From Candidatus Thioglobus sp. NP1 (GTDB lineage: Bacteria; Pseudomonadota; Gammaproteobacteria; PS1; Pseudothioglobaceae), in contig NZ_CP023860.1 of the NCBI RefSeq assembly GCF_003326015.1, positions 1,178,001 to 1,242,000 of the forward strand: a DNA stretch of 64,000 nucleotides, given 5' to 3'. A model generated the notes under the pieces. That model had not been told where the DNA came from, ran no database searches, and saw nothing but the letters and a program-made list of their open reading frames with translations. The position numbers and the translations under genes were made by a program. Shown piece by piece: positions 1-64,000 of this stretch. How positions within the stretch are numbered: the first letter of the stretch is position 1; each line of letters opens with the position of its first letter.

Positions 1-840
1 ATATTAGAAAAAAATCTAAAAGACCTTTGCTCTTCCAATGCCCTTATCGTTGAAAATACTTATCTAGCTTTTGCTAAATTAACACATCATTTAAAAAAAC
101 AACAATCTCAACTAAGTAGCCAAGAAGTTCAATCAAATATTGGTAAAGCTCAAAAGATAAAAGGGGTTTTTATAGGGCCATCTTGTTTTATTGGAAATGA
201 AGTTGTAATTGGTGAGAATACGATAATTGAAACAAACTGTGTTATAGAAGATGGCGTCCATATTGGTGAAAACTCTCATATTTCATCAAATGTTATTATT
301 CAGAGAAATTGCTTGATTGGTAAAAATTGTATTATTTCATCTGGAGCAATAATTGGCTCCGAAGGTTTTGGTAATGCTCGAACTAAAAATAAAGATTGGC
401 TTCCTATTTCGCATTTAGGCAATGTTCAGCTTGGAGATAATGTATCAATTGGGGCTAATACAACAATTGACAGAGGTACTATTAAAGACACAGAGATACA
501 TGATGGTGTCAAAATTGACAATCTTGTTCATATTGCTCACAATGTTGTAATTGGTGAAAATAGTGCTATTGCTGCTAAAACAGGTATTGCTGGAACTACC
601 TCAATTGGAAGGAGATGTATGATCGGTGGAATGGTAGGTATAGTTGGTCATCTAATGATTACTGATGATGTTGTTATAAATGCCACAAGCACGGTCAATA
701 GAAATATTACTGAACCAGGAGTTTATACTGGTTTTGTACCATTGATGCTTCACTCTGAGTGGAAAAAGGTAGGCATGTGGTTAACAAAACTTGATAAAAT
801 TGCTTTTTATTTAAAAATTAAATTAAAGAATATTAAATAG
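1..840 (+). CDS. lpxD: UDP-3-O-acylglucosamine N-acyltransferase, 5' end outside window
   Basis: LpxD adds the second 3-hydroxyacyl chain, from acyl-ACP to UDP-3-O-acylglucosamine, in lipid A synthesis in the cytoplasm. The reading frame is open from base 1 and gives 279 residues of left-handed beta-helix hexapeptide repeats (I-G-x-x-x pattern). The start and roughly 60 N-terminal residues (family length about 340) lie outside the window. The catalytic histidine is the second His of VHIAHN (codon at 538-540). An ATG at 313 lies in the middle of the repeat domain and is not the start. fabZ follows after 4 bases and then lpxA, the usual gammaproteobacterial order. Partial only because of the window edge; identity is secure. 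Confidence 0.96.
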
Positions 841-844
841 CTAT

Positions 845-1288
845 ATGGAAATGAATATCAATGAGGTTAAGAATTTTCTACCTCACCGCTACCCTTTTTT
901 ATTAATTGATAAAGTAATTGATTTTGAGACTGGTAAAAGTCTTACAGCAATCAAAAATGTTTCTTTTAATGAACCACACTTTACTGGTCACTTTCCTGAT
1001 CAACCAATTATGCCTGGTGTTTTGATTATTGAAGCAATGGCTCAGGCAACTGGTATTTTAGCCTTTAAATCTGAAGTTGGTCGTCCACAAACTGGCCAAA
1101 TTTATATGCTTGTTGGGGTTGATAAGGTTCGCTTCAAAAAAATTGTTGAGCCTGGTGATCAACTTCAAGTCTATGCAGAAGTTATTACCGTTAAGCGTGG
1201 TATATGGAAATTTAGTTGTAAAGCCTCAGTTGATGGAGAATTAGTAACCTCAGCTGAAATAATTTGTACTCAAAAAACTGCAAAATAA
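845..1288 (+). CDS. fabZ: 3-hydroxyacyl-ACP dehydratase FabZ
   Basis: FabZ dehydrates (3R)-hydroxyacyl-ACP to trans-2-enoyl-ACP in fatty acid elongation and competes with lipid A synthesis for the same acyl-ACP pool. The 147-residue protein is the normal family size and has a single hot-dog fold. The conserved [15 protein letters not shown] segment places the catalytic His at residue 49 and the catalytic Glu at residue 63 (IIEAMAQ). It sits between lpxD and lpxA with very short gaps, so the three are almost certainly co-transcribed. A second ATG two codons in is an equally possible start. Confidence 0.97.
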
Positions 1289-1290
1289 TT

Positions 1291-2088
1291 ATGTCTGTAG
1301 ATCCTTCTGCAATTATTCATGAGAGCGCCAAAATCCACAAAGGAGCAATCATCTCTCCCTATGCAGTAATTGGTGCTAATGTTGAAATTGGTTCTGGTAC
1401 AGTTATTGATTCTCATGCGGTAATCGAAGGGCCTACAAAAATAGGTAAAAATAATCATATATATTCTTTTGCTTCTATTGGTGGTGATCCTCAAGATATT
1501 ACCTATCAAGATGGTCAGGAAAGTAATCTTGTAATAGGTAATGATAATCTTATTAGAGAGTTTTGCACAATAAATCGTGGTACTGAAAAAGAAAACTCAC
1601 TAACAAGAATAGGTTCAAACAATATGCTTATGTCGTATGTTCATATTGCACACGACTGTCAGCTGGGGGACCACATTATTATGTCAAATAATGCTTCTCT
1701 TGCTGGGCATGTTAGAATCTCTGATTGGGCTATTCTTGGTGGATTTGTTTTAGTTAAACAATTCTGTAATATTGGAAGTCATACATATGCTGGAATGGGT
1801 AGTCAAATCAATAAGGATATTCCAGATTACATGATTGCAGCAGGTATACATCCCAAAATTAGAGGCATTAACAGTGTAGGTATGAAAAGAAGAGGTTTTA
1901 GCTCGAGTTCAATCAAATCTATAAAGAGAGCCTTTAAAGTTGTTTATCGTGAATCCCAAGGAAGACTCCTTGATCAAGCTTTAAATGAGCTTGAATCATC
2001 AGAATCAGATAGCAGTGAGGTTATGCAATTTGTTGACTGTATTAGAAACTCACGTGTAGGAATAATGCGTGGCCCAGCAGATGAATAG
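1291..2088 (+). CDS. lpxA: UDP-N-acetylglucosamine O-acyltransferase
   Basis: LpxA performs the first step of lipid A synthesis, transferring a 3-hydroxyacyl chain from ACP to the 3-OH of UDP-GlcNAc. From the ATG at 1291 the product has 265 residues (E. coli 262), with hexapeptide repeats over about 1-190 and a helical C-terminal domain. The catalytic His is residue 121 in VHIAHDC. The frame also opens at a TTG at 1264, inside fabZ, but that adds nine residues unlike the family, so ATG 1291, two bases after the fabZ stop, is preferred. lpxB, which often follows lpxA, is absent here and murJ comes next. Confidence 0.96.
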   Translation: MSVDPSAIIHESAKIHKGAIISPYAVIGANVEIGSGTVIDSHAVIEGPTKIGKNNHIYSFASIGGDPQDITYQDGQESNLVIGNDNLIREFCTINRGTEKENSLTRIGSNNMLMSYVHIAHDCQLGDHIIMSNNASLAGHVRISDWAILGGFVLVKQFCNIGSHTYAGMGSQINKDIPDYMIAAGIHPKIRGINSVGMKRRGFSSSSIKSIKRAFKVVYRESQGRLLDQALNELESSESDSSEVMQFVDCIRNSRVGIMRGPADE

Positions 2089-2103
2089 ATAACCCTTTAG
2101 ATT

Positions 2104-3633
2104 ATGCCTAAGTCCTTCATAAGGTCTAGTAGTATTGTAGCAGCAATGACTTTTTTGTCCCGAATTCTTGGGCTAGTAAGAGATTTTGTAATTGCGCGTT
2201 ACTTTGGTGCAAATGGTTTAACTGATGCATTTTTAGTTGCTTTTCGTATCCCTAATTTTTTTAGAAGATTATTTGCTGAAGGAGCATTTTCTCAAGCCTT
2301 TCTCCCTATCTTAGCTGATGTCAAAGCTAACAAATCTGATAAAGAGGTTCAATTAGTAATCAATCACATTGCTACTAAGTTACTTAGCATACTTATGATT
2401 ATCACTTTAATCTCAATAATTCTTGCCCCAATGATAATATTTTTATTTGCCTGGGGTTTTTATTTTAATACTGATTTAACTCAATTTGATCTTGCTTCAA
2501 ATATGTTGCGTATTACTTTTCCATATTTACTCTTGATATCTCTAACAGCTTTATCTGGTGCAATACTTAATACCTATGATAATTTTACTGTTCCTGCATT
2601 TACCCCTGTACTTCTAAATATTTCATTAATATTATGTGCCATTTATTTATCTAAATTTTTATCTACTCCAATTATGGCTTTGGCTTGGGGTGTTTTAATA
2701 GGTGGAATACTTCAGCTTATCTTTCAGATCCCATTTTTAAGAAAACTTAAAAAACTTCCTAAAATTCAATTTGGTCATCATAAAGCTCTATCAACTCTAA
2801 AAAAAAGAATGCTTCCAGCCTTATTTGGTGTCTCAGTTTCTCAAATCAATTTATTAGTTGATACTATGATTGCATCAACTCTAATAGCAGGAAGCGTATC
2901 TTGGTTATATTATTCTGATCGTCTCTTAGAACTTCCATTAGCTTTAATCGGTATCACACTTGCAACAGTTGCCTTAGCAAGATTAAGTAATTATCATGCT
3001 CAAAAAGATACTAAAAACTTTTTATTAACAATTAATAAAGCTCTTTTATTTGCCTTAATTCTTGGCTTTCCAGCCTGTTTTGGTCTTATATTTTTATCTC
3101 AAGAACTTATTATTACCCTTTTTCAATATGATGAATTTGATTTGATTTCTGCTAAAAAAACAGCTTTAAGCCTTCAAGCATATGGCTCTGGGTTAATGGC
3201 ATTTATTCTAATTAAAATATTTGCTCCAGTTTTTCTTTCTATGGGAGATACTAAAACACCTGTTAAAGCAGGTATTGTTGCGATGACTTCAAATATAGTA
3301 TTAAATTTAATTCTGGTTCAATATTTTGGTCATGTTGGATTGGCAGTTGCTACATCAATTTCAGCTCTTATTAATGCAGCATTATTATATTTTTTCTTAG
3401 TTAAACAATCTATTTATAAATTCAATAATGCTTTTTATAAAATGCTGATTAAAGTTCTTTTTGCAACGATTATAATGGCACTTTATATTTTTTATTTTGA
3501 ATCAAATATTAATTTATATACTGATTCATCTATGATTGAGAGGGCCTTTTTAGTATCTAAAACGATTCTTATTTCGGCATTAATTTACTTTGCATCATTA
3601 TTTATATTAGGAGTTAGGTTGAAAAAATTATGA
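2104..3633 (+). CDS. murJ: lipid II flippase MurJ (MviN)
   Basis: MurJ moves the peptidoglycan precursor lipid II from the inner to the outer leaflet of the cytoplasmic membrane. The 509-residue product is almost entirely hydrophobic, compatible with 14 transmembrane helices of the MOP superfamily. The N-terminal signature is intact: SRILGLVRD (20-27), D41, and the [19 protein letters not shown] stretch (about 48-66), which contains the charged residues that line the MurJ cavity. Its 3' end overlaps yggX by four bases (ATGA), so the two are translationally linked. It is positioned in an envelope operon after lpxA. Confidence 0.95.
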
Positions 3634-3896
3634 ATTTAATTAATTGCATAAAATTAAAGAAAAAATTAGAGGGCTTAGAGCGAGCCCCATATCCTGGAGA
3701 ACTAGGAAAAAAAATACTTAATTCAGTCTCAAAAGAAGCTTGGCAAATGTGGCTAGATCACCAAACTATGCTAATTAATGAGAATAATCTAAATTTATTT
3801 GAAGAATCATCTCAAAAATACTTAAAAGAACAAATGGATAAATATTTCTTTTCTGATGATGATATTGATCAAATTCAGGGTTATGTTCCAAAATAA
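3630..3896 (+). CDS. yggX: YggX family Fe(2+)-trafficking / oxidative damage protein
   Basis: YggX proteins are small cytoplasmic factors that protect Fe-S clusters and limit Fenton chemistry. The precise mechanism is not settled in the literature. The 88-residue product carries the family hallmarks [19 protein letters not shown] (about 20-38) and the MLINENNLN segment, and ends near GYVPK as in E. coli (GYTPEDKK). The near-N-terminal cysteine (C6) is present. It overlaps the murJ stop by four bases and lies 21 bases before gmk, consistent with one long transcript from lpxD onward. The family assignment is confident; the physiological role is known only by homology. Confidence 0.92.
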
Positions 3897-3917
3897 TCAT
3901 GGAATGTTTTAAGTATT

Positions 3918-4544
3918 ATGGCTAATTTATTTATTATTGCTGCCCCCTCAGGTTGTGGAAAAACATCTTTAGTTAAAGCACTATTAAAAAATTCTAGTAA
4001 TCTATGTGTATCTGTATCACATACAACCCGTAAATCAAGGCCTGATGAGGTTAATGGAATAAATTATCACTTCGTATCAGTCAATAAATTCAAAGAAATG
4101 ATAAATAAAAATGCTTTTGTTGAGCATGCAGAGGTTTTTGAAAATCTTTATGGTAGTTCTAGACAATTAATTAATGATAGCCTTGAAAATAATAAAGACG
4201 TGATTTTAGAAATTGATTGGCAAGGTGCCCGTCAAGTTAAGCTTAATATGCCAAAAGTAACTAGCATATTTATACTGCCACCATCGAAAGATGTACTGCT
4301 GATGAGGCTTCAAGGTCGAGGTCAAGATGACAGACAAACAATCATGAAGAGAATGTCAGATGCTAAGAATCAAATGAGTCATTTTGATGAATTTGATTAT
4401 TTAGTAATTAATGATAATTTTGATGTGGCACTCTCAAACCTTGAATCAATTATAGGTCAATCAAATAAAGACTTTAAACATCAAGATTTCTCTTTGGAAG
4501 TTCAGTCAATAAAACATAAAAATCTACTTAAAAAATTGATATAA
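3918..4544 (+). CDS. gmk: guanylate kinase
   Basis: Guanylate kinase phosphorylates GMP to GDP in purine nucleotide metabolism. The 208-residue protein has the P-loop APSGCGKT (9-16), the GMP-binding TTRKSRPDEVNGINYHFV segment and the ILEIDWQGARQVK motif typical of bacterial Gmk. The length matches E. coli (207). The start ATG at 3918 follows yggX by 21 bases. The -35 box of the rpoH promoter overlaps its last codons, so gmk probably ends the upstream transcript without an obvious terminator hairpin. rpoZ/spoT, which often follow gmk, are not here. Confidence 0.96.
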   Translation: MANLFIIAAPSGCGKTSLVKALLKNSSNLCVSVSHTTRKSRPDEVNGINYHFVSVNKFKEMINKNAFVEHAEVFENLYGSSRQLINDSLENNKDVILEIDWQGARQVKLNMPKVTSIFILPPSKDVLLMRLQGRGQDDRQTIMKRMSDAKNQMSHFDEFDYLVINDNFDVALSNLESIIGQSNKDFKHQDFSLEVQSIKHKNLLKKLI

Positions 4545-4563
4545 CTGATTTTTTTGGTATAAT
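4536..4563 (+). promoter_or_regulatory. sigma70-type promoter with extended -10 for rpoH
   Basis: TTGATA (4536-4541), a 16-base spacer and TATAAT (4558-4563) preceded by TG at -15/-14 (TGGTATAAT) form a near-ideal housekeeping promoter. Transcription would start near 4570, leaving a leader of only about 25 bases before rpoH. The -35 box overlaps the last codons of gmk. Confidence 0.75.
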
Positions 4564-4594
4564 TTAACCCTCAATTATCTTATGAAGAGAATTT

Positions 4595-5422
4595 ATGAGT
4601 GAATTTGCGTTATCCATTAAGAATACAGCTAGAGATCTGGAGGTACAAAAGTACCCGCCAATCCTTACCCCAGAACAAGAATATGAGTTAGCTATTGAGC
4701 TCTATGAAAATGAGAGCTTAATTGCAGCAAAAAAACTTGTATTAGCTCATATGCGCTTTGTTGCTTTTATTGCTCATGGATATAAAGGCTATGGACTTGA
4801 ACAAGCTGATTTAATTCAAGAAGGTACAATTGGTTTAATGAAGGCAGTTAAGCGATTTAATCCTCATAAAAAGGTTAGGTTGTCCTCTTTTGCTGTGTAC
4901 TGGATTCGTGCTGAAATTCATGAATATATATTTAAAAATTGGAAAATTGTTAAAGTTGCAACAACGAAGGCACAGAGAAAACTATTTTTTAAGTTAAAGC
5001 AAGCAAAATCAAACATATTTCAATCACTAACTAGTGAACAAGCTCAGGTAATTGCTGCTGATTTAGGGGTTAGAGAAAAAGATGTTATTGAAATGGAATC
5101 AAGACTCCAGTTAAATGATATAGCTTTTGAAGTTAATGATGATGAAGATGTATATACACCAGAGCAATATCTTGCTGATCCTGGCAAAACGCCTGAACAA
5201 TTAGTAATTAATAATAAAAATCAAGAAGACCAACATAACAAGCTTTATCAAGCTCTCTCATCCTTAGATGAAAGAAGTATCGATATTTTACAATCTAGGT
5301 ACTTGAAAGAAGAAAAGTTGACCCTACATACATTAGCAGACAAGTATGGTGTTTCTGCTGAAAGGGTTCGTCAACTTGAAAACAAAGCTATCAAAAAGCT
5401 TAAAGAACGTCTAGAAGGTTAA
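4595..5422 (+). CDS. rpoH: heat-shock sigma factor sigma-32
   Basis: RpoH directs RNA polymerase to heat-shock promoters. The 275-residue protein has region 2 (core-binding DLIQEGTIGLMKAVKRFNP, 72-90, and the following SSFAVYWIRAEIHEY), the RpoH-box (QRKLFFKLKQ, about 127-136), which distinguishes sigma-32 from RpoD/RpoS, and the region 4.2 helix-turn-helix near the C-terminus (VSAERVRQLENKAIKKL). An extended -10 promoter lies directly upstream. Unusually, groES starts only 42 bases after its stop, so the regulator and its principal chaperone targets may share a transcript. E. coli rpoH is instead next to ftsYEX. The long thermosensor leader of E. coli rpoH has no room here. Confidence 0.96.
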   Translation: MSEFALSIKNTARDLEVQKYPPILTPEQEYELAIELYENESLIAAKKLVLAHMRFVAFIAHGYKGYGLEQADLIQEGTIGLMKAVKRFNPHKKVRLSSFAVYWIRAEIHEYIFKNWKIVKVATTKAQRKLFFKLKQAKSNIFQSLTSEQAQVIAADLGVREKDVIEMESRLQLNDIAFEVNDDEDVYTPEQYLADPGKTPEQLVINNKNQEDQHNKLYQALSSLDERSIDILQSRYLKEEKLTLHTLADKYGVSAERVRQLENKAIKKLKERLEG

Positions 5423-5464
5423 ACCCTTTAACGACAAATTTATTTTCCAAAATTAGGAGAGAAA

Positions 5465-5755
5465 ATGGAAATCCGTCCCTTACACGATCGTGTTATCGTT
5501 CGAAGAGTAGAAGAAAAGAAAACAACAGCTAGTGGCTTAATTATTCCTGATTCATCAACTGAAAAACCTTCTAGAGGTGAAGTAGTTGCTGCAGGTAATG
5601 GCAGAGTTAGCGCCCAAGGTGATTTAATTCCATTGGATGTGAAAGTTGGCGATACAGTAATGTTCGGCCAATATTCAGGTGCTGAAATCACAGTTGGAGA
5701 GGAAAAACTTCTTGTGATGAGCGAAGATGAAATTGTTGCAGTAATTGAAGAATAA
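5465..5755 (+). CDS. groES: co-chaperonin GroES
   Basis: GroES is the heptameric lid of the GroEL folding chamber. The 96-residue product is the standard length and begins [14 protein letters not shown]. The mobile loop ([20 protein letters not shown], about 19-38) that docks on GroEL is intact. A good ribosome site (AGGAGAG) lies 5 to 11 bases before the ATG. groEL follows after 12 bases, so the pair is one operon. No convincing sigma-32 promoter was found in the 42 bases between rpoH and groES. Confidence 0.98.
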
Positions 5756-7408
<1,653 letters not shown>

Positions 7409-7423
7409 AACTAAGTATATTTC

Positions 7424-7456
7424 AAAAAAAAGCCCCATTTTTTGGGGTTTTTTTTT
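7424..7456 (+). terminator. intrinsic terminator after groEL
   Basis: CCCC (7433-7436) and GGGG (7444-7447) form a hairpin with a 7-base loop. The stem is extended by a G-T wobble and an A-run/T-run pairing. It is followed by nine T residues (7448-7456), a classical rho-independent terminator closing the rpoH-groES-groEL transcript. Confidence 0.9.
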
Positions 7457-7464
7457 GGTATGAT
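7456..7464 (+). promoter_or_regulatory. extended -10 promoter for parE, abutting the groEL terminator
   Basis: TGGTATGAT (7456-7464) is an extended -10 element (TG-n-TATGAT) beginning in the T-tract of the groEL terminator, 28 bases upstream of the parE ATG. No good -35 box is present, as is usual for extended -10 promoters. Proposed from the motif only. Confidence 0.5.
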
Positions 7465-7491
7465 TATTGGCTATTATTTCCTACTCAAACT

Positions 7492-9375
7492 ATGTCTAAT
7501 TACGACGCCTCCTCAATTGAAGTTTTAACTGGTCTAGAGCCTGTAAAGAAACGCCCAGGCATGTATACAGATACCGAAAACCCTAATCATCTTGCTCAAG
7601 AAGTTATAGATAATAGTGTCGATGAGGCGGTATCAGGTTACGCCACTCAGATTAATGTCACTCTTCATAAAGATGGCTCAATGTCAGTTGAGGATAATGG
7701 AAGAGGTATCCCAATAGATATTCATCCAAAAGAAGGGACTCCTGCTGTTGAAGTTATTCTGACGAAACTTCATGCAGGTGGTAAATTTTCTAATGACTCC
7801 TATCAGTTTTCAGGAGGACTCCATGGTGTAGGGATATCAGTAGTCAATGCTCTGTCAAGTTCCATTGAGATTTGGATTAAAAGAGAAGCAAAGCTGTACT
7901 ATATGAAGTTTGAATCAAGTATCAAAGTTGATGAACTTAAAGAAATTGGTGAGGTTGGAAAACGTAATACGGGTACCTTAATTAAATTTGTTCCTGATCC
8001 TCAATATTTTGATTCTAATAAATTTTCTATTAGTAGACTTCGACACAACCTAAGATCAAAGGCTGTTCTTTGCCCAGGTCTAGAGGTAAACTTTGAAAAT
8101 GAAATAGATGAAACGGTAGATAAATGGATCTTTAAAGAAGGCATAAAAGATTACCTTCAAGCTTCTCTTGATGGACTCGAATGTATTCCAATGATACCTT
8201 TTGTTATTTCATTTAAATCAAAAGAAGAGCAACTTGATTGCGCATTAACTTGGACTGAAAATACCAGCAATATAACTGCAGAAAGTTTTGTTAATTTAAT
8301 TCCTACGATTGGAGGTGGAACCCATGTTAACGGCCTTAGATCAGGTCTTACTGATGCACTTAAAGAATTCTGTGAATTTAGAAGTCTTATCCCAAAAAAT
8401 ATTAAATTAACTCCTGATGATGTATGGCAAAAAATTGCTTTTGTACTCTCAATCAAGATACTTGACCCACAATTTTCTGGTCAAACCAAGGAGAGACTCT
8501 CATCAAGAGAATGTGCTTCGTTTGTGTCAGGTGTAGTAAAAGACTCTTTTAGTTTATGGCTTAACCAGCATACTGATATTGCTGAAAAGATTGCTGAATT
8601 AGCAATTCTTAATGCCCAATCAAGACTTAAGACAGCAAAGAAAGTAATTCGTAAAAAAATTGTTAGTGGTCCTGCCCTTCCAGGAAAGCTATCTGACTGC
8701 ACCAGTGTTGATCTAGATCAAACTGAGGTCTTTTTAGTTGAAGGAGATTCTGCTGGTGGCTCGGCAAAACAAGCAAGGGATAAAGAATATCAAGCAATCC
8801 TCCCACTTCGAGGCAAAATCCTTAACACTTGGGAAGTAGATTCATCTCAGGTTTTAGCTTCTAATGAAATACACGATATAAGTGTTGCAATTGGCTTAGA
8901 GCCAGATAATAATGATCTCTCAGGTCTCAGGTATGGAAAAATTTGTATCTTAGCAGATGCTGATTCAGATGGACTTCATATTGCTACTCTTATTTGTGCT
9001 TTATTCGTCAAACACTTCCCTAAGTTAGTTCGTTCTGGACACGTCTATGTGGCGATGCCCCCTCTCTATAGAATTGACGCTGGAAAACAAGTTTTTTATG
9101 CTTTAGATGATAAAGAGAAGGAGGCTTTTGAAGCTAAGCTTCTAAAAGAAAATAAGCGTCAAAAAATTCAAGTACAAAGATTTAAAGGATTAGGTGAAAT
9201 GAATCCAAAGCAACTTAGAGAGACTACTATGCAGCCCGATACGAGAAGATTAATTCAGCTTACTCTTGATCACCCTCTTCAAGTTTCTGAAACTATGGAT
9301 ATGCTTCTTTCTAAAAAAAGAGCATCTGATAGAAAGTCATGGTTAGAAACTAAAGGTAATCTTGCTAATGTCTAA
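7492..9375 (+). CDS. parE: DNA topoisomerase IV subunit B
   Basis: ParE is the ATPase subunit of topoisomerase IV, which decatenates sister chromosomes. At 627 residues it is ParE-sized (E. coli 630) rather than GyrB-sized (about 800). It begins in the ParE manner (IEVLTGLEPVKKRPGMYTDT). Visible motifs are the GHKL ATP site (EVIDNSVDEA, DNGRGIPIDIH, GGLHGVGISVVNAL), the TOPRIM EGDSAGG motif with the DADSDG metal-binding aspartates, and the C-terminal RFKGLGEMNP. parC is not in the window. Confidence 0.96.
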   Translation: MSNYDASSIEVLTGLEPVKKRPGMYTDTENPNHLAQEVIDNSVDEAVSGYATQINVTLHKDGSMSVEDNGRGIPIDIHPKEGTPAVEVILTKLHAGGKFSNDSYQFSGGLHGVGISVVNALSSSIEIWIKREAKLYYMKFESSIKVDELKEIGEVGKRNTGTLIKFVPDPQYFDSNKFSISRLRHNLRSKAVLCPGLEVNFENEIDETVDKWIFKEGIKDYLQASLDGLECIPMIPFVISFKSKEEQLDCALTWTENTSNITAESFVNLIPTIGGGTHVNGLRSGLTDALKEFCEFRSLIPKNIKLTPDDVWQKIAFVLSIKILDPQFSGQTKERLSSRECASFVSGVVKDSFSLWLNQHTDIAEKIAELAILNAQSRLKTAKKVIRKKIVSGPALPGKLSDCTSVDLDQTEVFLVEGDSAGGSAKQARDKEYQAILPLRGKILNTWEVDSSQVLASNEIHDISVAIGLEPDNNDLSGLRYGKICILADADSDGLHIATLICALFVKHFPKLVRSGHVYVAMPPLYRIDAGKQVFYALDDKEKEAFEAKLLKENKRQKIQVQRFKGLGEMNPKQLRETTMQPDTRRLIQLTLDHPLQVSETMDMLLSKKRASDRKSWLETKGNLANV

Positions 9376-9419
9376 ATTGTATTTTTAGTGAACTAATAAA
9401 TATTTAAAATTTAATTATA

Positions 9420-9447
9420 TTGGCTCTTTTTGAAGCTAAAATATAAA
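9420..9447 (+). promoter_or_regulatory. candidate sigma70 promoter for acpP
   Basis: TTGGCT (9420-9425), a 16-base spacer and TATAAA (9442-9447) lie 29 bases before the acpP ATG. A dedicated promoter is plausible because acpP is highly expressed and has its own terminator. Assignment is by motif only. Confidence 0.5.
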
Positions 9448-9475
9448 CTTTTAACTTATAAGGATTTAACTCAAA

Positions 9476-9703
9476 ATGAGTATTGAAGATAGAGTACGTA
9501 AAGTTGTAAGTGAGCAATTAGATGTTAGTGGTGAAATTGACAATAATGCTTCCTTTATAGATGACTTAGGGGCTGATTCGTTAGATACTGTTGAGCTAGT
9601 TATGTCTCTTGAGGAAGAGTTTGATTGTGAAATTGCTGATGAGGAAGCTGAAAATATTACTACAGTTCAACAGGCTATTGACTATATCAACGCAAATACT
9701 TAA
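9476..9703 (+). CDS. acpP: acyl carrier protein
   Basis: AcpP carries growing acyl chains on a 4'-phosphopantetheine arm for FabZ, FabF, LpxA, LpxD and PlsC. The acidic 75-residue protein has the modification site Ser35 in [16 protein letters not shown] lies 7 to 12 bases before the ATG. It stands alone between a candidate promoter and a strong terminator, with fabF downstream. The fabD and fabG genes that normally precede acpP are missing from this place; parE is upstream instead. Confidence 0.97.
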
Positions 9704-9730
9704 ATTCTTATAAAAATAAAAATTATGTAG

Positions 9731-9765
9731 GCGCTTACTTTTAAAAAAGTAAGCGCTTTTTTTTT
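9731..9765 (+). terminator. intrinsic terminator after acpP
   Basis: A perfect 12-base inverted repeat, GCGCTTACTTTT (9731-9742) and AAAAGTAAGCGC (9745-9756), is followed by nine T residues. It separates acpP from fabF, so fabF probably has its own promoter in 9766-9841, where only AT-rich sequence without a clear consensus is seen. Confidence 0.92.
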
Positions 9766-9841
9766 ATATAAAATATATTTCTAAATCATCATTAAAATAT
9801 TACTAATAAATTATATTTTTTCGTAATTAAAAAGATCTTAT

Positions 9842-11083
9842 ATGAGTAAAAGAAGAGTAGTAATAACCGGACTGGGAATTGTTTGCCCCGTAGGAAACAA
9901 TGTTAATGATTCTTGGGCCAATATTATCAATGGTGTATCTGGTATTTCACTGTTAGAAAACCTTGATACCTCAATGCAAACTGTTAAGTTTGGAGGAGCT
10001 GTAAAAGAATTTGATGTTTCTCAATATCTAACTCCTAAGGAAGCCAAAAAAATGGATATTTTTATCCATTATGGAATGGCTGCTGGCATCCAAGCATTTG
10101 AAGATAGTGGTATTGAAGTCACAGATTCTAATTCAGAGAAAATTGGAGTTGCAATTGGTGCTGGTATTGGTGGGTTAACAACTATAGAAAAAACGGCTGA
10201 TCTTTTTAGAGAAAAAGGTCCAAAGAGAATATCACCATTTTTTGTACCCTCTTCTATTATCAATATGGTATCAGGCAATATGTCCATTAAATATGGCTTA
10301 AAAGGCCCAAATTTTGCCATTGTCACAGCTTGTACTACAGGAACACATAACATTGGGGATGCTTCAAGAATCATTGAATATGGAGATGCTGATGTAATGA
10401 TTGCTGGTGGCACCGAAATGTCAACAACTAACTGTGGATTAGGAGGCTTTGCAGCAGCTAGAGCTCTATCAACCAGAAATAATGATCCCAAAACAGCTTC
10501 AAGACCTTGGGATATTGATAGAGATGGCTTTGTTCTAGGTGATGGTGCAGGAGTTGTAGTGCTAGAAGAATATGAACATGCAAAAAAACGTGGTGCTCAT
10601 ATTTATGGTGAACTTTCAGGTTATGGAATGAGCAGTGATGCCTATCATATGACACTTCCATCTCAGGGTGGAGAAGGTGCCGCAAGATGTATGAAAAACG
10701 CAATGAATAATGCAGGTATTAATTCTGGACAGCTAGATTATATCAATGCTCATGGAACCTCTACACCTGCTGGAGATATTGCCGAAACAGATGCTGCTAA
10801 ATTAGCGCTTGGCTATCACTCCAAAAATATAGTTATGAGCTCTACTAAATCAATGACTGGGCACCTTCTAGGTGCTGCAGGTGGTATAGAGGCAGTATTC
10901 TCAACACTTGCAATTAGAGATCAAATAGCACCTCCAACAATAAATATTTTTAATCAGGATCCAGATTGTGATTTAGATTATGCTGCTAATGAGTCAAGAG
11001 AAATGAAGATTAATCATGTAATTTCAAATTCTTTTGGATTTGGGGGTACAAACGGTTCTATCGTTATCTCAAAGATAGACTAA
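9842..11083 (+). CDS. fabF: 3-oxoacyl-ACP synthase II
   Basis: FabF condenses malonyl-ACP with acyl-ACP in fatty acid elongation. The 413-residue protein has the thiolase-fold triad: Cys164 in TACTTG, the first His in NAHGTSTPAGD and the second in GHLLGAAGG. The FGFGGTNGS motif near the C-terminus is also present. Length equals E. coli FabF (413). It follows acpP, separated by a terminator, and is convergent with the small gene at 11091-11309, with a 7-base gap. Confidence 0.96.
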   Translation: MSKRRVVITGLGIVCPVGNNVNDSWANIINGVSGISLLENLDTSMQTVKFGGAVKEFDVSQYLTPKEAKKMDIFIHYGMAAGIQAFEDSGIEVTDSNSEKIGVAIGAGIGGLTTIEKTADLFREKGPKRISPFFVPSSIINMVSGNMSIKYGLKGPNFAIVTACTTGTHNIGDASRIIEYGDADVMIAGGTEMSTTNCGLGGFAAARALSTRNNDPKTASRPWDIDRDGFVLGDGAGVVVLEEYEHAKKRGAHIYGELSGYGMSSDAYHMTLPSQGGEGAARCMKNAMNNAGINSGQLDYINAHGTSTPAGDIAETDAAKLALGYHSKNIVMSSTKSMTGHLLGAAGGIEAVFSTLAIRDQIAPPTINIFNQDPDCDLDYAANESREMKINHVISNSFGFGGTNGSIVISKID

Positions 11084-11090
11084 GAGACCT

Positions 11091-11309
11091 TTAGTCATCC
11101 TCTAGTATTATTGCAGAAGCATCTACTATCTCATTATCTGAGATTAACCCTCGTCCTAATTTGTAAATTCTAAGTGCTCCATTAGTAACACTATTTAGAG
11201 CCTCTTTTTTATGAATTATTAATTGCCAACTATGATCATCTGTCTTGAACGTAAAAGCACCGCCAATAATTGCTAAGGCAAGAATTGCGCCTAATAAATA
11301 CTTTATCAT
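11091..11309 (-). CDS. small membrane-anchored protein of unknown function
   Basis: I do not recognise this 72-residue product. Residues 3-20 (KYLLGAILALAIIGGAFTF) form one hydrophobic segment that could be a membrane anchor or an uncleaved signal. The remainder is soluble and moderately charged (SWQLIIHKKEALNSV, then an acidic tail ending LEDD). It starts at an ATG 48 bases after the prlC stop on the same strand, so it may be the last gene of that transcript, and it converges on fabF. Reality as a gene is likely but unproven; it could be a lineage-specific inner-membrane protein. Confidence 0.55.
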   Translation of the reverse strand: MIKYLLGAILALAIIGGAFTFKTDDHSWQLIIHKKEALNSVTNGALRIYKLGRGLISDNEIVDASAIILEDD

Positions 11310-11357
11310 TTATTTTTACCATTAATCATAATTAAATCGTATTGTACCAAGTTTTTA

Positions 11358-13286
11358 TTACTTTAATTGTATTCCAGAGGCCTTTAACAAGCCATCTATT
11401 TTTGGCCTACTTCCTCTAAATTTTATATATTGCTGCATAAAATCAAGACTACCCCCTACCTCTAAAATACACTCTCGAAATTCGTTAGCAGTTTTAGAGC
11501 CAATTCCACCATTATTCCTGACGTGTTCATAAGCATCTGCAGCTAATACCTCTGCCCATTTATAACTAAAATATCCAGCAGCATAGCCGCCACTAAAAAT
11601 ATGAGAAAAAGAGTTCAGAAAACGATTCTCATTTACTACTGGAATTAGAGAAGTCTTTTCCCTAACTTTATCAAGAATTTTATAAGTATTATCTAATGAG
11701 ATATGCGTGTTGATGTCCCATAGTGAAAACTCGCACTGGCGAAGCATTTGAAGACCTGATTGAAAATTTTTTGAATCAGTTAGCTTTTTAAATAAATTAT
11801 CAGGTAATTTCTCATGAGTTTCCCAGTGGCCTGAAATTAAATCAATCACACCCCTTTCATAACAAAAATTTTCCATGTACTGACTTGGTAGTTCAACACC
11901 ATCCCATGGAACACCACTAATACCTGCTGCACATGGAAACCTTACTTTAGTCAATAAATGATGAAGTGCATGTCCAAACTCATGAAAAATTGTGACTATC
12001 TCATCAAAATCAAAAAGCGCTGGTTTTCCTTCATTTGGTGAATTTAAATTACAAACTACAAAGGCAACTGGCAATGCATCATTGTATAACCCTTGAAAAT
12101 CTGACATCCAGGCTCCACCTCGTTTATTTTCTCTGGCATAAACATCAAGATAAATACGCCCTATTGGTCCATCCTTGCTTTCAATCTTAATAACTCTAAC
12201 ATCAGGATGGTAAGACTCCTCATTTATCTCTTCAAGATTAATTCCATAAAGACTCTCAATAGTTGAAAAAAGACCATTAAATACACTTTTTTCAGGGAAA
12301 AATGGTTTTAAATCAGAGCTCTTAAAATCAAATATTTTTTGTTTAAGTTTCTCTGAATAAAACATTAAATCCCAAGGCTTTAAAGGGTGTCCAGCAAAAG
12401 CTTCCAATTCATTTAGTTCATTTTTTGCTTGAGGCAATGATAATTTAATAAGATTCTCCAAAAAATCAATAACCATTTGTGGCGACTCTACCATCTTTGA
12501 TTGGACTGAATACTCTGCATAATTTGATAAACCTAATAATTTTGCCATCTCAAAACGTAGTTCTAAGATTTCATTCATTACTGTTTGGTTGTCAAATTTC
12601 TTTGGAGTAATGCCAACATCTGAAGCTCTAGAAATATAAGCAAGGTATACCTCCTCTCTAAGACTTCTATTTTCAGCATAAGTCATAAGATCAATATAAA
12701 CTGGGATTTGCAGATTTAAAACATACTTTTCACTATCTTTAATTTTTAATAACTCATCTTTCCCATAGCCCTTAAGATCATCCAAAGAAACAATTTTTTT
12801 CCAAGAATTAGTTGCTTGAAGAACATTCTTTGAAAACTGATTACTCAGAATACTTAGTTGTTCTTGAATGGCCTTATACCTTTCTGAAGCTTTACCTTCT
12901 AGTCCAACTCCAGAAAGTTCAAAACCCCTGATTGTCTCTTTAACAATATGCTTTTGCTGATTATTTAGATTTACATTATTTAGGCCTTTTATAGCCATAT
13001 AAAGAGGCTTATTAGCACCAATCTCACTGTAGTAATTTGAAATAATTGGTAGGGTTTTCTCATATTGCTCATTAAATGACTCAGAAAAAATTACCGCATT
13101 AAGGTGTGAGTTGACACTCATCTCCCTTCCCAAAAAATGCTCTGATTCATCCAATATACCCATTACACTCTCCCAGTCATTACCCTTACTTGCTTGTGAA
13201 GATTTTATTAAAGCATCTTTTGTTAACTGAGAAATATTGTGAACAATATTTTCAGGTTTAAAATTTGGAGTCTGAGTATTTTTCAT
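11358..13286 (-). CDS. prlC: oligopeptidase A (M3 family metallopeptidase)
   Basis: A cytoplasmic zinc endopeptidase that degrades short peptides, including cleaved signal peptides. The 642-residue protein is slightly shorter than E. coli OpdA (680). The M3 zinc site HEFGHALHH is near residue 432, with the third ligand expected in the downstream ENFCYE segment; GGYAAGYFSYKWAEVLAADAY is the conserved C-terminal substrate region. The ATG lies 3 bases after the stop of the dehydrogenase at 13290-14255, so the two are transcribed together even though their functions look unrelated. Confidence 0.93.
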   Translation of the reverse strand: MKNTQTPNFKPENIVHNISQLTKDALIKSSQASKGNDWESVMGILDESEHFLGREMSVNSHLNAVIFSESFNEQYEKTLPIISNYYSEIGANKPLYMAIKGLNNVNLNNQQKHIVKETIRGFELSGVGLEGKASERYKAIQEQLSILSNQFSKNVLQATNSWKKIVSLDDLKGYGKDELLKIKDSEKYVLNLQIPVYIDLMTYAENRSLREEVYLAYISRASDVGITPKKFDNQTVMNEILELRFEMAKLLGLSNYAEYSVQSKMVESPQMVIDFLENLIKLSLPQAKNELNELEAFAGHPLKPWDLMFYSEKLKQKIFDFKSSDLKPFFPEKSVFNGLFSTIESLYGINLEEINEESYHPDVRVIKIESKDGPIGRIYLDVYARENKRGGAWMSDFQGLYNDALPVAFVVCNLNSPNEGKPALFDFDEIVTIFHEFGHALHHLLTKVRFPCAAGISGVPWDGVELPSQYMENFCYERGVIDLISGHWETHEKLPDNLFKKLTDSKNFQSGLQMLRQCEFSLWDINTHISLDNTYKILDKVREKTSLIPVVNENRFLNSFSHIFSGGYAAGYFSYKWAEVLAADAYEHVRNNGGIGSKTANEFRECILEVGGSLDFMQQYIKFRGSRPKIDGLLKASGIQLK

Positions 13287-13289
13287 ATT

Positions 13290-14255
13290 TCAATAATCCT
13301 GTCGGCCATTAATTATCACTTCATAACCAGCCTCTTCAGGCTCATCATCAATCATTTCTGGAGGGAAGCCAGCCCCTAAAACCTCTACGTTTGCCATCTC
13401 TTCAAGTCTTTTAATAATATTTGAAGAAAATTCTCGAGGTCCATATCTTTTTTCACCGTCTTTAAAAATATCCACAATCAAGGGGGCCATTTCTAAATCT
13501 AAACCTTGTCGCTTAGCAAGCTCATGAAATATCCCTATATCTTTAGAAACTAAATCCATCGTAAAGCTTATATCCCTACTCCCATTAAGAATAACTTGCG
13601 ACTCGGTTTCATGTACAAATGAATTTCCTGAGGAGGCTTTAATCGCCTCATAGGTAACATTCATATCCATACCAAGAGATTTCATGGTCGTTAAAGCTTC
13701 AGCAATTGAAACTAAATTTACAGTTGCTAAATAATTCGTCATAACTTTAAGCTTTGAGGCGGTCCCAAGAACGCCTGTATGGAGAACTCGGCGTCCCATA
13801 GTCGTCAAAATTGGCAATACCATATCAAAGGCCTCTCTTGTGCACCCAGCAAAAATTGAAATATTTCCTGTATCTGCTCTATGACAACCACCAGAAACTG
13901 GACAATCAATAGCTAAAGCGCCAGCCTTTTTAACTAAAGCACCAATTCGTCTAATTTCAGCCTCATCTGTTGTGCTCATTTCTAGCCATATCTTACCTTT
14001 ACTTAGTCCCTCTAGAACACCATTAGTTGATTCCATTACCTCTGAACATGCTTTAGGTGAAGGTAGACAAGTAATAATTACGTCACAATTTTCAGCCATT
14101 TCTTTAGGAGAATTTTCACTCTTTGCACCTCTCTTTACAAAATCACTAACCAAATTCTTATCTAAATCTATGACTGTAAGATCAATGCCATTTCTTAATA
14201 AACTTCCAGCAAGTTTACTTCCTGCATTACCTAAACCTATAAAACCAACTTTCAT
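13290..14255 (-). CDS. NAD(P)-dependent beta-hydroxyacid dehydrogenase (3-hydroxyisobutyrate dehydrogenase family)
   Basis: The family oxidises or reduces beta-hydroxyacids such as 3-hydroxyisobutyrate, tartronate semialdehyde/glycerate or related acids; the substrate cannot be read from sequence. The 321-residue protein starts with the Rossmann motif GFIGLGNAG, followed by the substrate-binding DCPVSGGCHRADTG segment and the GTASKLKVMTN segment that carries the catalytic lysine. The C-terminal tail after about residue 290 is longer than in typical members. AGGAG precedes the ATG. Position after an enolase-superfamily gene suggests the two act on the same hydroxyacid, perhaps a dehydration product. 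Confidence 0.85.
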   Translation of the reverse strand: MKVGFIGLGNAGSKLAGSLLRNGIDLTVIDLDKNLVSDFVKRGAKSENSPKEMAENCDVIITCLPSPKACSEVMESTNGVLEGLSKGKIWLEMSTTDEAEIRRIGALVKKAGALAIDCPVSGGCHRADTGNISIFAGCTREAFDMVLPILTTMGRRVLHTGVLGTASKLKVMTNYLATVNLVSIAEALTTMKSLGMDMNVTYEAIKASSGNSFVHETESQVILNGSRDISFTMDLVSKDIGIFHELAKRQGLDLEMAPLIVDIFKDGEKRYGPREFSSNIIKRLEEMANVEVLGAGFPPEMIDDEPEEAGYEVIINGRQDY

Positions 14256-14277
14256 TTATAACTCCTATAGAATTAAT

Positions 14278-15480
14278 TTAATCATCTTCACCATAATAAG
14301 GATTAGAGTCCATCGAAAGATGGAGTTTTTTTCCAGTATATGGTGAATTAGACTCTAAAACTTTAAGATTAAGCTCAATACCTAAACCAGGCTTGTTTGA
14401 TGTAATAATATTGCCATTTTTACAATTTAAAGGATCCATTAAAACTTCCGAATGAAATCCATCCCAAGTTTTAATACTCTCCATAATTAGGAAGTTAGGT
14501 GAAGCTGTAGCAAGCTGAATGCTTGCAGCAGCTCCAACTGGACCATTATATAAGTGAGGAGCAATTTGACAATAAAACACTTCTGCAATACTGGCTATTT
14601 TTTTTGCTTCCAAAATACCACCAACACGCCCTAAATTCATTTGTATTATTGAGGCAGAATTATTTTTTAAGACATCAAAGAATTCATACTTAGTTGTCAA
14701 CCTTTCACCTGTTGCAACTGGAATGCTAGTATTTTTAGCAACCTCAGCCATAGCACCTGACTGGCCTGGTGGAACTGGCTCCTCGAACCAAAGGGGGTCA
14801 AACTGCTCAAGTCTTTTTGCTAGGCGGATGGCAGATGCTGGACTTAACTGTCCATGAGTTCCAATAAGGATATCGCATTTATTTCCTACAGCTTCTCTAA
14901 TTTTCCTGCAATAATTCTCACAATGGTCTAATCGACTCATTGATATTTGATGGCCAGAGTAGATAGAATAAGGACCTGCAGGATCAAATTTAATAGCACT
15001 AAAACCTTGCTCCATAAATTTAACAGCCGACTCGACCCCAAGTTCTGAATCTTCATAATCTAGAGTTCCATTTGCATCCTCTGGATACAAATAAGTATAA
15101 GAGCGCAACTTATGATGAACTTTCCCACCTATAAGCTCATAAATTGGCTTATCTGCAGCTTTTCCAATTACATCCCAACAAGCCATCTCAAGACCACTTA
15201 AAATACCCATCATCGTTAAATCTGGTCTTTGAGTAAACCCACTCGAAAAACACTCTCTAAAAAAACGCTCAACATGATGAGGGTCATGACCTTTTAAGTA
15301 TCGTTCAAAAACGTCTATAGTTGCTTTAGTGACAATCTCAGGATGAAATAATCCAGCATAGATTTCACCAATACCAATAATTCCACATTTAGTTTCAATG
15401 CTGACAAATATCCAGTACATCCCTCCTAAATGTGGTTTAGGCGTTGCTACGATATAAGTTTTTAATTTGGCTACTTTCAT
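14278..15480 (-). CDS. enolase-superfamily (mandelate racemase / sugar-acid dehydratase-like) protein
   Basis: These enzymes abstract a proton alpha to a carboxylate; members are racemases or acid-sugar dehydratases. The 400-residue protein has the N-terminal capping domain and a C-terminal barrel. Two metal-ligand glutamates are seen in WFEEPVP and in ATGERLT, and the conserved His of the dehydratase subgroup in APHLYNGP. The first metal ligand, normally Asp 26 residues before the WFEEP Glu, is Gly here (IGTHGQ), while the nearby His two residues on is kept. Similarity is closest to galactonate/gluconate dehydratase-like proteins, but the substrate is unknown. It lies 82 bases after betA and 22 before the dehydrogenase gene. 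Confidence 0.8.
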   Translation of the reverse strand: MKVAKLKTYIVATPKPHLGGMYWIFVSIETKCGIIGIGEIYAGLFHPEIVTKATIDVFERYLKGHDPHHVERFFRECFSSGFTQRPDLTMMGILSGLEMACWDVIGKAADKPIYELIGGKVHHKLRSYTYLYPEDANGTLDYEDSELGVESAVKFMEQGFSAIKFDPAGPYSIYSGHQISMSRLDHCENYCRKIREAVGNKCDILIGTHGQLSPASAIRLAKRLEQFDPLWFEEPVPPGQSGAMAEVAKNTSIPVATGERLTTKYEFFDVLKNNSASIIQMNLGRVGGILEAKKIASIAEVFYCQIAPHLYNGPVGAAASIQLATASPNFLIMESIKTWDGFHSEVLMDPLNCKNGNIITSNKPGLGIELNLKVLESNSPYTGKKLHLSMDSNPYYGEDD

Positions 15481-15562
15481 TAGAAAAAAGTTTAAGTTAT
15501 AACGATATTTTTATACATATTTAAAAAAAAATGCAAACAAATTTTCAACTGATTTATACATT

Positions 15563-17254
15563 TCAAGTAAGAGATCTTTTAGGATCAGTCAATCGCTGAG
15601 TTTTTTTCCAACTTGGATCAATCCAAACATCATTATTCATTGCCTTAAGAGGGGTTTTACCAAGCACAACATCAGCCATTTTCTCTGCTAACATTATTGT
15701 AGGGCCATTAAGATTACCATTAGGAATAGTTGGAAATATGGAAGAATCAATTACTCTTAAACTCTGGATGCCGTTAACTCGACCCTCATTATCAACAACC
15801 GTCATTGTGTCTTCTAGATCACCCATTTTGCAAGAACATGATGGGTGGTAAGCACTTTCAACATTAGCCCTAACCCAAGCATCTATCTCATCATCACTAT
15901 TAATGTTATCTCCAGGATTAGCTTCCCCAGCATTGAATTCGTCAAGTGAAGGTTGATTTAATATCTCCCTTGTTAGGCGAATACAATCACGCCAGTCCTG
16001 AATATCTTGCTTGTCTTCTAAATAATTAAATAATATTGTTGGTTTCGCTTCAGCTTCCGAGGAATTAATTTTGATACTACCCCTACTATTAACTTTATTT
16101 ACGCCAGCATGGACCTGATAACCATGGCCACTCATTGCAGCATTACCGTCATACCTCATAGCAGCTGGTAGAAAATGATACTGAATATTAGGCCACTCTA
16201 ATCCTACACGAGACCTTATAAAACCACAAGATTCGAAGTGATTAGTTGCACCTAGCCCAGTTTTTGATAAGACCCATTGAATACCAATTAATCCTTTACT
16301 AAATAAATTTAATTTACTATTAAGGGTAATTGGCTTCTTACAATGATATTGAAAATAAACCTCTAAGTGGTCTTGAAGATTCTCTCCAACACCTGGTAAA
16401 TGATGCTTCACCTCAACGCCAGCACTTTGCAAAACTTCTTTTGGGCCTATTCCTGATAATTGAAGGAGCTGAGGTGAACCAATGGAGCCAGCACAAAGTA
16501 TGACTTCTTTACTAGCATTTAATTTCTGAGTTTTACCATTTACTTTGTATTCGACACCTCTTGCAACTTTGTTTTTTAAAAGCACCCTTTGGACTAGAAC
16601 TCCACTTAATATCTTAAGGTTAGACCTATTCTTTGCTGGCTTAATATAAGCATTTGAGGTTGAAGAACGAACACCATTACCAACTGTCATATGCATTGGT
16701 CCAAAACCCTCTTGTTGTTTACCGTTGTAGTCACTTGTTTTAGGATAGCCAGCATCCTGTCCAGCTTCAATAAAAGCCTTATATAGCGGATTAAGCTTCA
16801 TATTATTTCCATTAGAGGTAGCAACTGGTCCGTTGCCACCTCGATAATCATCCTCACCCTTATACCAAGTTTCTGAGCGCTTGAAGTAAGGCAAACAGTC
16901 TTTGTAAGACCAGCCAGCTGCGCCCTTTTCTTCCCACTGATCAAAGTCACGAGCGTGGCCACGAACATAAACCATTCCATTAATTGACGAAGACCCTCCC
17001 ATTACCTTTCCTCTAGGACAATGCATCTTTCTGTTATCTAAGTATGGCTCAGGCTCTGTATGAAACTGCCATGCATACTTTTCAGTATTCATTGGGTAAG
17101 ATAAGGCTGTAGGCATCTGAATCATAATATTTTTATCACTTCCTCCAGTCTCTAGAAGTACAACTTGATACTCTCCAGACTCAGATAAGCGATTAGCTAG
17201 AACGCAACCTGCTGAACCAGCTCCTACAATAATATAATCAATATCTTTATTCAT
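15563..17254 (-). CDS. betA: choline dehydrogenase (GMC oxidoreductase)
   Basis: BetA is a membrane-associated FAD enzyme that oxidises choline to betaine aldehyde, and further to glycine betaine. The 563-residue protein has the FAD site [18 protein letters not shown] (residues 6-23), the GMC signature [31 protein letters not shown] and [10 protein letters not shown] segments as in E. coli BetA, and the active-site His in [12 protein letters not shown]. Length is close to E. coli BetA (556). It starts two bases after betB and has no separate ribosome site of note, so it is co-expressed with betB. Other GMC alcohol oxidases are possible, but the BetA-specific segments favour choline. Confidence 0.9.
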
Positions 17255-17256
17255 AT

Positions 17257-18711
17257 TTAATATGGACTATCAATATTATCTAAGCGCACAAAAACACTTT
17301 TAATTTGAGTATAACTCTTTAAAGTTTCAGGCCCATTTTCACGCCCTATTCCAGATTCTTTATAACCTCCAACCGGCATTTCTGCAGGAGAGTCGCCCCA
17401 ACTGTTAATCCAACAAATACCGGCCTCTAGTTGATTGATAACTCGGTGAGCACGATTGATGTTTTTAGTAAATACGCCTGCAGCTAATCCAAACTTAGTG
17501 TTGTTTGCTCTTCTAATAACTTCATCTTCATTATCAAAACTTAAAACTGACATTACTGGGCCAAAAATTTCATCAATTACATGCTCAGAGTCATCTTTAC
17601 AATCTGCAAAAATTGTTGGTTCAACAAAAAAACCATTCTCTGTTTCCTTGGAATTATGTCGGCTTCCACCAACGATAAGTCGTGCACCTGATTCTCTAGC
17701 TTTATCAATATATATCATGACCTTATCAAGTTGTTTAGAACTAATTAATGCGCCCATTTGTGTATCTATATTCATAGGGTCACCAAGCTTTATTTTTTTA
17801 CTACGTATGGCAGCTTTTTTTAAAAATTGATCATAAATCTTTGAATGAACATAAACTCGAGTGCCATTGGTACAAACTTCTCCTTGCGTATAAAAATTAG
17901 CCAATAATGCTCCTGATACAGCATTATCTATATCAGCATCTTCAAAAATAATAAGTGGAGATTTACCACCAAGCTCTAAAGTAACCTCTTTAAGAGTTCC
18001 TGAAGCGTCTGTCATTACCTTCTTCCCAGTACTACTTTCTCCAGTAAAAGAAACCTTAGCAACCCTAGGATGTCTCGTTAATAACTGCCCAACTCGGAAA
18101 TCTCCTTGCACCACGTTAAATACTCCAGGTGGCATTCCAGCCTCTGTATATATTTCTGCTAGCTTTATAACACTCAAGGGAGTCTCCTCAGAAGGCTTAA
18201 AAACCATCGAGTTACCAGCTGCTAAACAGGCTGCAGATTTCCAGCAAGCAATTTGTATAGGGTAGTTCCAAGCTCCAATTCCTACGCAAACTCCAAGGGG
18301 TTCTCTTTTTGACATATAAAAAGTATTAGAATCTAAATCCTGCTGAGTTCCTTGAAGAGCAGGAACCAGTCCAGCGTAATATTCAATTACGTCTGCACCT
18401 GAGTGAATATCTACAGAATTGGCTTCTTGAAGGGGTTTTCCAGAGTCAATAACCTCTAAAGCGGCTATCTCATTATTCCTTTCTCGGAGCAAAGCAACTG
18501 CTTTTAATAGTATCCTGCCCCTTTCTACAGCTGTCATAGAGCTCCATACTTTGAAACCTTTTTCTGCAGACTGGATAGCTTTTTCAACATCATGTTCACT
18601 TGCCTGATCAACATGGGCAATAACTTTACCATTAGCAGGATTTATGGTTTCAAATGATTCACCAGAGCTAGATTCGTAACAAGCTCCATGAATGTATAGA
18701 TGTTCTTTCAT
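17257..18711 (-). CDS. betB: betaine aldehyde dehydrogenase
   Basis: BetB oxidises betaine aldehyde to glycine betaine with NAD(P)+. The 484-residue protein has the ALDH motifs [12 protein letters not shown] (catalytic Glu), [10 protein letters not shown] (catalytic Cys in the BetB/GbsA-type context) and the cofactor-site [10 protein letters not shown] stretch. The C-terminal [24 protein letters not shown] is characteristic of betaine aldehyde dehydrogenases. It lies 65 bases after an IclR regulator on the same strand and directly before betA. No TetR-type BetI is present. Confidence 0.9.
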
Positions 18712-18776
18712 ATGTTTAGACAGGAATCAAATTTAAAAACTAAAAAAACTATGATACATATTCTTAGTTCTAAATA

Positions 18777-19466
18777 TCAGGGCATAGCAATATTTTTTAA
18801 CTGGCCTTTAAGAAGTTTTAATAGTATTATTTTTTGGTCATCATTAAATCGACTTATTGGCCCTGATATAACTATAGCACCTACAAATTTATTGCTATTT
18901 GATATAACCGGAACTGCTAGCGCAAAAAGTGCAGCATTATGTTCATTTATTGAGAGGTAATAACCCTTATCTCTAATTTCTTTATAAAAACCCTGGAGAT
19001 CATTTTTACGTTTACCGTATGCCAAAATAATTCGCCCAGAAGCACCTCGATTAAGCTCTAATCGAGAACCCTGTTCTATGTTGTGTCTAATCTCATCTCT
19101 TGAATGAGCTCTATAAAGACAAATACGCTTATTTTCCTCTTCAACAAAGAAGGATGCTGTCTCTCCTGACATGTCCCTTATTTGGTCAACAATTGGACGG
19201 ATTTGCTCTAAATGATTACTTTGCGTATAAATAGCACTTAAATATAGCGCCTGAGTACCAACAACATATTCTTTATTTTTAAGGCGAGAAACGTACCCAT
19301 ATTCTTCTAATGTTGAGAGAATTCTATAAGTTGTAGATAAATTGAAGTTAAGAAGTTCACAAATCTCTTTAATTGAGTATTGAGTTTTATCTAATGAAAA
19401 TATCGATAAGATTTGCAAACACTTTTCTATTGCATTGTAATTTTTATCAACTGATATAGATTTCAT
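18777..19466 (-). CDS. IclR-family transcriptional regulator
   Basis: A 229-residue IclR-type protein. An N-terminal winged helix-turn-helix (about 10-65, ALEKCLQIL-like start, then YSIKEICELLNFNLSTTYRILSTLEEYGYV) is followed by the IclR effector domain (about 80-225), with a GASGRIILAYG segment and PVISNSNKFVGAIVISGPISRF. It is upstream of and co-directional with betB, and divergent from aceA, so it could control choline oxidation, the glyoxylate operon (as IclR does in E. coli), or both. Palindromic TTTCA-n5-TGAAA lies just upstream of its start. Confidence 0.9.
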   Translation of the reverse strand: MKSISVDKNYNAIEKCLQILSIFSLDKTQYSIKEICELLNFNLSTTYRILSTLEEYGYVSRLKNKEYVVGTQALYLSAIYTQSNHLEQIRPIVDQIRDMSGETASFFVEEENKRICLYRAHSRDEIRHNIEQGSRLELNRGASGRIILAYGKRKNDLQGFYKEIRDKGYYLSINEHNAALFALAVPVISNSNKFVGAIVISGPISRFNDDQKIILLKLLKGQLKNIAMP

Positions 19467-19470
19467 TTAA

Positions 19471-19485
19471 TTTCACAATATGAAA
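19471..19485. promoter_or_regulatory. candidate operator between iclR and aceA
   Basis: TTTCACAATATGAAA is a perfect 5-5-5 inverted repeat located five bases upstream of the iclR start codon. Further TTTCA (19461-19465) and TGAAA (19502-19506, 19516-19520) half-sites occur within 60 bases. The spacing and divergent arrangement fit an autoregulated IclR operator that may also control aceA. No binding data; proposed from symmetry and position. Confidence 0.4.
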
Positions 19486-19530
19486 AAATAATATTATATA
19501 GTGAAACTAATTATTTGAAAAAAAAATTAT

Positions 19531-19539
19531 TGGTATTAT
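19531..19539 (+). promoter_or_regulatory. candidate extended -10 promoter for aceA
   Basis: TGGTATTAT (19531-19539) matches the extended -10 pattern also seen before rpoH and parE. Transcription would start near 19546, giving a leader of about 46 bases. A TGAAA half-site of the putative IclR operator lies just upstream. Confidence 0.4.
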
Positions 19540-19591
19540 TAAAAATAAAGTTTAATCAGAAAAATATGATAATTTTAATTGGAGAAAATAA

Positions 19592-20899
19592 ATGAACAGA
19601 GAAGAGCAAGTAAAAGCATTAGAAAAAGATTGGAAAAAGAATCCTAGATGGGCAAATGTTAAGAGAACTTACTCTGCAGAAGATGTTGTTCGATTAAGGG
19701 GCTCTGTTCAGCCTGAATGCACATATGCTCGAAGAGGTGCTGAAAAATTATGGGATCTGGTTAATGGATCATCTAAAAAAGGCTATGTAAACTGTATGGG
19801 AGCAATTACAGCTGGTCAAGCTATGCAGCAAGCAAAGGCTGGTATTGAGGCAATCTACTTATCAGGATGGCAAGTTGCAGCTGATGGTAATACCTCTGAA
19901 ACAATGTATCCAGATCAATCCCTTTATGCTTATGACTCGGTTCCAACAATGGTTAGAAGAATTAATAATACATTTAAAAGAGCTGATGAAATACAATGGG
20001 CACAGGGTACTAACGAAGAAGATAGCAAATATATTGATTATTTTTTACCAATCGTAGCAGATGCTGAAGCTGGATTTGGTGGCGTTTTGAATTCTTTTGA
20101 ATTAATGAAAAATATGATTATGAATGGGGCAGCTGGGGCTCACTTTGAAGACCAATTAGCAGCTGTAAAAAAATGTGGCCATATGGGTGGTAAGGTCTTA
20201 GTGCCTACTCAAGAGGCTATTCAAAAACTTACTTCTGCTCGTTTAGCAGCTGATGTGATGGGCGTTCCTACTCTTCTATTAGCCAGAACAGATTCTGAAG
20301 CTGCAAACTTACTTACCTCTGATGTTGATCCTTATGATGCGCCCTTTATAACTGGAAAAAGAACTGTAGAGGGCTTTTATGTAGTCAAAAATGGACTTGA
20401 GCAATCTATATCTCGAGGTCTTGCATATGCTCCATATGCCGACTTAGTATGGTGTGAAACTGGTAAACCTGATCTTGGTTTTGCCAAAGAATTTGCAGAT
20501 GCTGTTCTTGCTGAGAATCCAAACCAACTTCTAGCCTATAACTGCTCACCATCATTTAACTGGAAAAAACATCTAAATGAAACTGAAATTGCCTCATTCC
20601 AAGAGAAAATCTCTGAAATGGGTTATAAGTATCAATTCATCACTTTAGCTGGTATCCATAATATGTGGTATAACATGTTTGACCTTGCTTATGAATATGC
20701 GCAAGGTGAGGGTATGAAGCATTATGTTAATAAAGTCCAAGAACCTGAATTTGATGCTGCTAAAAAAGGGTACACTTTTGCCTCGCATCAACAAGAAGTT
20801 GGGGCTGGGTACTTTGATGATGTTACAACTGTAATTCAAGGAGGCGAATCTTCAGTAACTGCCTTAAAAGGATCTACTGAGGAAGAGCAGTTTAATTAG
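19592..20899 (+). CDS. aceA: isocitrate lyase
   Basis: AceA splits isocitrate to glyoxylate and succinate, bypassing the CO2-releasing steps of the TCA cycle during growth on C2 units. The 435-residue protein has the signature KKCGHMGG (catalytic Cys near residue 192), the Mg-binding [10 protein letters not shown] and [12 protein letters not shown] motifs, and matches E. coli AceA in length (434). GGAGAAAA precedes the ATG. It heads an operon with aceK, rraA and glcB; acetyl units from the nearby taurine pathway would need this route for biomass synthesis. Confidence 0.97.
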
Positions 20900-20911
20900 A
20901 AAGTAAACTGC
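20887..20911 (+). other. hairpin overlapping the aceA stop codon
   Basis: GCAGTTT (20887-20893) and AAACTGC (20905-20911) are a perfect 7-base inverted repeat with an 11-base loop that contains the end of the aceA stop codon, followed by AAAAAA. It lies directly upstream of the stronger hairpin at 20926-20950. It may stabilise the aceA 3' end. Confidence 0.45.
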
Positions 20912-20925
20912 TAAAAAATATATAA

Positions 20926-20950
20926 CTAGCCTTTTAAGGCTGGTTTTCTT
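20926..20950 (+). terminator. terminator-like hairpin between aceA and aceK
   Basis: CTAGCCTT (20926-20933) pairs with AAGGCTGG (20936-20943), one G-T wobble, followed by TTTTCTT. It sits 15 bases before the aceK ATG, inside what otherwise looks like an operon, so it probably acts as a partial terminator that lowers aceK relative to aceA. Confidence 0.7.
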
Positions 20951-20965
20951 AGTTAATTTATTCTT

Positions 20966-22765
20966 ATGGCAAATAACACATCTCAAAAAACCTCATCTAT
21001 GATTGCCAAGAAAATTCTTAGTGGTTTCGAGCAGCACTATCAAAATATTAAAAGTGCCTCAATTGAAGCAAAAAGATGCTTCGAAGAAAAAGAATGGATG
21101 AAGATAGAGAGTGACTCAAAGTTAAGACTCAATTTCTATGATGAACAGGTAGATGTTTTTTGTAAAAACCTTTCTTCTGAGCTAAAAAAGAAAACTCTTT
21201 ATGGTGCAAAGGATGAATATAACGAACCAACCCATATAGAAAAATTTGATTCAGAATTCTGGAAGAAAACGAAACTTATGTATATTGAGCTTATTACTGA
21301 CCATAGGCAGCCAGAGCTTGCGGAAACTTTTTATAATTCAGTTTTTTGTAGGATTTTTTCAAGAAGCTTCTATAACAATCAATTTATTTTTACGAAACCA
21401 TGTGTCTCACTCAATTATATTGATATGGACGAACCTGTAATTGACAGCTACTTTGTAGAAGATAAGCAACTTAAAAACGCTTTCAAAAGCATTCTTCATA
21501 GCTATAGCTTTAATTGTCAACTTGGCAATCTTGATGAGGATATTAAGCGACTTGAAGAACAGTTATTTATGCAAATACCTAGATTAAGTTCTGAGGTCTT
21601 TGAAATTCAAGTAATTAGTACTCCTTTTATAAGGGGTAAATGTGCCTACATTGCTGGAAAAATCGTTTCACAACTTCACTCAGACACGCCCATCTTAATT
21701 GCTTTATTAAATGATGATAAAAAAGGCCTTTATGTTGATAGCCTTTTAACTGATCGAGGTAGTATATCAATTGTCTTTAGTTTTTCAAGATCTTACTTCT
21801 TTATCACTACTGACTATCCGTCAGCTATCGTTGAGTTTCTAAAAGAACTTCTTCCAGGAAAAACTAGAGCTGTTCTATATAGCGCTATAGGACTTCACAA
21901 ACAAGGAAAAACCCTTCTCTATAGACATTTCTTAAAGTACTCAAAAGTTACTAGTGAAAAACTAATCATTGCACCAGGCATCAAAGGCATGGTCATGTCG
22001 GTTTTTACATTCCCAATGTACCCTTATGTTTTTAAAATTATTAATGATAAATTTGCCCCACCTAAAATGGGTACAAAAGAGATGGTCAAGGACCGATACT
22101 ACTTTGTTAAAAATCATGTAAGGGTTGGCAGACTGGCTGATACTTGGGAATTTTCAAATGTTGCCTTTCCTATTAAAGACATTGATGATGCCCTCTTAAC
22201 CGAATTAAAGAAAAAGGCTGAATCAAATATAGAGATTGAGGGTGACCTTCTGATTATTAAACACATGTACATAGAAAATAAAATGACACCTCTTAACATG
22301 TACCTTGAGACAGCTAATAAAGAACAACAAGCTCATATTATTCAAGACTATGGAAAAGCAATTGATGAACTAATTAATTCAAATATATTTCCGGGTGATA
22401 TGCTGACTAAAAACTTTGGGGTAACTCGTCAAAATAGAGTGGTTTTTTATGATTATGATGAGATAACATTAATGAGTACTCCAGTATTTAAAAAAATTCC
22501 TAAATCAAGATCTTATGAAGAAGAAATGGCTTCTGAGCCTTGGTATTATGTTGGCCAAAATGATGTTTTTCCAGAAGAGTTCAAATACTTTATGCTGCCA
22601 AATAAATTTATGAAAAAAACCTTTAATAACCAATATAAGAAGCTTCTTGATGCAGATTATTGGATCTCTATTCAAGAAAAAATTCAGGAAAATGGCGTTA
22701 TGGATTACTACCCATATGGCTCAGAGAAGCGTATGTGTGAAATTTATGGTGAAACCAATGACTAG
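20966..22765 (+). CDS. aceK: isocitrate dehydrogenase kinase/phosphatase
   Basis: AceK phosphorylates isocitrate dehydrogenase to divert isocitrate to AceA, and reverses this when needed. The 599-residue protein is the usual size (E. coli 578). It has the ATP-site segment YSAIGLHKQGKTLLYRHF (about 311-328) and the kinase-like FYDYDEITLM metal site. There is no clear Shine-Dalgarno sequence before the ATG (AATTTATTCTT), and a terminator-like hairpin lies just upstream, both consistent with the low AceK:AceA ratio known in E. coli. Its last codons overlap the rraA start. Confidence 0.95.
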   Translation: MANNTSQKTSSMIAKKILSGFEQHYQNIKSASIEAKRCFEEKEWMKIESDSKLRLNFYDEQVDVFCKNLSSELKKKTLYGAKDEYNEPTHIEKFDSEFWKKTKLMYIELITDHRQPELAETFYNSVFCRIFSRSFYNNQFIFTKPCVSLNYIDMDEPVIDSYFVEDKQLKNAFKSILHSYSFNCQLGNLDEDIKRLEEQLFMQIPRLSSEVFEIQVISTPFIRGKCAYIAGKIVSQLHSDTPILIALLNDDKKGLYVDSLLTDRGSISIVFSFSRSYFFITTDYPSAIVEFLKELLPGKTRAVLYSAIGLHKQGKTLLYRHFLKYSKVTSEKLIIAPGIKGMVMSVFTFPMYPYVFKIINDKFAPPKMGTKEMVKDRYYFVKNHVRVGRLADTWEFSNVAFPIKDIDDALLTELKKKAESNIEIEGDLLIIKHMYIENKMTPLNMYLETANKEQQAHIIQDYGKAIDELINSNIFPGDMLTKNFGVTRQNRVVFYDYDEITLMSTPVFKKIPKSRSYEEEMASEPWYYVGQNDVFPEEFKYFMLPNKFMKKTFNNQYKKLLDADYWISIQEKIQENGVMDYYPYGSEKRMCEIYGETND

Positions 22766-23240
22766 ATCAACTAGTGATATATCAGATAGGCTTTATCCAG
22801 AGGTTCAGTATTTGGATTCCATGTTTAAAAGCTATGGCTCAAAAATTAGCTTTTCAGGTCGAATTGTTACCATTGAATGCTTTGAAGATAACTCTCTTGT
22901 TGAAGAGGCTCTTAAAACCAGTGGAAATGGCTCAGTACTAGTTATAGATGCAGGTGGTTCAATGAATTGTGCAATATTAGGTGATAAGAGGATAGCTGAT
23001 GCAATTCAAAATGAGTGGCAAGGAATTATTGTTAATGGAGCTATTAGAGATTCAGCAATAATAAATAAAATGTCAATAGGAATTAGAGCTCTTGGAACCT
23101 TCCCACGTAAAAGCATCAAAAAAGGTGTTGGGAAAAATAATGTAATTGTTAGTTTTTCAAATGTAAAATTTATACCAAATCAATATTTATACGCCGACGA
23201 AGACGGTGTAATTATTACTAAAACTAAGGTAGATTTATGA
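22758..23240 (+). CDS. rraA: RraA-family protein (RNase E regulator / HMG-CHA aldolase fold)
   Basis: RraA of E. coli binds RNase E and inhibits it; structurally related proteins are class II 4-hydroxy-4-methyl-2-oxoglutarate aldolases/oxaloacetate decarboxylases. The 160-residue product matches RraA throughout: TIECFEDNSLVEEAL, VLVIDAGGSMNCAILGD, NEWQGIIVNGAIRD and YLYADEDGVIIT. The Arg-Asp in GAIRD is the position of the metal-binding Asp in the aldolases. I chose ATG 22758, overlapping the aceK stop; ATG 22746 is the alternative, and the frame is open further upstream inside aceK. It overlaps glcB by four bases (ATGA), so it is locked into the glyoxylate operon. Confidence 0.88.
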   Translation: MTRSTSDISDRLYPEVQYLDSMFKSYGSKISFSGRIVTIECFEDNSLVEEALKTSGNGSVLVIDAGGSMNCAILGDKRIADAIQNEWQGIIVNGAIRDSAIINKMSIGIRALGTFPRKSIKKGVGKNNVIVSFSNVKFIPNQYLYADEDGVIITKTKVDL

Positions 23241-25375
23241 GTAAAGGTAAACATAATTTTTCTAATATATGTGTTGAAAGCTCCCTATTTGATTTCATTG
23301 ATAAAGAGGCTTGTAATGGTCTAGATATTAAAGCAATAGAATTTTTTAAGTCACTATCAGATGTTATAAATGAACTACAAAAAGATAATATTGATTTACT
23401 AAAAAAGCGAGATGATTTTCAATCTCAGATTGATAAATGGCATATTGAAAATAAACGCATTAACCCTGCTGCTTACAAAGCCTTTCTAACTGACATTGGA
23501 TACATTACTTCAAAGCCTGAAAAATTTTCAATCAAGGTTGATGATGTTGATCCTGAAATTTCTCAAATTGCTGGACCCCAATTAGTTGTTCCAATAACGA
23601 ATCAAAGGTTTGTTCTTAATGCTGTAAATGCTAGATGGGGAAGCCTATTTGACTCATTATATGGTACAAATGTAATCCCAAATAAAGGTAGTATGAGCAC
23701 CTCGTTTGCCCATAACCTTCACAGAGTAAATAAAACAGCAGAACTTGCATGTGACTTTCTTGATGAGATAGCCCCTCTAAAGAGTGCGTCTTATAGACAG
23801 ATAACATCACAAGTTAAATACACTGGAGCTCTAATTTTTAATTTAAATGATGGGGAGGTAACTTCACTAATTAATCCTGAACAATATAGAGGATTAGGTG
23901 AAGATGGAAGTATCTTACTCAAGAATAATAATCTTCATATTGAAATAGTTTGTGATCAGGAAAAAAGCCTACATAAAAGTGGAATTTTTGATGTTATATT
24001 AGAGTCTGCAATTACCACGATTGTTGATTTTGAGGACTCAGCATCTACAGTTTCTGATGATGAAAAGATTCATGCCTACAGAAATTATCTTGGTTTAATG
24101 AAGGGAGACTTAAATACTGAATTTATCAAGGGTGGTGAAACCTTAACTCGATCTTTGAATCCAGATAAAAGATACAAAGACTCTAGTGGCAAAATATTTT
24201 GCCTCTCAGGAACAAGTCTTACTTTAGTTCGTAATGTGGGTATTCATATGTTTAGCCAACTTGTAACTAATAAAGATGGTACTTCGGTTCCCGAAGGTAT
24301 TCTGGATGCAATGATTACTTCTTTAATTGCACTTCATGATTTAAAGATTAAGGGTAATTCAAAGAAAGGCAGTTTTTATATTGTAAAGCCAAAACTTCAT
24401 GGACCTGAAGAGGTAAGATTTACTATGAAATTATTTTCCCTTGTAGAGAAGGCTCTCTCATTAAAGGAAAATACTTTAAAAATTGGTGTAATGGATGAAG
24501 AGAGGAGAACCTCTATAAACTTAATGTCATGCATTCATGAAGCAAAAAATCGTATTATTTTTATCAACACTGGATTCTTAGACCGAACTGGGGATGAAAT
24601 TCACACCTCAATGATGGCTGGTGCAATGAGATGTAAAAATCTCATAAAAGAGGAGGCATGGTATTCAGCCTATGAACCTAATAATGTTAATACTGGGCTT
24701 AATTGTGGTCTATTTAAAAAAGCACAAATAGGTAAAGGAATGTGGGCTCAACCTGATCAAATGCGTGAGATGCTTGATTCTAAAATGGTTCACCTAGAGG
24801 CAGGTGCAAATTGCTCCTGGGTTCCTTCACCAACTGCTGCAACACTTCATGCGACTCATTATCATCGTTTTGATGTTTTTAAATGTCAAAAGGAGTTTCT
24901 TTTAAAGCCACAAGAGGTTAATCAAGACGATCTCCTTGTCATACCTTTTCTAAAGCTTCCAGAACAAATGTCAGAAGATAAAATTATTCATGAGATTAAT
25001 AATAATGCTCAAAGTATTTTAGGTTACGTTGTAAAGTGGATTAATAATGGAATTGGTTGCTCTAAAGTTCAAGATATAAATCATATTGGCCTTATGGAAG
25101 ATAGGGCTACACTCAGAATTTCCTCACAACATATGGCCAACTGGCTTCATCATAAAATATGCTCAAAAGAACAGGTTAATAAAGCTTTTCAAGACATGGC
25201 TTTAGTTGTGGATGATCAAAATAAGCATGATAGAAATTACATTCCTCTTGCACCCAAATATGATAGCTTTGCCTATCAAGCATCCCTTGCTTTAGCATTT
25301 GAAGGAATGACTCAACCTAATGGCTATACAGAAGAAATTTTAATAAAATACAGACGGAAGTTTCTAGAATCTTAG
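23237..25375 (+). CDS. glcB: malate synthase G
   Basis: GlcB condenses glyoxylate with acetyl-CoA to malate, completing the glyoxylate shunt. At 712 residues it is the long G isoform (E. coli GlcB 723), not the short AceB. Recognisable segments are TTIVDFEDSASTV, GVMDEERRTSINLMSCIHEAKNRI with the catalytic Arg, FINTGFLDRTGDEIHTSM, and the GANCSWVPSPTAATLHATHYH stretch. It starts within the rraA stop (ATGA) and its stop overlaps by four bases the convergent DUF924 gene. Confidence 0.97.
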   Translation: MSKGKHNFSNICVESSLFDFIDKEACNGLDIKAIEFFKSLSDVINELQKDNIDLLKKRDDFQSQIDKWHIENKRINPAAYKAFLTDIGYITSKPEKFSIKVDDVDPEISQIAGPQLVVPITNQRFVLNAVNARWGSLFDSLYGTNVIPNKGSMSTSFAHNLHRVNKTAELACDFLDEIAPLKSASYRQITSQVKYTGALIFNLNDGEVTSLINPEQYRGLGEDGSILLKNNNLHIEIVCDQEKSLHKSGIFDVILESAITTIVDFEDSASTVSDDEKIHAYRNYLGLMKGDLNTEFIKGGETLTRSLNPDKRYKDSSGKIFCLSGTSLTLVRNVGIHMFSQLVTNKDGTSVPEGILDAMITSLIALHDLKIKGNSKKGSFYIVKPKLHGPEEVRFTMKLFSLVEKALSLKENTLKIGVMDEERRTSINLMSCIHEAKNRIIFINTGFLDRTGDEIHTSMMAGAMRCKNLIKEEAWYSAYEPNNVNTGLNCGLFKKAQIGKGMWAQPDQMREMLDSKMVHLEAGANCSWVPSPTAATLHATHYHRFDVFKCQKEFLLKPQEVNQDDLLVIPFLKLPEQMSEDKIIHEINNNAQSILGYVVKWINNGIGCSKVQDINHIGLMEDRATLRISSQHMANWLHHKICSKEQVNKAFQDMALVVDDQNKHDRNYIPLAPKYDSFAYQASLALAFEGMTQPNGYTEEILIKYRRKFLES

Positions 25376-25926
25376 CCTCTAAAAGAACCATCTGAAAGGA
25401 GATAGTCTAATTCCTCCATAGTACTCATTCGTCCTAAGATTTCATTCCTATGAGGGAATCGACCAAACTTTTTAACAATATTGCGGTGGTGAACAGAAAA
25501 ATCTAAATTAAAGTTATATTTTTCAAAAAGATAGACTTGTAGATTTTGATGGTCTAAATTTTCACTATGCATAAGTGGCATAAAAAGAAAGAGTTGCTCA
25601 ACCTCATTACTAAGCTCTTCATCAAATCCATTATTGATAGCATTCAATGCCACCTCAATACCCATACTTTCTGTTTTAAAGGCTTTAGCATAGCCTCTAA
25701 ACATATTTAAGGGAAACTGATCAAAAATGATTATAAGCGCTAATGAACCCTCTGCACTATCTTGCCAATCATTTAGCTCACCAGAAGCCGCTCTGTCCCA
25801 AATATCTTCATATTTTTCCCTGATTTCATTATCTATTTCTAGGGTCGAAGCAAACCAATATTGCTTGCTTTTTTCAGAAAACCAATATTCAAGAATATCG
25901 TCAGGTGTTATAGACTTATTATTCAT
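25372..25926 (-). CDS. DUF924 family protein
   Basis: A 184-residue protein of the DUF924 family, recognised by the opening DDILEYWFSEKSKQYWF, the IIIFDQFPLNMFRG motif, the LFLFMPLMHSENLDHQ helix and VKKFGRFPHRNEILGR near the C-terminus. The fold is helical and TPR-like, and no biochemical function is established. It is convergent with glcB (four-base overlap at the stops) and upstream of nothing on its own strand until beyond glcB, so it is probably monocistronic. Ordinary housekeeping-style composition, no signal peptide. Confidence 0.85.
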   Translation of the reverse strand: MNNKSITPDDILEYWFSEKSKQYWFASTLEIDNEIREKYEDIWDRAASGELNDWQDSAEGSLALIIIFDQFPLNMFRGYAKAFKTESMGIEVALNAINNGFDEELSNEVEQLFLFMPLMHSENLDHQNLQVYLFEKYNFNLDFSVHHRNIVKKFGRFPHRNEILGRMSTMEELDYLLSDGSFRG

Positions 25927-25935
25927 AAAGTATTA

Positions 25936-25979
25936 TAAAAAAATTCTTCAGAACAGAATAATACCACTCTGAAGAATTT
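25936..25979 (-). terminator. intrinsic terminator of the tpa-ald-xsc operon
   Basis: A perfect 12-base inverted repeat, AAATTCTTCAGA (25941-25952) and TCTGAAGAATTT (25968-25979), has a 15-base loop. Read on the minus strand it ends in a run of seven T residues, directly after xsc. Confidence 0.85.
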
Positions 25980-25987
25980 AACTTTTC

Positions 25988-27763
25988 TTATCTATGCTTT
26001 GAAGCATTTACATCATAATCTTTATACTTATCTAAATGACGAACTGGCTTACTCAAGGCATCCTTTCTAAATGGATCACCCAGTTCTCGAGTACACATTA
26101 TTTCAATAACTGTTGTTTTTCTCTCATTCATTTGCATGTCAATAGCTTTTTTCAAGGCAGGCCCAACATCTTCTAATTTATCGACACGAATTCCTTCAGC
26201 ACCCATCGACTCTGCAATATTAACAAAGTGCTGGTCAGTAAGCTCAGCCGCAACAAAGCGTCTGTCATAAAAATCCACTTGGTTTTTCTTTTCAGCACCC
26301 CAATGGCGATTATGAAATACAACTGCTGTAACAGGAATATCATGGCGAACACATGTCATCGTTTCCACCATACTCATTGCCCAAGCACCATCACCAGCAT
26401 AAGAAACTGCAGGTCTATGTTGTGCAGCAGCTTTAGCACCAATAATTGTAGGGAATGCGTAGCCACAATTTCCAAAACTCATTGCAGCAAAGAAGCTTCG
26501 AGGCTTTTCAAAACGAAGATAACTATTAGCAACTGAATTAATATTACCAATGTCAGTGGAAACCATTACATCTTCCGGCATTGCTTTTTCAAGCTCACGC
26601 AGAACCTGCCTAGGATGAAGCCACCCTTCTTCTTTATCCGCAAGCATATCCATACTATATGAATCAGTTTCATGAATCCATTCATCAAGCTCTAACTCCC
26701 AAACAGCTTTTTCATCAGCAATAGTAGTTGCTCTGTCTGCTTTAGATGAATCACAGTTTAAGGTTGTAGATGCTAATTTTTCACATAGTACCTCTGCTAC
26801 CGCTTTTGCATCTCCACAAATACCAACATTTATTGGTTTAACAAGACCAAGCATCTTATGATCTGCATCGATTTGAATAATTTGAGCATCTTTTGGCCAG
26901 TAGTCCATGCCATGTTGCGGTAATGTACCAAAAGGACCTAAACGAGTTCCAAGAGCAATTACAACATCTGCTTTAGATATTAATTTCATTGCAGCCTTTG
27001 ATCCTTGGTAGCCTAAAGGACCACACCATAGATCATGACTTGCAGGAAAGGAATCGTTATGAAGGTAACTATTAACAACTGGAGCACCAAGACGCTCAGC
27101 TAATGCTGCGCACTCTTGCACACCATCAGCCATAACAACTCCACCCCCAGAAACAATTACTGGAAATTTGGCTTTAGCAATTAAAGCAACTGCTTCATTT
27201 AATGTATCCTCACCACCTGAACCGCGATCAATGCGTCGGGGAGTAGGAATAGTGAATTCACCATCCGCATAAAAATAATCTCTTGGAATATTAAGTTGAG
27301 TAGGGGCCATTTCACTCATTGCTCTATCAAAGCATCGACCTGTAAATTCTGCCATCCTCATTGGGTTGACAACATGTCCTTGATATTTTGTAAATTCTTG
27401 AAACATTGGTAGTTGATTAGCTTCTTGAAAACCACCTAATCCCATACCCATTGTGCCTGCTTCTGGTGTGACAATAACTACTGGACTATGAGCCCAATAT
27501 GCAGCTGCAATAGCAGTTACGCAGTTAGATATACCAGGTCCATTTTGACCAATTACGACACCATGTCGACCGCTTACTCTTGAGTAGCCATCTGCCATAT
27601 GTGCAGCACCTTGTTCATGGACTACAGGTATAAACCTTATACCAGCAGGTTCAAAGATATCCATTGCATCCATAAATGCAGAACCCATGATACCAAAGAT
27701 ATCTGTTACATCATTAGCAGCCATTGTTTCAACAAAAGCCTCACTCGAAGTCATTTTTGCCAT
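25988..27763 (-). CDS. xsc: sulfoacetaldehyde acetyltransferase
   Basis: Xsc uses thiamine diphosphate to convert sulfoacetaldehyde and phosphate to acetyl phosphate and sulfite, the desulfonation step of taurine catabolism. The 591-residue protein has the ThDP-activating Glu50 in VVHEQGAAHMADGYSR, NGPGISN in the pyrimidine-binding domain, and the ThDP pyrophosphate motif YAGDGAWAMSMVE, followed by VVFHNRHWGAEKKNQ, which distinguishes Xsc from acetolactate synthases. It is third in a tpa-ald-xsc operon with a 23-base gap to ald and is followed by a strong terminator. No phosphotransacetylase gene is adjacent. Confidence 0.95.
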   Translation of the reverse strand: MAKMTSSEAFVETMAANDVTDIFGIMGSAFMDAMDIFEPAGIRFIPVVHEQGAAHMADGYSRVSGRHGVVIGQNGPGISNCVTAIAAAYWAHSPVVIVTPEAGTMGMGLGGFQEANQLPMFQEFTKYQGHVVNPMRMAEFTGRCFDRAMSEMAPTQLNIPRDYFYADGEFTIPTPRRIDRGSGGEDTLNEAVALIAKAKFPVIVSGGGVVMADGVQECAALAERLGAPVVNSYLHNDSFPASHDLWCGPLGYQGSKAAMKLISKADVVIALGTRLGPFGTLPQHGMDYWPKDAQIIQIDADHKMLGLVKPINVGICGDAKAVAEVLCEKLASTTLNCDSSKADRATTIADEKAVWELELDEWIHETDSYSMDMLADKEEGWLHPRQVLRELEKAMPEDVMVSTDIGNINSVANSYLRFEKPRSFFAAMSFGNCGYAFPTIIGAKAAAQHRPAVSYAGDGAWAMSMVETMTCVRHDIPVTAVVFHNRHWGAEKKNQVDFYDRRFVAAELTDQHFVNIAESMGAEGIRVDKLEDVGPALKKAIDMQMNERKTTVIEIMCTRELGDPFRKDALSKPVRHLDKYKDYDVNASKHR

Positions 27764-27786
27764 TTTTTCTACTCTCCTATTTAATA

Positions 27787-28905
27787 TTATTTATTAAGCA
27801 TATCTAAAGCGGGAACATAATCATAGCCTAAGTCTTGAGCTACTTCTTGGCATGTTACTTTGCCACTATGTACATTTAATCCAGCTCTTAGATGCTCGTC
27901 ATCCAATAAGGCTTGCTTAACTCCTTTATTTGCAATACTTAGACCAAACGGTAAAGTAACATTATTTAGAGCGTAAGTTGATGTTTTTGGAACGCCTCCA
28001 GGCATATTAGCAACGCAATAATGAACTACATCATCAACGACATAAGTTGGTTCAGCATGAGTTGTAGCTTTAGACGTTTCAAAGCACCCACCCTGATCGA
28101 TTGCAACATCAACAATAACTGAACCTGGCTTCATAGCTTTTATCATCTCTATTGAAACTAGTTTTGGTGCCTCTGCTCCTGGAATCAATACTCCACCAAT
28201 AACCAAATCAGCTTGTAATACATACTCCTCAACTGAACTTTTGGTTGAGAATACAGTATTTGTACTACGACCAAATTGTTGCCAATGTTGCTCAAGGGTA
28301 TCAGGATTATTATCTAGGACCCACACATCTGCTCCCATACCAACTGCCATATGTGCAGCATGAGCACCAACAACACCTCCACCCAAAATAACTACATTTA
28401 ATGGATCAACTCCTGGAACACCTCCAAGAAGCGCTCCCATTCCACCATTTGGTTGTTCTAAAAAATGCGCACCTGCTTGAACAGCCATTCTTCCAGCAAC
28501 TTTTGACATTGGTGCTAATAAAGGCAGTCCACCCCTTGGAGATGTAACCGTCTCATAAGCAATACAAATCGCACCACTTTCTACCAGTCCTTTTGTTTGT
28601 TCAGGATCTGGAGCAAGATGAAGATATGTGTAAAGAATTTGACCCTCTCTTAACATTGCAATTTCTTCAGCCTGAGGTTCCTTTACTTTAACAATCATTT
28701 CAGAGTTATCGAAAACCTCTTTTGCTGTTGTCATTATCTCAGCACCACTATTTGAATACTCATCGTCACTTGCACCAATTCCAATACCTGCATTGGTTTG
28801 AACTAGGACCTTATGACCGTGACTTACAAACTCCTTTACACTTCTTGGTGTAAGGCCAACTCTATATTCATGGTTTTTAATTTCTTTTGGAACTCCAATT
28901 ATCAT
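27787..28905 (-). CDS. ald: alanine dehydrogenase
   Basis: Ald oxidatively deaminates L-alanine to pyruvate and ammonium with NAD+, regenerating the pyruvate used by the taurine aminotransferase. The 372-residue protein has the start MIIGVPKEIKNHEYRVGLTP, the catalytic-lysine region VKVKEPQAEE, the Rossmann motif LGGGVVGAHAAHMAVGMGA and the VDVAIDQGGCFETS segment of bacterial alanine dehydrogenases. It lies between tpa and xsc on one transcript, an arrangement that supports a taurine rather than a general amino-acid role. Confidence 0.96.
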   Translation of the reverse strand: MIIGVPKEIKNHEYRVGLTPRSVKEFVSHGHKVLVQTNAGIGIGASDDEYSNSGAEIMTTAKEVFDNSEMIVKVKEPQAEEIAMLREGQILYTYLHLAPDPEQTKGLVESGAICIAYETVTSPRGGLPLLAPMSKVAGRMAVQAGAHFLEQPNGGMGALLGGVPGVDPLNVVILGGGVVGAHAAHMAVGMGADVWVLDNNPDTLEQHWQQFGRSTNTVFSTKSSVEEYVLQADLVIGGVLIPGAEAPKLVSIEMIKAMKPGSVIVDVAIDQGGCFETSKATTHAEPTYVVDDVVHYCVANMPGGVPKTSTYALNNVTLPFGLSIANKGVKQALLDDEHLRAGLNVHSGKVTCQEVAQDLGYDYVPALDMLNK

Positions 28906-28942
28906 TTTATTTTTTCCTTTATTAATTTTTCAAATTTATAGT

Positions 28943-30289
28943 TTAGCTTTTTTGACTATTTTGATAGTTAGTAATACCTGTCCTTAACTTATCAATGATT
29001 TCATCAATATGTTTTTCTTCACAGATAAATTGAGGGGCAATAATTAAACAGTCTCCTGTAGCCTTAAAGTTGACGCCAGCCTCATAGCATGCTTTAAAGC
29101 ATTCAAGTCCAGCTTTTCCAGGTTTAGTATTTAATTTCATGTCTATACCACCCATCATCCCATAACCTCTAATATTCTCTACTGACTCCAAATCTTGCAG
29201 TGAAAATAGGCCTTTTTGGAAATAAGGGGATAAATTTTTTGCTCTATTAAAAATATCATCTTTTTCAAAAATATCTTGAACAGCAAGAGCAGCAGCAACC
29301 GCCACTGGTGCAGCAGAATAGGTGTAACCATGAAATAATTCAACAGCTCCCTCTGCTGATGCATCCATTACCGCGTCATAGATTGAATCACTGCATGCAA
29401 CCACACCCATTGGAACAACGCCATTAGTAGTGGCTTTTGCCATAGTCATAATATCTGGAGTAACCCCAAATTCATCTGCAGCAAATTTAGATCCTGTTCT
29501 TCCCCAGCCCGTAATGACTTCATCAAAAATTAGAAGAATTCCGTGTTCATCACAAATCGCCCTTAATTTTTCCAAATAACCTTTTGGTGGAACCAAGGTG
29601 CCAGTTGATCCTGCAATAGGCTCAACAATACAAGCAGCGATATTTTCCCCACCAAAATTTGCGCATATAGCCTCTAAATCATTAGCTAAATAATCTCCAG
29701 TTTCTGGCTGTCCACTAATAAACTTATGCTCAGGAAGATGAGTGTGGCTAATATGTTGGACTCCAGGCATAAGAATACTTGCAAATGTTTTAACGTTATT
29801 AACCATACCACCAACTGAAATACAACCAATATTCATTCCGTGATAGCTTCTTTCTCTACCAACAAATCTGAATCTCTCAGCATTACCTTTTGCTCGGTGA
29901 TAAGCAATAGCAATTTTAATTGCTGTCTCTACAGCTGTAGAACCACAAATCGTAAAAAACATTTTGTTTAAGTTACCAGGCGTATGCTTCGAAATTTTAG
30001 TCGCTAAGTCAAATGATCCACTCCAACCTTGCTGAAAAGGCTGAGCGTAATCTAAAGTTTCTAATTGTTTTGTTACAGCCTCGGTAATTTCTCTTCTACC
30101 ATGTCCAAGAGGATTACAAAAAAGACCAGAACTAGCGTCAATTTGGGTTTTTCCATGATGAGTTTTCAAATACATCCCCTTTGCCTCTGAAATTAACCTA
30201 GGGTTAGCTTTGAAATCTCTATTAGATGTAAATGGCATCCAATGTTCATTGAATGAATTAGGGATTAATGATGTATTACCTGATTTCAT
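28943..30289 (-). CDS. tpa: taurine:pyruvate aminotransferase
   Basis: Tpa transfers the amino group of taurine to pyruvate, giving sulfoacetaldehyde and L-alanine. The 448-residue protein is a class III PLP aminotransferase: the GSTAVETAIKIA and ERSYHGMN segments bind PLP, IFDEVITGWGRTG holds the cofactor Asp, and the Schiff-base Lys is in MTMAKATTNG (about residue 286). Class III enzymes include beta-alanine and omega-amino acid aminotransferases; assignment to taurine rests on operon membership with ald and xsc and on the divergent tauR. Confidence 0.9.
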   Translation of the reverse strand: MKSGNTSLIPNSFNEHWMPFTSNRDFKANPRLISEAKGMYLKTHHGKTQIDASSGLFCNPLGHGRREITEAVTKQLETLDYAQPFQQGWSGSFDLATKISKHTPGNLNKMFFTICGSTAVETAIKIAIAYHRAKGNAERFRFVGRERSYHGMNIGCISVGGMVNNVKTFASILMPGVQHISHTHLPEHKFISGQPETGDYLANDLEAICANFGGENIAACIVEPIAGSTGTLVPPKGYLEKLRAICDEHGILLIFDEVITGWGRTGSKFAADEFGVTPDIMTMAKATTNGVVPMGVVACSDSIYDAVMDASAEGAVELFHGYTYSAAPVAVAAALAVQDIFEKDDIFNRAKNLSPYFQKGLFSLQDLESVENIRGYGMMGGIDMKLNTKPGKAGLECFKACYEAGVNFKATGDCLIIAPQFICEEKHIDEIIDKLRTGITNYQNSQKS

Positions 30290-30337
30290 TTTTTACTCCT
30301 ATATATAGTTAGATACAGCCAATTTTTTTATAAATTG

Positions 30338-30429
30338 CCAGCAATTCACAAGAATGAATTGTAAAATATAAGTAGTCCTAAATTAAGATATATATAGAAC
30401 CAGCAAACTTACAATTAATAGGCCAGCAA
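30338..30429. promoter_or_regulatory. three direct CCAGCAA repeats in the tpa/tauR control region
   Basis: CCAGCAA occurs at 30338-30344, 30400-30406 and 30423-30429 in the same orientation within the 141-base divergent region; the last two are 23 bases apart (about two helical turns) and the third ends one base before the tauR ATG. MocR/GabR-type regulators such as TauR characteristically bind direct repeats, so these are candidate TauR operators. Inference from repetition and position only. Confidence 0.5.
30342..30361. repeat. inverted repeat in the tpa/tauR control region
   Basis: CAATTCA (30342-30348) and TGAATTG (30355-30361) are perfect inverted arms with a 6-base spacer, overlapping the first CCAGCAA copy. 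It could be a second regulator site or part of the tpa promoter architecture. Confidence 0.4.
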
Positions 30430-30430
30430 A

Positions 30431-31906
30431 ATGAACGAAATGTGGAATCAATTTTTTTCCCTAAGGCATGATAAGCCTCGTACGCTTCAGTTGCAAATCC
30501 GTCAACAATTAATTGATGCAATAACAAATGGTTTGATTGGACCAAATGAACCATTACCATCATCAAGGAATCTTGCTAAAGCCCTTAATGTAGCAAGAAA
30601 TACTGTATTAGCGGCCTATAAAGAGCTTGAATTTGATGGTTATATTACTCCTCAAGAAAGAAGAGGTTACTTCGTAAATGAGCAATTCTATGAAAATTTT
30701 ACAGATAGCAGCGAGGATCAACTTAAAAACATTACTACACCAGTGTGGCTTGATAGCTTAATTACAAAAAAACCATCTATTAAAACTAATATTCGTAATC
30801 CTGAGAATTGGCAAAGTCTTCCATATTCTTTTACAATTGGGCAGTTAGATAAAAGCCTTATTCCTTATTATGAGTGGCGGGAAGTGGTTAGACACTCTTC
30901 AACTCTTCCTGAAATACAAAAATGGAATATTGATCATGTTGATAAAGATGATCCCTCATTAATAAAGCAAATTCAATCTAAAGTTCTTCCTAAAAGAGGT
31001 ATTTGGGCTAATAAAGATCAAATTTTGATTACCTCAGGTAGTCAGAATGCAATCTATATTATTGCCAGTCTTTTGGCAAAACAAGGGACAGTTATTGGTA
31101 TGGAAAACCCTGGATATCCTGATGTAAGAAATATTTTTAGTTTTCGAACTGACAATATTGTTCCCATTGGAATAGATCAAGATGGGATTATTGTTGATGA
31201 AATTAAACCTGAAATTGATATTATTTTTACGACTCCAAGTCATCAATATCCAACAGGAGTAACTATGAGTATGGATAGAAGAAATAAACTTCTAGCTATT
31301 GCTAAAGAAAATCAAATGGTAATTATTGAAGATGACTATGAAGCAGAGGTCAATTTTTTAAGAAAACCCAACCCATCTTTGAAAAGTCTTGATAAAGATA
31401 ACAATGTTATCTATGTTGGAAGCTTTTCAAAAGCATTTGCACCAGGCCTTAGGTTAGGATATATGGTTGCACCAGAAAGTTTTGTTAAAGAAGCAAGAGC
31501 TCTAAGGCGGTTAATGATAAGACATATACCAGCAAATAATCAACGCTCAGTTGCTTTATTTATTGGACTAGGTCATTATCATAATATGTTTACAAAAATC
31601 CAAAAAACTAACAAAGAAAGGTGGGGGTTAATTAATGAAAAAATTAATCAGGAACCCCTTCTATCTGCCACTCCCACCCTTGGTGGCTCAACTTTTTGGG
31701 TCAAGATTCCAGAATCAATTGATACTGAAAAACTTTGTCAAAAACTTCTAGAAAAAGGGGTTGCTGTCAGACCTGGTAATGCATCTTTTGCAGAGAAAAA
31801 GTCACCAGCAAATTATTTACACCTTGGATATTCTGCTATTGATACTAATAAGATAAATAAAGGTATAGATATTATCGTAAAAGAAATTAAAGCGATGATG
31901 CATTAA
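30431..31906 (+). CDS. tauR: TauR-type MocR/GabR-family transcriptional regulator
   Basis: A 491-residue fusion regulator: an N-terminal GntR-type winged helix-turn-helix (about 15-80, RQQLIDAITNGLIGPNEPLPSSRNLA then VARNTVLAAYKEL) and a class I aminotransferase-like domain (about 115-485) with the PLP Lys in YVGSFSKAFAPGLRLGY. This domain senses a PLP-amino compound in GabR, PdxR and TauR. It is divergent from tpa-ald-xsc and separated by 141 bases that hold repeated CCAGCAA sites, so it most likely activates taurine genes. A second in-frame ATG four codons in is possible. The secreted-protein gene follows after 19 bases. Confidence 0.88.
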   Translation: MNEMWNQFFSLRHDKPRTLQLQIRQQLIDAITNGLIGPNEPLPSSRNLAKALNVARNTVLAAYKELEFDGYITPQERRGYFVNEQFYENFTDSSEDQLKNITTPVWLDSLITKKPSIKTNIRNPENWQSLPYSFTIGQLDKSLIPYYEWREVVRHSSTLPEIQKWNIDHVDKDDPSLIKQIQSKVLPKRGIWANKDQILITSGSQNAIYIIASLLAKQGTVIGMENPGYPDVRNIFSFRTDNIVPIGIDQDGIIVDEIKPEIDIIFTTPSHQYPTGVTMSMDRRNKLLAIAKENQMVIIEDDYEAEVNFLRKPNPSLKSLDKDNNVIYVGSFSKAFAPGLRLGYMVAPESFVKEARALRRLMIRHIPANNQRSVALFIGLGHYHNMFTKIQKTNKERWGLINEKINQEPLLSATPTLGGSTFWVKIPESIDTEKLCQKLLEKGVAVRPGNASFAEKKSPANYLHLGYSAIDTNKINKGIDIIVKEIKAMMH

Positions 31907-31925
31907 AGTATCTTTAAAAATTTAT

Positions 31926-34007
31926 ATGAAAAAATTACTCTTAAAATTTTTATTAGTTTCTAGCCTCATGGGTATATCTTTTATAGGAGCTGATGAATCA
32001 AATCTAAATATTTATGAAGATCAGCAGTCTGATCCTTTTGTAAGATACATTGATGTTCAGAATTTAAGACTATATTCATTAGATGAAGTTTCTAATAAGT
32101 TTCTAAAAAATGTAGCAAAAACGTATCTACTAATGTTAAAAACTAATAGTCAAATAGATCCAGAAATGAGGGGTGAATATTTAAAAATTACTAAAAATAA
32201 CTATGTTTATCAAAGAATTGGCCTAGAAGGAACAGATTATTATGAAAAAAAATTTAATACTAGTTTTAACAACTTACCTCAATCAAGGATAGTTGAGAAT
32301 GGTCCTTTCAGAGAGAATATTACTGACTATATTTGGGAATACAGGCGAGAAAATATAAAATCAGAGCAAATAACTGAAGTTATTGAACACTTACTCCATA
32401 CTATAACTAATGTAGCTTTTTCAATTCAATACTCAGATTGGGATTGGAGAAACCCCTCTTCCATGATTAACCTCGCTACACAAGAAGCAATTGATAAAGG
32501 AATTTTTAATATTTCAGGCTATAAAGAGATTCTTGATAGAGGCGATGAGGATGGTTTTAATAAGGCTATTACAACAGAGTTTGCATATTGGTTAATTGCT
32601 GTTGAGTGGGGCCTAGGAGATTTCATAGGAATCCCAAATGATGAGTTTAGAATTGGTAATCGTAAAGAAATTTCTGAAAAGCTTCCACTTGGACATAGAA
32701 TGTATAAATGCTATGTTGAAAAAATCTTAAGCCCACCTGATTTAAAAAGTCTTCTATCAATTTTTCCAACAAATGGAAAGACTAATAATCAAGATTTGAC
32801 TAATAAAATTGAAGATTATAACTGTGACCAAAATATAAACCTCAATCAAGAAATAAACTTAAATATTAATGAAAATATAAGCCTCAATCAAGAAATCAAC
32901 TTAAATATTGAAGAAACATGTAATCGCCAAATCAAAGGGTTTTGGAAAGATTATTTAGAGCTAAATAAAAGTGAGTTTAATTCTAGAGGGTATTTATTTA
33001 TAGTAGAAGGTGAGGATGGCAGATGCGAATATGGAGTAGGTATTAATAAAAATGATGCCTTTATAGATTGTACAAAATGGAAAGAAGAAAATAATATAAT
33101 CGGAAAATGTATGCCATATGCGAAAGATGGTAAAGTTCTATTGGATAAGCACTCAAATAATGATGAGGCTAAACAGACAAATAATGGTGAGGCTAAACTA
33201 ACTAGTAATATACTTAAGGGTAAAGAATCAAAAAACTTAAGTAGCTGGGAATGTATGAGAGGAAGCTTTGATAAATTTGTCGAAGTATATGGGGTTTATG
33301 TTGTGGGCTCACCTGGAGCACCTATGTACAAAGTTATGCATACTGCTGGAGTATTAGCACAATATTTAGATAATGATGAGAACGGTCTGCCAGATGATCC
33401 TAGAGTTGTATCTTATCTTTCAAATAATAACTATATTGTGCCAGTTTGGAGTGTTAGTGATAGAGAAAATTTTTGGGAAAATGCAAGAGGTAGCTATTGT
33501 GAAGATAATATTGGTATGGCTGCAAGTATGTATTATGATGAAGACCAGTGGGCCATAGGTGGTATTCAAAAAACTGGTCAATGGGATACAAATCTAGAAG
33601 AGGTATGGCACGTTGTTTCTGCAGGATGGTATGAAGTTTATCCAAAATATTTTGGCAATAAGGAATCTATGCTTCATAAAGCAATGGATAAAGCTCGGGG
33701 TGGTAAGTTTGAAGAGGTTCCGTCAAAATACCCAAAAAGTGCCTGGTACACCTATAATGACAAGGGTTGCAGTTATGAATGTCAAGCGCATGAATATTTT
33801 TACTGGATTTTGATGGCTAATATTAATGCTCTTAATTTATCCTACACTGACAAATGTTCGCCAAATGATGAATGGAATATCTGCAATAGATTTGATCTTA
33901 AGAAAAAGGATATCTTAGCATATGAATTATTGAATAATTATGATTTTATATTTCCTACCAAAATACCAAATGGTGAATACAAGCCTAATATAATTAATGT
34001 TTACTGA
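31926..34007 (+). CDS. secreted cysteine-rich protein with two diverged copies of an E-x3-H ... E domain, function unknown
   Basis: I do not recognise this 693-residue protein. Residues 1-22 are a signal peptide with a likely cut after IGA. Two halves look like ancient copies of one domain. The N-half (about 37-280) has E151-x3-H155 and E218 in TEFAYWLI; the C-half (about 448-685) has E558-x3-H562 and E623 in HEYFYWIL. The H-to-E distances are 63 and 61, suggesting metal-binding sites. Between them lie a linker of two 14-residue repeats (about 302-329) and a small Cys-containing domain (about 350-405). D482-x-D484-x-N486-G resembles a calcium loop. Many cysteines imply disulfides outside the cytoplasm. 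It is 19 bases after tauR, probably on the same transcript. Confidence 0.8.
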   Translation: MKKLLLKFLLVSSLMGISFIGADESNLNIYEDQQSDPFVRYIDVQNLRLYSLDEVSNKFLKNVAKTYLLMLKTNSQIDPEMRGEYLKITKNNYVYQRIGLEGTDYYEKKFNTSFNNLPQSRIVENGPFRENITDYIWEYRRENIKSEQITEVIEHLLHTITNVAFSIQYSDWDWRNPSSMINLATQEAIDKGIFNISGYKEILDRGDEDGFNKAITTEFAYWLIAVEWGLGDFIGIPNDEFRIGNRKEISEKLPLGHRMYKCYVEKILSPPDLKSLLSIFPTNGKTNNQDLTNKIEDYNCDQNINLNQEINLNINENISLNQEINLNIEETCNRQIKGFWKDYLELNKSEFNSRGYLFIVEGEDGRCEYGVGINKNDAFIDCTKWKEENNIIGKCMPYAKDGKVLLDKHSNNDEAKQTNNGEAKLTSNILKGKESKNLSSWECMRGSFDKFVEVYGVYVVGSPGAPMYKVMHTAGVLAQYLDNDENGLPDDPRVVSYLSNNNYIVPVWSVSDRENFWENARGSYCEDNIGMAASMYYDEDQWAIGGIQKTGQWDTNLEEVWHVVSAGWYEVYPKYFGNKESMLHKAMDKARGGKFEEVPSKYPKSAWYTYNDKGCSYECQAHEYFYWILMANINALNLSYTDKCSPNDEWNICNRFDLKKKDILAYELLNNYDFIFPTKIPNGEYKPNIINVY
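32830..32913 (+). repeat. 42-base tandem duplication in the secreted-protein gene
   Basis: Two adjacent 42-base units (32830-32871 and 32872-32913) differ at only a few bases and encode NINLNQEINLNINE and NISLNQEINLNIEE, a polar Asn/Leu/Ile-alternating linker. The near identity suggests a recent in-frame duplication. Confidence 0.85.
33155..33202 (+). repeat. 24-base tandem duplication in the secreted-protein gene
   Basis: Two 24-base units (33155-33178 and 33179-33202) encode the related octets around NNDEAKQT and NNGEAKLT in the second linker, before the C-terminal domain. Another in-frame linker duplication. Confidence 0.75.
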
Positions 34008-34069
34008 TTAAGAAAATCTTTTTGATATATGTGAAACAAATACTTATTTTTATAATACTATTATTAAGC

Positions 34070-36538
34070 CTAATTTCTAATTTTGCTATTTAAAGGGTCA
34101 TACATTGGTTTTAAAGATGCATTAGCTTTTTCAATCACACCCTCAACCTCAATGGTATATTCAGCATTTAAAATATCCTCATGACTCTCATTAGGCAGAC
34201 ATGTAACATAACCAAGACCAACTGCACCTCCTAACGTATGGCTATAGGTGCCACTTGTTAAATGACCTACAATCTCACCATTTTTTAAGATAGGCTCATT
34301 ATGGTAGAGCATAGACCCAGGATTACTAAGTAGAAATTGCATTACCCGCATTTCATAGCCAGAAGCCTTTTTTTTAATAACAGACTCATATCCTATGAAA
34401 TTACCAAATTTTGAAGGATTCTTATCGACTTTAACTGCGAACCCAAGTCCTGCATCAATGACGTGATCTTCATCAGTAATGTCATGTCCAAAGTGTCTAT
34501 ATGCTTTTTCAATTCGACAACTATCAACAGTATGCATCCCAATCTGTCTTAAAGAAAACTCCTCACCTTTTGAATCAATTAGCTCAGCTACATAACTTGA
34601 AAACTCAATTGGAAAGTATAACTCCCAGCCTAATTCACCAACATATGTTATTCGGTGTGCACGTACATTTGCCATACCAACCTCAATATTGCGAACATTT
34701 GCAAAAGGGAAGCTTTCGTTACTCATATCAGTATCTGTAAGAGATTGTAGTAAATCTCTCGAATTTGGCCCCATAATGGCGATACAGCCCTCAGCACTAG
34801 TTGCATCAAATAGTGAACAATTGGCCCCTTCAGGCAAATTCTTTTTAAGCCAATGCATATCTCGATTCAAACACATTGTGCCACTGACTATTAAATAATC
34901 ATCAACTTCAAGACGAGTAACTGTTACGTCAGCTTCAATACCGCCTTTCCGATTAAGCCACTGCGTATAAACCATTTTACCGACATCAACATCAACATCA
35001 TTTGCACAGATCATCTGCATAAAGTCCATAGCATCAGAACCTTTGACTCGAATTTTTGCATATGACGACATTTCATACATACCAACAGTCTCTCTGATTG
35101 CTTGCTGCTCTAATCTATGAAAATCAAACCAATTTTGCCTTCCCCAGGAATATTCATACTTAGCCTCAACCTTTCCAATCAAATCCTTTGGAACAAACCA
35201 ATTAGGCCTCTCCCAGCCAGCAACCTCACCAAAACAAGCACCACGCTCTTTGAAAAACTCATACAAAGGAGTTTTTCTTAATCCTCGTGCTGTTTCGTAT
35301 TGATGGTATGGAAAATGATTTTCATAAAGATAGCCTAAAGTTTCAGTAACTCTATTTGCTAAGTAAATTTTATTATTTTGAAATGGCTCATTTCTTCGTA
35401 TATCTACATCCCATAAATCACAGGGAGGTTCTTTTCCTTCAATCCATTCAGCTAAATACTTACCAGCTCCACCTGCAGCCTGAATTCCAATGGAATTAAA
35501 TCCAGCCGCTACAAAGAAATTACCTAATTCAGGCGACTCTCCTATTTGAAAATTATCGTCTGGAGTAAAACTTTCAGGTCCATTAAATAGAGTCTCAATT
35601 CCTAAACTCTCCATAACTGGCACACGGTTCATTGCAAGCTCTAGATAAGGCATACAGTGATCTAAATCATCTTGTATTTGGTCAAAACAAAAATCTTCTG
35701 GTATTCCATTTTGCGCCCATGGTTTTGCGTTTGGCTCAAATAGCCCAACAAGTATTTTTCCAGCATCCTCTTTATAATATGCCGACTCATCTGGAACTCT
35801 TACTACGGGCATATCTCCCATATTTGGAACGGCTGAAGTTAGGAAGTAAAAGTGCTCACAAGCATGAAGAGGGACTGAAACACCAGCCATTTTGCCAACC
35901 TCTCTTGCCCACATTCCACCGCAGTTTACTACAGCATCAGATTGTATGTCACCATACTCAGTTTGAACTCCTACAGCTTTTCCATCTTTTTTAAGTATTC
36001 CAGTAACCTTAACGTCTTCAAAAATCTTAGCACCATTATTTTTAGCTCCTTTAGCAAGAGCCATGGCTACGTTTGCTGGATCAGCCTTGCCATCCTTAGG
36101 AATCCACGCCCCACCAACAACATCATCAAGCTTAAAAAGATCAATCTTATCCCTTAACTCATCAGTAGTTAATATCTGGACATCAACTCCATGAACTTTA
36201 GCAAGTGATGCGTTGCGCTTGTATTCAGTTAACCTTTCTTGGTTAGTTGCAAGGCTTATAGAGCCAGTTCGGCGATAACCAGTAGCCATTCCTGTTTCAG
36301 CTTCTAATGTTTCGTAAAGGTTTCCAGAGTATTTAACCATTTGAGTAAGATTAAGCGAGGAGCGCATCTGCCCTACAAGTCCTGCTGCATGCCATGTGGT
36401 TCCAGATGTTAGCTTTTTACGCTCCAGAAGAACTACATCTGTGTAACCAAGTTTTGCGAGATGATAAGCAACTGAGCAACCTACTACTCCTCCACCAATA
36501 ATTACAGCTTGAGCATTTTTAGGTAATATTACTGACAT
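34070..36538 (-). CDS. FAD-dependent demethylating dehydrogenase with C-terminal GcvT domain (dimethylglycine/sarcosine dehydrogenase-like)
   Basis: An 822-residue two-domain enzyme. Residues about 10-400 form a D-amino-acid-oxidase-type FAD domain: GGGVVG at 15-20, and TWHAAGL whose His50 is the covalent flavin site in the dimethylglycine/sarcosine dehydrogenase family. Residues about 430-820 are a GcvT-like folate domain (GPNSRDLLQ, YVGELGWELYFP, GYVT). Known relatives remove an N-methyl group and pass it to tetrahydrofolate. It is last in the tauA-tauB-tauC operon, 42 bases after tauC, so its substrate may be whatever that transporter brings in. Dimethylglycine, sarcosine or N-methyltaurine are all possible. 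Confidence 0.82.
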   Translation of the reverse strand: MSVILPKNAQAVIIGGGVVGCSVAYHLAKLGYTDVVLLERKKLTSGTTWHAAGLVGQMRSSLNLTQMVKYSGNLYETLEAETGMATGYRRTGSISLATNQERLTEYKRNASLAKVHGVDVQILTTDELRDKIDLFKLDDVVGGAWIPKDGKADPANVAMALAKGAKNNGAKIFEDVKVTGILKKDGKAVGVQTEYGDIQSDAVVNCGGMWAREVGKMAGVSVPLHACEHFYFLTSAVPNMGDMPVVRVPDESAYYKEDAGKILVGLFEPNAKPWAQNGIPEDFCFDQIQDDLDHCMPYLELAMNRVPVMESLGIETLFNGPESFTPDDNFQIGESPELGNFFVAAGFNSIGIQAAGGAGKYLAEWIEGKEPPCDLWDVDIRRNEPFQNNKIYLANRVTETLGYLYENHFPYHQYETARGLRKTPLYEFFKERGACFGEVAGWERPNWFVPKDLIGKVEAKYEYSWGRQNWFDFHRLEQQAIRETVGMYEMSSYAKIRVKGSDAMDFMQMICANDVDVDVGKMVYTQWLNRKGGIEADVTVTRLEVDDYLIVSGTMCLNRDMHWLKKNLPEGANCSLFDATSAEGCIAIMGPNSRDLLQSLTDTDMSNESFPFANVRNIEVGMANVRAHRITYVGELGWELYFPIEFSSYVAELIDSKGEEFSLRQIGMHTVDSCRIEKAYRHFGHDITDEDHVIDAGLGFAVKVDKNPSKFGNFIGYESVIKKKASGYEMRVMQFLLSNPGSMLYHNEPILKNGEIVGHLTSGTYSHTLGGAVGLGYVTCLPNESHEDILNAEYTIEVEGVIEKANASLKPMYDPLNSKIRN

Positions 36539-36580
36539 GGGCTAACCTTAAATAAAGAAGGAAAAAACAGAATTATAAAG

Positions 36581-37849
36581 CTATTTTCCCTTCCATGGTA
36601 CAAGATAATTTTCTGAAATTCTCATAAGAATATCGATTGCATAACCAATAACACCAATCAGTACAATTCCCATTATTACAAGGTCGGTCATCTGGAACTT
36701 TGAGGCGGTGATAATCATCATTCCAGCACCTTTCTGAGCCGCTACAAGTTCAGCTGCTACTACTGTGCCCCAACAAACCCCCATAGAGACTCTTGCACCT
36801 GTAAATATTTCAGGCAAACTGTTTGGAACAATAACAAGCCTCATAATTTGCCACTTAGAGGCGCCTAGTGAATATGCGGCATGAATTTTTGCAATATTCA
36901 CCCCTGAAACTCCGGCTCTAGCAGAAATAGTCATAATCCAAAGCGAAGCTAAGAATAGTAAAATAATCTTTCCTTGTTCACCAATACCAAACCAAATAAT
37001 AACTAATGGAATTAGAGCAAGTGGAGGTACTGGTCTCATAAATTCTACAATAGGATCAAACCATCCACGAAACCAGCCAGAAAGGCCCATTGCGTATCCT
37101 AAAGGTATACCTATTAGAGCGCCAGCGAAAAAACCAACAACAACTCTAAGGAGTGACCAGCCTAAATGCTCAAATAAACTGAAATTTTTATACCCTTCTG
37201 AGGCAATCTTTGTTAGCCTTGACCAGACAGCTTCTGGGGAAGGTAGCCATACTGGCTGCATCTGCCAGCCTTTATATGGAGTAAGACTCAAAGTTCCTTT
37301 AGCGGTCATATAAACGCGGGCATTATCAATAAAGAGTTCACTACTAGGTGAAATAGGCTCTCCATTTATAGCAATAACTTTGTATTTTTTATCTTTACCA
37401 CCTAAATCATTTTTCTGTACTTTAATTAAGGCACTTCTGTATGTAATAATTTGAGCAGTATCATTAAGTGCAAAACCTAATCCTGGCTCAATATCTAATT
37501 TATCAGGTATTTCTCCAGTCTGAACATCATAGACCGTTACAGTAACATTTGCATCATCAGTCTCACCTGAAGCGTTCATTGCTGTGTACTCAAAAGAAAA
37601 TTCACCAATAAATGGCCCAGGAACATGGATTGGAGTTAACTTAGAACCTGTAAATGATCCCCAAATAGCAAATATTGCTATTATTGAAATTATTGAGGCT
37701 GCTCTATTTGGTGTAACAGCACTCTCGTCACCAAATGTTACAGTCTTAAGACTCGTAAAATCATCTCGTGGCTTTGTCATTGAACCAACTACTTTAACAA
37801 TATAAAAAGCAGCTATGAAAATAATAATATAGATAATTAATATAGTCAT
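36581..37849 (-). CDS. tauC: taurine-type ABC transporter permease with large periplasmic insertion
   Basis: Inner-membrane subunit of a nitrate/sulfonate/taurine-class importer. The 422-residue protein is much longer than E. coli TauC (275). It begins with a hydrophobic helix (2-22) and a second (50-66). Next comes a polar stretch of about 130 residues (67-198) that should face the periplasm, and only then the canonical permease starting at WLPSPEAVW (201). The EAA-loop (YSLGASKWQIMRLVIVPNSLPEIFTG), which contacts TauB, is intact. It overlaps tauB by one base. Function of the inserted domain is unknown. Confidence 0.88.
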   Translation of the reverse strand: MTILIIYIIIFIAAFYIVKVVGSMTKPRDDFTSLKTVTFGDESAVTPNRAASIISIIAIFAIWGSFTGSKLTPIHVPGPFIGEFSFEYTAMNASGETDDANVTVTVYDVQTGEIPDKLDIEPGLGFALNDTAQIITYRSALIKVQKNDLGGKDKKYKVIAINGEPISPSSELFIDNARVYMTAKGTLSLTPYKGWQMQPVWLPSPEAVWSRLTKIASEGYKNFSLFEHLGWSLLRVVVGFFAGALIGIPLGYAMGLSGWFRGWFDPIVEFMRPVPPLALIPLVIIWFGIGEQGKIILLFLASLWIMTISARAGVSGVNIAKIHAAYSLGASKWQIMRLVIVPNSLPEIFTGARVSMGVCWGTVVAAELVAAQKGAGMMIITASKFQMTDLVIMGIVLIGVIGYAIDILMRISENYLVPWKGK

Positions 37850-38676
37850 TAATTTTCGTCCATCCTACCCATAATTTCTTCTTCCATTTCCCAAATAATG
37901 GATAGAATTTCATCACGTGTTTCTGTATAACCTTCTGATTTTTTGACCTCACGCAGATCCATATTGACTCCCATTTCTGCGAATGGTAGTTTGTATTCTT
38001 TATAAACCCTACCTGGTCTTGGCGCTAGAACCAATAATCTTTCCCCAAGAAGAACCGCCTCTTCAACTGAGTGAGTAATCAATACTATAGTTTTTCCTGT
38101 TTCCTTCCAAAGCTTTAAAACTAAACCCTGCATTTTTTCACGAGTCAAGGCGTCTAATGCACCTAAAGGCTCGTCCATTAAAATAACATCAGGTTCATTT
38201 GCAAGACACCTGGCCAGAGCAACTCTTTGCTGCATACCTCCAGATAATTCATATACTGCCTTATCCTCAAATTCAGCAAGACCAACCACATCTAATAAAT
38301 GTTTAACTTTTTCATTTTGTTCTGATTTTGGCATTCCTTTCATTCGTGGACCAAAAGCAACATTCTCTCGAACATTCATCCATTCAAATAATGCCCCTTG
38401 TTGAAATACCATACCTCGCTCTGCACCTGGACCCTGGACAGTATTTTCATTAAGTATAACTTTGCCTTCTGTTGGAGCTAAAAAACCAGCAATGATATTT
38501 AATAAAGTTGTTTTCCCACATCCTGATGGACCGAGTACTGTAATAATTTGACCTTCTTCTATTTCTAATGAAACATCTTTTAGAGCTTGAACTGAGGAGC
38601 CATTCTTCAAGTCAAAGCGCATTGAGATATTTTCAATTGATAAACCTTTCAAACTTAACTCCGATTTTTTTTTCAT
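37849..38676 (-). CDS. tauB: taurine-type ABC transporter ATP-binding protein
   Basis: The 275-residue ATPase has Walker A GPSGCGKTT (49-57), the Q-loop (MVFQQGALFEWM), signature LSGGMQQR, Walker B VILMDEP and the H-loop LITHSVEEA. The specificity class is taurine/sulfonate/nitrate. The ATG at 38676 comes right after a strong hairpin and no Shine-Dalgarno sequence precedes it; an alternative start is the Met at residue 19. It overlaps tauC by one base. Confidence 0.92.
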   Translation of the reverse strand: MKKKSELSLKGLSIENISMRFDLKNGSSVQALKDVSLEIEEGQIITVLGPSGCGKTTLLNIIAGFLAPTEGKVILNENTVQGPGAERGMVFQQGALFEWMNVRENVAFGPRMKGMPKSEQNEKVKHLLDVVGLAEFEDKAVYELSGGMQQRVALARCLANEPDVILMDEPLGALDALTREKMQGLVLKLWKETGKTIVLITHSVEEAVLLGERLLVLAPRPGRVYKEYKLPFAEMGVNMDLREVKKSEGYTETRDEILSIIWEMEEEIMGRMDEN

Positions 38677-38680
38677 TAAA

Positions 38681-38707
38681 AAGGTGGCACACTATGTGCG
38701 CCACCTT
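38681..38707 (-). terminator. strong hairpin between tauA and tauB
   Basis: AAGGTGGC (38681-38688) pairs with GCCACCTT (38700-38707), extended by CAC/GTG around a TAT loop with one mismatch. On the minus strand it ends in TTTTTA immediately before the tauB start codon. It could be a leaky terminator or a 3'-end stabiliser that keeps TauA above TauB/TauC. Confidence 0.75.
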
Positions 38708-38725
38708 AAGTCTAACTAATACCTT

Positions 38726-38746
38726 CTTATTAAACTTTTTAATAAG
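38726..38746 (-). other. second hairpin between tauA and tauB
   Basis: CTTATTAA (38726-38733) and TTAATAAG (38739-38746) are a perfect 8-base inverted repeat, 16 bases after the tauA stop. With the GC-rich hairpin next to it, it makes a double stem-loop in an 86-base junction. Confidence 0.5.
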
Positions 38747-38762
38747 TCTAATAAAATAGTAT

Positions 38763-39758
38763 TTATTGAGCTGCTAATCCATTAAGACCATCAGTATTGA
38801 TTGCATTTGTGTATGAACCACGAGCACTTGGAATGCTTCCAGCCTCAACAAATACATCTGCTACACCTTTAAGGAAAGCTTCGCCAGAACCACCAAGCCA
38901 GCTATCACCTAATTGTGAACTAACTGAAGGGAAAACGAATGTAGACATTGTTTCAGCAGTTGCCGCTTCATCCATACCAGCATCTTTAGCAATATGAGGA
39001 ATCATTAGTGAATGGAATCCACCTGAGTTCCACATTGCATTTGCAGCAGCAGTAACACCTAAGAATGTCTGAAGTACTTCAGCATTTTCATCAGCAAAAC
39101 CTGCTGGAACTGATGTTACGTCCCAAACAAGGATACCTAGAGCAGTCTTTTCTGCACCTGTTAAAAGAACATTACCATGATCTAATGCACGACGTAATGA
39201 TCCACCCCATCCACAGAACATATCAATACTTCCTTGTGCTAAGGCAGCTGAACCTTCTGGTGGAGCCATATCAACTACTTGCATTGAGTCAACAGAAACA
39301 CCAAAATGAGCCATCTGCTTTAAGAATCCAAAGTGAGCAGCAGTTCCTAAAGGAACAGAAACTTTCTTACCAGCTAATTCTGATGCATTACTTGCATCAA
39401 TTTCAAGACCTGAAGCTACAACACAGTTATCGTTGTCAGCATAGCTTACTGCTACGTCAACAATTTGTATATCTTGGCCTGTAGAAGCGGCAACGATAAA
39501 TGGTGGAACACCTTGACTAACTGAAATATGAATATCTCCAGAAGCCATTGCTGCTGACATTGCAGTACCAGTACCGAAAGCTTTCCAGTTGACTTTCATA
39601 CCTAAAGCTTCATCATACGCACCAATTTGCTTTGCATATTCAAACGGCATTGGCCATTCTTCAAAATAAGCAACATTTAACTCATCTAGAGCCATAACGT
39701 TTACAGTAGCGATAGCACTGACAAGCGTTGCTCCAATTTTTTTATAAATACTTTTCAT
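38763..39758 (-). CDS. tauA: taurine-type ABC transporter substrate-binding protein
   Basis: Periplasmic binding protein of 331 residues with a signal peptide (1-23, cut after VMA). The mature chain starts LDELNVAYFEEWPMPFEYAKQIG and contains VNWKAFGTGTAMSAAMASGDI, VSQGVPPFIVAAS and KKVSVPLGTAAHFGFL, segments characteristic of TauA/SsuA-type proteins. A strong AAGGAG site precedes the ATG. It heads the operon tauA-tauB-tauC-FAD/GcvT dehydrogenase. Taurine is the best guess for ligand given tpa/xsc/tauR nearby, but a methylated relative cannot be excluded. Confidence 0.9.
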   Translation of the reverse strand: MKSIYKKIGATLVSAIATVNVMALDELNVAYFEEWPMPFEYAKQIGAYDEALGMKVNWKAFGTGTAMSAAMASGDIHISVSQGVPPFIVAASTGQDIQIVDVAVSYADNDNCVVASGLEIDASNASELAGKKVSVPLGTAAHFGFLKQMAHFGVSVDSMQVVDMAPPEGSAALAQGSIDMFCGWGGSLRRALDHGNVLLTGAEKTALGILVWDVTSVPAGFADENAEVLQTFLGVTAAANAMWNSGGFHSLMIPHIAKDAGMDEAATAETMSTFVFPSVSSQLGDSWLGGSGEAFLKGVADVFVEAGSIPSARGSYTNAINTDGLNGLAAQ

Positions 39759-40012
39759 TATTTCTCCTTTATATAGACATTAAACTTCAAAACAGTTAAA
39801 AAAACGTTTTAAAAAAAACAGTTAATTAAAAACTGATTTTTTAAAATTACATTTAAATTTTTGAAACTGAAATGAGATATTACCATGAAAAAAAAATGAA
39901 ATATCTCATTTTGATAAAATCAGTTTAATTTAATATAATGCTTAATTGAAATAAACTCAATTAAATAGATTTTTATAATGATAAAAAAATATTTTTTTTT
40001 AGAGATTATTTT
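39759..40012. promoter_or_regulatory. tauA upstream region with nested inverted repeats
   Basis: This 254-base AT-rich gap holds the tauA control region. AAATGAGATATT (39870-39881) and AATATCTCATTT (39900-39911) are perfect 12-base inverted arms around an 18-base loop. They are framed by AAACTGA (39864-39870) and TCAGTTT (39920-39926). AACAGTTAA occurs twice (39791-39799, 39817-39825) and AAACTGA again at 39830-39836. No gene is seen. The repeated AACTG/CAGTT cores suggest operator sites. There is no T-tract that would make the large stem a normal terminator for nusB. Confidence 0.5.
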
Positions 40013-40423
40013 TTATATCTCAGAAGATCTAAGTTCTTGAGATATCTTATCAAGAGAAGTATTTATTAACTTATAAGCACCATCAGCACCATAAAGTTTA
40101 GTTAGTTCAACTGCCTCATTAATCACGACTTTATAGGGCACCTCTAACTGAAACTTTAACTCATAGACCCCTAAATATAAAACAGCTCGTTCAGTTGGTC
40201 CTAGCTCATTGAGATCCCTATTTAATGATGGCTCAATAATCTCATCAAGTAATGAAATGTTTTTAGGAATATTTAGAATCAGGTTTGAAAAGAACGCTTT
40301 AGATATTTTGCCTTCTTTTTGATTTAGAAATTGTTGCTCAATTTGAGTAATTTCTCCACCAGAGGTTAGCCACTGGTATAAAGCTTGAACTACTCTGGCA
40401 CGCGAACGTTGTTTTGGAGTCAC
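40013..40423 (-). CDS. nusB: transcription antitermination factor NusB
   Basis: NusB, with NusE, binds boxA RNA in rRNA antitermination complexes. The 136-residue helical protein matches E. coli NusB in size (139) and pattern ([12 protein letters not shown] at the N-terminus, [19 protein letters not shown] and [18 protein letters not shown]). It begins with a GTG start codon that overlaps the ribH stop (GTGA), so its translation is coupled to ribH. It is last in the ribE-ribB-ribH-nusB operon, a common gammaproteobacterial arrangement. Confidence 0.95.
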
Positions 40424-40881
40424 AGCTCTTCAAGTAAATTTATCATTCTAATAGTGCACTCAGCTGCTTCAGCACCTTTATTCTCAGAGTTAGCACCTGA
40501 TCTTGCAATAGCCTGCTCAACCGTATCAACGGTTAAAACACCAAAAGCAATTGGAATTTCTGATTCTAATGAAACTCTAGAAATACCTTTCACACATTCG
40601 CCAGCTACGAATTCAAAATGTGGTGTTCCTCCCCTTATAACGGCTCCCAATGCGACTATTCCATCATATTTTCCAGTCATAGCAGCCTTTTTAAGAGCTA
40701 AGGGTATCTCAAAAGCACCAGGTACATATAAAAGATCAATATCCGTTTCATCAGCCCCATGCTTTAATAATAATTCTTTAGCACCACTAATTAAATGATC
40801 AACTACGAATGAATTGAAACGAGCTGCAACAAGCGCAAACTTTTTGTTATTGATAGTTAAATCACCTTCAATAGTTTTCAA
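40420..40881 (-). CDS. ribH: 6,7-dimethyl-8-ribityllumazine synthase
   Basis: RibH condenses 5-amino-6-ribitylaminouracil with 3,4-dihydroxy-2-butanone 4-phosphate. The 153-residue protein has the [15 protein letters not shown] motif (as [14 protein letters not shown]) and [22 protein letters not shown] with the catalytic His. Translation starts at a TTG (40879-40881) preceded by AAAGGAG at a good distance; this start gives the family's usual N-terminus (KTIEGDL). It follows ribB by five bases and overlaps nusB by four. Confidence 0.96.
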
Positions 40882-40886
40882 TTAAA

Positions 40887-41960
40887 TTACTCCTTTATAT
40901 TTATATATTCAGAAATGGTTATGCCAAATCCCTCTAAGCCAGGCCATTTTCTTGGTTTGCCCAGTGACTTCATAGTTCTTACTCCCAAGTCTGAAAGTAT
41001 TTGAGCACCAATTCCAAAGGTTTTTCCATCATCATAGTTGATGTCAGCCTTATTATTAATGTTCTCAAGGATAGCCTGATTATCTTGTTTACGTAAAAGT
41101 AAAAAAACTCCATTCTCCACATCAGAAATCATTTCAAGTGCACTATTGATGCTAAAACCATTCTGAACCTCATTTAATACATCCCTAAAAATATTTTCCA
41201 TATGAACTCTAACATGAGGCTCATTAGATTCATTCAATACACCCTTAACTAAAGCAATATGAATATCATTATGAATTGTATCAAGGTATGAATAAAGCCT
41301 AAATTTACCATATTTAGTTTCAAAAGGTCTCTGGCTTATTCTTTCAACTGTCTTTTCGTTTTCGACCCTATAGTGAATTAGGTCGGCAATATTTCCAACC
41401 TTAATTTTATGTTTTTTTCCAAATTTTTCTAAATCAGAACTTCTAGCCATTGAGCCATCATCATTGAGAATTTCTACGATTACAGAGGCTGGCTCAAAGC
41501 CAGCTAAACGAGCTAAGTCACATCCAGCTTCAGTATGCCCTGCACGGATTAAAACACCCCCCTGTTGAGCCATTAATGGAAAGACATGCCCTGGTTGAAC
41601 TATATCAATTGGTTTTGCATTTTTAGCAACTGCATCTAAAATAGTTTTAGCTCTATCAGAGGCTGAAATTCCAGTAGTAACTCCAGATGCTGCCTCAATA
41701 GATACAGTAAAGTTTGTAGAATGAAGATCACTATTCTGAGAAACCATCAAAGGAAGGCTCAACTGCTGGCAACGCTCTTGAGTCAAAGTTAAACAGATTA
41801 AACCACGGCCATGAGTTGCCATAAAATTAATATCTTCTTTGGTAACCTTTTCAGCAGCAATTAATAAATCGCCTTCGTTTTCTCGACCCTCATCATCCAT
41901 AAGAATGATCATCTTGCCTTTTTTATAATCCTCTAGAATTGCTTCAATTGACGCTTTCAT
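40887..41960 (-). CDS. ribB: 3,4-dihydroxy-2-butanone 4-phosphate synthase with degenerate GTP cyclohydrolase II domain (RibBX type)
   Basis: Residues 1-200 are a complete DHBP synthase (DDEGRENEGDLLIAAEKV metal/substrate site, FMATHGRGLICL, GHVFPL, RAGHTEAGCDLARLAG). Residues about 205-357 align with GTP cyclohydrolase II (HVRVHMENIFRDVL, GIGAQILSDLGVRTM), but the three zinc cysteines of that enzyme are absent, as is the RxxxxI catalytic stretch. This is the RibBX architecture known in Gammaproteobacteria, with RibB activity only; a separate ribA is expected elsewhere. It lies between ribE (46-base gap) and ribH (5 bases). Confidence 0.9.
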   Translation of the reverse strand: MKASIEAILEDYKKGKMIILMDDEGRENEGDLLIAAEKVTKEDINFMATHGRGLICLTLTQERCQQLSLPLMVSQNSDLHSTNFTVSIEAASGVTTGISASDRAKTILDAVAKNAKPIDIVQPGHVFPLMAQQGGVLIRAGHTEAGCDLARLAGFEPASVIVEILNDDGSMARSSDLEKFGKKHKIKVGNIADLIHYRVENEKTVERISQRPFETKYGKFRLYSYLDTIHNDIHIALVKGVLNESNEPHVRVHMENIFRDVLNEVQNGFSINSALEMISDVENGVFLLLRKQDNQAILENINNKADINYDDGKTFGIGAQILSDLGVRTMKSLGKPRKWPGLEGFGITISEYINIKE

Positions 41961-42006
41961 AAATATTTATTTTTTTAATAATTAAGTTATAGCTAAAGAC
42001 TTTAAC

Positions 42007-42609
42007 TCACTCAGAAGATCTATGGCTAATTAATTGCTCAATATGCCTGGCAATTATATCTATCTCTATGTTGACCATTGAGTTTTCAGTCAAATCATCA
42101 AAGGTTGTCTCTGACCAGGTGTGAGGAATTATATTTACATCAAAAATATTATTCTTAACTTCATTCACAGTTAAGCTCACACCATTAATGCAAATTGCCC
42201 CCTTCTTAGCAATATACTTTGTAAGATCATTTTTGACCTTAATTTTTAAGCGATTACTAACTCCTTCCTTCCTTAACGAGATTAACTCCCCTACCCCATC
42301 AATATGACCACTTACTATATGTCCATCAATTCCTTGGTTAAGTCGCAAAGATTTTTCTAAGTTAACATTTTGTCCTTTTTTTAACTCTGAAAAAGTAGTG
42401 CAGTTTAATGTTTCTTGGGAGACATCAGAAATAAAAGAATTTACTTTAAGTTTAGTAACAGTTAAGCAAACCCCATTAACAGCAATACTATCTCCAATTG
42501 AACAGTCTGAAAGGTCCAGGCTATTTGAATTTATTTCCAAAATAATACCTTTTTCAGATACGTGTAAATCTTTTACGCTTCCTTTAGATTGAATTATTCC
42601 TGTAAACAT
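42007..42609 (-). CDS. ribE: riboflavin synthase alpha subunit
   Basis: Dismutates two 6,7-dimethyl-8-ribityllumazine molecules to riboflavin. The 200-residue protein has two lumazine-binding repeats, each with a similar beginning: MFTGIIQSKGSV at residue 1 and HIVSGHIDGVGEL near 97, plus the SIAVNGVCLTV and AICINGVSLTV pair. It heads the rib-nusB operon. The 106 bases upstream (42610-42715) contain no FMN riboswitch that I can recognise, so the operon may be constitutive. Confidence 0.95.
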   Translation of the reverse strand: MFTGIIQSKGSVKDLHVSEKGIILEINSNSLDLSDCSIGDSIAVNGVCLTVTKLKVNSFISDVSQETLNCTTFSELKKGQNVNLEKSLRLNQGIDGHIVSGHIDGVGELISLRKEGVSNRLKIKVKNDLTKYIAKKGAICINGVSLTVNEVKNNIFDVNIIPHTWSETTFDDLTENSMVNIEIDIIARHIEQLISHRSSE

Positions 42610-42715
42610 TTATAAAATTTAGTTTTAATTTTGTTTGAATATAATCATTAAGTTATTTAACCACTTAATGCAAGTTAATGTAATCAATAGATTTCATGCT
42701 AGCCATTAGTTAAAT

Positions 42716-44302
42716 TCAAACTTGGGTTAATAAGTAATCTTCATAATTACCAGAATAATAGTGCGCACCATCCTCTTTAAGCTCTATTACCTTTGTAGAT
42801 AGGGAAGAAACAAACTCCCTATCATGGCTAACGAATATCAATGTACCCTCATAGTTATCAAGAGCTAGATTCAATGCTTCTATTGACTCCATATCCAAAT
42901 GGTTTGTTGGTTCATCCATTAACAAAATATTTGGCTTTTGAAGCATTAATCTTCCAAATATCATTCTTCCTTTTTCACCACCAGAGAGAGACTTAACAGA
43001 CTTTTTAACATCTTCTTTACCAAAAAGCATCTTTCCCAAGACAGATCTCATTGCCTGAATATCATCTTTTTCATTTTTATATTGAGTCATCCAATCTAAA
43101 ACATTCATTTCTTCTTCAAATTCTTTACTATTATCTTGTGCATAGTAGCCAATATTGGCATTTTCACTCCATTTTGTTTTTCCACCATCAGCATCAAATT
43201 CACCAAGTAAAGTCTTAAGTAAGGTTGTTTTACCAATTCCATTTTGACCAATAATAGCAACTCTTTGGCCTTTCTCAATTATTAAGTTAATATCATTAAG
43301 AACTTGCTCTTTATCAAAACTTTTGCTGAGATTTTGAACCTCTAAGATATTCCTAAATAACTCTTTATTTTGATTAAAAATGATATATGGACTGATACGA
43401 GATGAAGGTTTAATATCATCTAGCTCAATTTTATCAAGCTGCTTAAGACGAGAAGTTGCTTGTTTTGACTTCGATGCATTAGCTGAGAATCTAGATACAA
43501 AATGCTTCAAATCTTTAATTTTTTCTTCCTTTTTAGCGTTATCTGCACGCATCCTTTCTTGAATGGCTGTTGCTGCAATCATAAAATCATCATAGCTTCC
43601 AGGAAAGACATTTAAAGCCCCATAATCAAGATCTGCCATATGAGTGCAGACACCATTTAAGAAATGCCGGTCATGAGAAATAATCACCATCGTTGATTTT
43701 CTAGAACTCAAAACACCCTCAAGCCAGCGAATTGAATTAATATCTAAGTTATTTGTAGGCTCATCAAGCAAAAGCACATCTGGATCTGAAAATAAAGCTT
43801 GAGCTAGCAAAACTCTTAATTTCCAACCTGGAGCAATTTCACTCATCAATCCGTAATGCTGATCTAAGGGGATATCAAGGCCTAATAATAATTCGCTAGC
43901 TGAAGATTCTGCAGAGTAACCATCCATTTCAGCAAACTCCATTTCAAGCTCTGCAACTTTAATACCATCATCTTCAGACATTTCAGCTAGACCATAAATA
44001 CGATCTCTCTCTTCTTTTATCTTCCATAATGCCTTATGACCCATTATTACAGCATCTACAACTCTATAGTCTTCAAATGCAAACTGGTCTTGTGACAGAA
44101 TACCAAGCCTTTGACCCTCACCAACCATAACAGAGCCATTAGAAGGCTTCAACTCTCCTGTCATAATTTTCATCAAAGTAGACTTTCCACAACCGTTAGC
44201 ACCGATTAAACCGTAACGATTTCCATTTTGAAACTTAACAGAGATATTTTCAAAAAGGGGTTTTTCACCAAATTGCATAGTTATATTAGCAAGAGAAATC
44301 AT
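42716..44302 (-). CDS. ybiT: ABC-F family ATPase (YbiT-like)
   Basis: ABC-F proteins act on ribosomes rather than in transport. The 528-residue protein has two ABC domains (Walker [10 protein letters not shown] and GQNGIGKTT; Walker [14 protein letters not shown] and [13 protein letters not shown]; signatures in the first and LSGGEKGRM in the second). A charged linker between them (about 240-300) and no membrane segments are also visible. Overall pattern and start ([24 protein letters not shown]) match E. coli YbiT. It is monocistronic and divergent from ftsW across 119 bases. Confidence 0.93.
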
Positions 44303-44421
44303 AGTTTTGTCTTAATTTTTAAAATAAAATATTATCCCATATTGACTTCCAAGTAGCTTAGTTTTTATGCTTCTTGATATCAAGTAAAACTAATAAATAT
44401 TAAGTATAAAATATAATCAAG

Positions 44422-45567
44422 ATGCGATTAAATTCAACTATGAGAACTCAGCAGATGCCAGATAAGTCTCTATTATCTGTAATCTTGGCACTATTAATTT
44501 TTGGTTGGATTATGTCTTTCTCAGCTTCACTCTCTTATTTTTCTAGTTATTCTTTCTTTGCAAAGCAGACCCTCTTTATTTTAATGGGTCTTTCCTCAGG
44601 TCTAATAATTCTTAATACACCAATCTCAGTTCTTCAAAAATACTCAATCCCTTTATTTATATTAACCTTAATATTACTAATGGTTGTTTTTCTTCCAAGC
44701 CCAATTGGGCATGAAGTAAAAGGCTCAACCCGCTGGATTAATTTTGTTTATTTTAAGTTTCAACCCTCAGAATTAATGAAACTATCAATGGTTTTATTTA
44801 TGGCTGGTTTTTTAATTCGTCAAGAGAAAGACATTAGAAAACCTTGGATTGGCTTTATAAAAACAATTGCTATTATAGGTATTACTGGTCTTTTAATACT
44901 CCTTGAAACGGATATTGGAGCGACTCTTATTATAGCATTGACTGCAATGGCAATGCTTTATGCAGCTGGCTCATACATTAAACAATTAACTATTGTTACA
45001 ACAGCACTATTTTTATTAATGGCAATTATTGCCTCTCTCATTCCAAATAGAGTTGAAAGATTTATGTCTTTTTGGACAGATGATTTCTGGAATGATGCGA
45101 ACCCAAAACTTGATCAAACAAAAGCCGCTTTAGTTGGCATTGCAAGGGGAGACTGGTTTGGAACAGGTCTAGGTGGCAGTATTCAAAAATTTAAAGCTTT
45201 ACCCGAAAGACATACAGATATGATATTTGCAGTAATTGGTGAAGAGCTTGGCTTTATTGGGATGTTATTTGTTCTTCTATCATTTCTATATATTCTTTTA
45301 AAGGGATTTGCAATTGCAAAAACAGCTCTTCAAAAAGGAAGAAACTACAGTTCTTATGTTGTATTTGGAATTTGCACATGGTTCTCAATGCAAATTACTG
45401 TCAATATTGGTATGAATCTTGGTTTACTCCCTCCAAAAGGCTTTACACTGCCACTTCTCAGCTATGGAGGAACTTCAATGATCTTTGCAATTATCTCACT
45501 AGCAATTATCTTAAGAGTAGATATGGAAAATAGAACTAAATATTTCAAACAAAAAGAATATGTCTAA
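44422..45567 (+). CDS. ftsW: septal peptidoglycan glycosyltransferase FtsW
   Basis: FtsW is the SEDS-family glycosyltransferase that polymerises lipid II at the division site. The 381-residue protein has about ten membrane segments, the KGSTRWINFVYFKFQPSELMKL loop, the catalytic-region HTDMIFAVIGEELGFIG and the C-terminal LPLLSYGGTSM. Two ATGs are candidates (44422 and 44440). A TATAAT at 44412-44417 sits so close to the first that, if it is the -10 box, the second start would be used. murG overlaps by eight bases. The rest of the usual dcw cluster (murC, ddlB, ftsQAZ) does not follow. Confidence 0.94.
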   Translation: MRLNSTMRTQQMPDKSLLSVILALLIFGWIMSFSASLSYFSSYSFFAKQTLFILMGLSSGLIILNTPISVLQKYSIPLFILTLILLMVVFLPSPIGHEVKGSTRWINFVYFKFQPSELMKLSMVLFMAGFLIRQEKDIRKPWIGFIKTIAIIGITGLLILLETDIGATLIIALTAMAMLYAAGSYIKQLTIVTTALFLLMAIIASLIPNRVERFMSFWTDDFWNDANPKLDQTKAALVGIARGDWFGTGLGGSIQKFKALPERHTDMIFAVIGEELGFIGMLFVLLSFLYILLKGFAIAKTALQKGRNYSSYVVFGICTWFSMQITVNIGMNLGLLPPKGFTLPLLSYGGTSMIFAIISLAIILRVDMENRTKYFKQKEYV

Positions 45568-46585
45568 GAAAGTTTTAATTATGGCAGGTGGAACTGGAGG
45601 CCATATTTTTCCAGCTCTTGCTATCGCAAAAGAATTAAAAGCTCGTGGAGTTACTATTGAGTGGCTTGGTGGTACAAACGGTCTTGAAAAATCATTAGTT
45701 CCTAAGCATGGTTATAAGCTTCACAGTGTCTACACAAGTGGATTAAGAGGTAAAAGTGTAATAACAATATTAAAGGCTGTTTTCTTTCTAGGATTAGGAC
45801 TACTCCAAACTATCTTAGTATTTATTAAATTCCGACCTAATAAGGTTATAGGAATGGGTGGATATGTTTCTGGCATAGGAGGATTGCTTGCTAAATTGCT
45901 ATTCATTCCATTAATTATTCATGAACAAAATACTATCCCTGGGACTACAAATAGATTGTTAAGCAAGCTTGCCAACAAATCCTTTCAAGCCTTTGAAAAT
46001 ACCTTTGATATAAAAATAAAAGCTTCAACAGTTGGTAACCCCTTGCTTTTTAGACCAATATCAAAAAAAACTCCTGAATTAGTTCAAAAAATACTTATAT
46101 TAGGAGGCTCACTTGGTGCCCAAAAAATCAATGAGACAATTACTAAAATTAATACTCCATTAAGTATCTGGCATCAAACAGGTGCAAAACACTTTGATAA
46201 TGTTAAAGCTTCATACAATACTGATTTACATCTAGATCTCAAAATTGAACCCTTTATTGAAGATATGGCTAAAGCATATGCTTGGGCGGATATTGTAATT
46301 TGTCGTGCTGGAGCGATGACTATTTCAGAGTTAATTGCTTCAAAAACTATAGCAATTCTAATTCCTTTTCCGTATGCTGTTGATGATCACCAAACAATCA
46401 ATGCGCAATATCTTTCAAAAAATGGTGCAGGAATACTTATAAAAGAGGATGATTTAAGTGCAGATTTGATTGATATGGAATTGAACAGGTTAAGCCCTGA
46501 AAAACTTCAAGAAATTACTACGAAGTTAGAGTTACTTTCAGTTCTAAGTCCTGAAATAATAATCGCTGATTATCTTTTCGATTAA
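45560..46585 (+). CDS. murG: UDP-GlcNAc:lipid I N-acetylglucosaminyltransferase MurG
   Basis: MurG converts lipid I to lipid II on the cytoplasmic face of the membrane. The 341-residue protein has [19 protein letters not shown] (9-27), the GMGGYVSG motif, [12 protein letters not shown], and the donor-site [12 protein letters not shown] and [14 protein letters not shown] segments. It overlaps ftsW by eight bases. Its final 68 bases run antisense through the 3' end of bioB; both proteins look natural to their ends, so this is a true convergent overlap. The MurC gene expected downstream is missing here. Confidence 0.95.
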
Positions 46586-47516
46586 TCCCAAGTCGCTTAA
46601 AAAGAAGTAAATCATTTGCTGCTGTTGGATTATCAGTAGTTAATAGTTGTTCTCCATAGAAAATAGAGTTTGCACCGGCAAAGAAGCACAAAGCCTGCAT
46701 TCCTTCACCCATCTCAAGTCGGCCAGCTGATAACCTTACTACTGAATTTGGCATTAAAATTCTTGCTACTGCTATTGTTCTTACAAATTCACTTTCACTT
46801 GGAGGTTTAACATTTTCAAAAGGTGTTCCAGGAATAGGGACTAATAAGTTAATTGGCACACTATCAGGATGTTTTTCAAGATTAGCTAAAGACTGAAGCA
46901 TAGAGGCCCTATCAACCTCTGTTTCCCCCATACCTAAAATTCCTCCACTACAAACATTGATATCAGCATTTTTAACTGCCTCTAAGGTATCTAACCTGTC
47001 TTGAAAGTGTCTTGTAGAAACTACATTTGAGTAGTGCTCCTTAGAAGTATCTATATTATGATTGTAATAATCCAAACCAGCCTCTTTTAACGTAGATGCT
47101 TGCTTAGGAGTCAGCATACCAAGAGTAACACATGTTTCCATACCCATCGCCTTAACACCCTGAATCATAGGGATAACCTTATCAAGACTCTTATCTGTAG
47201 GGTTTCTCCAAGCAGCCCCCATACAAAATCTAGAAGCACCTTTATCTTTAGCAATTTGGGCTTTTTTTAAAACCTGCTCAATCTCCATTAAACTTTCACG
47301 CTCAAGACCAGTATCATACTTAGAGCTTTGGGAGCAATAAGAGCAGTCTTCTGGACAAGCACCTGTCTTGATATTTAATAGAGAACTAACCTGGACTTGG
47401 TTAGGATCAAAAACCTCTCTATGGATACTATGAGCTTTAAATAAGAGATCATTAAAAGGCATTTCAAATAACGCCCTTATTTCATCTAATTTCCAATCGT
47501 TTTTAATTTCAAACAT
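46518..47516 (-). CDS. bioB: biotin synthase
   Basis: BioB is the radical-SAM enzyme inserting sulfur into dethiobiotin. The 332-residue protein has the [4Fe-4S] motif CPEDCSYC (C54, C58, C61), a YNHNIDTS segment that binds substrate, and the [2Fe-2S] ligand region [12 protein letters not shown] with [10 protein letters not shown] carrying the Arg ligand. Its stop lies inside murG. No bioF, bioC or bioD is nearby, so biotin synthesis genes are scattered. A terminator for glnA lies upstream. Confidence 0.96.
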
Positions 47517-47576
47517 TTGAATTTATTAATAAGACATAAATTAAATTTTACCGCATACTTATGGAACAAAAAGTAC

Positions 47577-47608
47577 AAAAAAAAGGCCGCATATCATGCA
47601 GCCTTTTT
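47577..47608 (-). terminator. intrinsic terminator of glnA
   Basis: AAAAAGGCCGCAT (47580-47592) and ATGCAGCCTTTTT (47596-47608) form a 13-base stem with one wobble and a 3-base loop, ending on the minus strand in an uninterrupted T run. It follows the glnA stop by 17 bases and could also work on the plus strand. Confidence 0.9.
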
Positions 47609-47625
47609 AAGTTCATATTAAAACA

Positions 47626-49032
47626 TTAACAACTATAGTACAAATCAAACTCTAGAGGTTGTGGTGATGCTCTCATAGCAGTCACTTCCTCCATCTTAAG
47701 ATTAATAAATGAATCTATAACTTCATCAGTAAAGACTCCACCTTGCTTTAAAAAATCACGATCATTATCCAATGCTTCTAAAGCTAAATGCAGCATAGCT
47801 GCAACCTTAGGAATTGAACCATCACTGTCTTCATAAAGGTCTTGATCAGAAGGCTCACCAGGATGAATTTTGTTTTTAATACCATCAAGGCCCGCCATTA
47901 ATAATGCTGAGAAAGCAAGATAAGGATTACAAGTTGAATCAGGAAAACGAACCTCAATACGTCGCCCTTTAGGGTTTTTAACAAAAGGAATCCTAATTGC
48001 GGCTGAGCGATTCTTTGCTGAATAAGCAAGCATTTCAGGTGCTTCAAACCCAGGAACTAAACGCTTATATGAATTTGTAGAAGGGTTTGTAAATGCATTC
48101 AATGCTTTTGCATGTTTTATAATTCCACCAATATAGTAAAGTGCCATCTCACTTAAGTTGCCATATCCGTCACCATCGAATAAGTTAACGCCATCTTTTG
48201 CAATAGACATATGGACATGCATACCATTACCATTGTCAACAGCAATTGGTTTTGGCATAAATGTTGCTGTCTTTCCATATAGATGAGCAACGTTATGAAC
48301 GCAATACTTTAAAATTTGAGTTTCATCAGCCTTCTTGACTAGGGTATTGAATAAAGCACCAATCTCACACTGCCCAGCTGTTCCAACCTCATGGTGGTGA
48401 ACCTCAGTAGTAACACCCATTTCTTCAATAGCTAAACACATTTGGGAGCGAAGATCATGCAATGAATCAACTGGTGGAACTGGAAAGTAACCACCCTTAA
48501 CTTTAGGACGATGACCTTTATTTCCACCTTCCATATCCACTCCAGAATTCCAAGCAGCCTCTTCAGAATTAATTTCATAGAATGCCTTACCCATTCCATG
48601 ACCTGTATCCCACTTGACACTGTCAAACACAAAAAATTCAGGCTCGTTTCCAAAATAAGCTGTATCTCCAACACCTGAAGATTTCATAAACTCTTCAGCA
48701 CGTTGTGCGATAGAACGAGGATCCTTAACATAGCCTTTTAAGGTACTTGGTTCAATAATATTACAACGAATGTTTAAAGTTACTTCTTCTGTGAAAGGAT
48801 CAAGTACAGCAGTTTCTGTATCAGGTGATAAAATCATATCAGAATCATTAATCGTTTTCCAACCTGAAATAGATGAACCATCAAACATTTGGCCATCCTC
48901 AAGTTTTTCAACATCAATCGTGTGAGCTGGAACACTAACGTGTTGCTCTTTACCTATAGTATCAGTGAAGCGAAAATCTATAAATTTAACATCTTGATCT
49001 TCGATCATTTTTATTACATCTTTTGCAGACAT
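47626..49032 (-). CDS. glnA: glutamine synthetase type I
   Basis: GlnA makes glutamine from glutamate, ammonium and ATP and is the main ammonium assimilator, also for ammonium released by Ald. The start is ATG 49032, preceded by AGGAG, giving 468 residues (E. coli 469); the frame stays open upstream to 49134 but those residues are not family-like. Motifs include [10 protein letters not shown] (Asp50-type loop), [16 protein letters not shown], the ATP-site NGMHVHMS, and [24 protein letters not shown] near residue 400 contains the tyrosine adenylylated in type I-beta enzymes. ntrB/ntrC are not adjacent. Confidence 0.97.
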
Positions 49033-49059
49033 AGTTATTCTCCTAAATATAAATAGAAT

Positions 49060-49158
49060 AAAAAAATTGACAGGCTTTGTCAGGAGGTCTGCGTCGTTGC
49101 AAACGATAATATTGACTCTTGAAGAGATCAACATAGGATCTTACAGAGGTAGATTATA
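49060..49158 (-). promoter_or_regulatory. glnA promoter and structured leader
   Basis: On the minus strand TATAAT (plus-strand ATTATA at 49153-49158) is the likely -10 box, giving a leader of about 115 bases. The leader ends with a small hairpin, TGACA (49068-49072) against TGTCA (49078-49082) on the plus strand, followed on the minus strand by a run of seven T residues (49060-49066). A second fold comes from TTGACTCTT against AAGAGATCAA near 49112-49131. The structure may be an attenuator, but the stems are short and no known glutamine riboswitch pattern is recognised. Confidence 0.4.
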
Positions 49159-49182
49159 TCCTAACTCCATTAGAGTTTCATT

Positions 49183-49206
49183 AAAAATTATTCAACTAAG
49201 GTTGAG
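49183..49206 (-). terminator. weak terminator-like hairpin after hemF
   Basis: TCAAC (49192-49196) and GTTGA (49201-49205) form a 5-base stem with a 4-base loop, followed on the minus strand by AATAATTTTTAA. It lies just after the hemF stop and before the glnA promoter. Weak, so termination is only plausible. Confidence 0.35.
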
Positions 49207-49208
49207 TT

Positions 49209-50111
49209 TTAATTAATCCAATCTCTAGGCTTTAAAAAATAACTTGTTAAACGCTCCTCTTCACTTCCAGGGAGGACTTTAAATTTATAATGCCATTGAA
49301 CTTTTGGAGGAAGTGACATTAAGATTGATTCTGTTCTACCACCGCTCTGAAGCCCAAATAAAGTCCCCCTATCTTGTAATAAATTGAATTCAACGTAGCG
49401 TCCCCTGCGATAAAGCTGAAAGTCTCTGTGATTTTCACTAAAAGAAGTTCCAATTCTCTTTTTAACAATTGGTATGTAAGCCTGAATAAAGTGATTCCCA
49501 ATACTTTTCATAAAGTCAAAACATTTTTCAAAACCACCGCTATTTAAATCATCAAAAAATAAGCCCCCAATACCTCTTTGCTCGTCCCTATGAGTCAAAT
49601 AAAAATAATCATCACAGCTTTTTTTATATTTTGGATAAATATCCTCTCCAAATGGGGCACAGGCTTTTTTTGCAATTTGATGCCAATGGATTGCATCTTC
49701 ATCAAAGCCATAATAAGGTGTAAGATCAAAACCCCCTCCAAACCACCAAATTGGATCCTTTCCAACCTCTTCAGCAATAAAAAAACGAACATTAGCATGA
49801 GCAGTTGGTACATATGGGTTTTGAGGGTGCATTACTAATGAAATACCAAGCGCAGTATACCTCCTTCCCTCAAGCTCAGGTCTTGTTGCAGTGGCAGATT
49901 TAGGCATTTTATCACCATGTATAATTGAAAAGTTAACGCCACCTTTTTCAAAAACGTTTCCATCAGTAATAATACTGGTAACGCCATCACCCCTTTTGTC
50001 AGCCCTTGCCCACTTGTCAATTTCAAACAATGATTTACCATCAATTTGCTCAATTTCAGAACAAATTTCTTTTTGAAGCCCTAATAAATATTTTTCAACT
50101 TGATTAATCAT
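49209..50111 (-). CDS. hemF: oxygen-dependent coproporphyrinogen III oxidase
   Basis: HemF oxidatively decarboxylates coproporphyrinogen III to protoporphyrinogen IX in heme synthesis and needs O2, so the organism lives at least partly aerobically. The 300-residue protein (E. coli 299) has the family motifs [52 protein letters not shown] and [31 protein letters not shown]. It begins on the tsaC stop with one base shared (TAATG). Confidence 0.97.
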
Positions 50112-50662
50112 TATCTAATCTGTTCGCCTGTAAGTATATTTATAATTCTTGAGGGCTCTGAATTATACTTATTTGGGGGCAAGGCAAATCCCAGGTCATC
50201 ATTAAAATATGACTTTAACTCATGCAAAGAGGTTGCCGCTTGCTCCCCCTGAATATTAGCACTTGAAGAAATTAAAGCAGATTTAGTATTCTCACAGAAA
50301 TATGTAATTAAAGGGTCAGTTGTCAACCTAACAGCTAAAAGTTCATTATCACCAAATATCAGGTCTGGAGTTTTTTGAGATTTAGGAACAAGATAAGTTG
50401 TTGGTTTTTTGTTGGTTTTAGTGAGTTTTTGAAACATCTCACTATCTTCATTTAAATCAATATAAGGCATCAAATAACTCACATCAGAAGCAAGCAATAT
50501 AAACCCTTTTTTTTCATCTCTTTTTTTTAAATTTATCATTTTCTGAATTGCATTTAAATTATTAGCAAGGCACCCAAGGCCATATATAGTATCAGTTGGA
50601 TGAGCTATAACCCCAGTCTTGAGATACTTAAGAGCTAATTTAATATCTTTAGTTATTTTCAT
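50111..50662 (-). CDS. tsaC: threonylcarbamoyl-AMP synthase (YrdC/Sua5 domain)
   Basis: TsaC makes threonylcarbamoyl-AMP for the t6A37 modification of tRNAs reading ANN codons. The 183-residue single-domain protein has the substrate signature [15 protein letters not shown], the [12 protein letters not shown] motif, AVRLTTDPL and the [13 protein letters not shown] loop. It matches E. coli TsaC (190) and lacks the extra Sua5 domain. It is coupled on both sides: ATG overlaps the xerC stop by four bases and its stop overlaps hemF by one. Confidence 0.93.
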
Positions 50663-51573
50663 TTTTTAGCTCTAGGATGAAACTCATCATAGACTTTTGA
50701 TAGTTCTAAAAAATCTAAATGAGTATAAACCTGAGTACTTTTGATGCTTTTATGACCTAAAAACTCTTGGACTGTTCTTAAATCATGGCTTGATTGAAGA
50801 AAATGAGTTGCAGCTGCATGTCTCAGCATATGGGGGTGTACATTAATTACCACACCAACTTCATAGGCTCTTTTTTTCACAATATTTTGAACAGATCTAG
50901 TACTTATCCTTAATTCATTTTTATTTAAAAACAAAGCATCAGAATTACCTCCCTGTCTTCTTGAAAGGTAATCCTGAAGAAGCCTTAGGGCAGATTTACC
51001 CACAGGAGTAAAACGAGCTTTATTTCCTTTACCCACAACTCGAACAAAGCCTTCGTTTAAATCAAAATCTTTGATATTAATCCCAACCAATTCTGAGACT
51101 CTTAAGCCACAGGAATATAATAACTCGACCATTAATACTGCTCGTAACTCAGAAAAAAGCCCAGTTTTTAAAGTCATCATATTTGTAAGATCATCAAAAT
51201 CAATTGTTTTAGGAAGTAATTGATCAATTTTTGGTGCTTTAATAGCAATTGCAGGATTTATTAAAACTTCTGATTTTTTTATCATAAAGGAAAAGAGTCC
51301 TCTTATAGAAGATAAATATCTTCTTATTGACTTCCCAGAGGCCCCAGAGTGTCTTAGACCCATAACAAACAAATTTACATTTTCAGTTGTAATTTGACCC
51401 CAATTTGAAATGCCTTTATCCATCATAAAAGATAGGAATTTTAATAAATCTCTCTCATATGCCTCAATAGTATTAGTAGCGTAGTTTTTTTCAATAGTCA
51501 AGAAAATAATAAACTCTTCAATTTGCTTAACTAATATTTCACCTTGATACTTGATTTTCTGTTGTTTGACCAT
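50659..51573 (-). CDS. xerC: tyrosine recombinase XerC
   Basis: XerC resolves chromosome dimers at dif with XerD. With the ATG at 51573 it has 304 residues (E. coli 298). The frame extends further upstream into the htpG gene, but those residues are not XerC-like. An N-terminal SAM-like DNA-binding domain is followed by the catalytic domain with Arg in YSCGLRVSEL, HMLRHAAATHFL (His and Arg), GHKS and the nucleophile Tyr in TQVYTHLDF. The C-terminal [10 protein letters not shown] ending is XerC- rather than XerD-like. Divergent from htpG with a 38-base gap; it is a core gene, not a phage integrase. Confidence 0.92.
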   Translation of the reverse strand: MVKQQKIKYQGEILVKQIEEFIIFLTIEKNYATNTIEAYERDLLKFLSFMMDKGISNWGQITTENVNLFVMGLRHSGASGKSIRRYLSSIRGLFSFMIKKSEVLINPAIAIKAPKIDQLLPKTIDFDDLTNMMTLKTGLFSELRAVLMVELLYSCGLRVSELVGINIKDFDLNEGFVRVVGKGNKARFTPVGKSALRLLQDYLSRRQGGNSDALFLNKNELRISTRSVQNIVKKRAYEVGVVINVHPHMLRHAAATHFLQSSHDLRTVQEFLGHKSIKSTQVYTHLDFLELSKVYDEFHPRAKK

Positions 51574-51611
51574 ATGTTTATATTTTACATTTAAACGATT
51601 AAGGATTTTAG

Positions 51612-53471
51612 ATGAGTCAAAAACAAACGCACGAATTTCAAACTGAAGTATCACAGCTTCTCGATTTAATGATTCACTCTTTATATTCTAATAAAGAGAT
51701 ATTTTTAAGAGAGCTAGTCTCAAATGCCTCTGATGCAATTGATAAACTTAAGTTTGAATCTTTATCAAACGATAAACTTATAGAAGTAAAGGAAGAGCCA
51801 AGCATTCATATTGATATCGATAAAGATGCAGGAACAATTACTATAAGAGATAACGGCATAGGAATGACTCAAGAAGAGGTCATGGAAAATATTGGAACTA
51901 TTGCTAACTCAGGTACTAAAAAATACTTAAAAAGCTTAGATAAAGTCCAAACTCAGGACTCTAATCTTATTGGACAATTTGGTGTGGGATTTTATTCTGC
52001 TTTTATAGTTTCAAATACCGTCACACTCTTAAGTAGAAAGGCAGGTGATAACAAGGCTAATGGAACAAAATGGGTATCAAAGGGTAAGGGAGACTACTCA
52101 ATTGAAACTGTTGAATTAGATGATTATGGAACAACAATTATTCTTGATGTCAAGAAGGCAGAAAGTGAGTTTGTTGACGACTATCGTATTCGTGGAATTG
52201 TTTCAAAATACTCTGATCATATTACTGTACCAATTCTTATGATAAAACAATCTGAAGAAGATAAAGATGTTATAGAGTATGAAAAAATAAATGAAGCAAC
52301 AGCATTCTGGATGAAGGATAAAAAAGAACTATCTCAAAGTGATTATGATGAGTTTTATAAATCTTTGACCTATGACTTTGAAGGCCCATTAACTCAAATT
52401 CATAATAGAGTAGAGGGCAAGCTTGAATACTCTTCACTATTATTTATTCCAAAAAAAGCGCCATTTGATATGTGGGAGCCAAAAAGAAAAAGTGGTGTCA
52501 AACTCTATGCCAAAAGAGTTTTTATAATGGAAGGCAACGAAGAATTACTTCCACAATACCTTCGCTTTATTAAGGGTGTAATTGATACAGCTGACTTGTC
52601 TTTAAATGTCTCAAGAGAGATTCTTCAAGGTAGCAAGGTTGTGGATACAATCAAAAAAGCTTCTGTCAAACGAATCCTATCAGAATTAGATAAGATGTCA
52701 AAAAATAAACCTGAAGACTATTCGTTATTCTGGAAAGAGTTTGGAATGGTTATAAAGGAAGGGGTAGTAGAGGACTCCGCAAATAAAGACAAAATCTCAA
52801 ATCTTTTACGATTTACTTCAACCTCAACTGAAAACTCAGATCAAACGGTTTCACTCCAAGACTATATTGGCCGAATGAAGGAAGATCAAAAAAATATATA
52901 TTATGTAACTGCAGACACTTACGATTCAGCCAAGGGGTCACCTCATCTTGAAATTTTTAAACAAAAAGATATTGAGGTTCTTCTTCTCTCAGATAGAGTT
53001 GATGAGTGGTTAGTAGCCAACTTTGGTGATTTTGAAGAATACTCACTTAAATCAATCGCTAAGGGAGATCTTGAGGACCTTGACACTAAAGAAGATAAGA
53101 AAAAGAAGGAAAAAACAGTTAAGGATTATGAAAGTGTTATTTCTAAGGCTCAAAAGATTCTTGAAAATCAAGTTAAAGAAGTTAAAGTTTCTAGTCGATT
53201 AAGTGAATCCCCTTCATGTCTTGTAGCAGATGAAAATGAGTTGGGTGGAAATATGGAACGTATTATGAAATCACTCGGTCAAGATATTCCTGATACTAAG
53301 CCTATACTTGAGATTAATCCAAATCATCCACTTGTAAAGAAACTTAAGACAAAAATTGATAAAGACATAGTTAAAGTGTTATTTGATCAAGCAGTTCTCA
53401 GTGAGGGTGGCCAAATTAAAGAGCCTGCTGAGTTTGTTAAGCGCATGAATAAGCTAATGCTTGCAAAGTAA
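51612..53471 (+). CDS. htpG: chaperone HtpG (Hsp90)
   Basis: HtpG is the bacterial Hsp90. The 619-residue protein (E. coli 624) has the GHKL ATPase motifs LRELVSNASDAIDKL, IRDNGIGMTQEEVMENIGTIANSGT and GQFGVGFYSAF, the middle-domain SLNVSREILQ segment and an acidic C-terminal region with the lysine-rich stretch near residue 495. AAGGA precedes the ATG. A bidirectional terminator follows the stop by seven bases. Heat-shock control would be expected, but the 38-base divergent gap shows no convincing sigma-32 promoter. Confidence 0.97.
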   Translation: MSQKQTHEFQTEVSQLLDLMIHSLYSNKEIFLRELVSNASDAIDKLKFESLSNDKLIEVKEEPSIHIDIDKDAGTITIRDNGIGMTQEEVMENIGTIANSGTKKYLKSLDKVQTQDSNLIGQFGVGFYSAFIVSNTVTLLSRKAGDNKANGTKWVSKGKGDYSIETVELDDYGTTIILDVKKAESEFVDDYRIRGIVSKYSDHITVPILMIKQSEEDKDVIEYEKINEATAFWMKDKKELSQSDYDEFYKSLTYDFEGPLTQIHNRVEGKLEYSSLLFIPKKAPFDMWEPKRKSGVKLYAKRVFIMEGNEELLPQYLRFIKGVIDTADLSLNVSREILQGSKVVDTIKKASVKRILSELDKMSKNKPEDYSLFWKEFGMVIKEGVVEDSANKDKISNLLRFTSTSTENSDQTVSLQDYIGRMKEDQKNIYYVTADTYDSAKGSPHLEIFKQKDIEVLLLSDRVDEWLVANFGDFEEYSLKSIAKGDLEDLDTKEDKKKKEKTVKDYESVISKAQKILENQVKEVKVSSRLSESPSCLVADENELGGNMERIMKSLGQDIPDTKPILEINPNHPLVKKLKTKIDKDIVKVLFDQAVLSEGGQIKEPAEFVKRMNKLMLAK

Positions 53472-53477
53472 AACCTT

Positions 53478-53504
53478 AAAAAAAGCCCGAAATTCGGGCT
53501 TTTT
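53478..53504. terminator. bidirectional intrinsic terminator between htpG and trmJ
   Basis: AAAAAGCCCG (53480-53489), a 5-base loop and CGGGCTTTTT (53495-53504) form a symmetric A-stem-T terminator that can serve convergent htpG and trmJ from both sides. Confidence 0.9.
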
Positions 53505-53512
53505 ACATTTTA

Positions 53513-54277
53513 TTAATCTAATTTGTTAAAGGGATTAATTTTATTAAGGATGCCTCTTAAGATTGCAACCTCTTCCTTTTCGAGACTACTCCTCGCGAAA
53601 AGCCTACGAAGCCTTCTCATCAATAAGCTTTTTGGTTTTTTATTATCAAAATATTCTAAATGATCAAGGGCTTGTTCAAGATGCTTATAAAAGCTATCTT
53701 GGTCATCAAAACTAGCGAGTTCATTTCCAGAATTATCAAATTTATCCTTAACAGAACTTACATAGTTTTGATAAGCAAAAACTTGAATAGCTGATGCTAC
53801 ATTTAGTGAAAAATATTCAGGGTTTCCAGGAATTGTCATTAGAATTGAGCATAAATCTAACTCTTCATTTGTAAGACCAGAATTTTCTGTACCAAATATG
53901 ATTGCGACCTCTTGGCCTTCTTTTGAAGTTATTGCCTGAATTTCCTTACAAGTATCAATTACATCTAACTGCCTCCATTTAATATTTCGTTGACGAGCAC
54001 TTGCACCAATAACTAAGTGGACCCCCTCTAAAGCCTCTTCTAAGGATTTACATATAATTGAATTAGATAAAACATCATCAGCACCACTAGCTCGTGCAGT
54101 TGCCACTGCAGAAGGGTAATTACTAGGATTAATTAAATAAAGACGACTTAAAGACATATTTTTCATTGCCCTAGCTGCTGCACCAATATTACCTGGCTCA
54201 GTAGTACTTACCATGACAATCCTCACTTTATTAAAATTCGTCAAGGTATAATTCGTTGCTTTACTTATTTGGCTCAT
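53513..54277 (-). CDS. trmJ: tRNA (cytidine/uridine-2'-O-)-methyltransferase TrmJ
   Basis: TrmJ methylates the 2'-OH of residue 32 in tRNA anticodon loops. The 254-residue SPOUT protein has the N-terminal VSTTEPGNIGAAARAMKNM and the knot-forming AIIFGTENSGLTNEEL and FSLNVASAIQVFAY motifs, followed by a variable helical C-terminal tail. E. coli TrmJ has 246 residues. The ATG is 5 bases from the suhB ATG on the opposite strand, so their promoters overlap each other's coding starts. Also known as the gene next to suhB in E. coli, so synteny is conserved. Confidence 0.92.
   Translation of the reverse strand: MSQISKATNYTLTNFNKVRIVMVSTTEPGNIGAAARAMKNMSLSRLYLINPSNYPSAVATARASGADDVLSNSIICKSLEEALEGVHLVIGASARQRNIKWRQLDVIDTCKEIQAITSKEGQEVAIIFGTENSGLTNEELDLCSILMTIPGNPEYFSLNVASAIQVFAYQNYVSSVKDKFDNSGNELASFDDQDSFYKHLEQALDHLEYFDNKKPKSLLMRRLRRLFARSSLEKEEVAILRGILNKINPFNKLD
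54247..54252 (+). promoter_or_regulatory. candidate -10 box for suhB inside trmJ
   Basis: TATAAT (54247-54252) preceded by AAGG lies 31 bases before the suhB ATG and inside the 5' coding end of divergent trmJ. No good -35 box at the usual distance. Confidence 0.4.
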
Positions 54278-54282
54278 TAAAC

Positions 54283-55083
54283 ATGCATCCTACCGTTAAT
54301 ATTGCAGTTCGAGCTGCTCGTGCAGCTGGTGATGTTATCCTAAGGTATCACAACCAAGTCGACTTGTTGACCATAGAGAATAAGTCTATCAATGACTTTG
54401 TCTCAGAGGTTGATAAAACTGCTGAAAAAGCCATTATAAACGAGATTAAAAAAGCCTTCCCAAAACATTCGATTTTAGCTGAAGAGAGTGGAGAGATATT
54501 AGGTGACAATAATTTTCAATGGATTATTGATCCTTTAGATGGTACTACTAATTATTTACATGGATTTCCTCAATACGCTGTTTCCATTGCCCTGCTTGAA
54601 AACCAAATCCCAACGCATGCTGTTATTTATGATCCTTTTAAAGAGGAACTCTTTACTGCATCAAAGGGTGAAGGCGCTTATTTAAATGATGAAAGAATTA
54701 GGGTAACTATGTCAAATGGACTTGAAGACACTCTAATTGGGACTGGCTTTCCATTCAAACATCCTCAACATCTTGACTGTTATCTAGAAACCTTTAAAGC
54801 AATCCATCCACATGTATCTGGAATTCGAAGAGCAGGAGCAGCTGCACTAGATCTAGCTTATTTAGCTGCTGGTCGCTTAGATGGATTTTGGGAGATTGGT
54901 TTAAACAAGTGGGATATGGCTGCAGGAGCTTTACTTGTTAAGGAGGCAGGAGGCTTTATTGGTGACTTTTCAGGAAGGGATCAATACATGGAAACTGGTA
55001 ATGTTGTTGCTGGGAATGCTGATGTCTTCAAAGTACTTTTAAAAAAAATACACCCTCACCTCAGCGAAGACCTTCAGCGATAA
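54283..55083 (+). CDS. suhB: inositol-1-monophosphatase / Nus factor SuhB
   Basis: SuhB dephosphorylates inositol monophosphates in vitro and in E. coli is part of the rRNA antitermination complex. With the ATG at 54283 it has 266 residues (E. coli 267) starting MHPTVNIAVRAARAAGD. Metal-site motifs are ILAEESGE, WIIDPLDGTTNYLHG and KWDMAAGALLVKEAGG. The frame is open from a TTG at 54256, but the extra nine residues are not conserved. It is divergent from trmJ and convergent with yciK (five-base gap). Confidence 0.95.
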   Translation: MHPTVNIAVRAARAAGDVILRYHNQVDLLTIENKSINDFVSEVDKTAEKAIINEIKKAFPKHSILAEESGEILGDNNFQWIIDPLDGTTNYLHGFPQYAVSIALLENQIPTHAVIYDPFKEELFTASKGEGAYLNDERIRVTMSNGLEDTLIGTGFPFKHPQHLDCYLETFKAIHPHVSGIRRAGAAALDLAYLAAGRLDGFWEIGLNKWDMAAGALLVKEAGGFIGDFSGRDQYMETGNVVAGNADVFKVLLKKIHPHLSEDLQR

Positions 55084-55088
55084 GAACG

Positions 55089-55835
55089 CTAGTCAATTGA
55101 AAGTTGCTCGCCATTAATCCTTTCTGCTTCTTTTGATAACAGATATACAATTACAGAGCTCTTTTCTTCAGGTTTTGGCAAAGTCGACGCATCTTCTGCT
55201 GGATAAGCAGTTCTCCTCATTTCTGTTCTCATTTTTCCAGGATTGATTGTATTAACTTTAATTTTCGTTTTCTCAAGCTCTTCAGAAAGAGTCATAGCGA
55301 GACCTTCTAACCCAAATTTACTAACACTATAGGCTCCCCAATATGCTCTCGCTTTTCTACCTACTGAAGAGGATAAAAAGAGAATTCTGGCATCATCTGA
55401 CTTCTTCAAAGCAGGGATAAGAAACTGAGTTAACATAAACGGAGCAGATAAATTTATTTGAAGAGTTGAATACCAAAGTTTAATATCATATTGATCAATA
55501 GGCATTTGCGTACCAAGAATAGCAGCATTATGAATAAGACCATCAAGTCTATTAAATTTCTCAATAATATTATCTTGCAATTCTTGGTAATTTTCAGGCG
55601 AAGCACCTTCAAGATCTAGTGGGTAAAGTATGGGCTCCTTATAGCCAGCATCAACAACTGCATCATAGGCATACTCAAGTGAACTCAAATCTCTACCCAG
55701 CATAATAACGGTAGCACCTGCCTTTGCAAGATCCATTGAAATTGCAAGACCAAAACCTTTGTTTGCACCAGTAACTAAAATAACCTTACTGTTTAGTTCA
55801 TTTTGCTTAACTTTATAATTTTTTGGAAGTTTCAT
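55089..55835 (-). CDS. yciK: YciK-family short-chain dehydrogenase
   Basis: An NAD(P)-dependent SDR oxidoreductase; the substrate of YciK is not known. The 248-residue protein has the cofactor motif VTGANKGFGLA (GxxxGxG), LIHNAAILG, the catalytic Ser in FLSSSVGRKARA and YSVSK (Tyr-x3-Lys), then NTINPGKMRTEMR. The SSVGR-x-x-A-x-WGAY pattern and the C-terminal shape match E. coli YciK. Its ATG overlaps the rmuC stop by four bases. Confidence 0.88.
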   Translation of the reverse strand: MKLPKNYKVKQNELNSKVILVTGANKGFGLAISMDLAKAGATVIMLGRDLSSLEYAYDAVVDAGYKEPILYPLDLEGASPENYQELQDNIIEKFNRLDGLIHNAAILGTQMPIDQYDIKLWYSTLQINLSAPFMLTQFLIPALKKSDDARILFLSSSVGRKARAYWGAYSVSKFGLEGLAMTLSEELEKTKIKVNTINPGKMRTEMRRTAYPAEDASTLPKPEEKSSVIVYLLSKEAERINGEQLSID

Positions 55836-56983
55836 TCACTGATATCTTTATTAGACTTTACACCAAGTGCCTTTAATTTTTCAGCACGTCCAATTAAATT
55901 ACCTGGACCTGTTTGCAGTTTTTTTCTAGCATCAGAAAAGCCCTCTTTAGTCTTATCTAGCTGACTTTCAATCTTATCTAAATCACTAAAAAAACCAGCA
56001 AGCTTGTCATACATTTTTCCTGCTTGACGAGCAATTTCATCAGCATTTTTGTTTTGTTTATCTGTTTGCCACATAAAATTCACCGTCTTTAAACTCATAC
56101 TAAGCATTGAAGGTGAAACTAACATAATATTCTTCTTTAAAGCATCATCAAACAAGCTATGTTTATGCTGAAGAGCTAACAAAAGAGCGCCTTCAATTGG
56201 TATAAAGACAAAAATAAAATCAAGACTTCTGACACCCTCAAGATTTTCATATTCTTTTATACTTATATTCTTAATTTGATTATCTATAGACGCAATATGC
56301 TTCTTTAAAGCTTCTTCATTAGTTTGATCAGCAACATAATCAACATAATCTTTAAGCGATACTTTTGAATCTATAACAACATCCTTTCCTTCTGGTAAAT
56401 GAAGAATTACATCAGGTTTAAACTTCTCTCCAGTTTCGCTTTTATATTGTTTTTGTAAATCAAATTCAATACCCTCTTGGAATCCATAACTTGATAATAG
56501 TGAGCTTAAAATTTCTTCTCCCCAATCTCCTTGAAGTTTATTGTCATAGGTTAGGGCATTTGTAAGATTTTGAGCTGATTGCTGGGTTTCACGATTTGCC
56601 TCATGTAATGATTTAATTTGTTCTTTTAATGACGTTCTTTCTTCAATTTGTTCTTTAGTAATAGTTTCAATTCTATCTCTAAAGCCTTTTAGTTGAGTTT
56701 GAAGAGGAGTCAATAAATCTGAATTATCAATCTTAAGTTTATCTCTATCATTTTTCAAAATATCAGATGCTAAAGCTTTAAAGTCATGATTTACCTGACT
56801 TTTAAGTTGATCTACAAATTTAGATTTCTCTACAAAACTTTTTTCTTTTTCTTCAAGAGTTGCTTTTAGTTGAATATTTTCTTCTCTGGAGTTGAGTAAT
56901 TTTTTGTTAAATACATAGAAGGATATAAATGCACCAATTACAAGGGACAATAAGCCAATAAGAATATTCATGTAACTCTCCAA
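55832..56983 (-). CDS. rmuC: DNA recombination protein RmuC
   Basis: RmuC limits inversions at short repeats; it has a PD-(D/E)XK-like nuclease core. The 383-residue protein begins with a membrane helix (about 4-27), has a long coiled coil (about 30-145) and the nuclease domain with GDWGEEILSSLLSSYGF, KPDVILHLPEGKDVVIDSKVSLKDY and FIFVFIPIEGAL. Length is a little shorter than E. coli RmuC. It is co-transcribed with yciK and divergent from plsC over 132 bases, which contain no other gene. Confidence 0.93.
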   Translation of the reverse strand: MESYMNILIGLLSLVIGAFISFYVFNKKLLNSREENIQLKATLEEKEKSFVEKSKFVDQLKSQVNHDFKALASDILKNDRDKLKIDNSDLLTPLQTQLKGFRDRIETITKEQIEERTSLKEQIKSLHEANRETQQSAQNLTNALTYDNKLQGDWGEEILSSLLSSYGFQEGIEFDLQKQYKSETGEKFKPDVILHLPEGKDVVIDSKVSLKDYVDYVADQTNEEALKKHIASIDNQIKNISIKEYENLEGVRSLDFIFVFIPIEGALLLALQHKHSLFDDALKKNIMLVSPSMLSMSLKTVNFMWQTDKQNKNADEIARQAGKMYDKLAGFFSDLDKIESQLDKTKEGFSDARKKLQTGPGNLIGRAEKLKALGVKSNKDISE

Positions 56984-57115
56984 GCTTTATGAATCTTACG
57001 TATTTTAAGTAATATAGGGCTCATTAATGAAATAGCTGAATTTATCCTTAATAATCTTAGTAAAATTTTAGTTAGAATCACAACTAAATTATAACGTTAA
57101 CCCATTACTATAACT

Positions 57116-57820
57116 ATGCTGTTTTTAAGATCTTTATTGTACTTTATTGGCTCAATAATAAGCCTCATTGTTATAACTTTGTGTGGGTTATTTCTTGTAA
57201 TTTTGCCTTATAGTTATAGACAAAAATTTCTTTCGAATTGGGCTATTTTTTGTATATGGTGGTTAAAAATTAGCCTAAATATTACTACTGATGTAAAGGG
57301 TAGTGAAAATATTAATTCATCTCCCAGTGTTATTATTTCTAATCATCAATCAACCTGGGAAACATTGGCTTTTCAGACCATATTTCCAGCTCATACTTGG
57401 GTGTTAAAACAAGAACTTTTATGGTTACCTGTGTTTGGCTGGAGTCTTGCTCTTCTAAAGCCTATTGTAATAAATCGAGGAGATAAATTAAATGCCATTA
57501 AAAAAGTAATTAAACAAGGTTCTGAGAGATTAAGTCAAGGTATTTCTGTTGTGGTTTTTCCTGAAGGAACCAGGCAAACATATAAACATTTAGGAGATTA
57601 TCAAAATGGTGCTGCAGCTATTGCCAAGAAGTCTGGTCATGATATTATCCCTGTCTATCATAATGCAGGTAAATTTTGGCCAAAAGGAAGCTTTATTAAA
57701 AAACCTGGAGTAATAACAGTTGTTATTGGCAAGGCTATTTCTAGTTCATCTTTGACTTCTTCAGAGTTAACAAAAGAGGTTAGGAATTGGACACTTGAGC
57801 AAGAAAAAAAACTACTTTAA
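57116..57820 (+). CDS. plsC: 1-acyl-sn-glycerol-3-phosphate acyltransferase (PlsC-like)
   Basis: Acylates lysophosphatidic acid to phosphatidic acid. The 234-residue protein has an N-terminal membrane helix (about 5-32), acyltransferase motif I as NHQSTWE (His-x4-Glu where the textbook motif is His-x4-Asp), motif III VVVFPEGTRQ and motif IV IPVYHNAGKFWP. The ATG is at 57116 without a clear ribosome site. Its stop overlaps by four bases the convergent rnt stop. Lysophosphatidate is the likely acceptor, but other lysolipid acyltransferases share this sequence type. Confidence 0.85.
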   Translation: MLFLRSLLYFIGSIISLIVITLCGLFLVILPYSYRQKFLSNWAIFCIWWLKISLNITTDVKGSENINSSPSVIISNHQSTWETLAFQTIFPAHTWVLKQELLWLPVFGWSLALLKPIVINRGDKLNAIKKVIKQGSERLSQGISVVVFPEGTRQTYKHLGDYQNGAAAIAKKSGHDIIPVYHNAGKFWPKGSFIKKPGVITVVIGKAISSSSLTSSELTKEVRNWTLEQEKKLL

Positions 57821-58404
57821 GTTTTCTTTGAATTAAAAATATGACAAAAAAGTTCAGCAGTTTTCTGAGTATCATAAAGTGCCGAATGCGCTTGCGTATT
57901 GTCCCACTCAATACCCACCTTAGCTACAGCTTTAGCTAGGACTGTTTCACCACAGTATAGAGCTGATAAGCTAACTGTATCCAAAGTAGAAAATTGATGG
58001 AAAGGGCTCTTAAGATTTATTCTATCTGTTGCAGCTTTAACAAATCCTAAGTCAAAAAATGCATTATGCCCAACAAGAATTGACCTTGTGCATTCCTCAT
58101 TTTTGAGATATTCATTAATACAGCTAAAAATTTCACTAAATGCCTCTCTCTCACTAACAGCAAGACGAAATGGACTGTCAACGTCAATGCCATTAAACTT
58201 AAGTGCTGATGACTCTATATTTGAGCCTATAAAAGGTTTTATATGGAAATGAAGGGTTTTCTTTGGTTCTAATAAATACTGATCATCAAGGCCAATAATA
58301 ATAATACAAATTTCTAATAGAGCATCTTTGGATTCATCAAAGCCACCAGTTTCAACATCTACCACTACTGGGAGGTAACCTCGAATTCTGTCTTTAAGCT
58401 TCAT
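57817..58404 (-). CDS. rnt: ribonuclease T
   Basis: RNase T trims the 3' ends of tRNA and other stable RNAs. The 195-residue DEDDh exonuclease has Exo I VVVDVETGGFDES, the AFNGID-like LKFNGIDVDSP, Exo II LVGHNAFFDLGFVKAA and Exo III AHSALYDTQKTAELF. The TLHFHIKPFIGSNIE segment is RNase T-specific. The length is near E. coli Rnt (215, shorter at both ends). Convergent with plsC. Confidence 0.94.
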   Translation of the reverse strand: MKLKDRIRGYLPVVVDVETGGFDESKDALLEICIIIIGLDDQYLLEPKKTLHFHIKPFIGSNIESSALKFNGIDVDSPFRLAVSEREAFSEIFSCINEYLKNEECTRSILVGHNAFFDLGFVKAATDRINLKSPFHQFSTLDTVSLSALYCGETVLAKAVAKVGIEWDNTQAHSALYDTQKTAELFCHIFNSKKT

Positions 58405-58440
58405 TAATGTTTATTTAATAAAATAATTTACAAACAATTC

Positions 58441-58866
58441 TTATTTAAAACTCTTTAAATAAATAACTGATTTTCTTTGATTATCATAACTCTTTTGTCG
58501 AATCAATGGGAGTGAGATTAATTCTGCTTTAGTAAATCCATATCTAAGAAAAAATCTACCTCCAAATTTTGAGAGAGCAAATATATAGGATAATTTCATA
58601 TTTTTTGATTTTTTAATCAAAGCCTCCATAAGCTTTGAAGATGTTCCAGTGTTATGAAAAGACTTCTTAACTGCAAGAGCATAAATTTCTCCAGCATTCT
58701 CAGGCTTATAAAATTTTAGTCCTGCACAAGCAATAATTTGACCACCCTCTTCTAGAACCACAAAATCATTTATTACTTGATTGAGATCCTCATAACTCCT
58801 ATTTAGCAACTTACCATCTTCAACAAATGGTTGCATCAATTCAAATATTTGTGAGACTTTACTCAA
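58441..58866 (-). CDS. short ArgA-like GNAT acetyltransferase (N-acetylglutamate synthase domain)
   Basis: A 141-residue GNAT protein that corresponds to the C-terminal acetyltransferase domain of ArgA only: [61 protein letters not shown] (acetyl-CoA loop, although the typical Q-x-x-G-x-G is changed), [12 protein letters not shown] and the final [13 protein letters not shown]. The amino-acid-kinase domain of classical ArgA is absent. Short NAGS proteins of this kind are known to make N-acetylglutamate for arginine synthesis. The start is a TTG (58864-58866), with the ATG at residue 11 as an alternative. Upstream it overlaps nothing, but is divergent from ilvD. Confidence 0.75.
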
Positions 58867-58940
58867 TTTATAGCCTTAAATTGCTTATAGAACCGGCCTA
58901 TTTTAGTCTAAAATTTGTATTTTTTGCTTATTTAAATTGG

Positions 58941-60605
58941 ATGTCAAATACAAGAAAATTTTCCTCAGCTGTTGTAGATGGATATGAGAGAGCTGCATCA
59001 AGAGCTATGCTTTACCCAGTCGGCTTTAAGAAAGAAGACTTTAAAAAACCGCAAGTAGGCATTGCATCAACCTGGTCCATGGTTACCCCTTGTAATATGC
59101 ACATTAATGACTTAGCTGATCAAGCTGAGATTGGCGTCAATTCTGCTGGTGGAAAAGCTGTAATATTTAATACAATTACTATTTCAGATGGAATATCAAT
59201 GGGCTCTGAGGGGATGAAGTACTCCTTAGTCTCTAGAGAAGTTATTGCTGATTCAATTGAAACTGTCGTTGCTTGTCAAGGGTTTGATGGAGTCGTAGCT
59301 ATTGGTGGTTGTGATAAAAACATGCCAGGATGCGTTATGGGTCTTGCAAGACTAAATCGTCCATCTGTATTTGTTTATGGAGGAACCATTCAACCTGGTA
59401 AAAACCATACTGATGTTGTTAGTGTGTTTGAAGCTGTTGGTAAAAGAGCAAATAATGATATTAGTGATATTGAATTAGAACAAATTGAATCAACTGCAAT
59501 TCCAGGTCCTGGTTCTTGTGGTGGAATGTACACTGCAAATACAATGGCTTCAGCAATTGAAGCTCTTGGAATGAGTCTTCCTAACTCTTCATCTCAAGAT
59601 GCCATATCCGATGATAAAAATAGTGACTCATCAAGAGCTGGTGAAGCTGTATTAAATCTATTAAATAACGACATTAAGCCAAGCGATATTATGACTAAAG
59701 AGGCCTTTGAAAATGCTATTACCTTAATCATCACGCTTGGTGGCTCAACAAATGCAGTTCTGCATCTAATTGCAATGGCTGATGCCATAAATGTTGACTT
59801 AACAATTGATGATTTCACTCGTATTGGTGCTAATGTTCCTGTTCTTGCTGATCTTAAGCCCTCAGGTAAGTATATGATGAGTGAGCTTGTTCAAATAGGA
59901 GGTACCCTTCCATTAATGAAGATGCTCCTTGATGCTGGTATGCTTCACGGTGAGTGTATTACTGTGACTGGTAAAACCTTAGCAGAGAATTTACAAGATG
60001 TTAAGCCCTATGCAGATAGTCAAGAAATCATCATGTCATTAGATAATCCAATCAAAAAGGATTCTCACTTAAGAATTTTACGAGGTAACCTTGCCTCTGA
60101 AGGTGCTGTAGCAAAAATAACTGGAAAGGAAGGGCTGACTTTCCAAGGAAAGGCTAAAACTTTTGCTTGTGAGGAAGATGCACTTCAGGCAGTATTAAAT
60201 GATCAAATAATTGAGGGTGATGTAATTGTTATTCGTTACGAGGGACCAAAAGGAGGGCCAGGAATGAGAGAGATGCTTGCCCCAACCTCAGCAGTTATGG
60301 GTAAAGGCCTTGGTGGAAAAGTCGCACTAATTACTGATGGAAGATTCTCTGGTGGAACTCATGGCTTTGTTGTTGGTCATATTACACCAGAAGCTTACAC
60401 TGGCGGTGCTCTAGCAATAATTGAAGATGGTGATGAAATTTTGATTGATGCTGAAAATAATCGCCTTGAACTTCTTGTAGATGATTCAATTATTGAAAAT
60501 AGATTATCAAAATGGAAGCAACCCTCTCCTAGATACACTAAGGGTGTCTTAGCTAAGTATGCAAAGCTAGCCCAATCTGCATCACGCGGCGCAATTACTG
60601 AATAA
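58941..60605 (+). CDS. ilvD: dihydroxyacid dehydratase
   Basis: IlvD makes the 2-keto acids of valine and isoleucine. From the ATG at 58941 the product has 554 residues; the frame is open upstream to 58827, but that part is hydrophobic and not IlvD-like. Fe-S cluster cysteines are seen in [11 protein letters not shown] and [15 protein letters not shown], and [17 protein letters not shown] and [19 protein letters not shown] are family motifs. The length is that of the short IlvD form (about 555) rather than the 610-residue E. coli type. Its stop is seven bases from the rnr stop (convergent). Confidence 0.96.
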
Positions 60606-60612
60606 AAAAAAA

Positions 60613-62730
60613 TTAACCAAAGTCAGGTATAAAATCGATTTTCCGGTCATCAAGATTAACAGAAGCAACCTTAACTTTTATCATATCTCCTAGGCGATAA
60701 ATTTTTCCACCTCTTTGACCTTTTAACTGATGGTGTACATCATCAAAAATAAAATAGTCATCCTTAAGGTCTCTAATTGATACTAGGCCCTCAACATAAA
60801 CTTCTGAAAGTTCAACAAAGAGTCCAAAACCAGCCACTCCAGAAATAACTCCATGGAAGTTTTCTCCCACTTTATCTCTCATATATTCACACTTCAGCCA
60901 CTGCTCTACATCTCTAGATGCATCATCTGCTCGCCTTTCGGTCATAGAGAGGTGGGTGCCAAATTCAATCATTTTTCCAGATGGCTCTCTAGATGTAGTA
61001 TTCAGGACTCTTTTTATAGCACGATGCACTAGTAAGTCTGGATAACGCCTTATTGGAGATGTAAAGTGGGCATAATCCTCAAATGCTAAGCCAAAATGAC
61101 CCTCATTAACTGGAGTATAAGTCGCCTGCTTCATTGTTCTAAGAACTACTGTTTTAATAATATTTTCATCATCTCGACCTTTTGCTTGTTTTAGAACTTT
61201 AGCAAAGTTTCTAGATTCTGGCTCTATACCACCCTCCAAGGTCAGCCCTATAGCTGTGAGAAATTTTTGAGTTAACTCAACCTTTTCAGCTGTTGGTTTA
61301 GGGTGTGATCTATAAAGGAAGTCTTCATTATTTTTTTGCAAGAATTTTGCAGCAGCTTGATTTGCCATTAACATGCATTCCTCAATAAGACGGTGGGCAT
61401 CATTTCTTGAGCTAGCTACAATATCTTTTATCTTGCCCTTATTATCAAATAGAATTTGGCTTTCAATCCTATCAAAATCCATGACGCCACGTTTTTGTCT
61501 GGAAATTCTTAGGGTTTTATATAATCCATACAGGAAGTCAATGTTGTCAGTAACATTAGAAAACGTCATTCTAAGGGGACTCTTTTTATCCTCAAGCATC
61601 TCATTTACCTGAGTATAGGTAAGACGAGCATGCGAAAGCATTACTGCAGAGTAAAATTTATAATCTAAAAGTTCACCCAATGGATCGATATACATTTCAC
61701 AAACCATTGAGAGTCTTTCTACTTTAGGGTTTAGAGAGCATAAACCATTTGAAATTGCTTCGGGAAGCATTGGGACAACTCGATGAGGAAAATAAACTGA
61801 GTTTCCCCGCTCATGGGATTCACTATCAAGCTCAGAGCCTTCTTTAACATAATGAGAGACATCTGCAATTGCTACTAATAATTTCCAGCCATTTTTAGTT
61901 GGTTCAGCATATACAGCATCATCAAAATCTCTTGAATCTTCACCATCAATTGTAATAAGCTCAAGTTTTGTAATATCAATTCTATTTTTTTTATCTTTTG
62001 GAATGACTTTAGTTGGTAATTGAGCAGACTCTTTAAGTGCTTTTTCAGAAAAAACTGCAGGTATTTGATGTCGATATATAGCTGAATCAACCTCAACTCC
62101 TTCATCAAGGTAATTGCCAATAATTGATGAGATCTTTCCTTTGGCATCTGAATCAATAGTTGGAGATGATAGCATCTCAACAACAACTACTTGATTATCA
62201 AGACAACCATCTATTAACTCAGTAATTTCAATATTATGCTTTATGCGTCTATCATCTACGACTACATAAGGTTTTTTACCATCCAAATGAAGCCTCCCCA
62301 CAAGAGTTTTTACAGTCTCTAAAACCTCAACTATTTCAGCGTCTAATTTTTTATTTAGAAGGCGGACTCTAATCTTATCTCCATGAAAAACAAGTTTCAT
62401 TTGTTGAGAAGTAAGCCTTAAATCTTTACCACCCTTATCAAGAGCGACAAATCCAAAGCCTTTTGGATTAGCAATAACTGTTCCTGTCAAAAGACCACGA
62501 TTTGAAAATGGCCTATAGACACCACTCTTATTACAACTAAGCTGCTTGTCTCTAACCATAGCTCGTAGACGCCTCTCAAAGGCTTTTTTTTGCTCATCTG
62601 CTAAAGCTAATAGGTCAAAAAGCTGGCGCTTACTTCTTGGTTTTTCTTGAATAAAACTTAAAATATGTTCGCGAGATGGAATCGGGCTCTCATATTTTTC
62701 CGCTTCACGATCATAGTGAGGGTCAGACAT
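60613..62730 (-). CDS. rnr: ribonuclease R
   Basis: RNase R is a 3'-5' hydrolytic exonuclease able to digest structured RNA. The 705-residue protein has an N-terminal helix-turn-helix (residues about 20-60, REHILSFIQEKPRSKRQLFDLL), cold-shock domains (about 75-230), the RNB catalytic domain with TIDGEDSRDFDDAVYAE (active-site aspartates) and HFTSPIRRYPDLLVHRAI, and an S1 domain at about 625-705. The basic tail of E. coli RNase R (813 residues) is missing. It lies 39 bases after purA, as in the E. coli purA-rnr neighbourhood. Confidence 0.95.
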   Translation of the reverse strand: MSDPHYDREAEKYESPIPSREHILSFIQEKPRSKRQLFDLLALADEQKKAFERRLRAMVRDKQLSCNKSGVYRPFSNRGLLTGTVIANPKGFGFVALDKGGKDLRLTSQQMKLVFHGDKIRVRLLNKKLDAEIVEVLETVKTLVGRLHLDGKKPYVVVDDRRIKHNIEITELIDGCLDNQVVVVEMLSSPTIDSDAKGKISSIIGNYLDEGVEVDSAIYRHQIPAVFSEKALKESAQLPTKVIPKDKKNRIDITKLELITIDGEDSRDFDDAVYAEPTKNGWKLLVAIADVSHYVKEGSELDSESHERGNSVYFPHRVVPMLPEAISNGLCSLNPKVERLSMVCEMYIDPLGELLDYKFYSAVMLSHARLTYTQVNEMLEDKKSPLRMTFSNVTDNIDFLYGLYKTLRISRQKRGVMDFDRIESQILFDNKGKIKDIVASSRNDAHRLIEECMLMANQAAAKFLQKNNEDFLYRSHPKPTAEKVELTQKFLTAIGLTLEGGIEPESRNFAKVLKQAKGRDDENIIKTVVLRTMKQATYTPVNEGHFGLAFEDYAHFTSPIRRYPDLLVHRAIKRVLNTTSREPSGKMIEFGTHLSMTERRADDASRDVEQWLKCEYMRDKVGENFHGVISGVAGFGLFVELSEVYVEGLVSIRDLKDDYFIFDDVHHQLKGQRGGKIYRLGDMIKVKVASVNLDDRKIDFIPDFG

Positions 62731-62769
62731 AATGTGCTAAGTATAAAGTATGCTTAGAAATATTAATAA

Positions 62770-64000
<1,231 letters not shown>

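What the first reader, a model, noticed from the sequence alone, without database searches (positions are those of the whole stretch)
31926..34007. Secreted protein with an internally duplicated E-x3-H ... E domain, tied to the taurine regulator
Seen in sequence: the N- and C-terminal halves share an order of landmarks. These are a YIDV/VYGV start, a helix ending in a D-rich loop, E151-x3-H155 versus E558-x3-H562, and E218-F-x-YW versus E623-Y-F-YW at nearly equal distances (63 and 61 residues). Two similar metal-like constellations in one exported, cysteine-rich polypeptide, joined by repeated linkers, fit no family I can name. The gene is only 19 bases after tauR, so it is probably co-expressed. 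It may be a metalloenzyme or binding protein for an organic sulfur or nitrogen compound, or merely a passenger gene.
Basis: partly seen in the sequence, partly recalled or inferred. Interest (0 to 1): 0.75.

Follow-up and report, generated by a model that had tools for sequence, protein, structure and literature searches.

The report
Secreted two-domain metallopeptidase-like protein
A marine sulfur bacterium exports a protein built of two distantly related domains that resemble metal-dependent peptidases but carry an altered active-site motif; one copy looks intact and the other disabled, and its position next to a taurine regulator is probably incidental.

Summary
The ORF at 31926-34007 (693 aa) is real, and its halves are homologous: profile score 27.0 against at most 13.6 in 200 shuffles. 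It is not a plain tandem duplication: residues ~1-405 stand alone (397-399 aa) in sister species, and ~436-693 stand alone in archaea (61% identical) and in another genome of the genus. The gene looks like a fusion of diverged paralogues. No Pfam or NCBIfam cut-off is reached. The C-domain model is confident (pLDDT 90.9), and all 50 listed structural neighbours are metalloproteases of the gluzincin type, at modest Z (7.1 or less). The family carries EExxH, not HExxH: 18 of 18 complete C domains and 22 of 22 wider relatives. Best reading: secreted, peptidase-like, with a probably active C domain and a conserved, probably inactive N domain. The tauR link is weak: 2 of 20 tauR-bearing genomes of the genus show it in that slot, though another homologue follows a TauE-family gene.

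The parts
30431..31906 (+).
   Evidence: Pfam PF00392 and PF00155; NCBIfam best match PdxR; the name tauR is from context
31926..34007 (+). gene X: two-domain exported metallopeptidase-like protein, 693 aa
31926..31991 (+). probable signal peptide (residues 1-22)
   Evidence: read from sequence, similar start in sister proteins; no predictor run
31995..32798 (+). N domain (residues 24-291), degenerate copy; in this survey found only in the genus
   Evidence: A4, hhalign to C domain; distribution; NG86 dN/dS about 0.04-0.21
32385..32399 (+). E154-H155-L-L-H158, counterpart of EExxH; the presumed catalytic-Glu position is His
   Evidence: invariant in the 4 N-half sequences
32577..32591 (+). E218-F-A-Y-W222, counterpart of E623-Y-F-Y-W627
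32826..32915 (+). Asn-rich repeated linker (residues 301-330)
   Evidence: read; different in L002/L008
32919..33140 (+). Cys-containing tail domain (residues 332-405); ends about where the stand-alone sister proteins end
   Evidence: a similar tail follows an HExxH protein in G004 in another frame
33141..33230 (+). fusion linker (residues 406-435), low complexity
   Evidence: shorter in L001
33231..34004 (+). C domain (residues 436-693), probably the active copy
   Evidence: A3, AF2 pLDDT 90.9 / pTM 0.90, structural neighbours
33339..33341 (+). invariant H472 (19 of 19 in this family; Arg in the wider family by my reading)
33369..33386 (+). 482-DNDENG-487, Ca-loop-like (by resemblance), C domain only
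33585..33611 (+). D554-x3-E558-E559-x2-H562, altered zincin-type motif
   Evidence: 18 of 18 complete family members; D-A-x-x-E-E-x-x-H also 22 of 22 in the wider family
33768..33806 (+). C615-x-Y617-x-C619-x3-E623-Y-F-Y-W627, presumed third-ligand helix
   Evidence: 18 of 18 for C615, Y617, C619, E623, Y624, Y626, W627
34070..36538 (-). DAO/GCV_T dehydrogenase-like gene, converging neighbour that bounds the variable slot
   Evidence: Pfam PF01266, PF01571

Best explanation
Gene X encodes an exported protein with two diverged copies of a gluzincin-like domain. In the C domain E558, H562 and E623 would hold a divalent metal (E558 in the place of the first His of HExxH) and E559 would be the general base that activates water, so that the domain cleaves a peptide or similar bond outside the cytoplasm. 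The N domain keeps the three presumed ligands (E154, H158, E218) but has His155 where the base should be and lacks the Cys pair and the D-rich loop; it is under purifying selection and most likely serves as a non-catalytic partner (substrate binding, folding or regulation). The gene arose when a genus-specific N-domain gene in the variable slot after tauR was joined to a C domain of the archaeal type. Shown: homology of the halves, motif register, conservation, stand-alone forms, variable slot, tree position. Inferred: export, zincin-like active site, metal binding, catalysis, role of the N domain, order of the fusion events.
For: Halves homologous. All 50 listed VIA-align neighbours of the C-domain model are metalloproteases that I recall as gluzincin-type: PPEP/Zmp1 Z up to 7.1, lethal factor 6.9, collagenases 5.7, a putative zinc peptidase (4l7a) 5.2, M1/LTA4H 5.0 and below, lugdulysin 4.8. 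EE/H/E invariant in 18 of 18 complete members, and EExxH plus distal E in 22 of 22 of a wider family linked by hhalign E 1.3e-16. A homologue is fused to a TAP-like alpha/beta hydrolase (L027, Pfam 3.2e-17); two wider-family proteins carry an end shared with protease SapA (NCBIfam 4e-8 and 5e-8, far below the family's whole-protein cut-off). Replacement of the first His by Glu is reported as a recurrent variation of HExxH, often in peptidase family M2 (PMC3650047, passages). N domain dN/dS about 0.04 to 0.21. Stand-alone N and C forms. Tree: the window C domain groups with three archaeal sequences, 100/99.
Against: No structural match is strong: Foldseek has none at E of 0.001 or below, VIA Z stays under 8, and the tool warns that a best Z of 7-8 is common for models without a clear match. 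HExxH is absent in every member seen, and no HExxH intermediate was found. No coordinates were available, so the superposition of EExxH on HExxH and the clustering of E558/H562/E623 are not measured. hhalign found no link to an HExxH protein of the same genus. The N half does not match the wider family (score 5.4, 50 shuffles up to 9.5), and its fold prediction failed, with no peptidase among the 4 neighbours listed.
Confidence: 0.5

Rival explanations
1. Both domains are non-catalytic: a peptidase-like fold reused as an exported metal- or ligand-binding protein, with the altered motif fixed after loss of activity.
For: The first His is replaced in all members seen; the N domain has also lost the base position; a further degenerate copy, with ELMYL near the motif position, follows the C-type domain in L026 and L028 (score 22.1, 100 shuffles up to 11.5).
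Against: Invariance of the whole D-x3-EE-x2-H ... E set, including the presumed base E559, across bacteria and archaea (18 of 18 and 22 of 22) is more than a binding role needs; fusion to a hydrolase.
Confidence: 0.3
2. A metalloenzyme of another chemistry (for example an oxidase or a hydrolase of small molecules) whose ExxH/E set binds iron, manganese or calcium.
For: E559-x2-H562 reads as ExxH, the only one in the protein; Glu in place of His in the EEXXH of ZIP8/ZIP14 is thought to broaden metal choice (PMC5661630, passage).
Against: The predicted fold mixes strands and helices and is not a four-helix bundle; one ExxH in all; the 50 listed structural neighbours are peptidases.
Confidence: 0.12
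3. A taurine or organosulfur enzyme or binding protein co-expressed with and controlled by the tauR-like regulator.
For: 19-base gap to the regulator; the stand-alone N form also follows that regulator in G014; in G020 the single-domain homologue starts 9 bases after a TauE/SafE-family gene, and TauE is also an occupant of the slot; no excess of promoter-like sites in the region (20 found, 21.2 expected).
Against: Only 2 of 20 tauR genomes of the genus show X or its N half in the slot; no gene I would call a taurine gene in three other contexts read by eye; PF01925 is a broad permease family (recalled).
Confidence: 0.08

Closest known systems
PRO-PRO endopeptidases / Zmp1 and the lethal-factor catalytic fold (PDB 6fpc, 9g0j, 5a0s, 5d1s)
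   Same: Best structural neighbours of the C-domain model (Z 7.1 to 5.7, 154-180 residues aligned); helix with the H motif, later helix with a Glu. As recalled, lethal factor also pairs an inactive N-terminal copy with an active C-terminal one; two rows align with its N-terminal part.
   Different: EExxH for HExxH, 61 residues from H562 to the distal Glu, no Pfam match, 9-14% identity.
Bacterial collagenases (M9) and M1/LTA4H aminopeptidases
   Same: Next structural neighbours (Z 5.7 to 4.5).
   Different: HExxH enzymes (recalled); 6-13% identity; Foldseek E not significant.
Families with substituted HExxH sites (survey PMC3650047; passages read)
   Same: First His to Glu is named there as recurrent, often in M2.
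   Different: There it is a variation within HExxH families; here every member found has Glu.
Unnamed gammaproteobacterial DAxxEExxH exported proteins (from L062-L086)
   Same: Same superfamily, hhalign E 1.3e-16 to the C-domain family; EExxH and distal E in 22 of 22.
   Different: No conserved Cys pair, H472 replaced (my reading), some with an RTX/SapA-like end.

Membership tests
Gluzincin (zincin) metallopeptidases | Zincin catalytic fold | tested here: inconclusive
   C domain pLDDT 90.9; 50 of 50 listed VIA neighbours are of this kind, but Z is at most 7.1 and Foldseek has none at E of 0.001 or below
Gluzincin (zincin) metallopeptidases | HExxH motif | tested here: not met
   no HExxH in the protein; EExxH in 18 of 18 complete C domains; EHLLH in the N half
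Gluzincin (zincin) metallopeptidases | Downstream Glu as third ligand on another helix | tested here: inconclusive
   E623 invariant in 18 of 18 and on model helix 182-197; distance to H562 in space not measured
Gluzincin (zincin) metallopeptidases | Bound zinc and peptidase activity | not testable with these tools
   needs protein
Any Pfam or NCBIfam family | Match above the curated cut-off | tested here: not met
   no match to P0001 reached its cut-off; the 19 members of A3 gave four single-member weak Pfam matches, best E 0.027
Carboxylate-bridged diiron proteins | Four-helix bundle with two ExxH pairs (recalled) | tested here: not met
   one ExxH in the protein; strands in the C-domain model
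TauR-linked taurine genes | Conserved neighbourhood with tauR | tested here: not met
   2 of 20 tauR genomes of the genus show X or its N half in the slot; one homologue beside a TauE-family gene instead

The most novel reading that the evidence does not exclude
The DAxxEExxH...E proteins are a new clan-level branch of exported metallopeptidases in which Glu has permanently replaced the first His ligand, shared by marine archaea and bacteria, perhaps tuned to a metal other than zinc; gene X is a fusion of a bacterial regulatory pseudo-copy with an archaeal-type catalytic copy.
Probability: 0.3. Interest if true: 0.7.

Novelty: new variant of a known kind. Interest (0 to 1): 0.5.

Why it matters
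If right, it adds an unannotated, exported peptidase-like superfamily to ocean microbes (SUP05-type bacteria and Poseidoniales-type archaea) in which the textbook HExxH motif is fixed as EExxH. That makes a direct test possible: can two carboxylates and one histidine support zincin-type catalysis, and with which metal? The recurrence of degenerate copies joined to intact ones offers a small system for studying what pseudo-peptidase domains are for. The apparent transfer between archaea and bacteria and the variable slot beside tauR are of local evolutionary interest. As a taurine gene it is not of special interest on present evidence.

Tried and rejected
E151-x3-H155 as the N-half motif: rejected by the profile alignment. 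Simple tandem duplication: disfavoured because the C half is far closer to archaeal proteins (61-62%) than to the N half (19% over the aligned columns). Virus, phage or plasmid carriage: no match in viral contigs (query A1), phages (query the L010 protein) or plasmids (query P0001). Sequence link to an HExxH protein of the same genus (G004, with a similar tail domain downstream in another frame): none (two-sequence profile). A first run had wrongly included two unrelated ORFs of L098 and is not used. N-half structure: model too poor; its neighbour search gave four rows at Z of 2.9 or less. Profile search of solved sequences with A3: none. The trypsin-motif gene of L001 has no Pfam match at E 0.1 (0 families also); its label rests on my reading of motifs. 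The ClpP-like label in L074 and others is also my reading.

Print: 'EEXXH' occurs in 4 papers of the library. I read one passage of one, on ZIP transporters; of the other three I saw titles and abstract starts: two concern ZIP8/SLC39A8 and one protein design. Searches gave capped listings (1 of 1, 13 of 14, 10 of 20, 5 of 5, 12 of 354 and 8 of 32,121 papers), and nothing in those listings named this family. I make no wider claim that it is not in print.

Rows dropped: L004 (contains N) left out of A3; repeats of the same proteins (L006, L007, L012, L016, L017, L019-L022) left out; L005 is a fragment, in A3 but not in the tree, and is the one gap in the '18 of 18' counts. Sampling counts include the genome that was the centre.

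Full report
What is there. The ORF at 31926-34007 encodes 693 residues with an export-like start and lies 19 bases after a MocR-like regulator (GntR plus aminotransferase domains). The genome is 1.69 Mb in one contig. The nearest named relative is a SUP05-cluster MAG whose protein is 96% identical (L001), so I take the window to be SUP05-type; the window's own record is not named. No match to the protein reaches a Pfam or NCBIfam cut-off, no PHROGs family matches at E 1, and no solved sequence matches at E 10.

Are the halves related? Yes. hhalign of the N-half alignment (4 sequences) against the C-domain alignment (19 sequences) scores 27.0; 200 column shuffles give mean 3.4, sd 2.4, maximum 13.6, and the reversed profile 2.7. 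The same alignment pairs residues 154-558, 155-559, 158-562, 218-623 and 222-627. Secondary structure of the two models agrees at 64.6% of 226 positions, against a maximum of 54.4% for rotations; this is weak support, because the N-half model has pLDDT 39.8 and its neighbour search gave nothing useful.

How it was put together. In G014 a 399-residue protein equal to the N half plus tail follows its own tauR, and a 397-residue form occurs in G007 and L002, which look like the same contig. The C domain occurs alone or in other fusions: as a 264-residue protein in G020 of the same genus, as 323-354-residue proteins in archaea (L003, L004, L029, L030), and in longer proteins elsewhere. The window C domain is 61-62% identical to the L003 and L004 proteins but 36% to the G020 protein. 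In the tree (18 rows, midpoint root) the window and L001 group with three archaeal sequences with support 100/99, while G020 groups with the other proteobacterial rows at 98/93. The nesting inside the archaeal group is only 80/74, so the direction of transfer is open; treekit also warns that the G020, G881 and G442 rows have long branches whose place is unsure. I read gene X as a fusion of two diverged paralogues rather than a tandem duplication. MAG misbinning is a caution for single archaeal records, but homologues were found in 9 of 194 sampled genomes of that class (two of them the seeds). The class name Poseidoniia is recalled; the records are titled Poseidoniales and Euryarchaeota.

Distribution. 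C domain: 2 of 274 genomes of the class, 3 of 398 of the phylum, 6 of 247 of the order of G174, 1 of 48 of the order of G442, 9 of 194 of the archaeal class (centres included). N-half alignment: 5 of 29 genomes of the genus, one of them (G004) the tail only, and in the phylum sample 1 of 398, the window itself. The spread is patchy.

Conservation. In A3, H472, D482, N483 and G487 are present in 19 of 19 rows, and D554, E558, E559, H562, C615, Y617, C619, E623 and W627 in 18 of 18 complete rows. A second family of exported gammaproteobacterial proteins (18 of 197 genomes) is related to the C-domain family (hhalign E 1.3e-16, score 90, 50 shuffles up to 14) and keeps R-D-A-x-x-E-E-x-x-H and the distal E-Y in 22 of 22. 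The N half does not match that second family (score 5.4, 50 shuffles up to 9.5). The N half keeps E154, H158 and E218 but has His155 at the base position. dN/dS (NG86) between N domains is 0.04 (window and L001), about 0.10 (L002 and L008) and 0.16-0.21 (window or L001 against L008 or L002); synonymous distances in the distant pairs are 1.2-1.3, so those ratios are rough. The N domain appears to be kept by selection.

Structure. The C domain is predicted with pLDDT 90.9 and pTM 0.90. Foldseek finds no PDB match at E of 0.001 or below; collagenase T heads its list, followed by a mix of peptidases and unrelated proteins. VIA-align of 913 chains puts only metalloproteases that I recall as gluzincin-type in the 50 listed rows: PPEP/Zmp1, lethal factor, collagenases, a putative zinc peptidase, M1/LTA4H enzymes and lugdulysin, with Z from 7.1 down to 4.5. 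The tool warns that such Z values can be chance for a single row; the uniformity of the list is the stronger argument. I had no coordinates, so the meeting of EExxH with HExxH in space is inferred from order and helix positions.

How it most likely works. The sequence order matches a gluzincin with the first His changed: E558 for His, E559 as the base, H562 and E623 as ligands. That substitution is reported as recurrent in HExxH families, notably M2 (PMC3650047, passages read). In ZIP8/ZIP14 transporters, EEXXH for HEXXH is thought to broaden metal choice (PMC5661630, passage read). Context agrees with exported hydrolase work: fusion to a TAP-like alpha/beta hydrolase in L027, an end shared with protease SapA in two proteins of the second family, and a trypsin-motif gene in the same slot (my motif reading). 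L026 and L028 carry another degenerate copy after their C-type domain (score 22.1, 100 shuffles up to 11.5), so pairing an intact with a broken copy occurs more than once. Since HExxH is tested and not met, I do not file it as a zincin member; I say that it probably works like one.

The tauR neighbourhood. Of 20 tauR-bearing genomes in the genus (of 29 searched), the space between tauR and the dehydrogenase-like gene holds X or its N half in 2 (G000, G014), a trypsin-motif gene in 2 (G016, G004), a remnant of it plus TauE in 1 (G021), TauE alone in 4 (G006, G026, G013, G010), a small kinase on the other strand in 1 (G018), no ORF of 60 aa or more in 8 (G002, G007, G011, G022, G017, G001, G020, G027), and a contig end in 2 (G009, G012) (TauE and kinase named by Pfam on one example each). 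In G009 (L001) X sits at a contig end with the trypsin-motif gene behind it, so tauR adjacency there is possible but unseen. Against my passenger reading: in G020 the single-domain homologue, far from tauR, starts 9 bases after a TauE/SafE-family gene (Pfam 2e-50). Whether that is a functional link or chance I cannot tell; I raised the taurine rival from 0.06 to 0.08 for it.

Verdict. The finding is an unannotated EExxH peptidase-like family with a fused degenerate copy: interesting, not proven as an enzyme, and probably not a taurine gene on present evidence.

Noticed in passing
window 31906-34070 and loci L036-L056: The space between tauR and the DAO/GCV_T gene is a variable cargo slot across the genus (TauE/SafE, trypsin-motif gene, kinase, gene X forms, or nothing).
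   Followed up: yes
L059:6035-7621 (G020): Single-domain homologue 9 bases after a TauE/SafE-family gene (PF01925, 2e-50), far from that genome's tauR.
   Followed up: partly
L001:2119-3129, also L038, L042, remnant in L055: Exported protein with trypsin-like motifs (SSAH, DTSGSPV; my reading) but no Pfam or NCBIfam match; in L001 it directly follows gene X.
   Followed up: partly
L060:5343-6362 (G004) and downstream: Exported HExxH protein followed, in another reading frame, by a tail domain like residues 301-411 of gene X.
   Followed up: partly
G000:C1:342565, 897675, 1394584 and other genus genomes: A ~50-residue N-terminal module shared by large exported-looking proteins of the genus.
   Followed up: no
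L026 and L028, second domain: Further degenerate copy of the domain, ELMYL near the motif position, after an intact EExxH copy.
   Followed up: partly
L062-L086: Unnamed family of exported gammaproteobacterial DAxxEExxH proteins, some with a ClpP-like N-terminal part (my reading, e.g. L074) and an RTX/SapA-like end.
   Followed up: partly
L002 and L009 against L044 (G007): G007 seems to hold two versions of the slot on different contigs, and L002 is titled PS1 clade yet carries the same SUP05-type genes; strain mixture or misbinning.
   Followed up: no
window 30431-31906: The regulator called tauR scores above NCBIfam's cut-off for PdxR, so its name needs checking.
   Followed up: no
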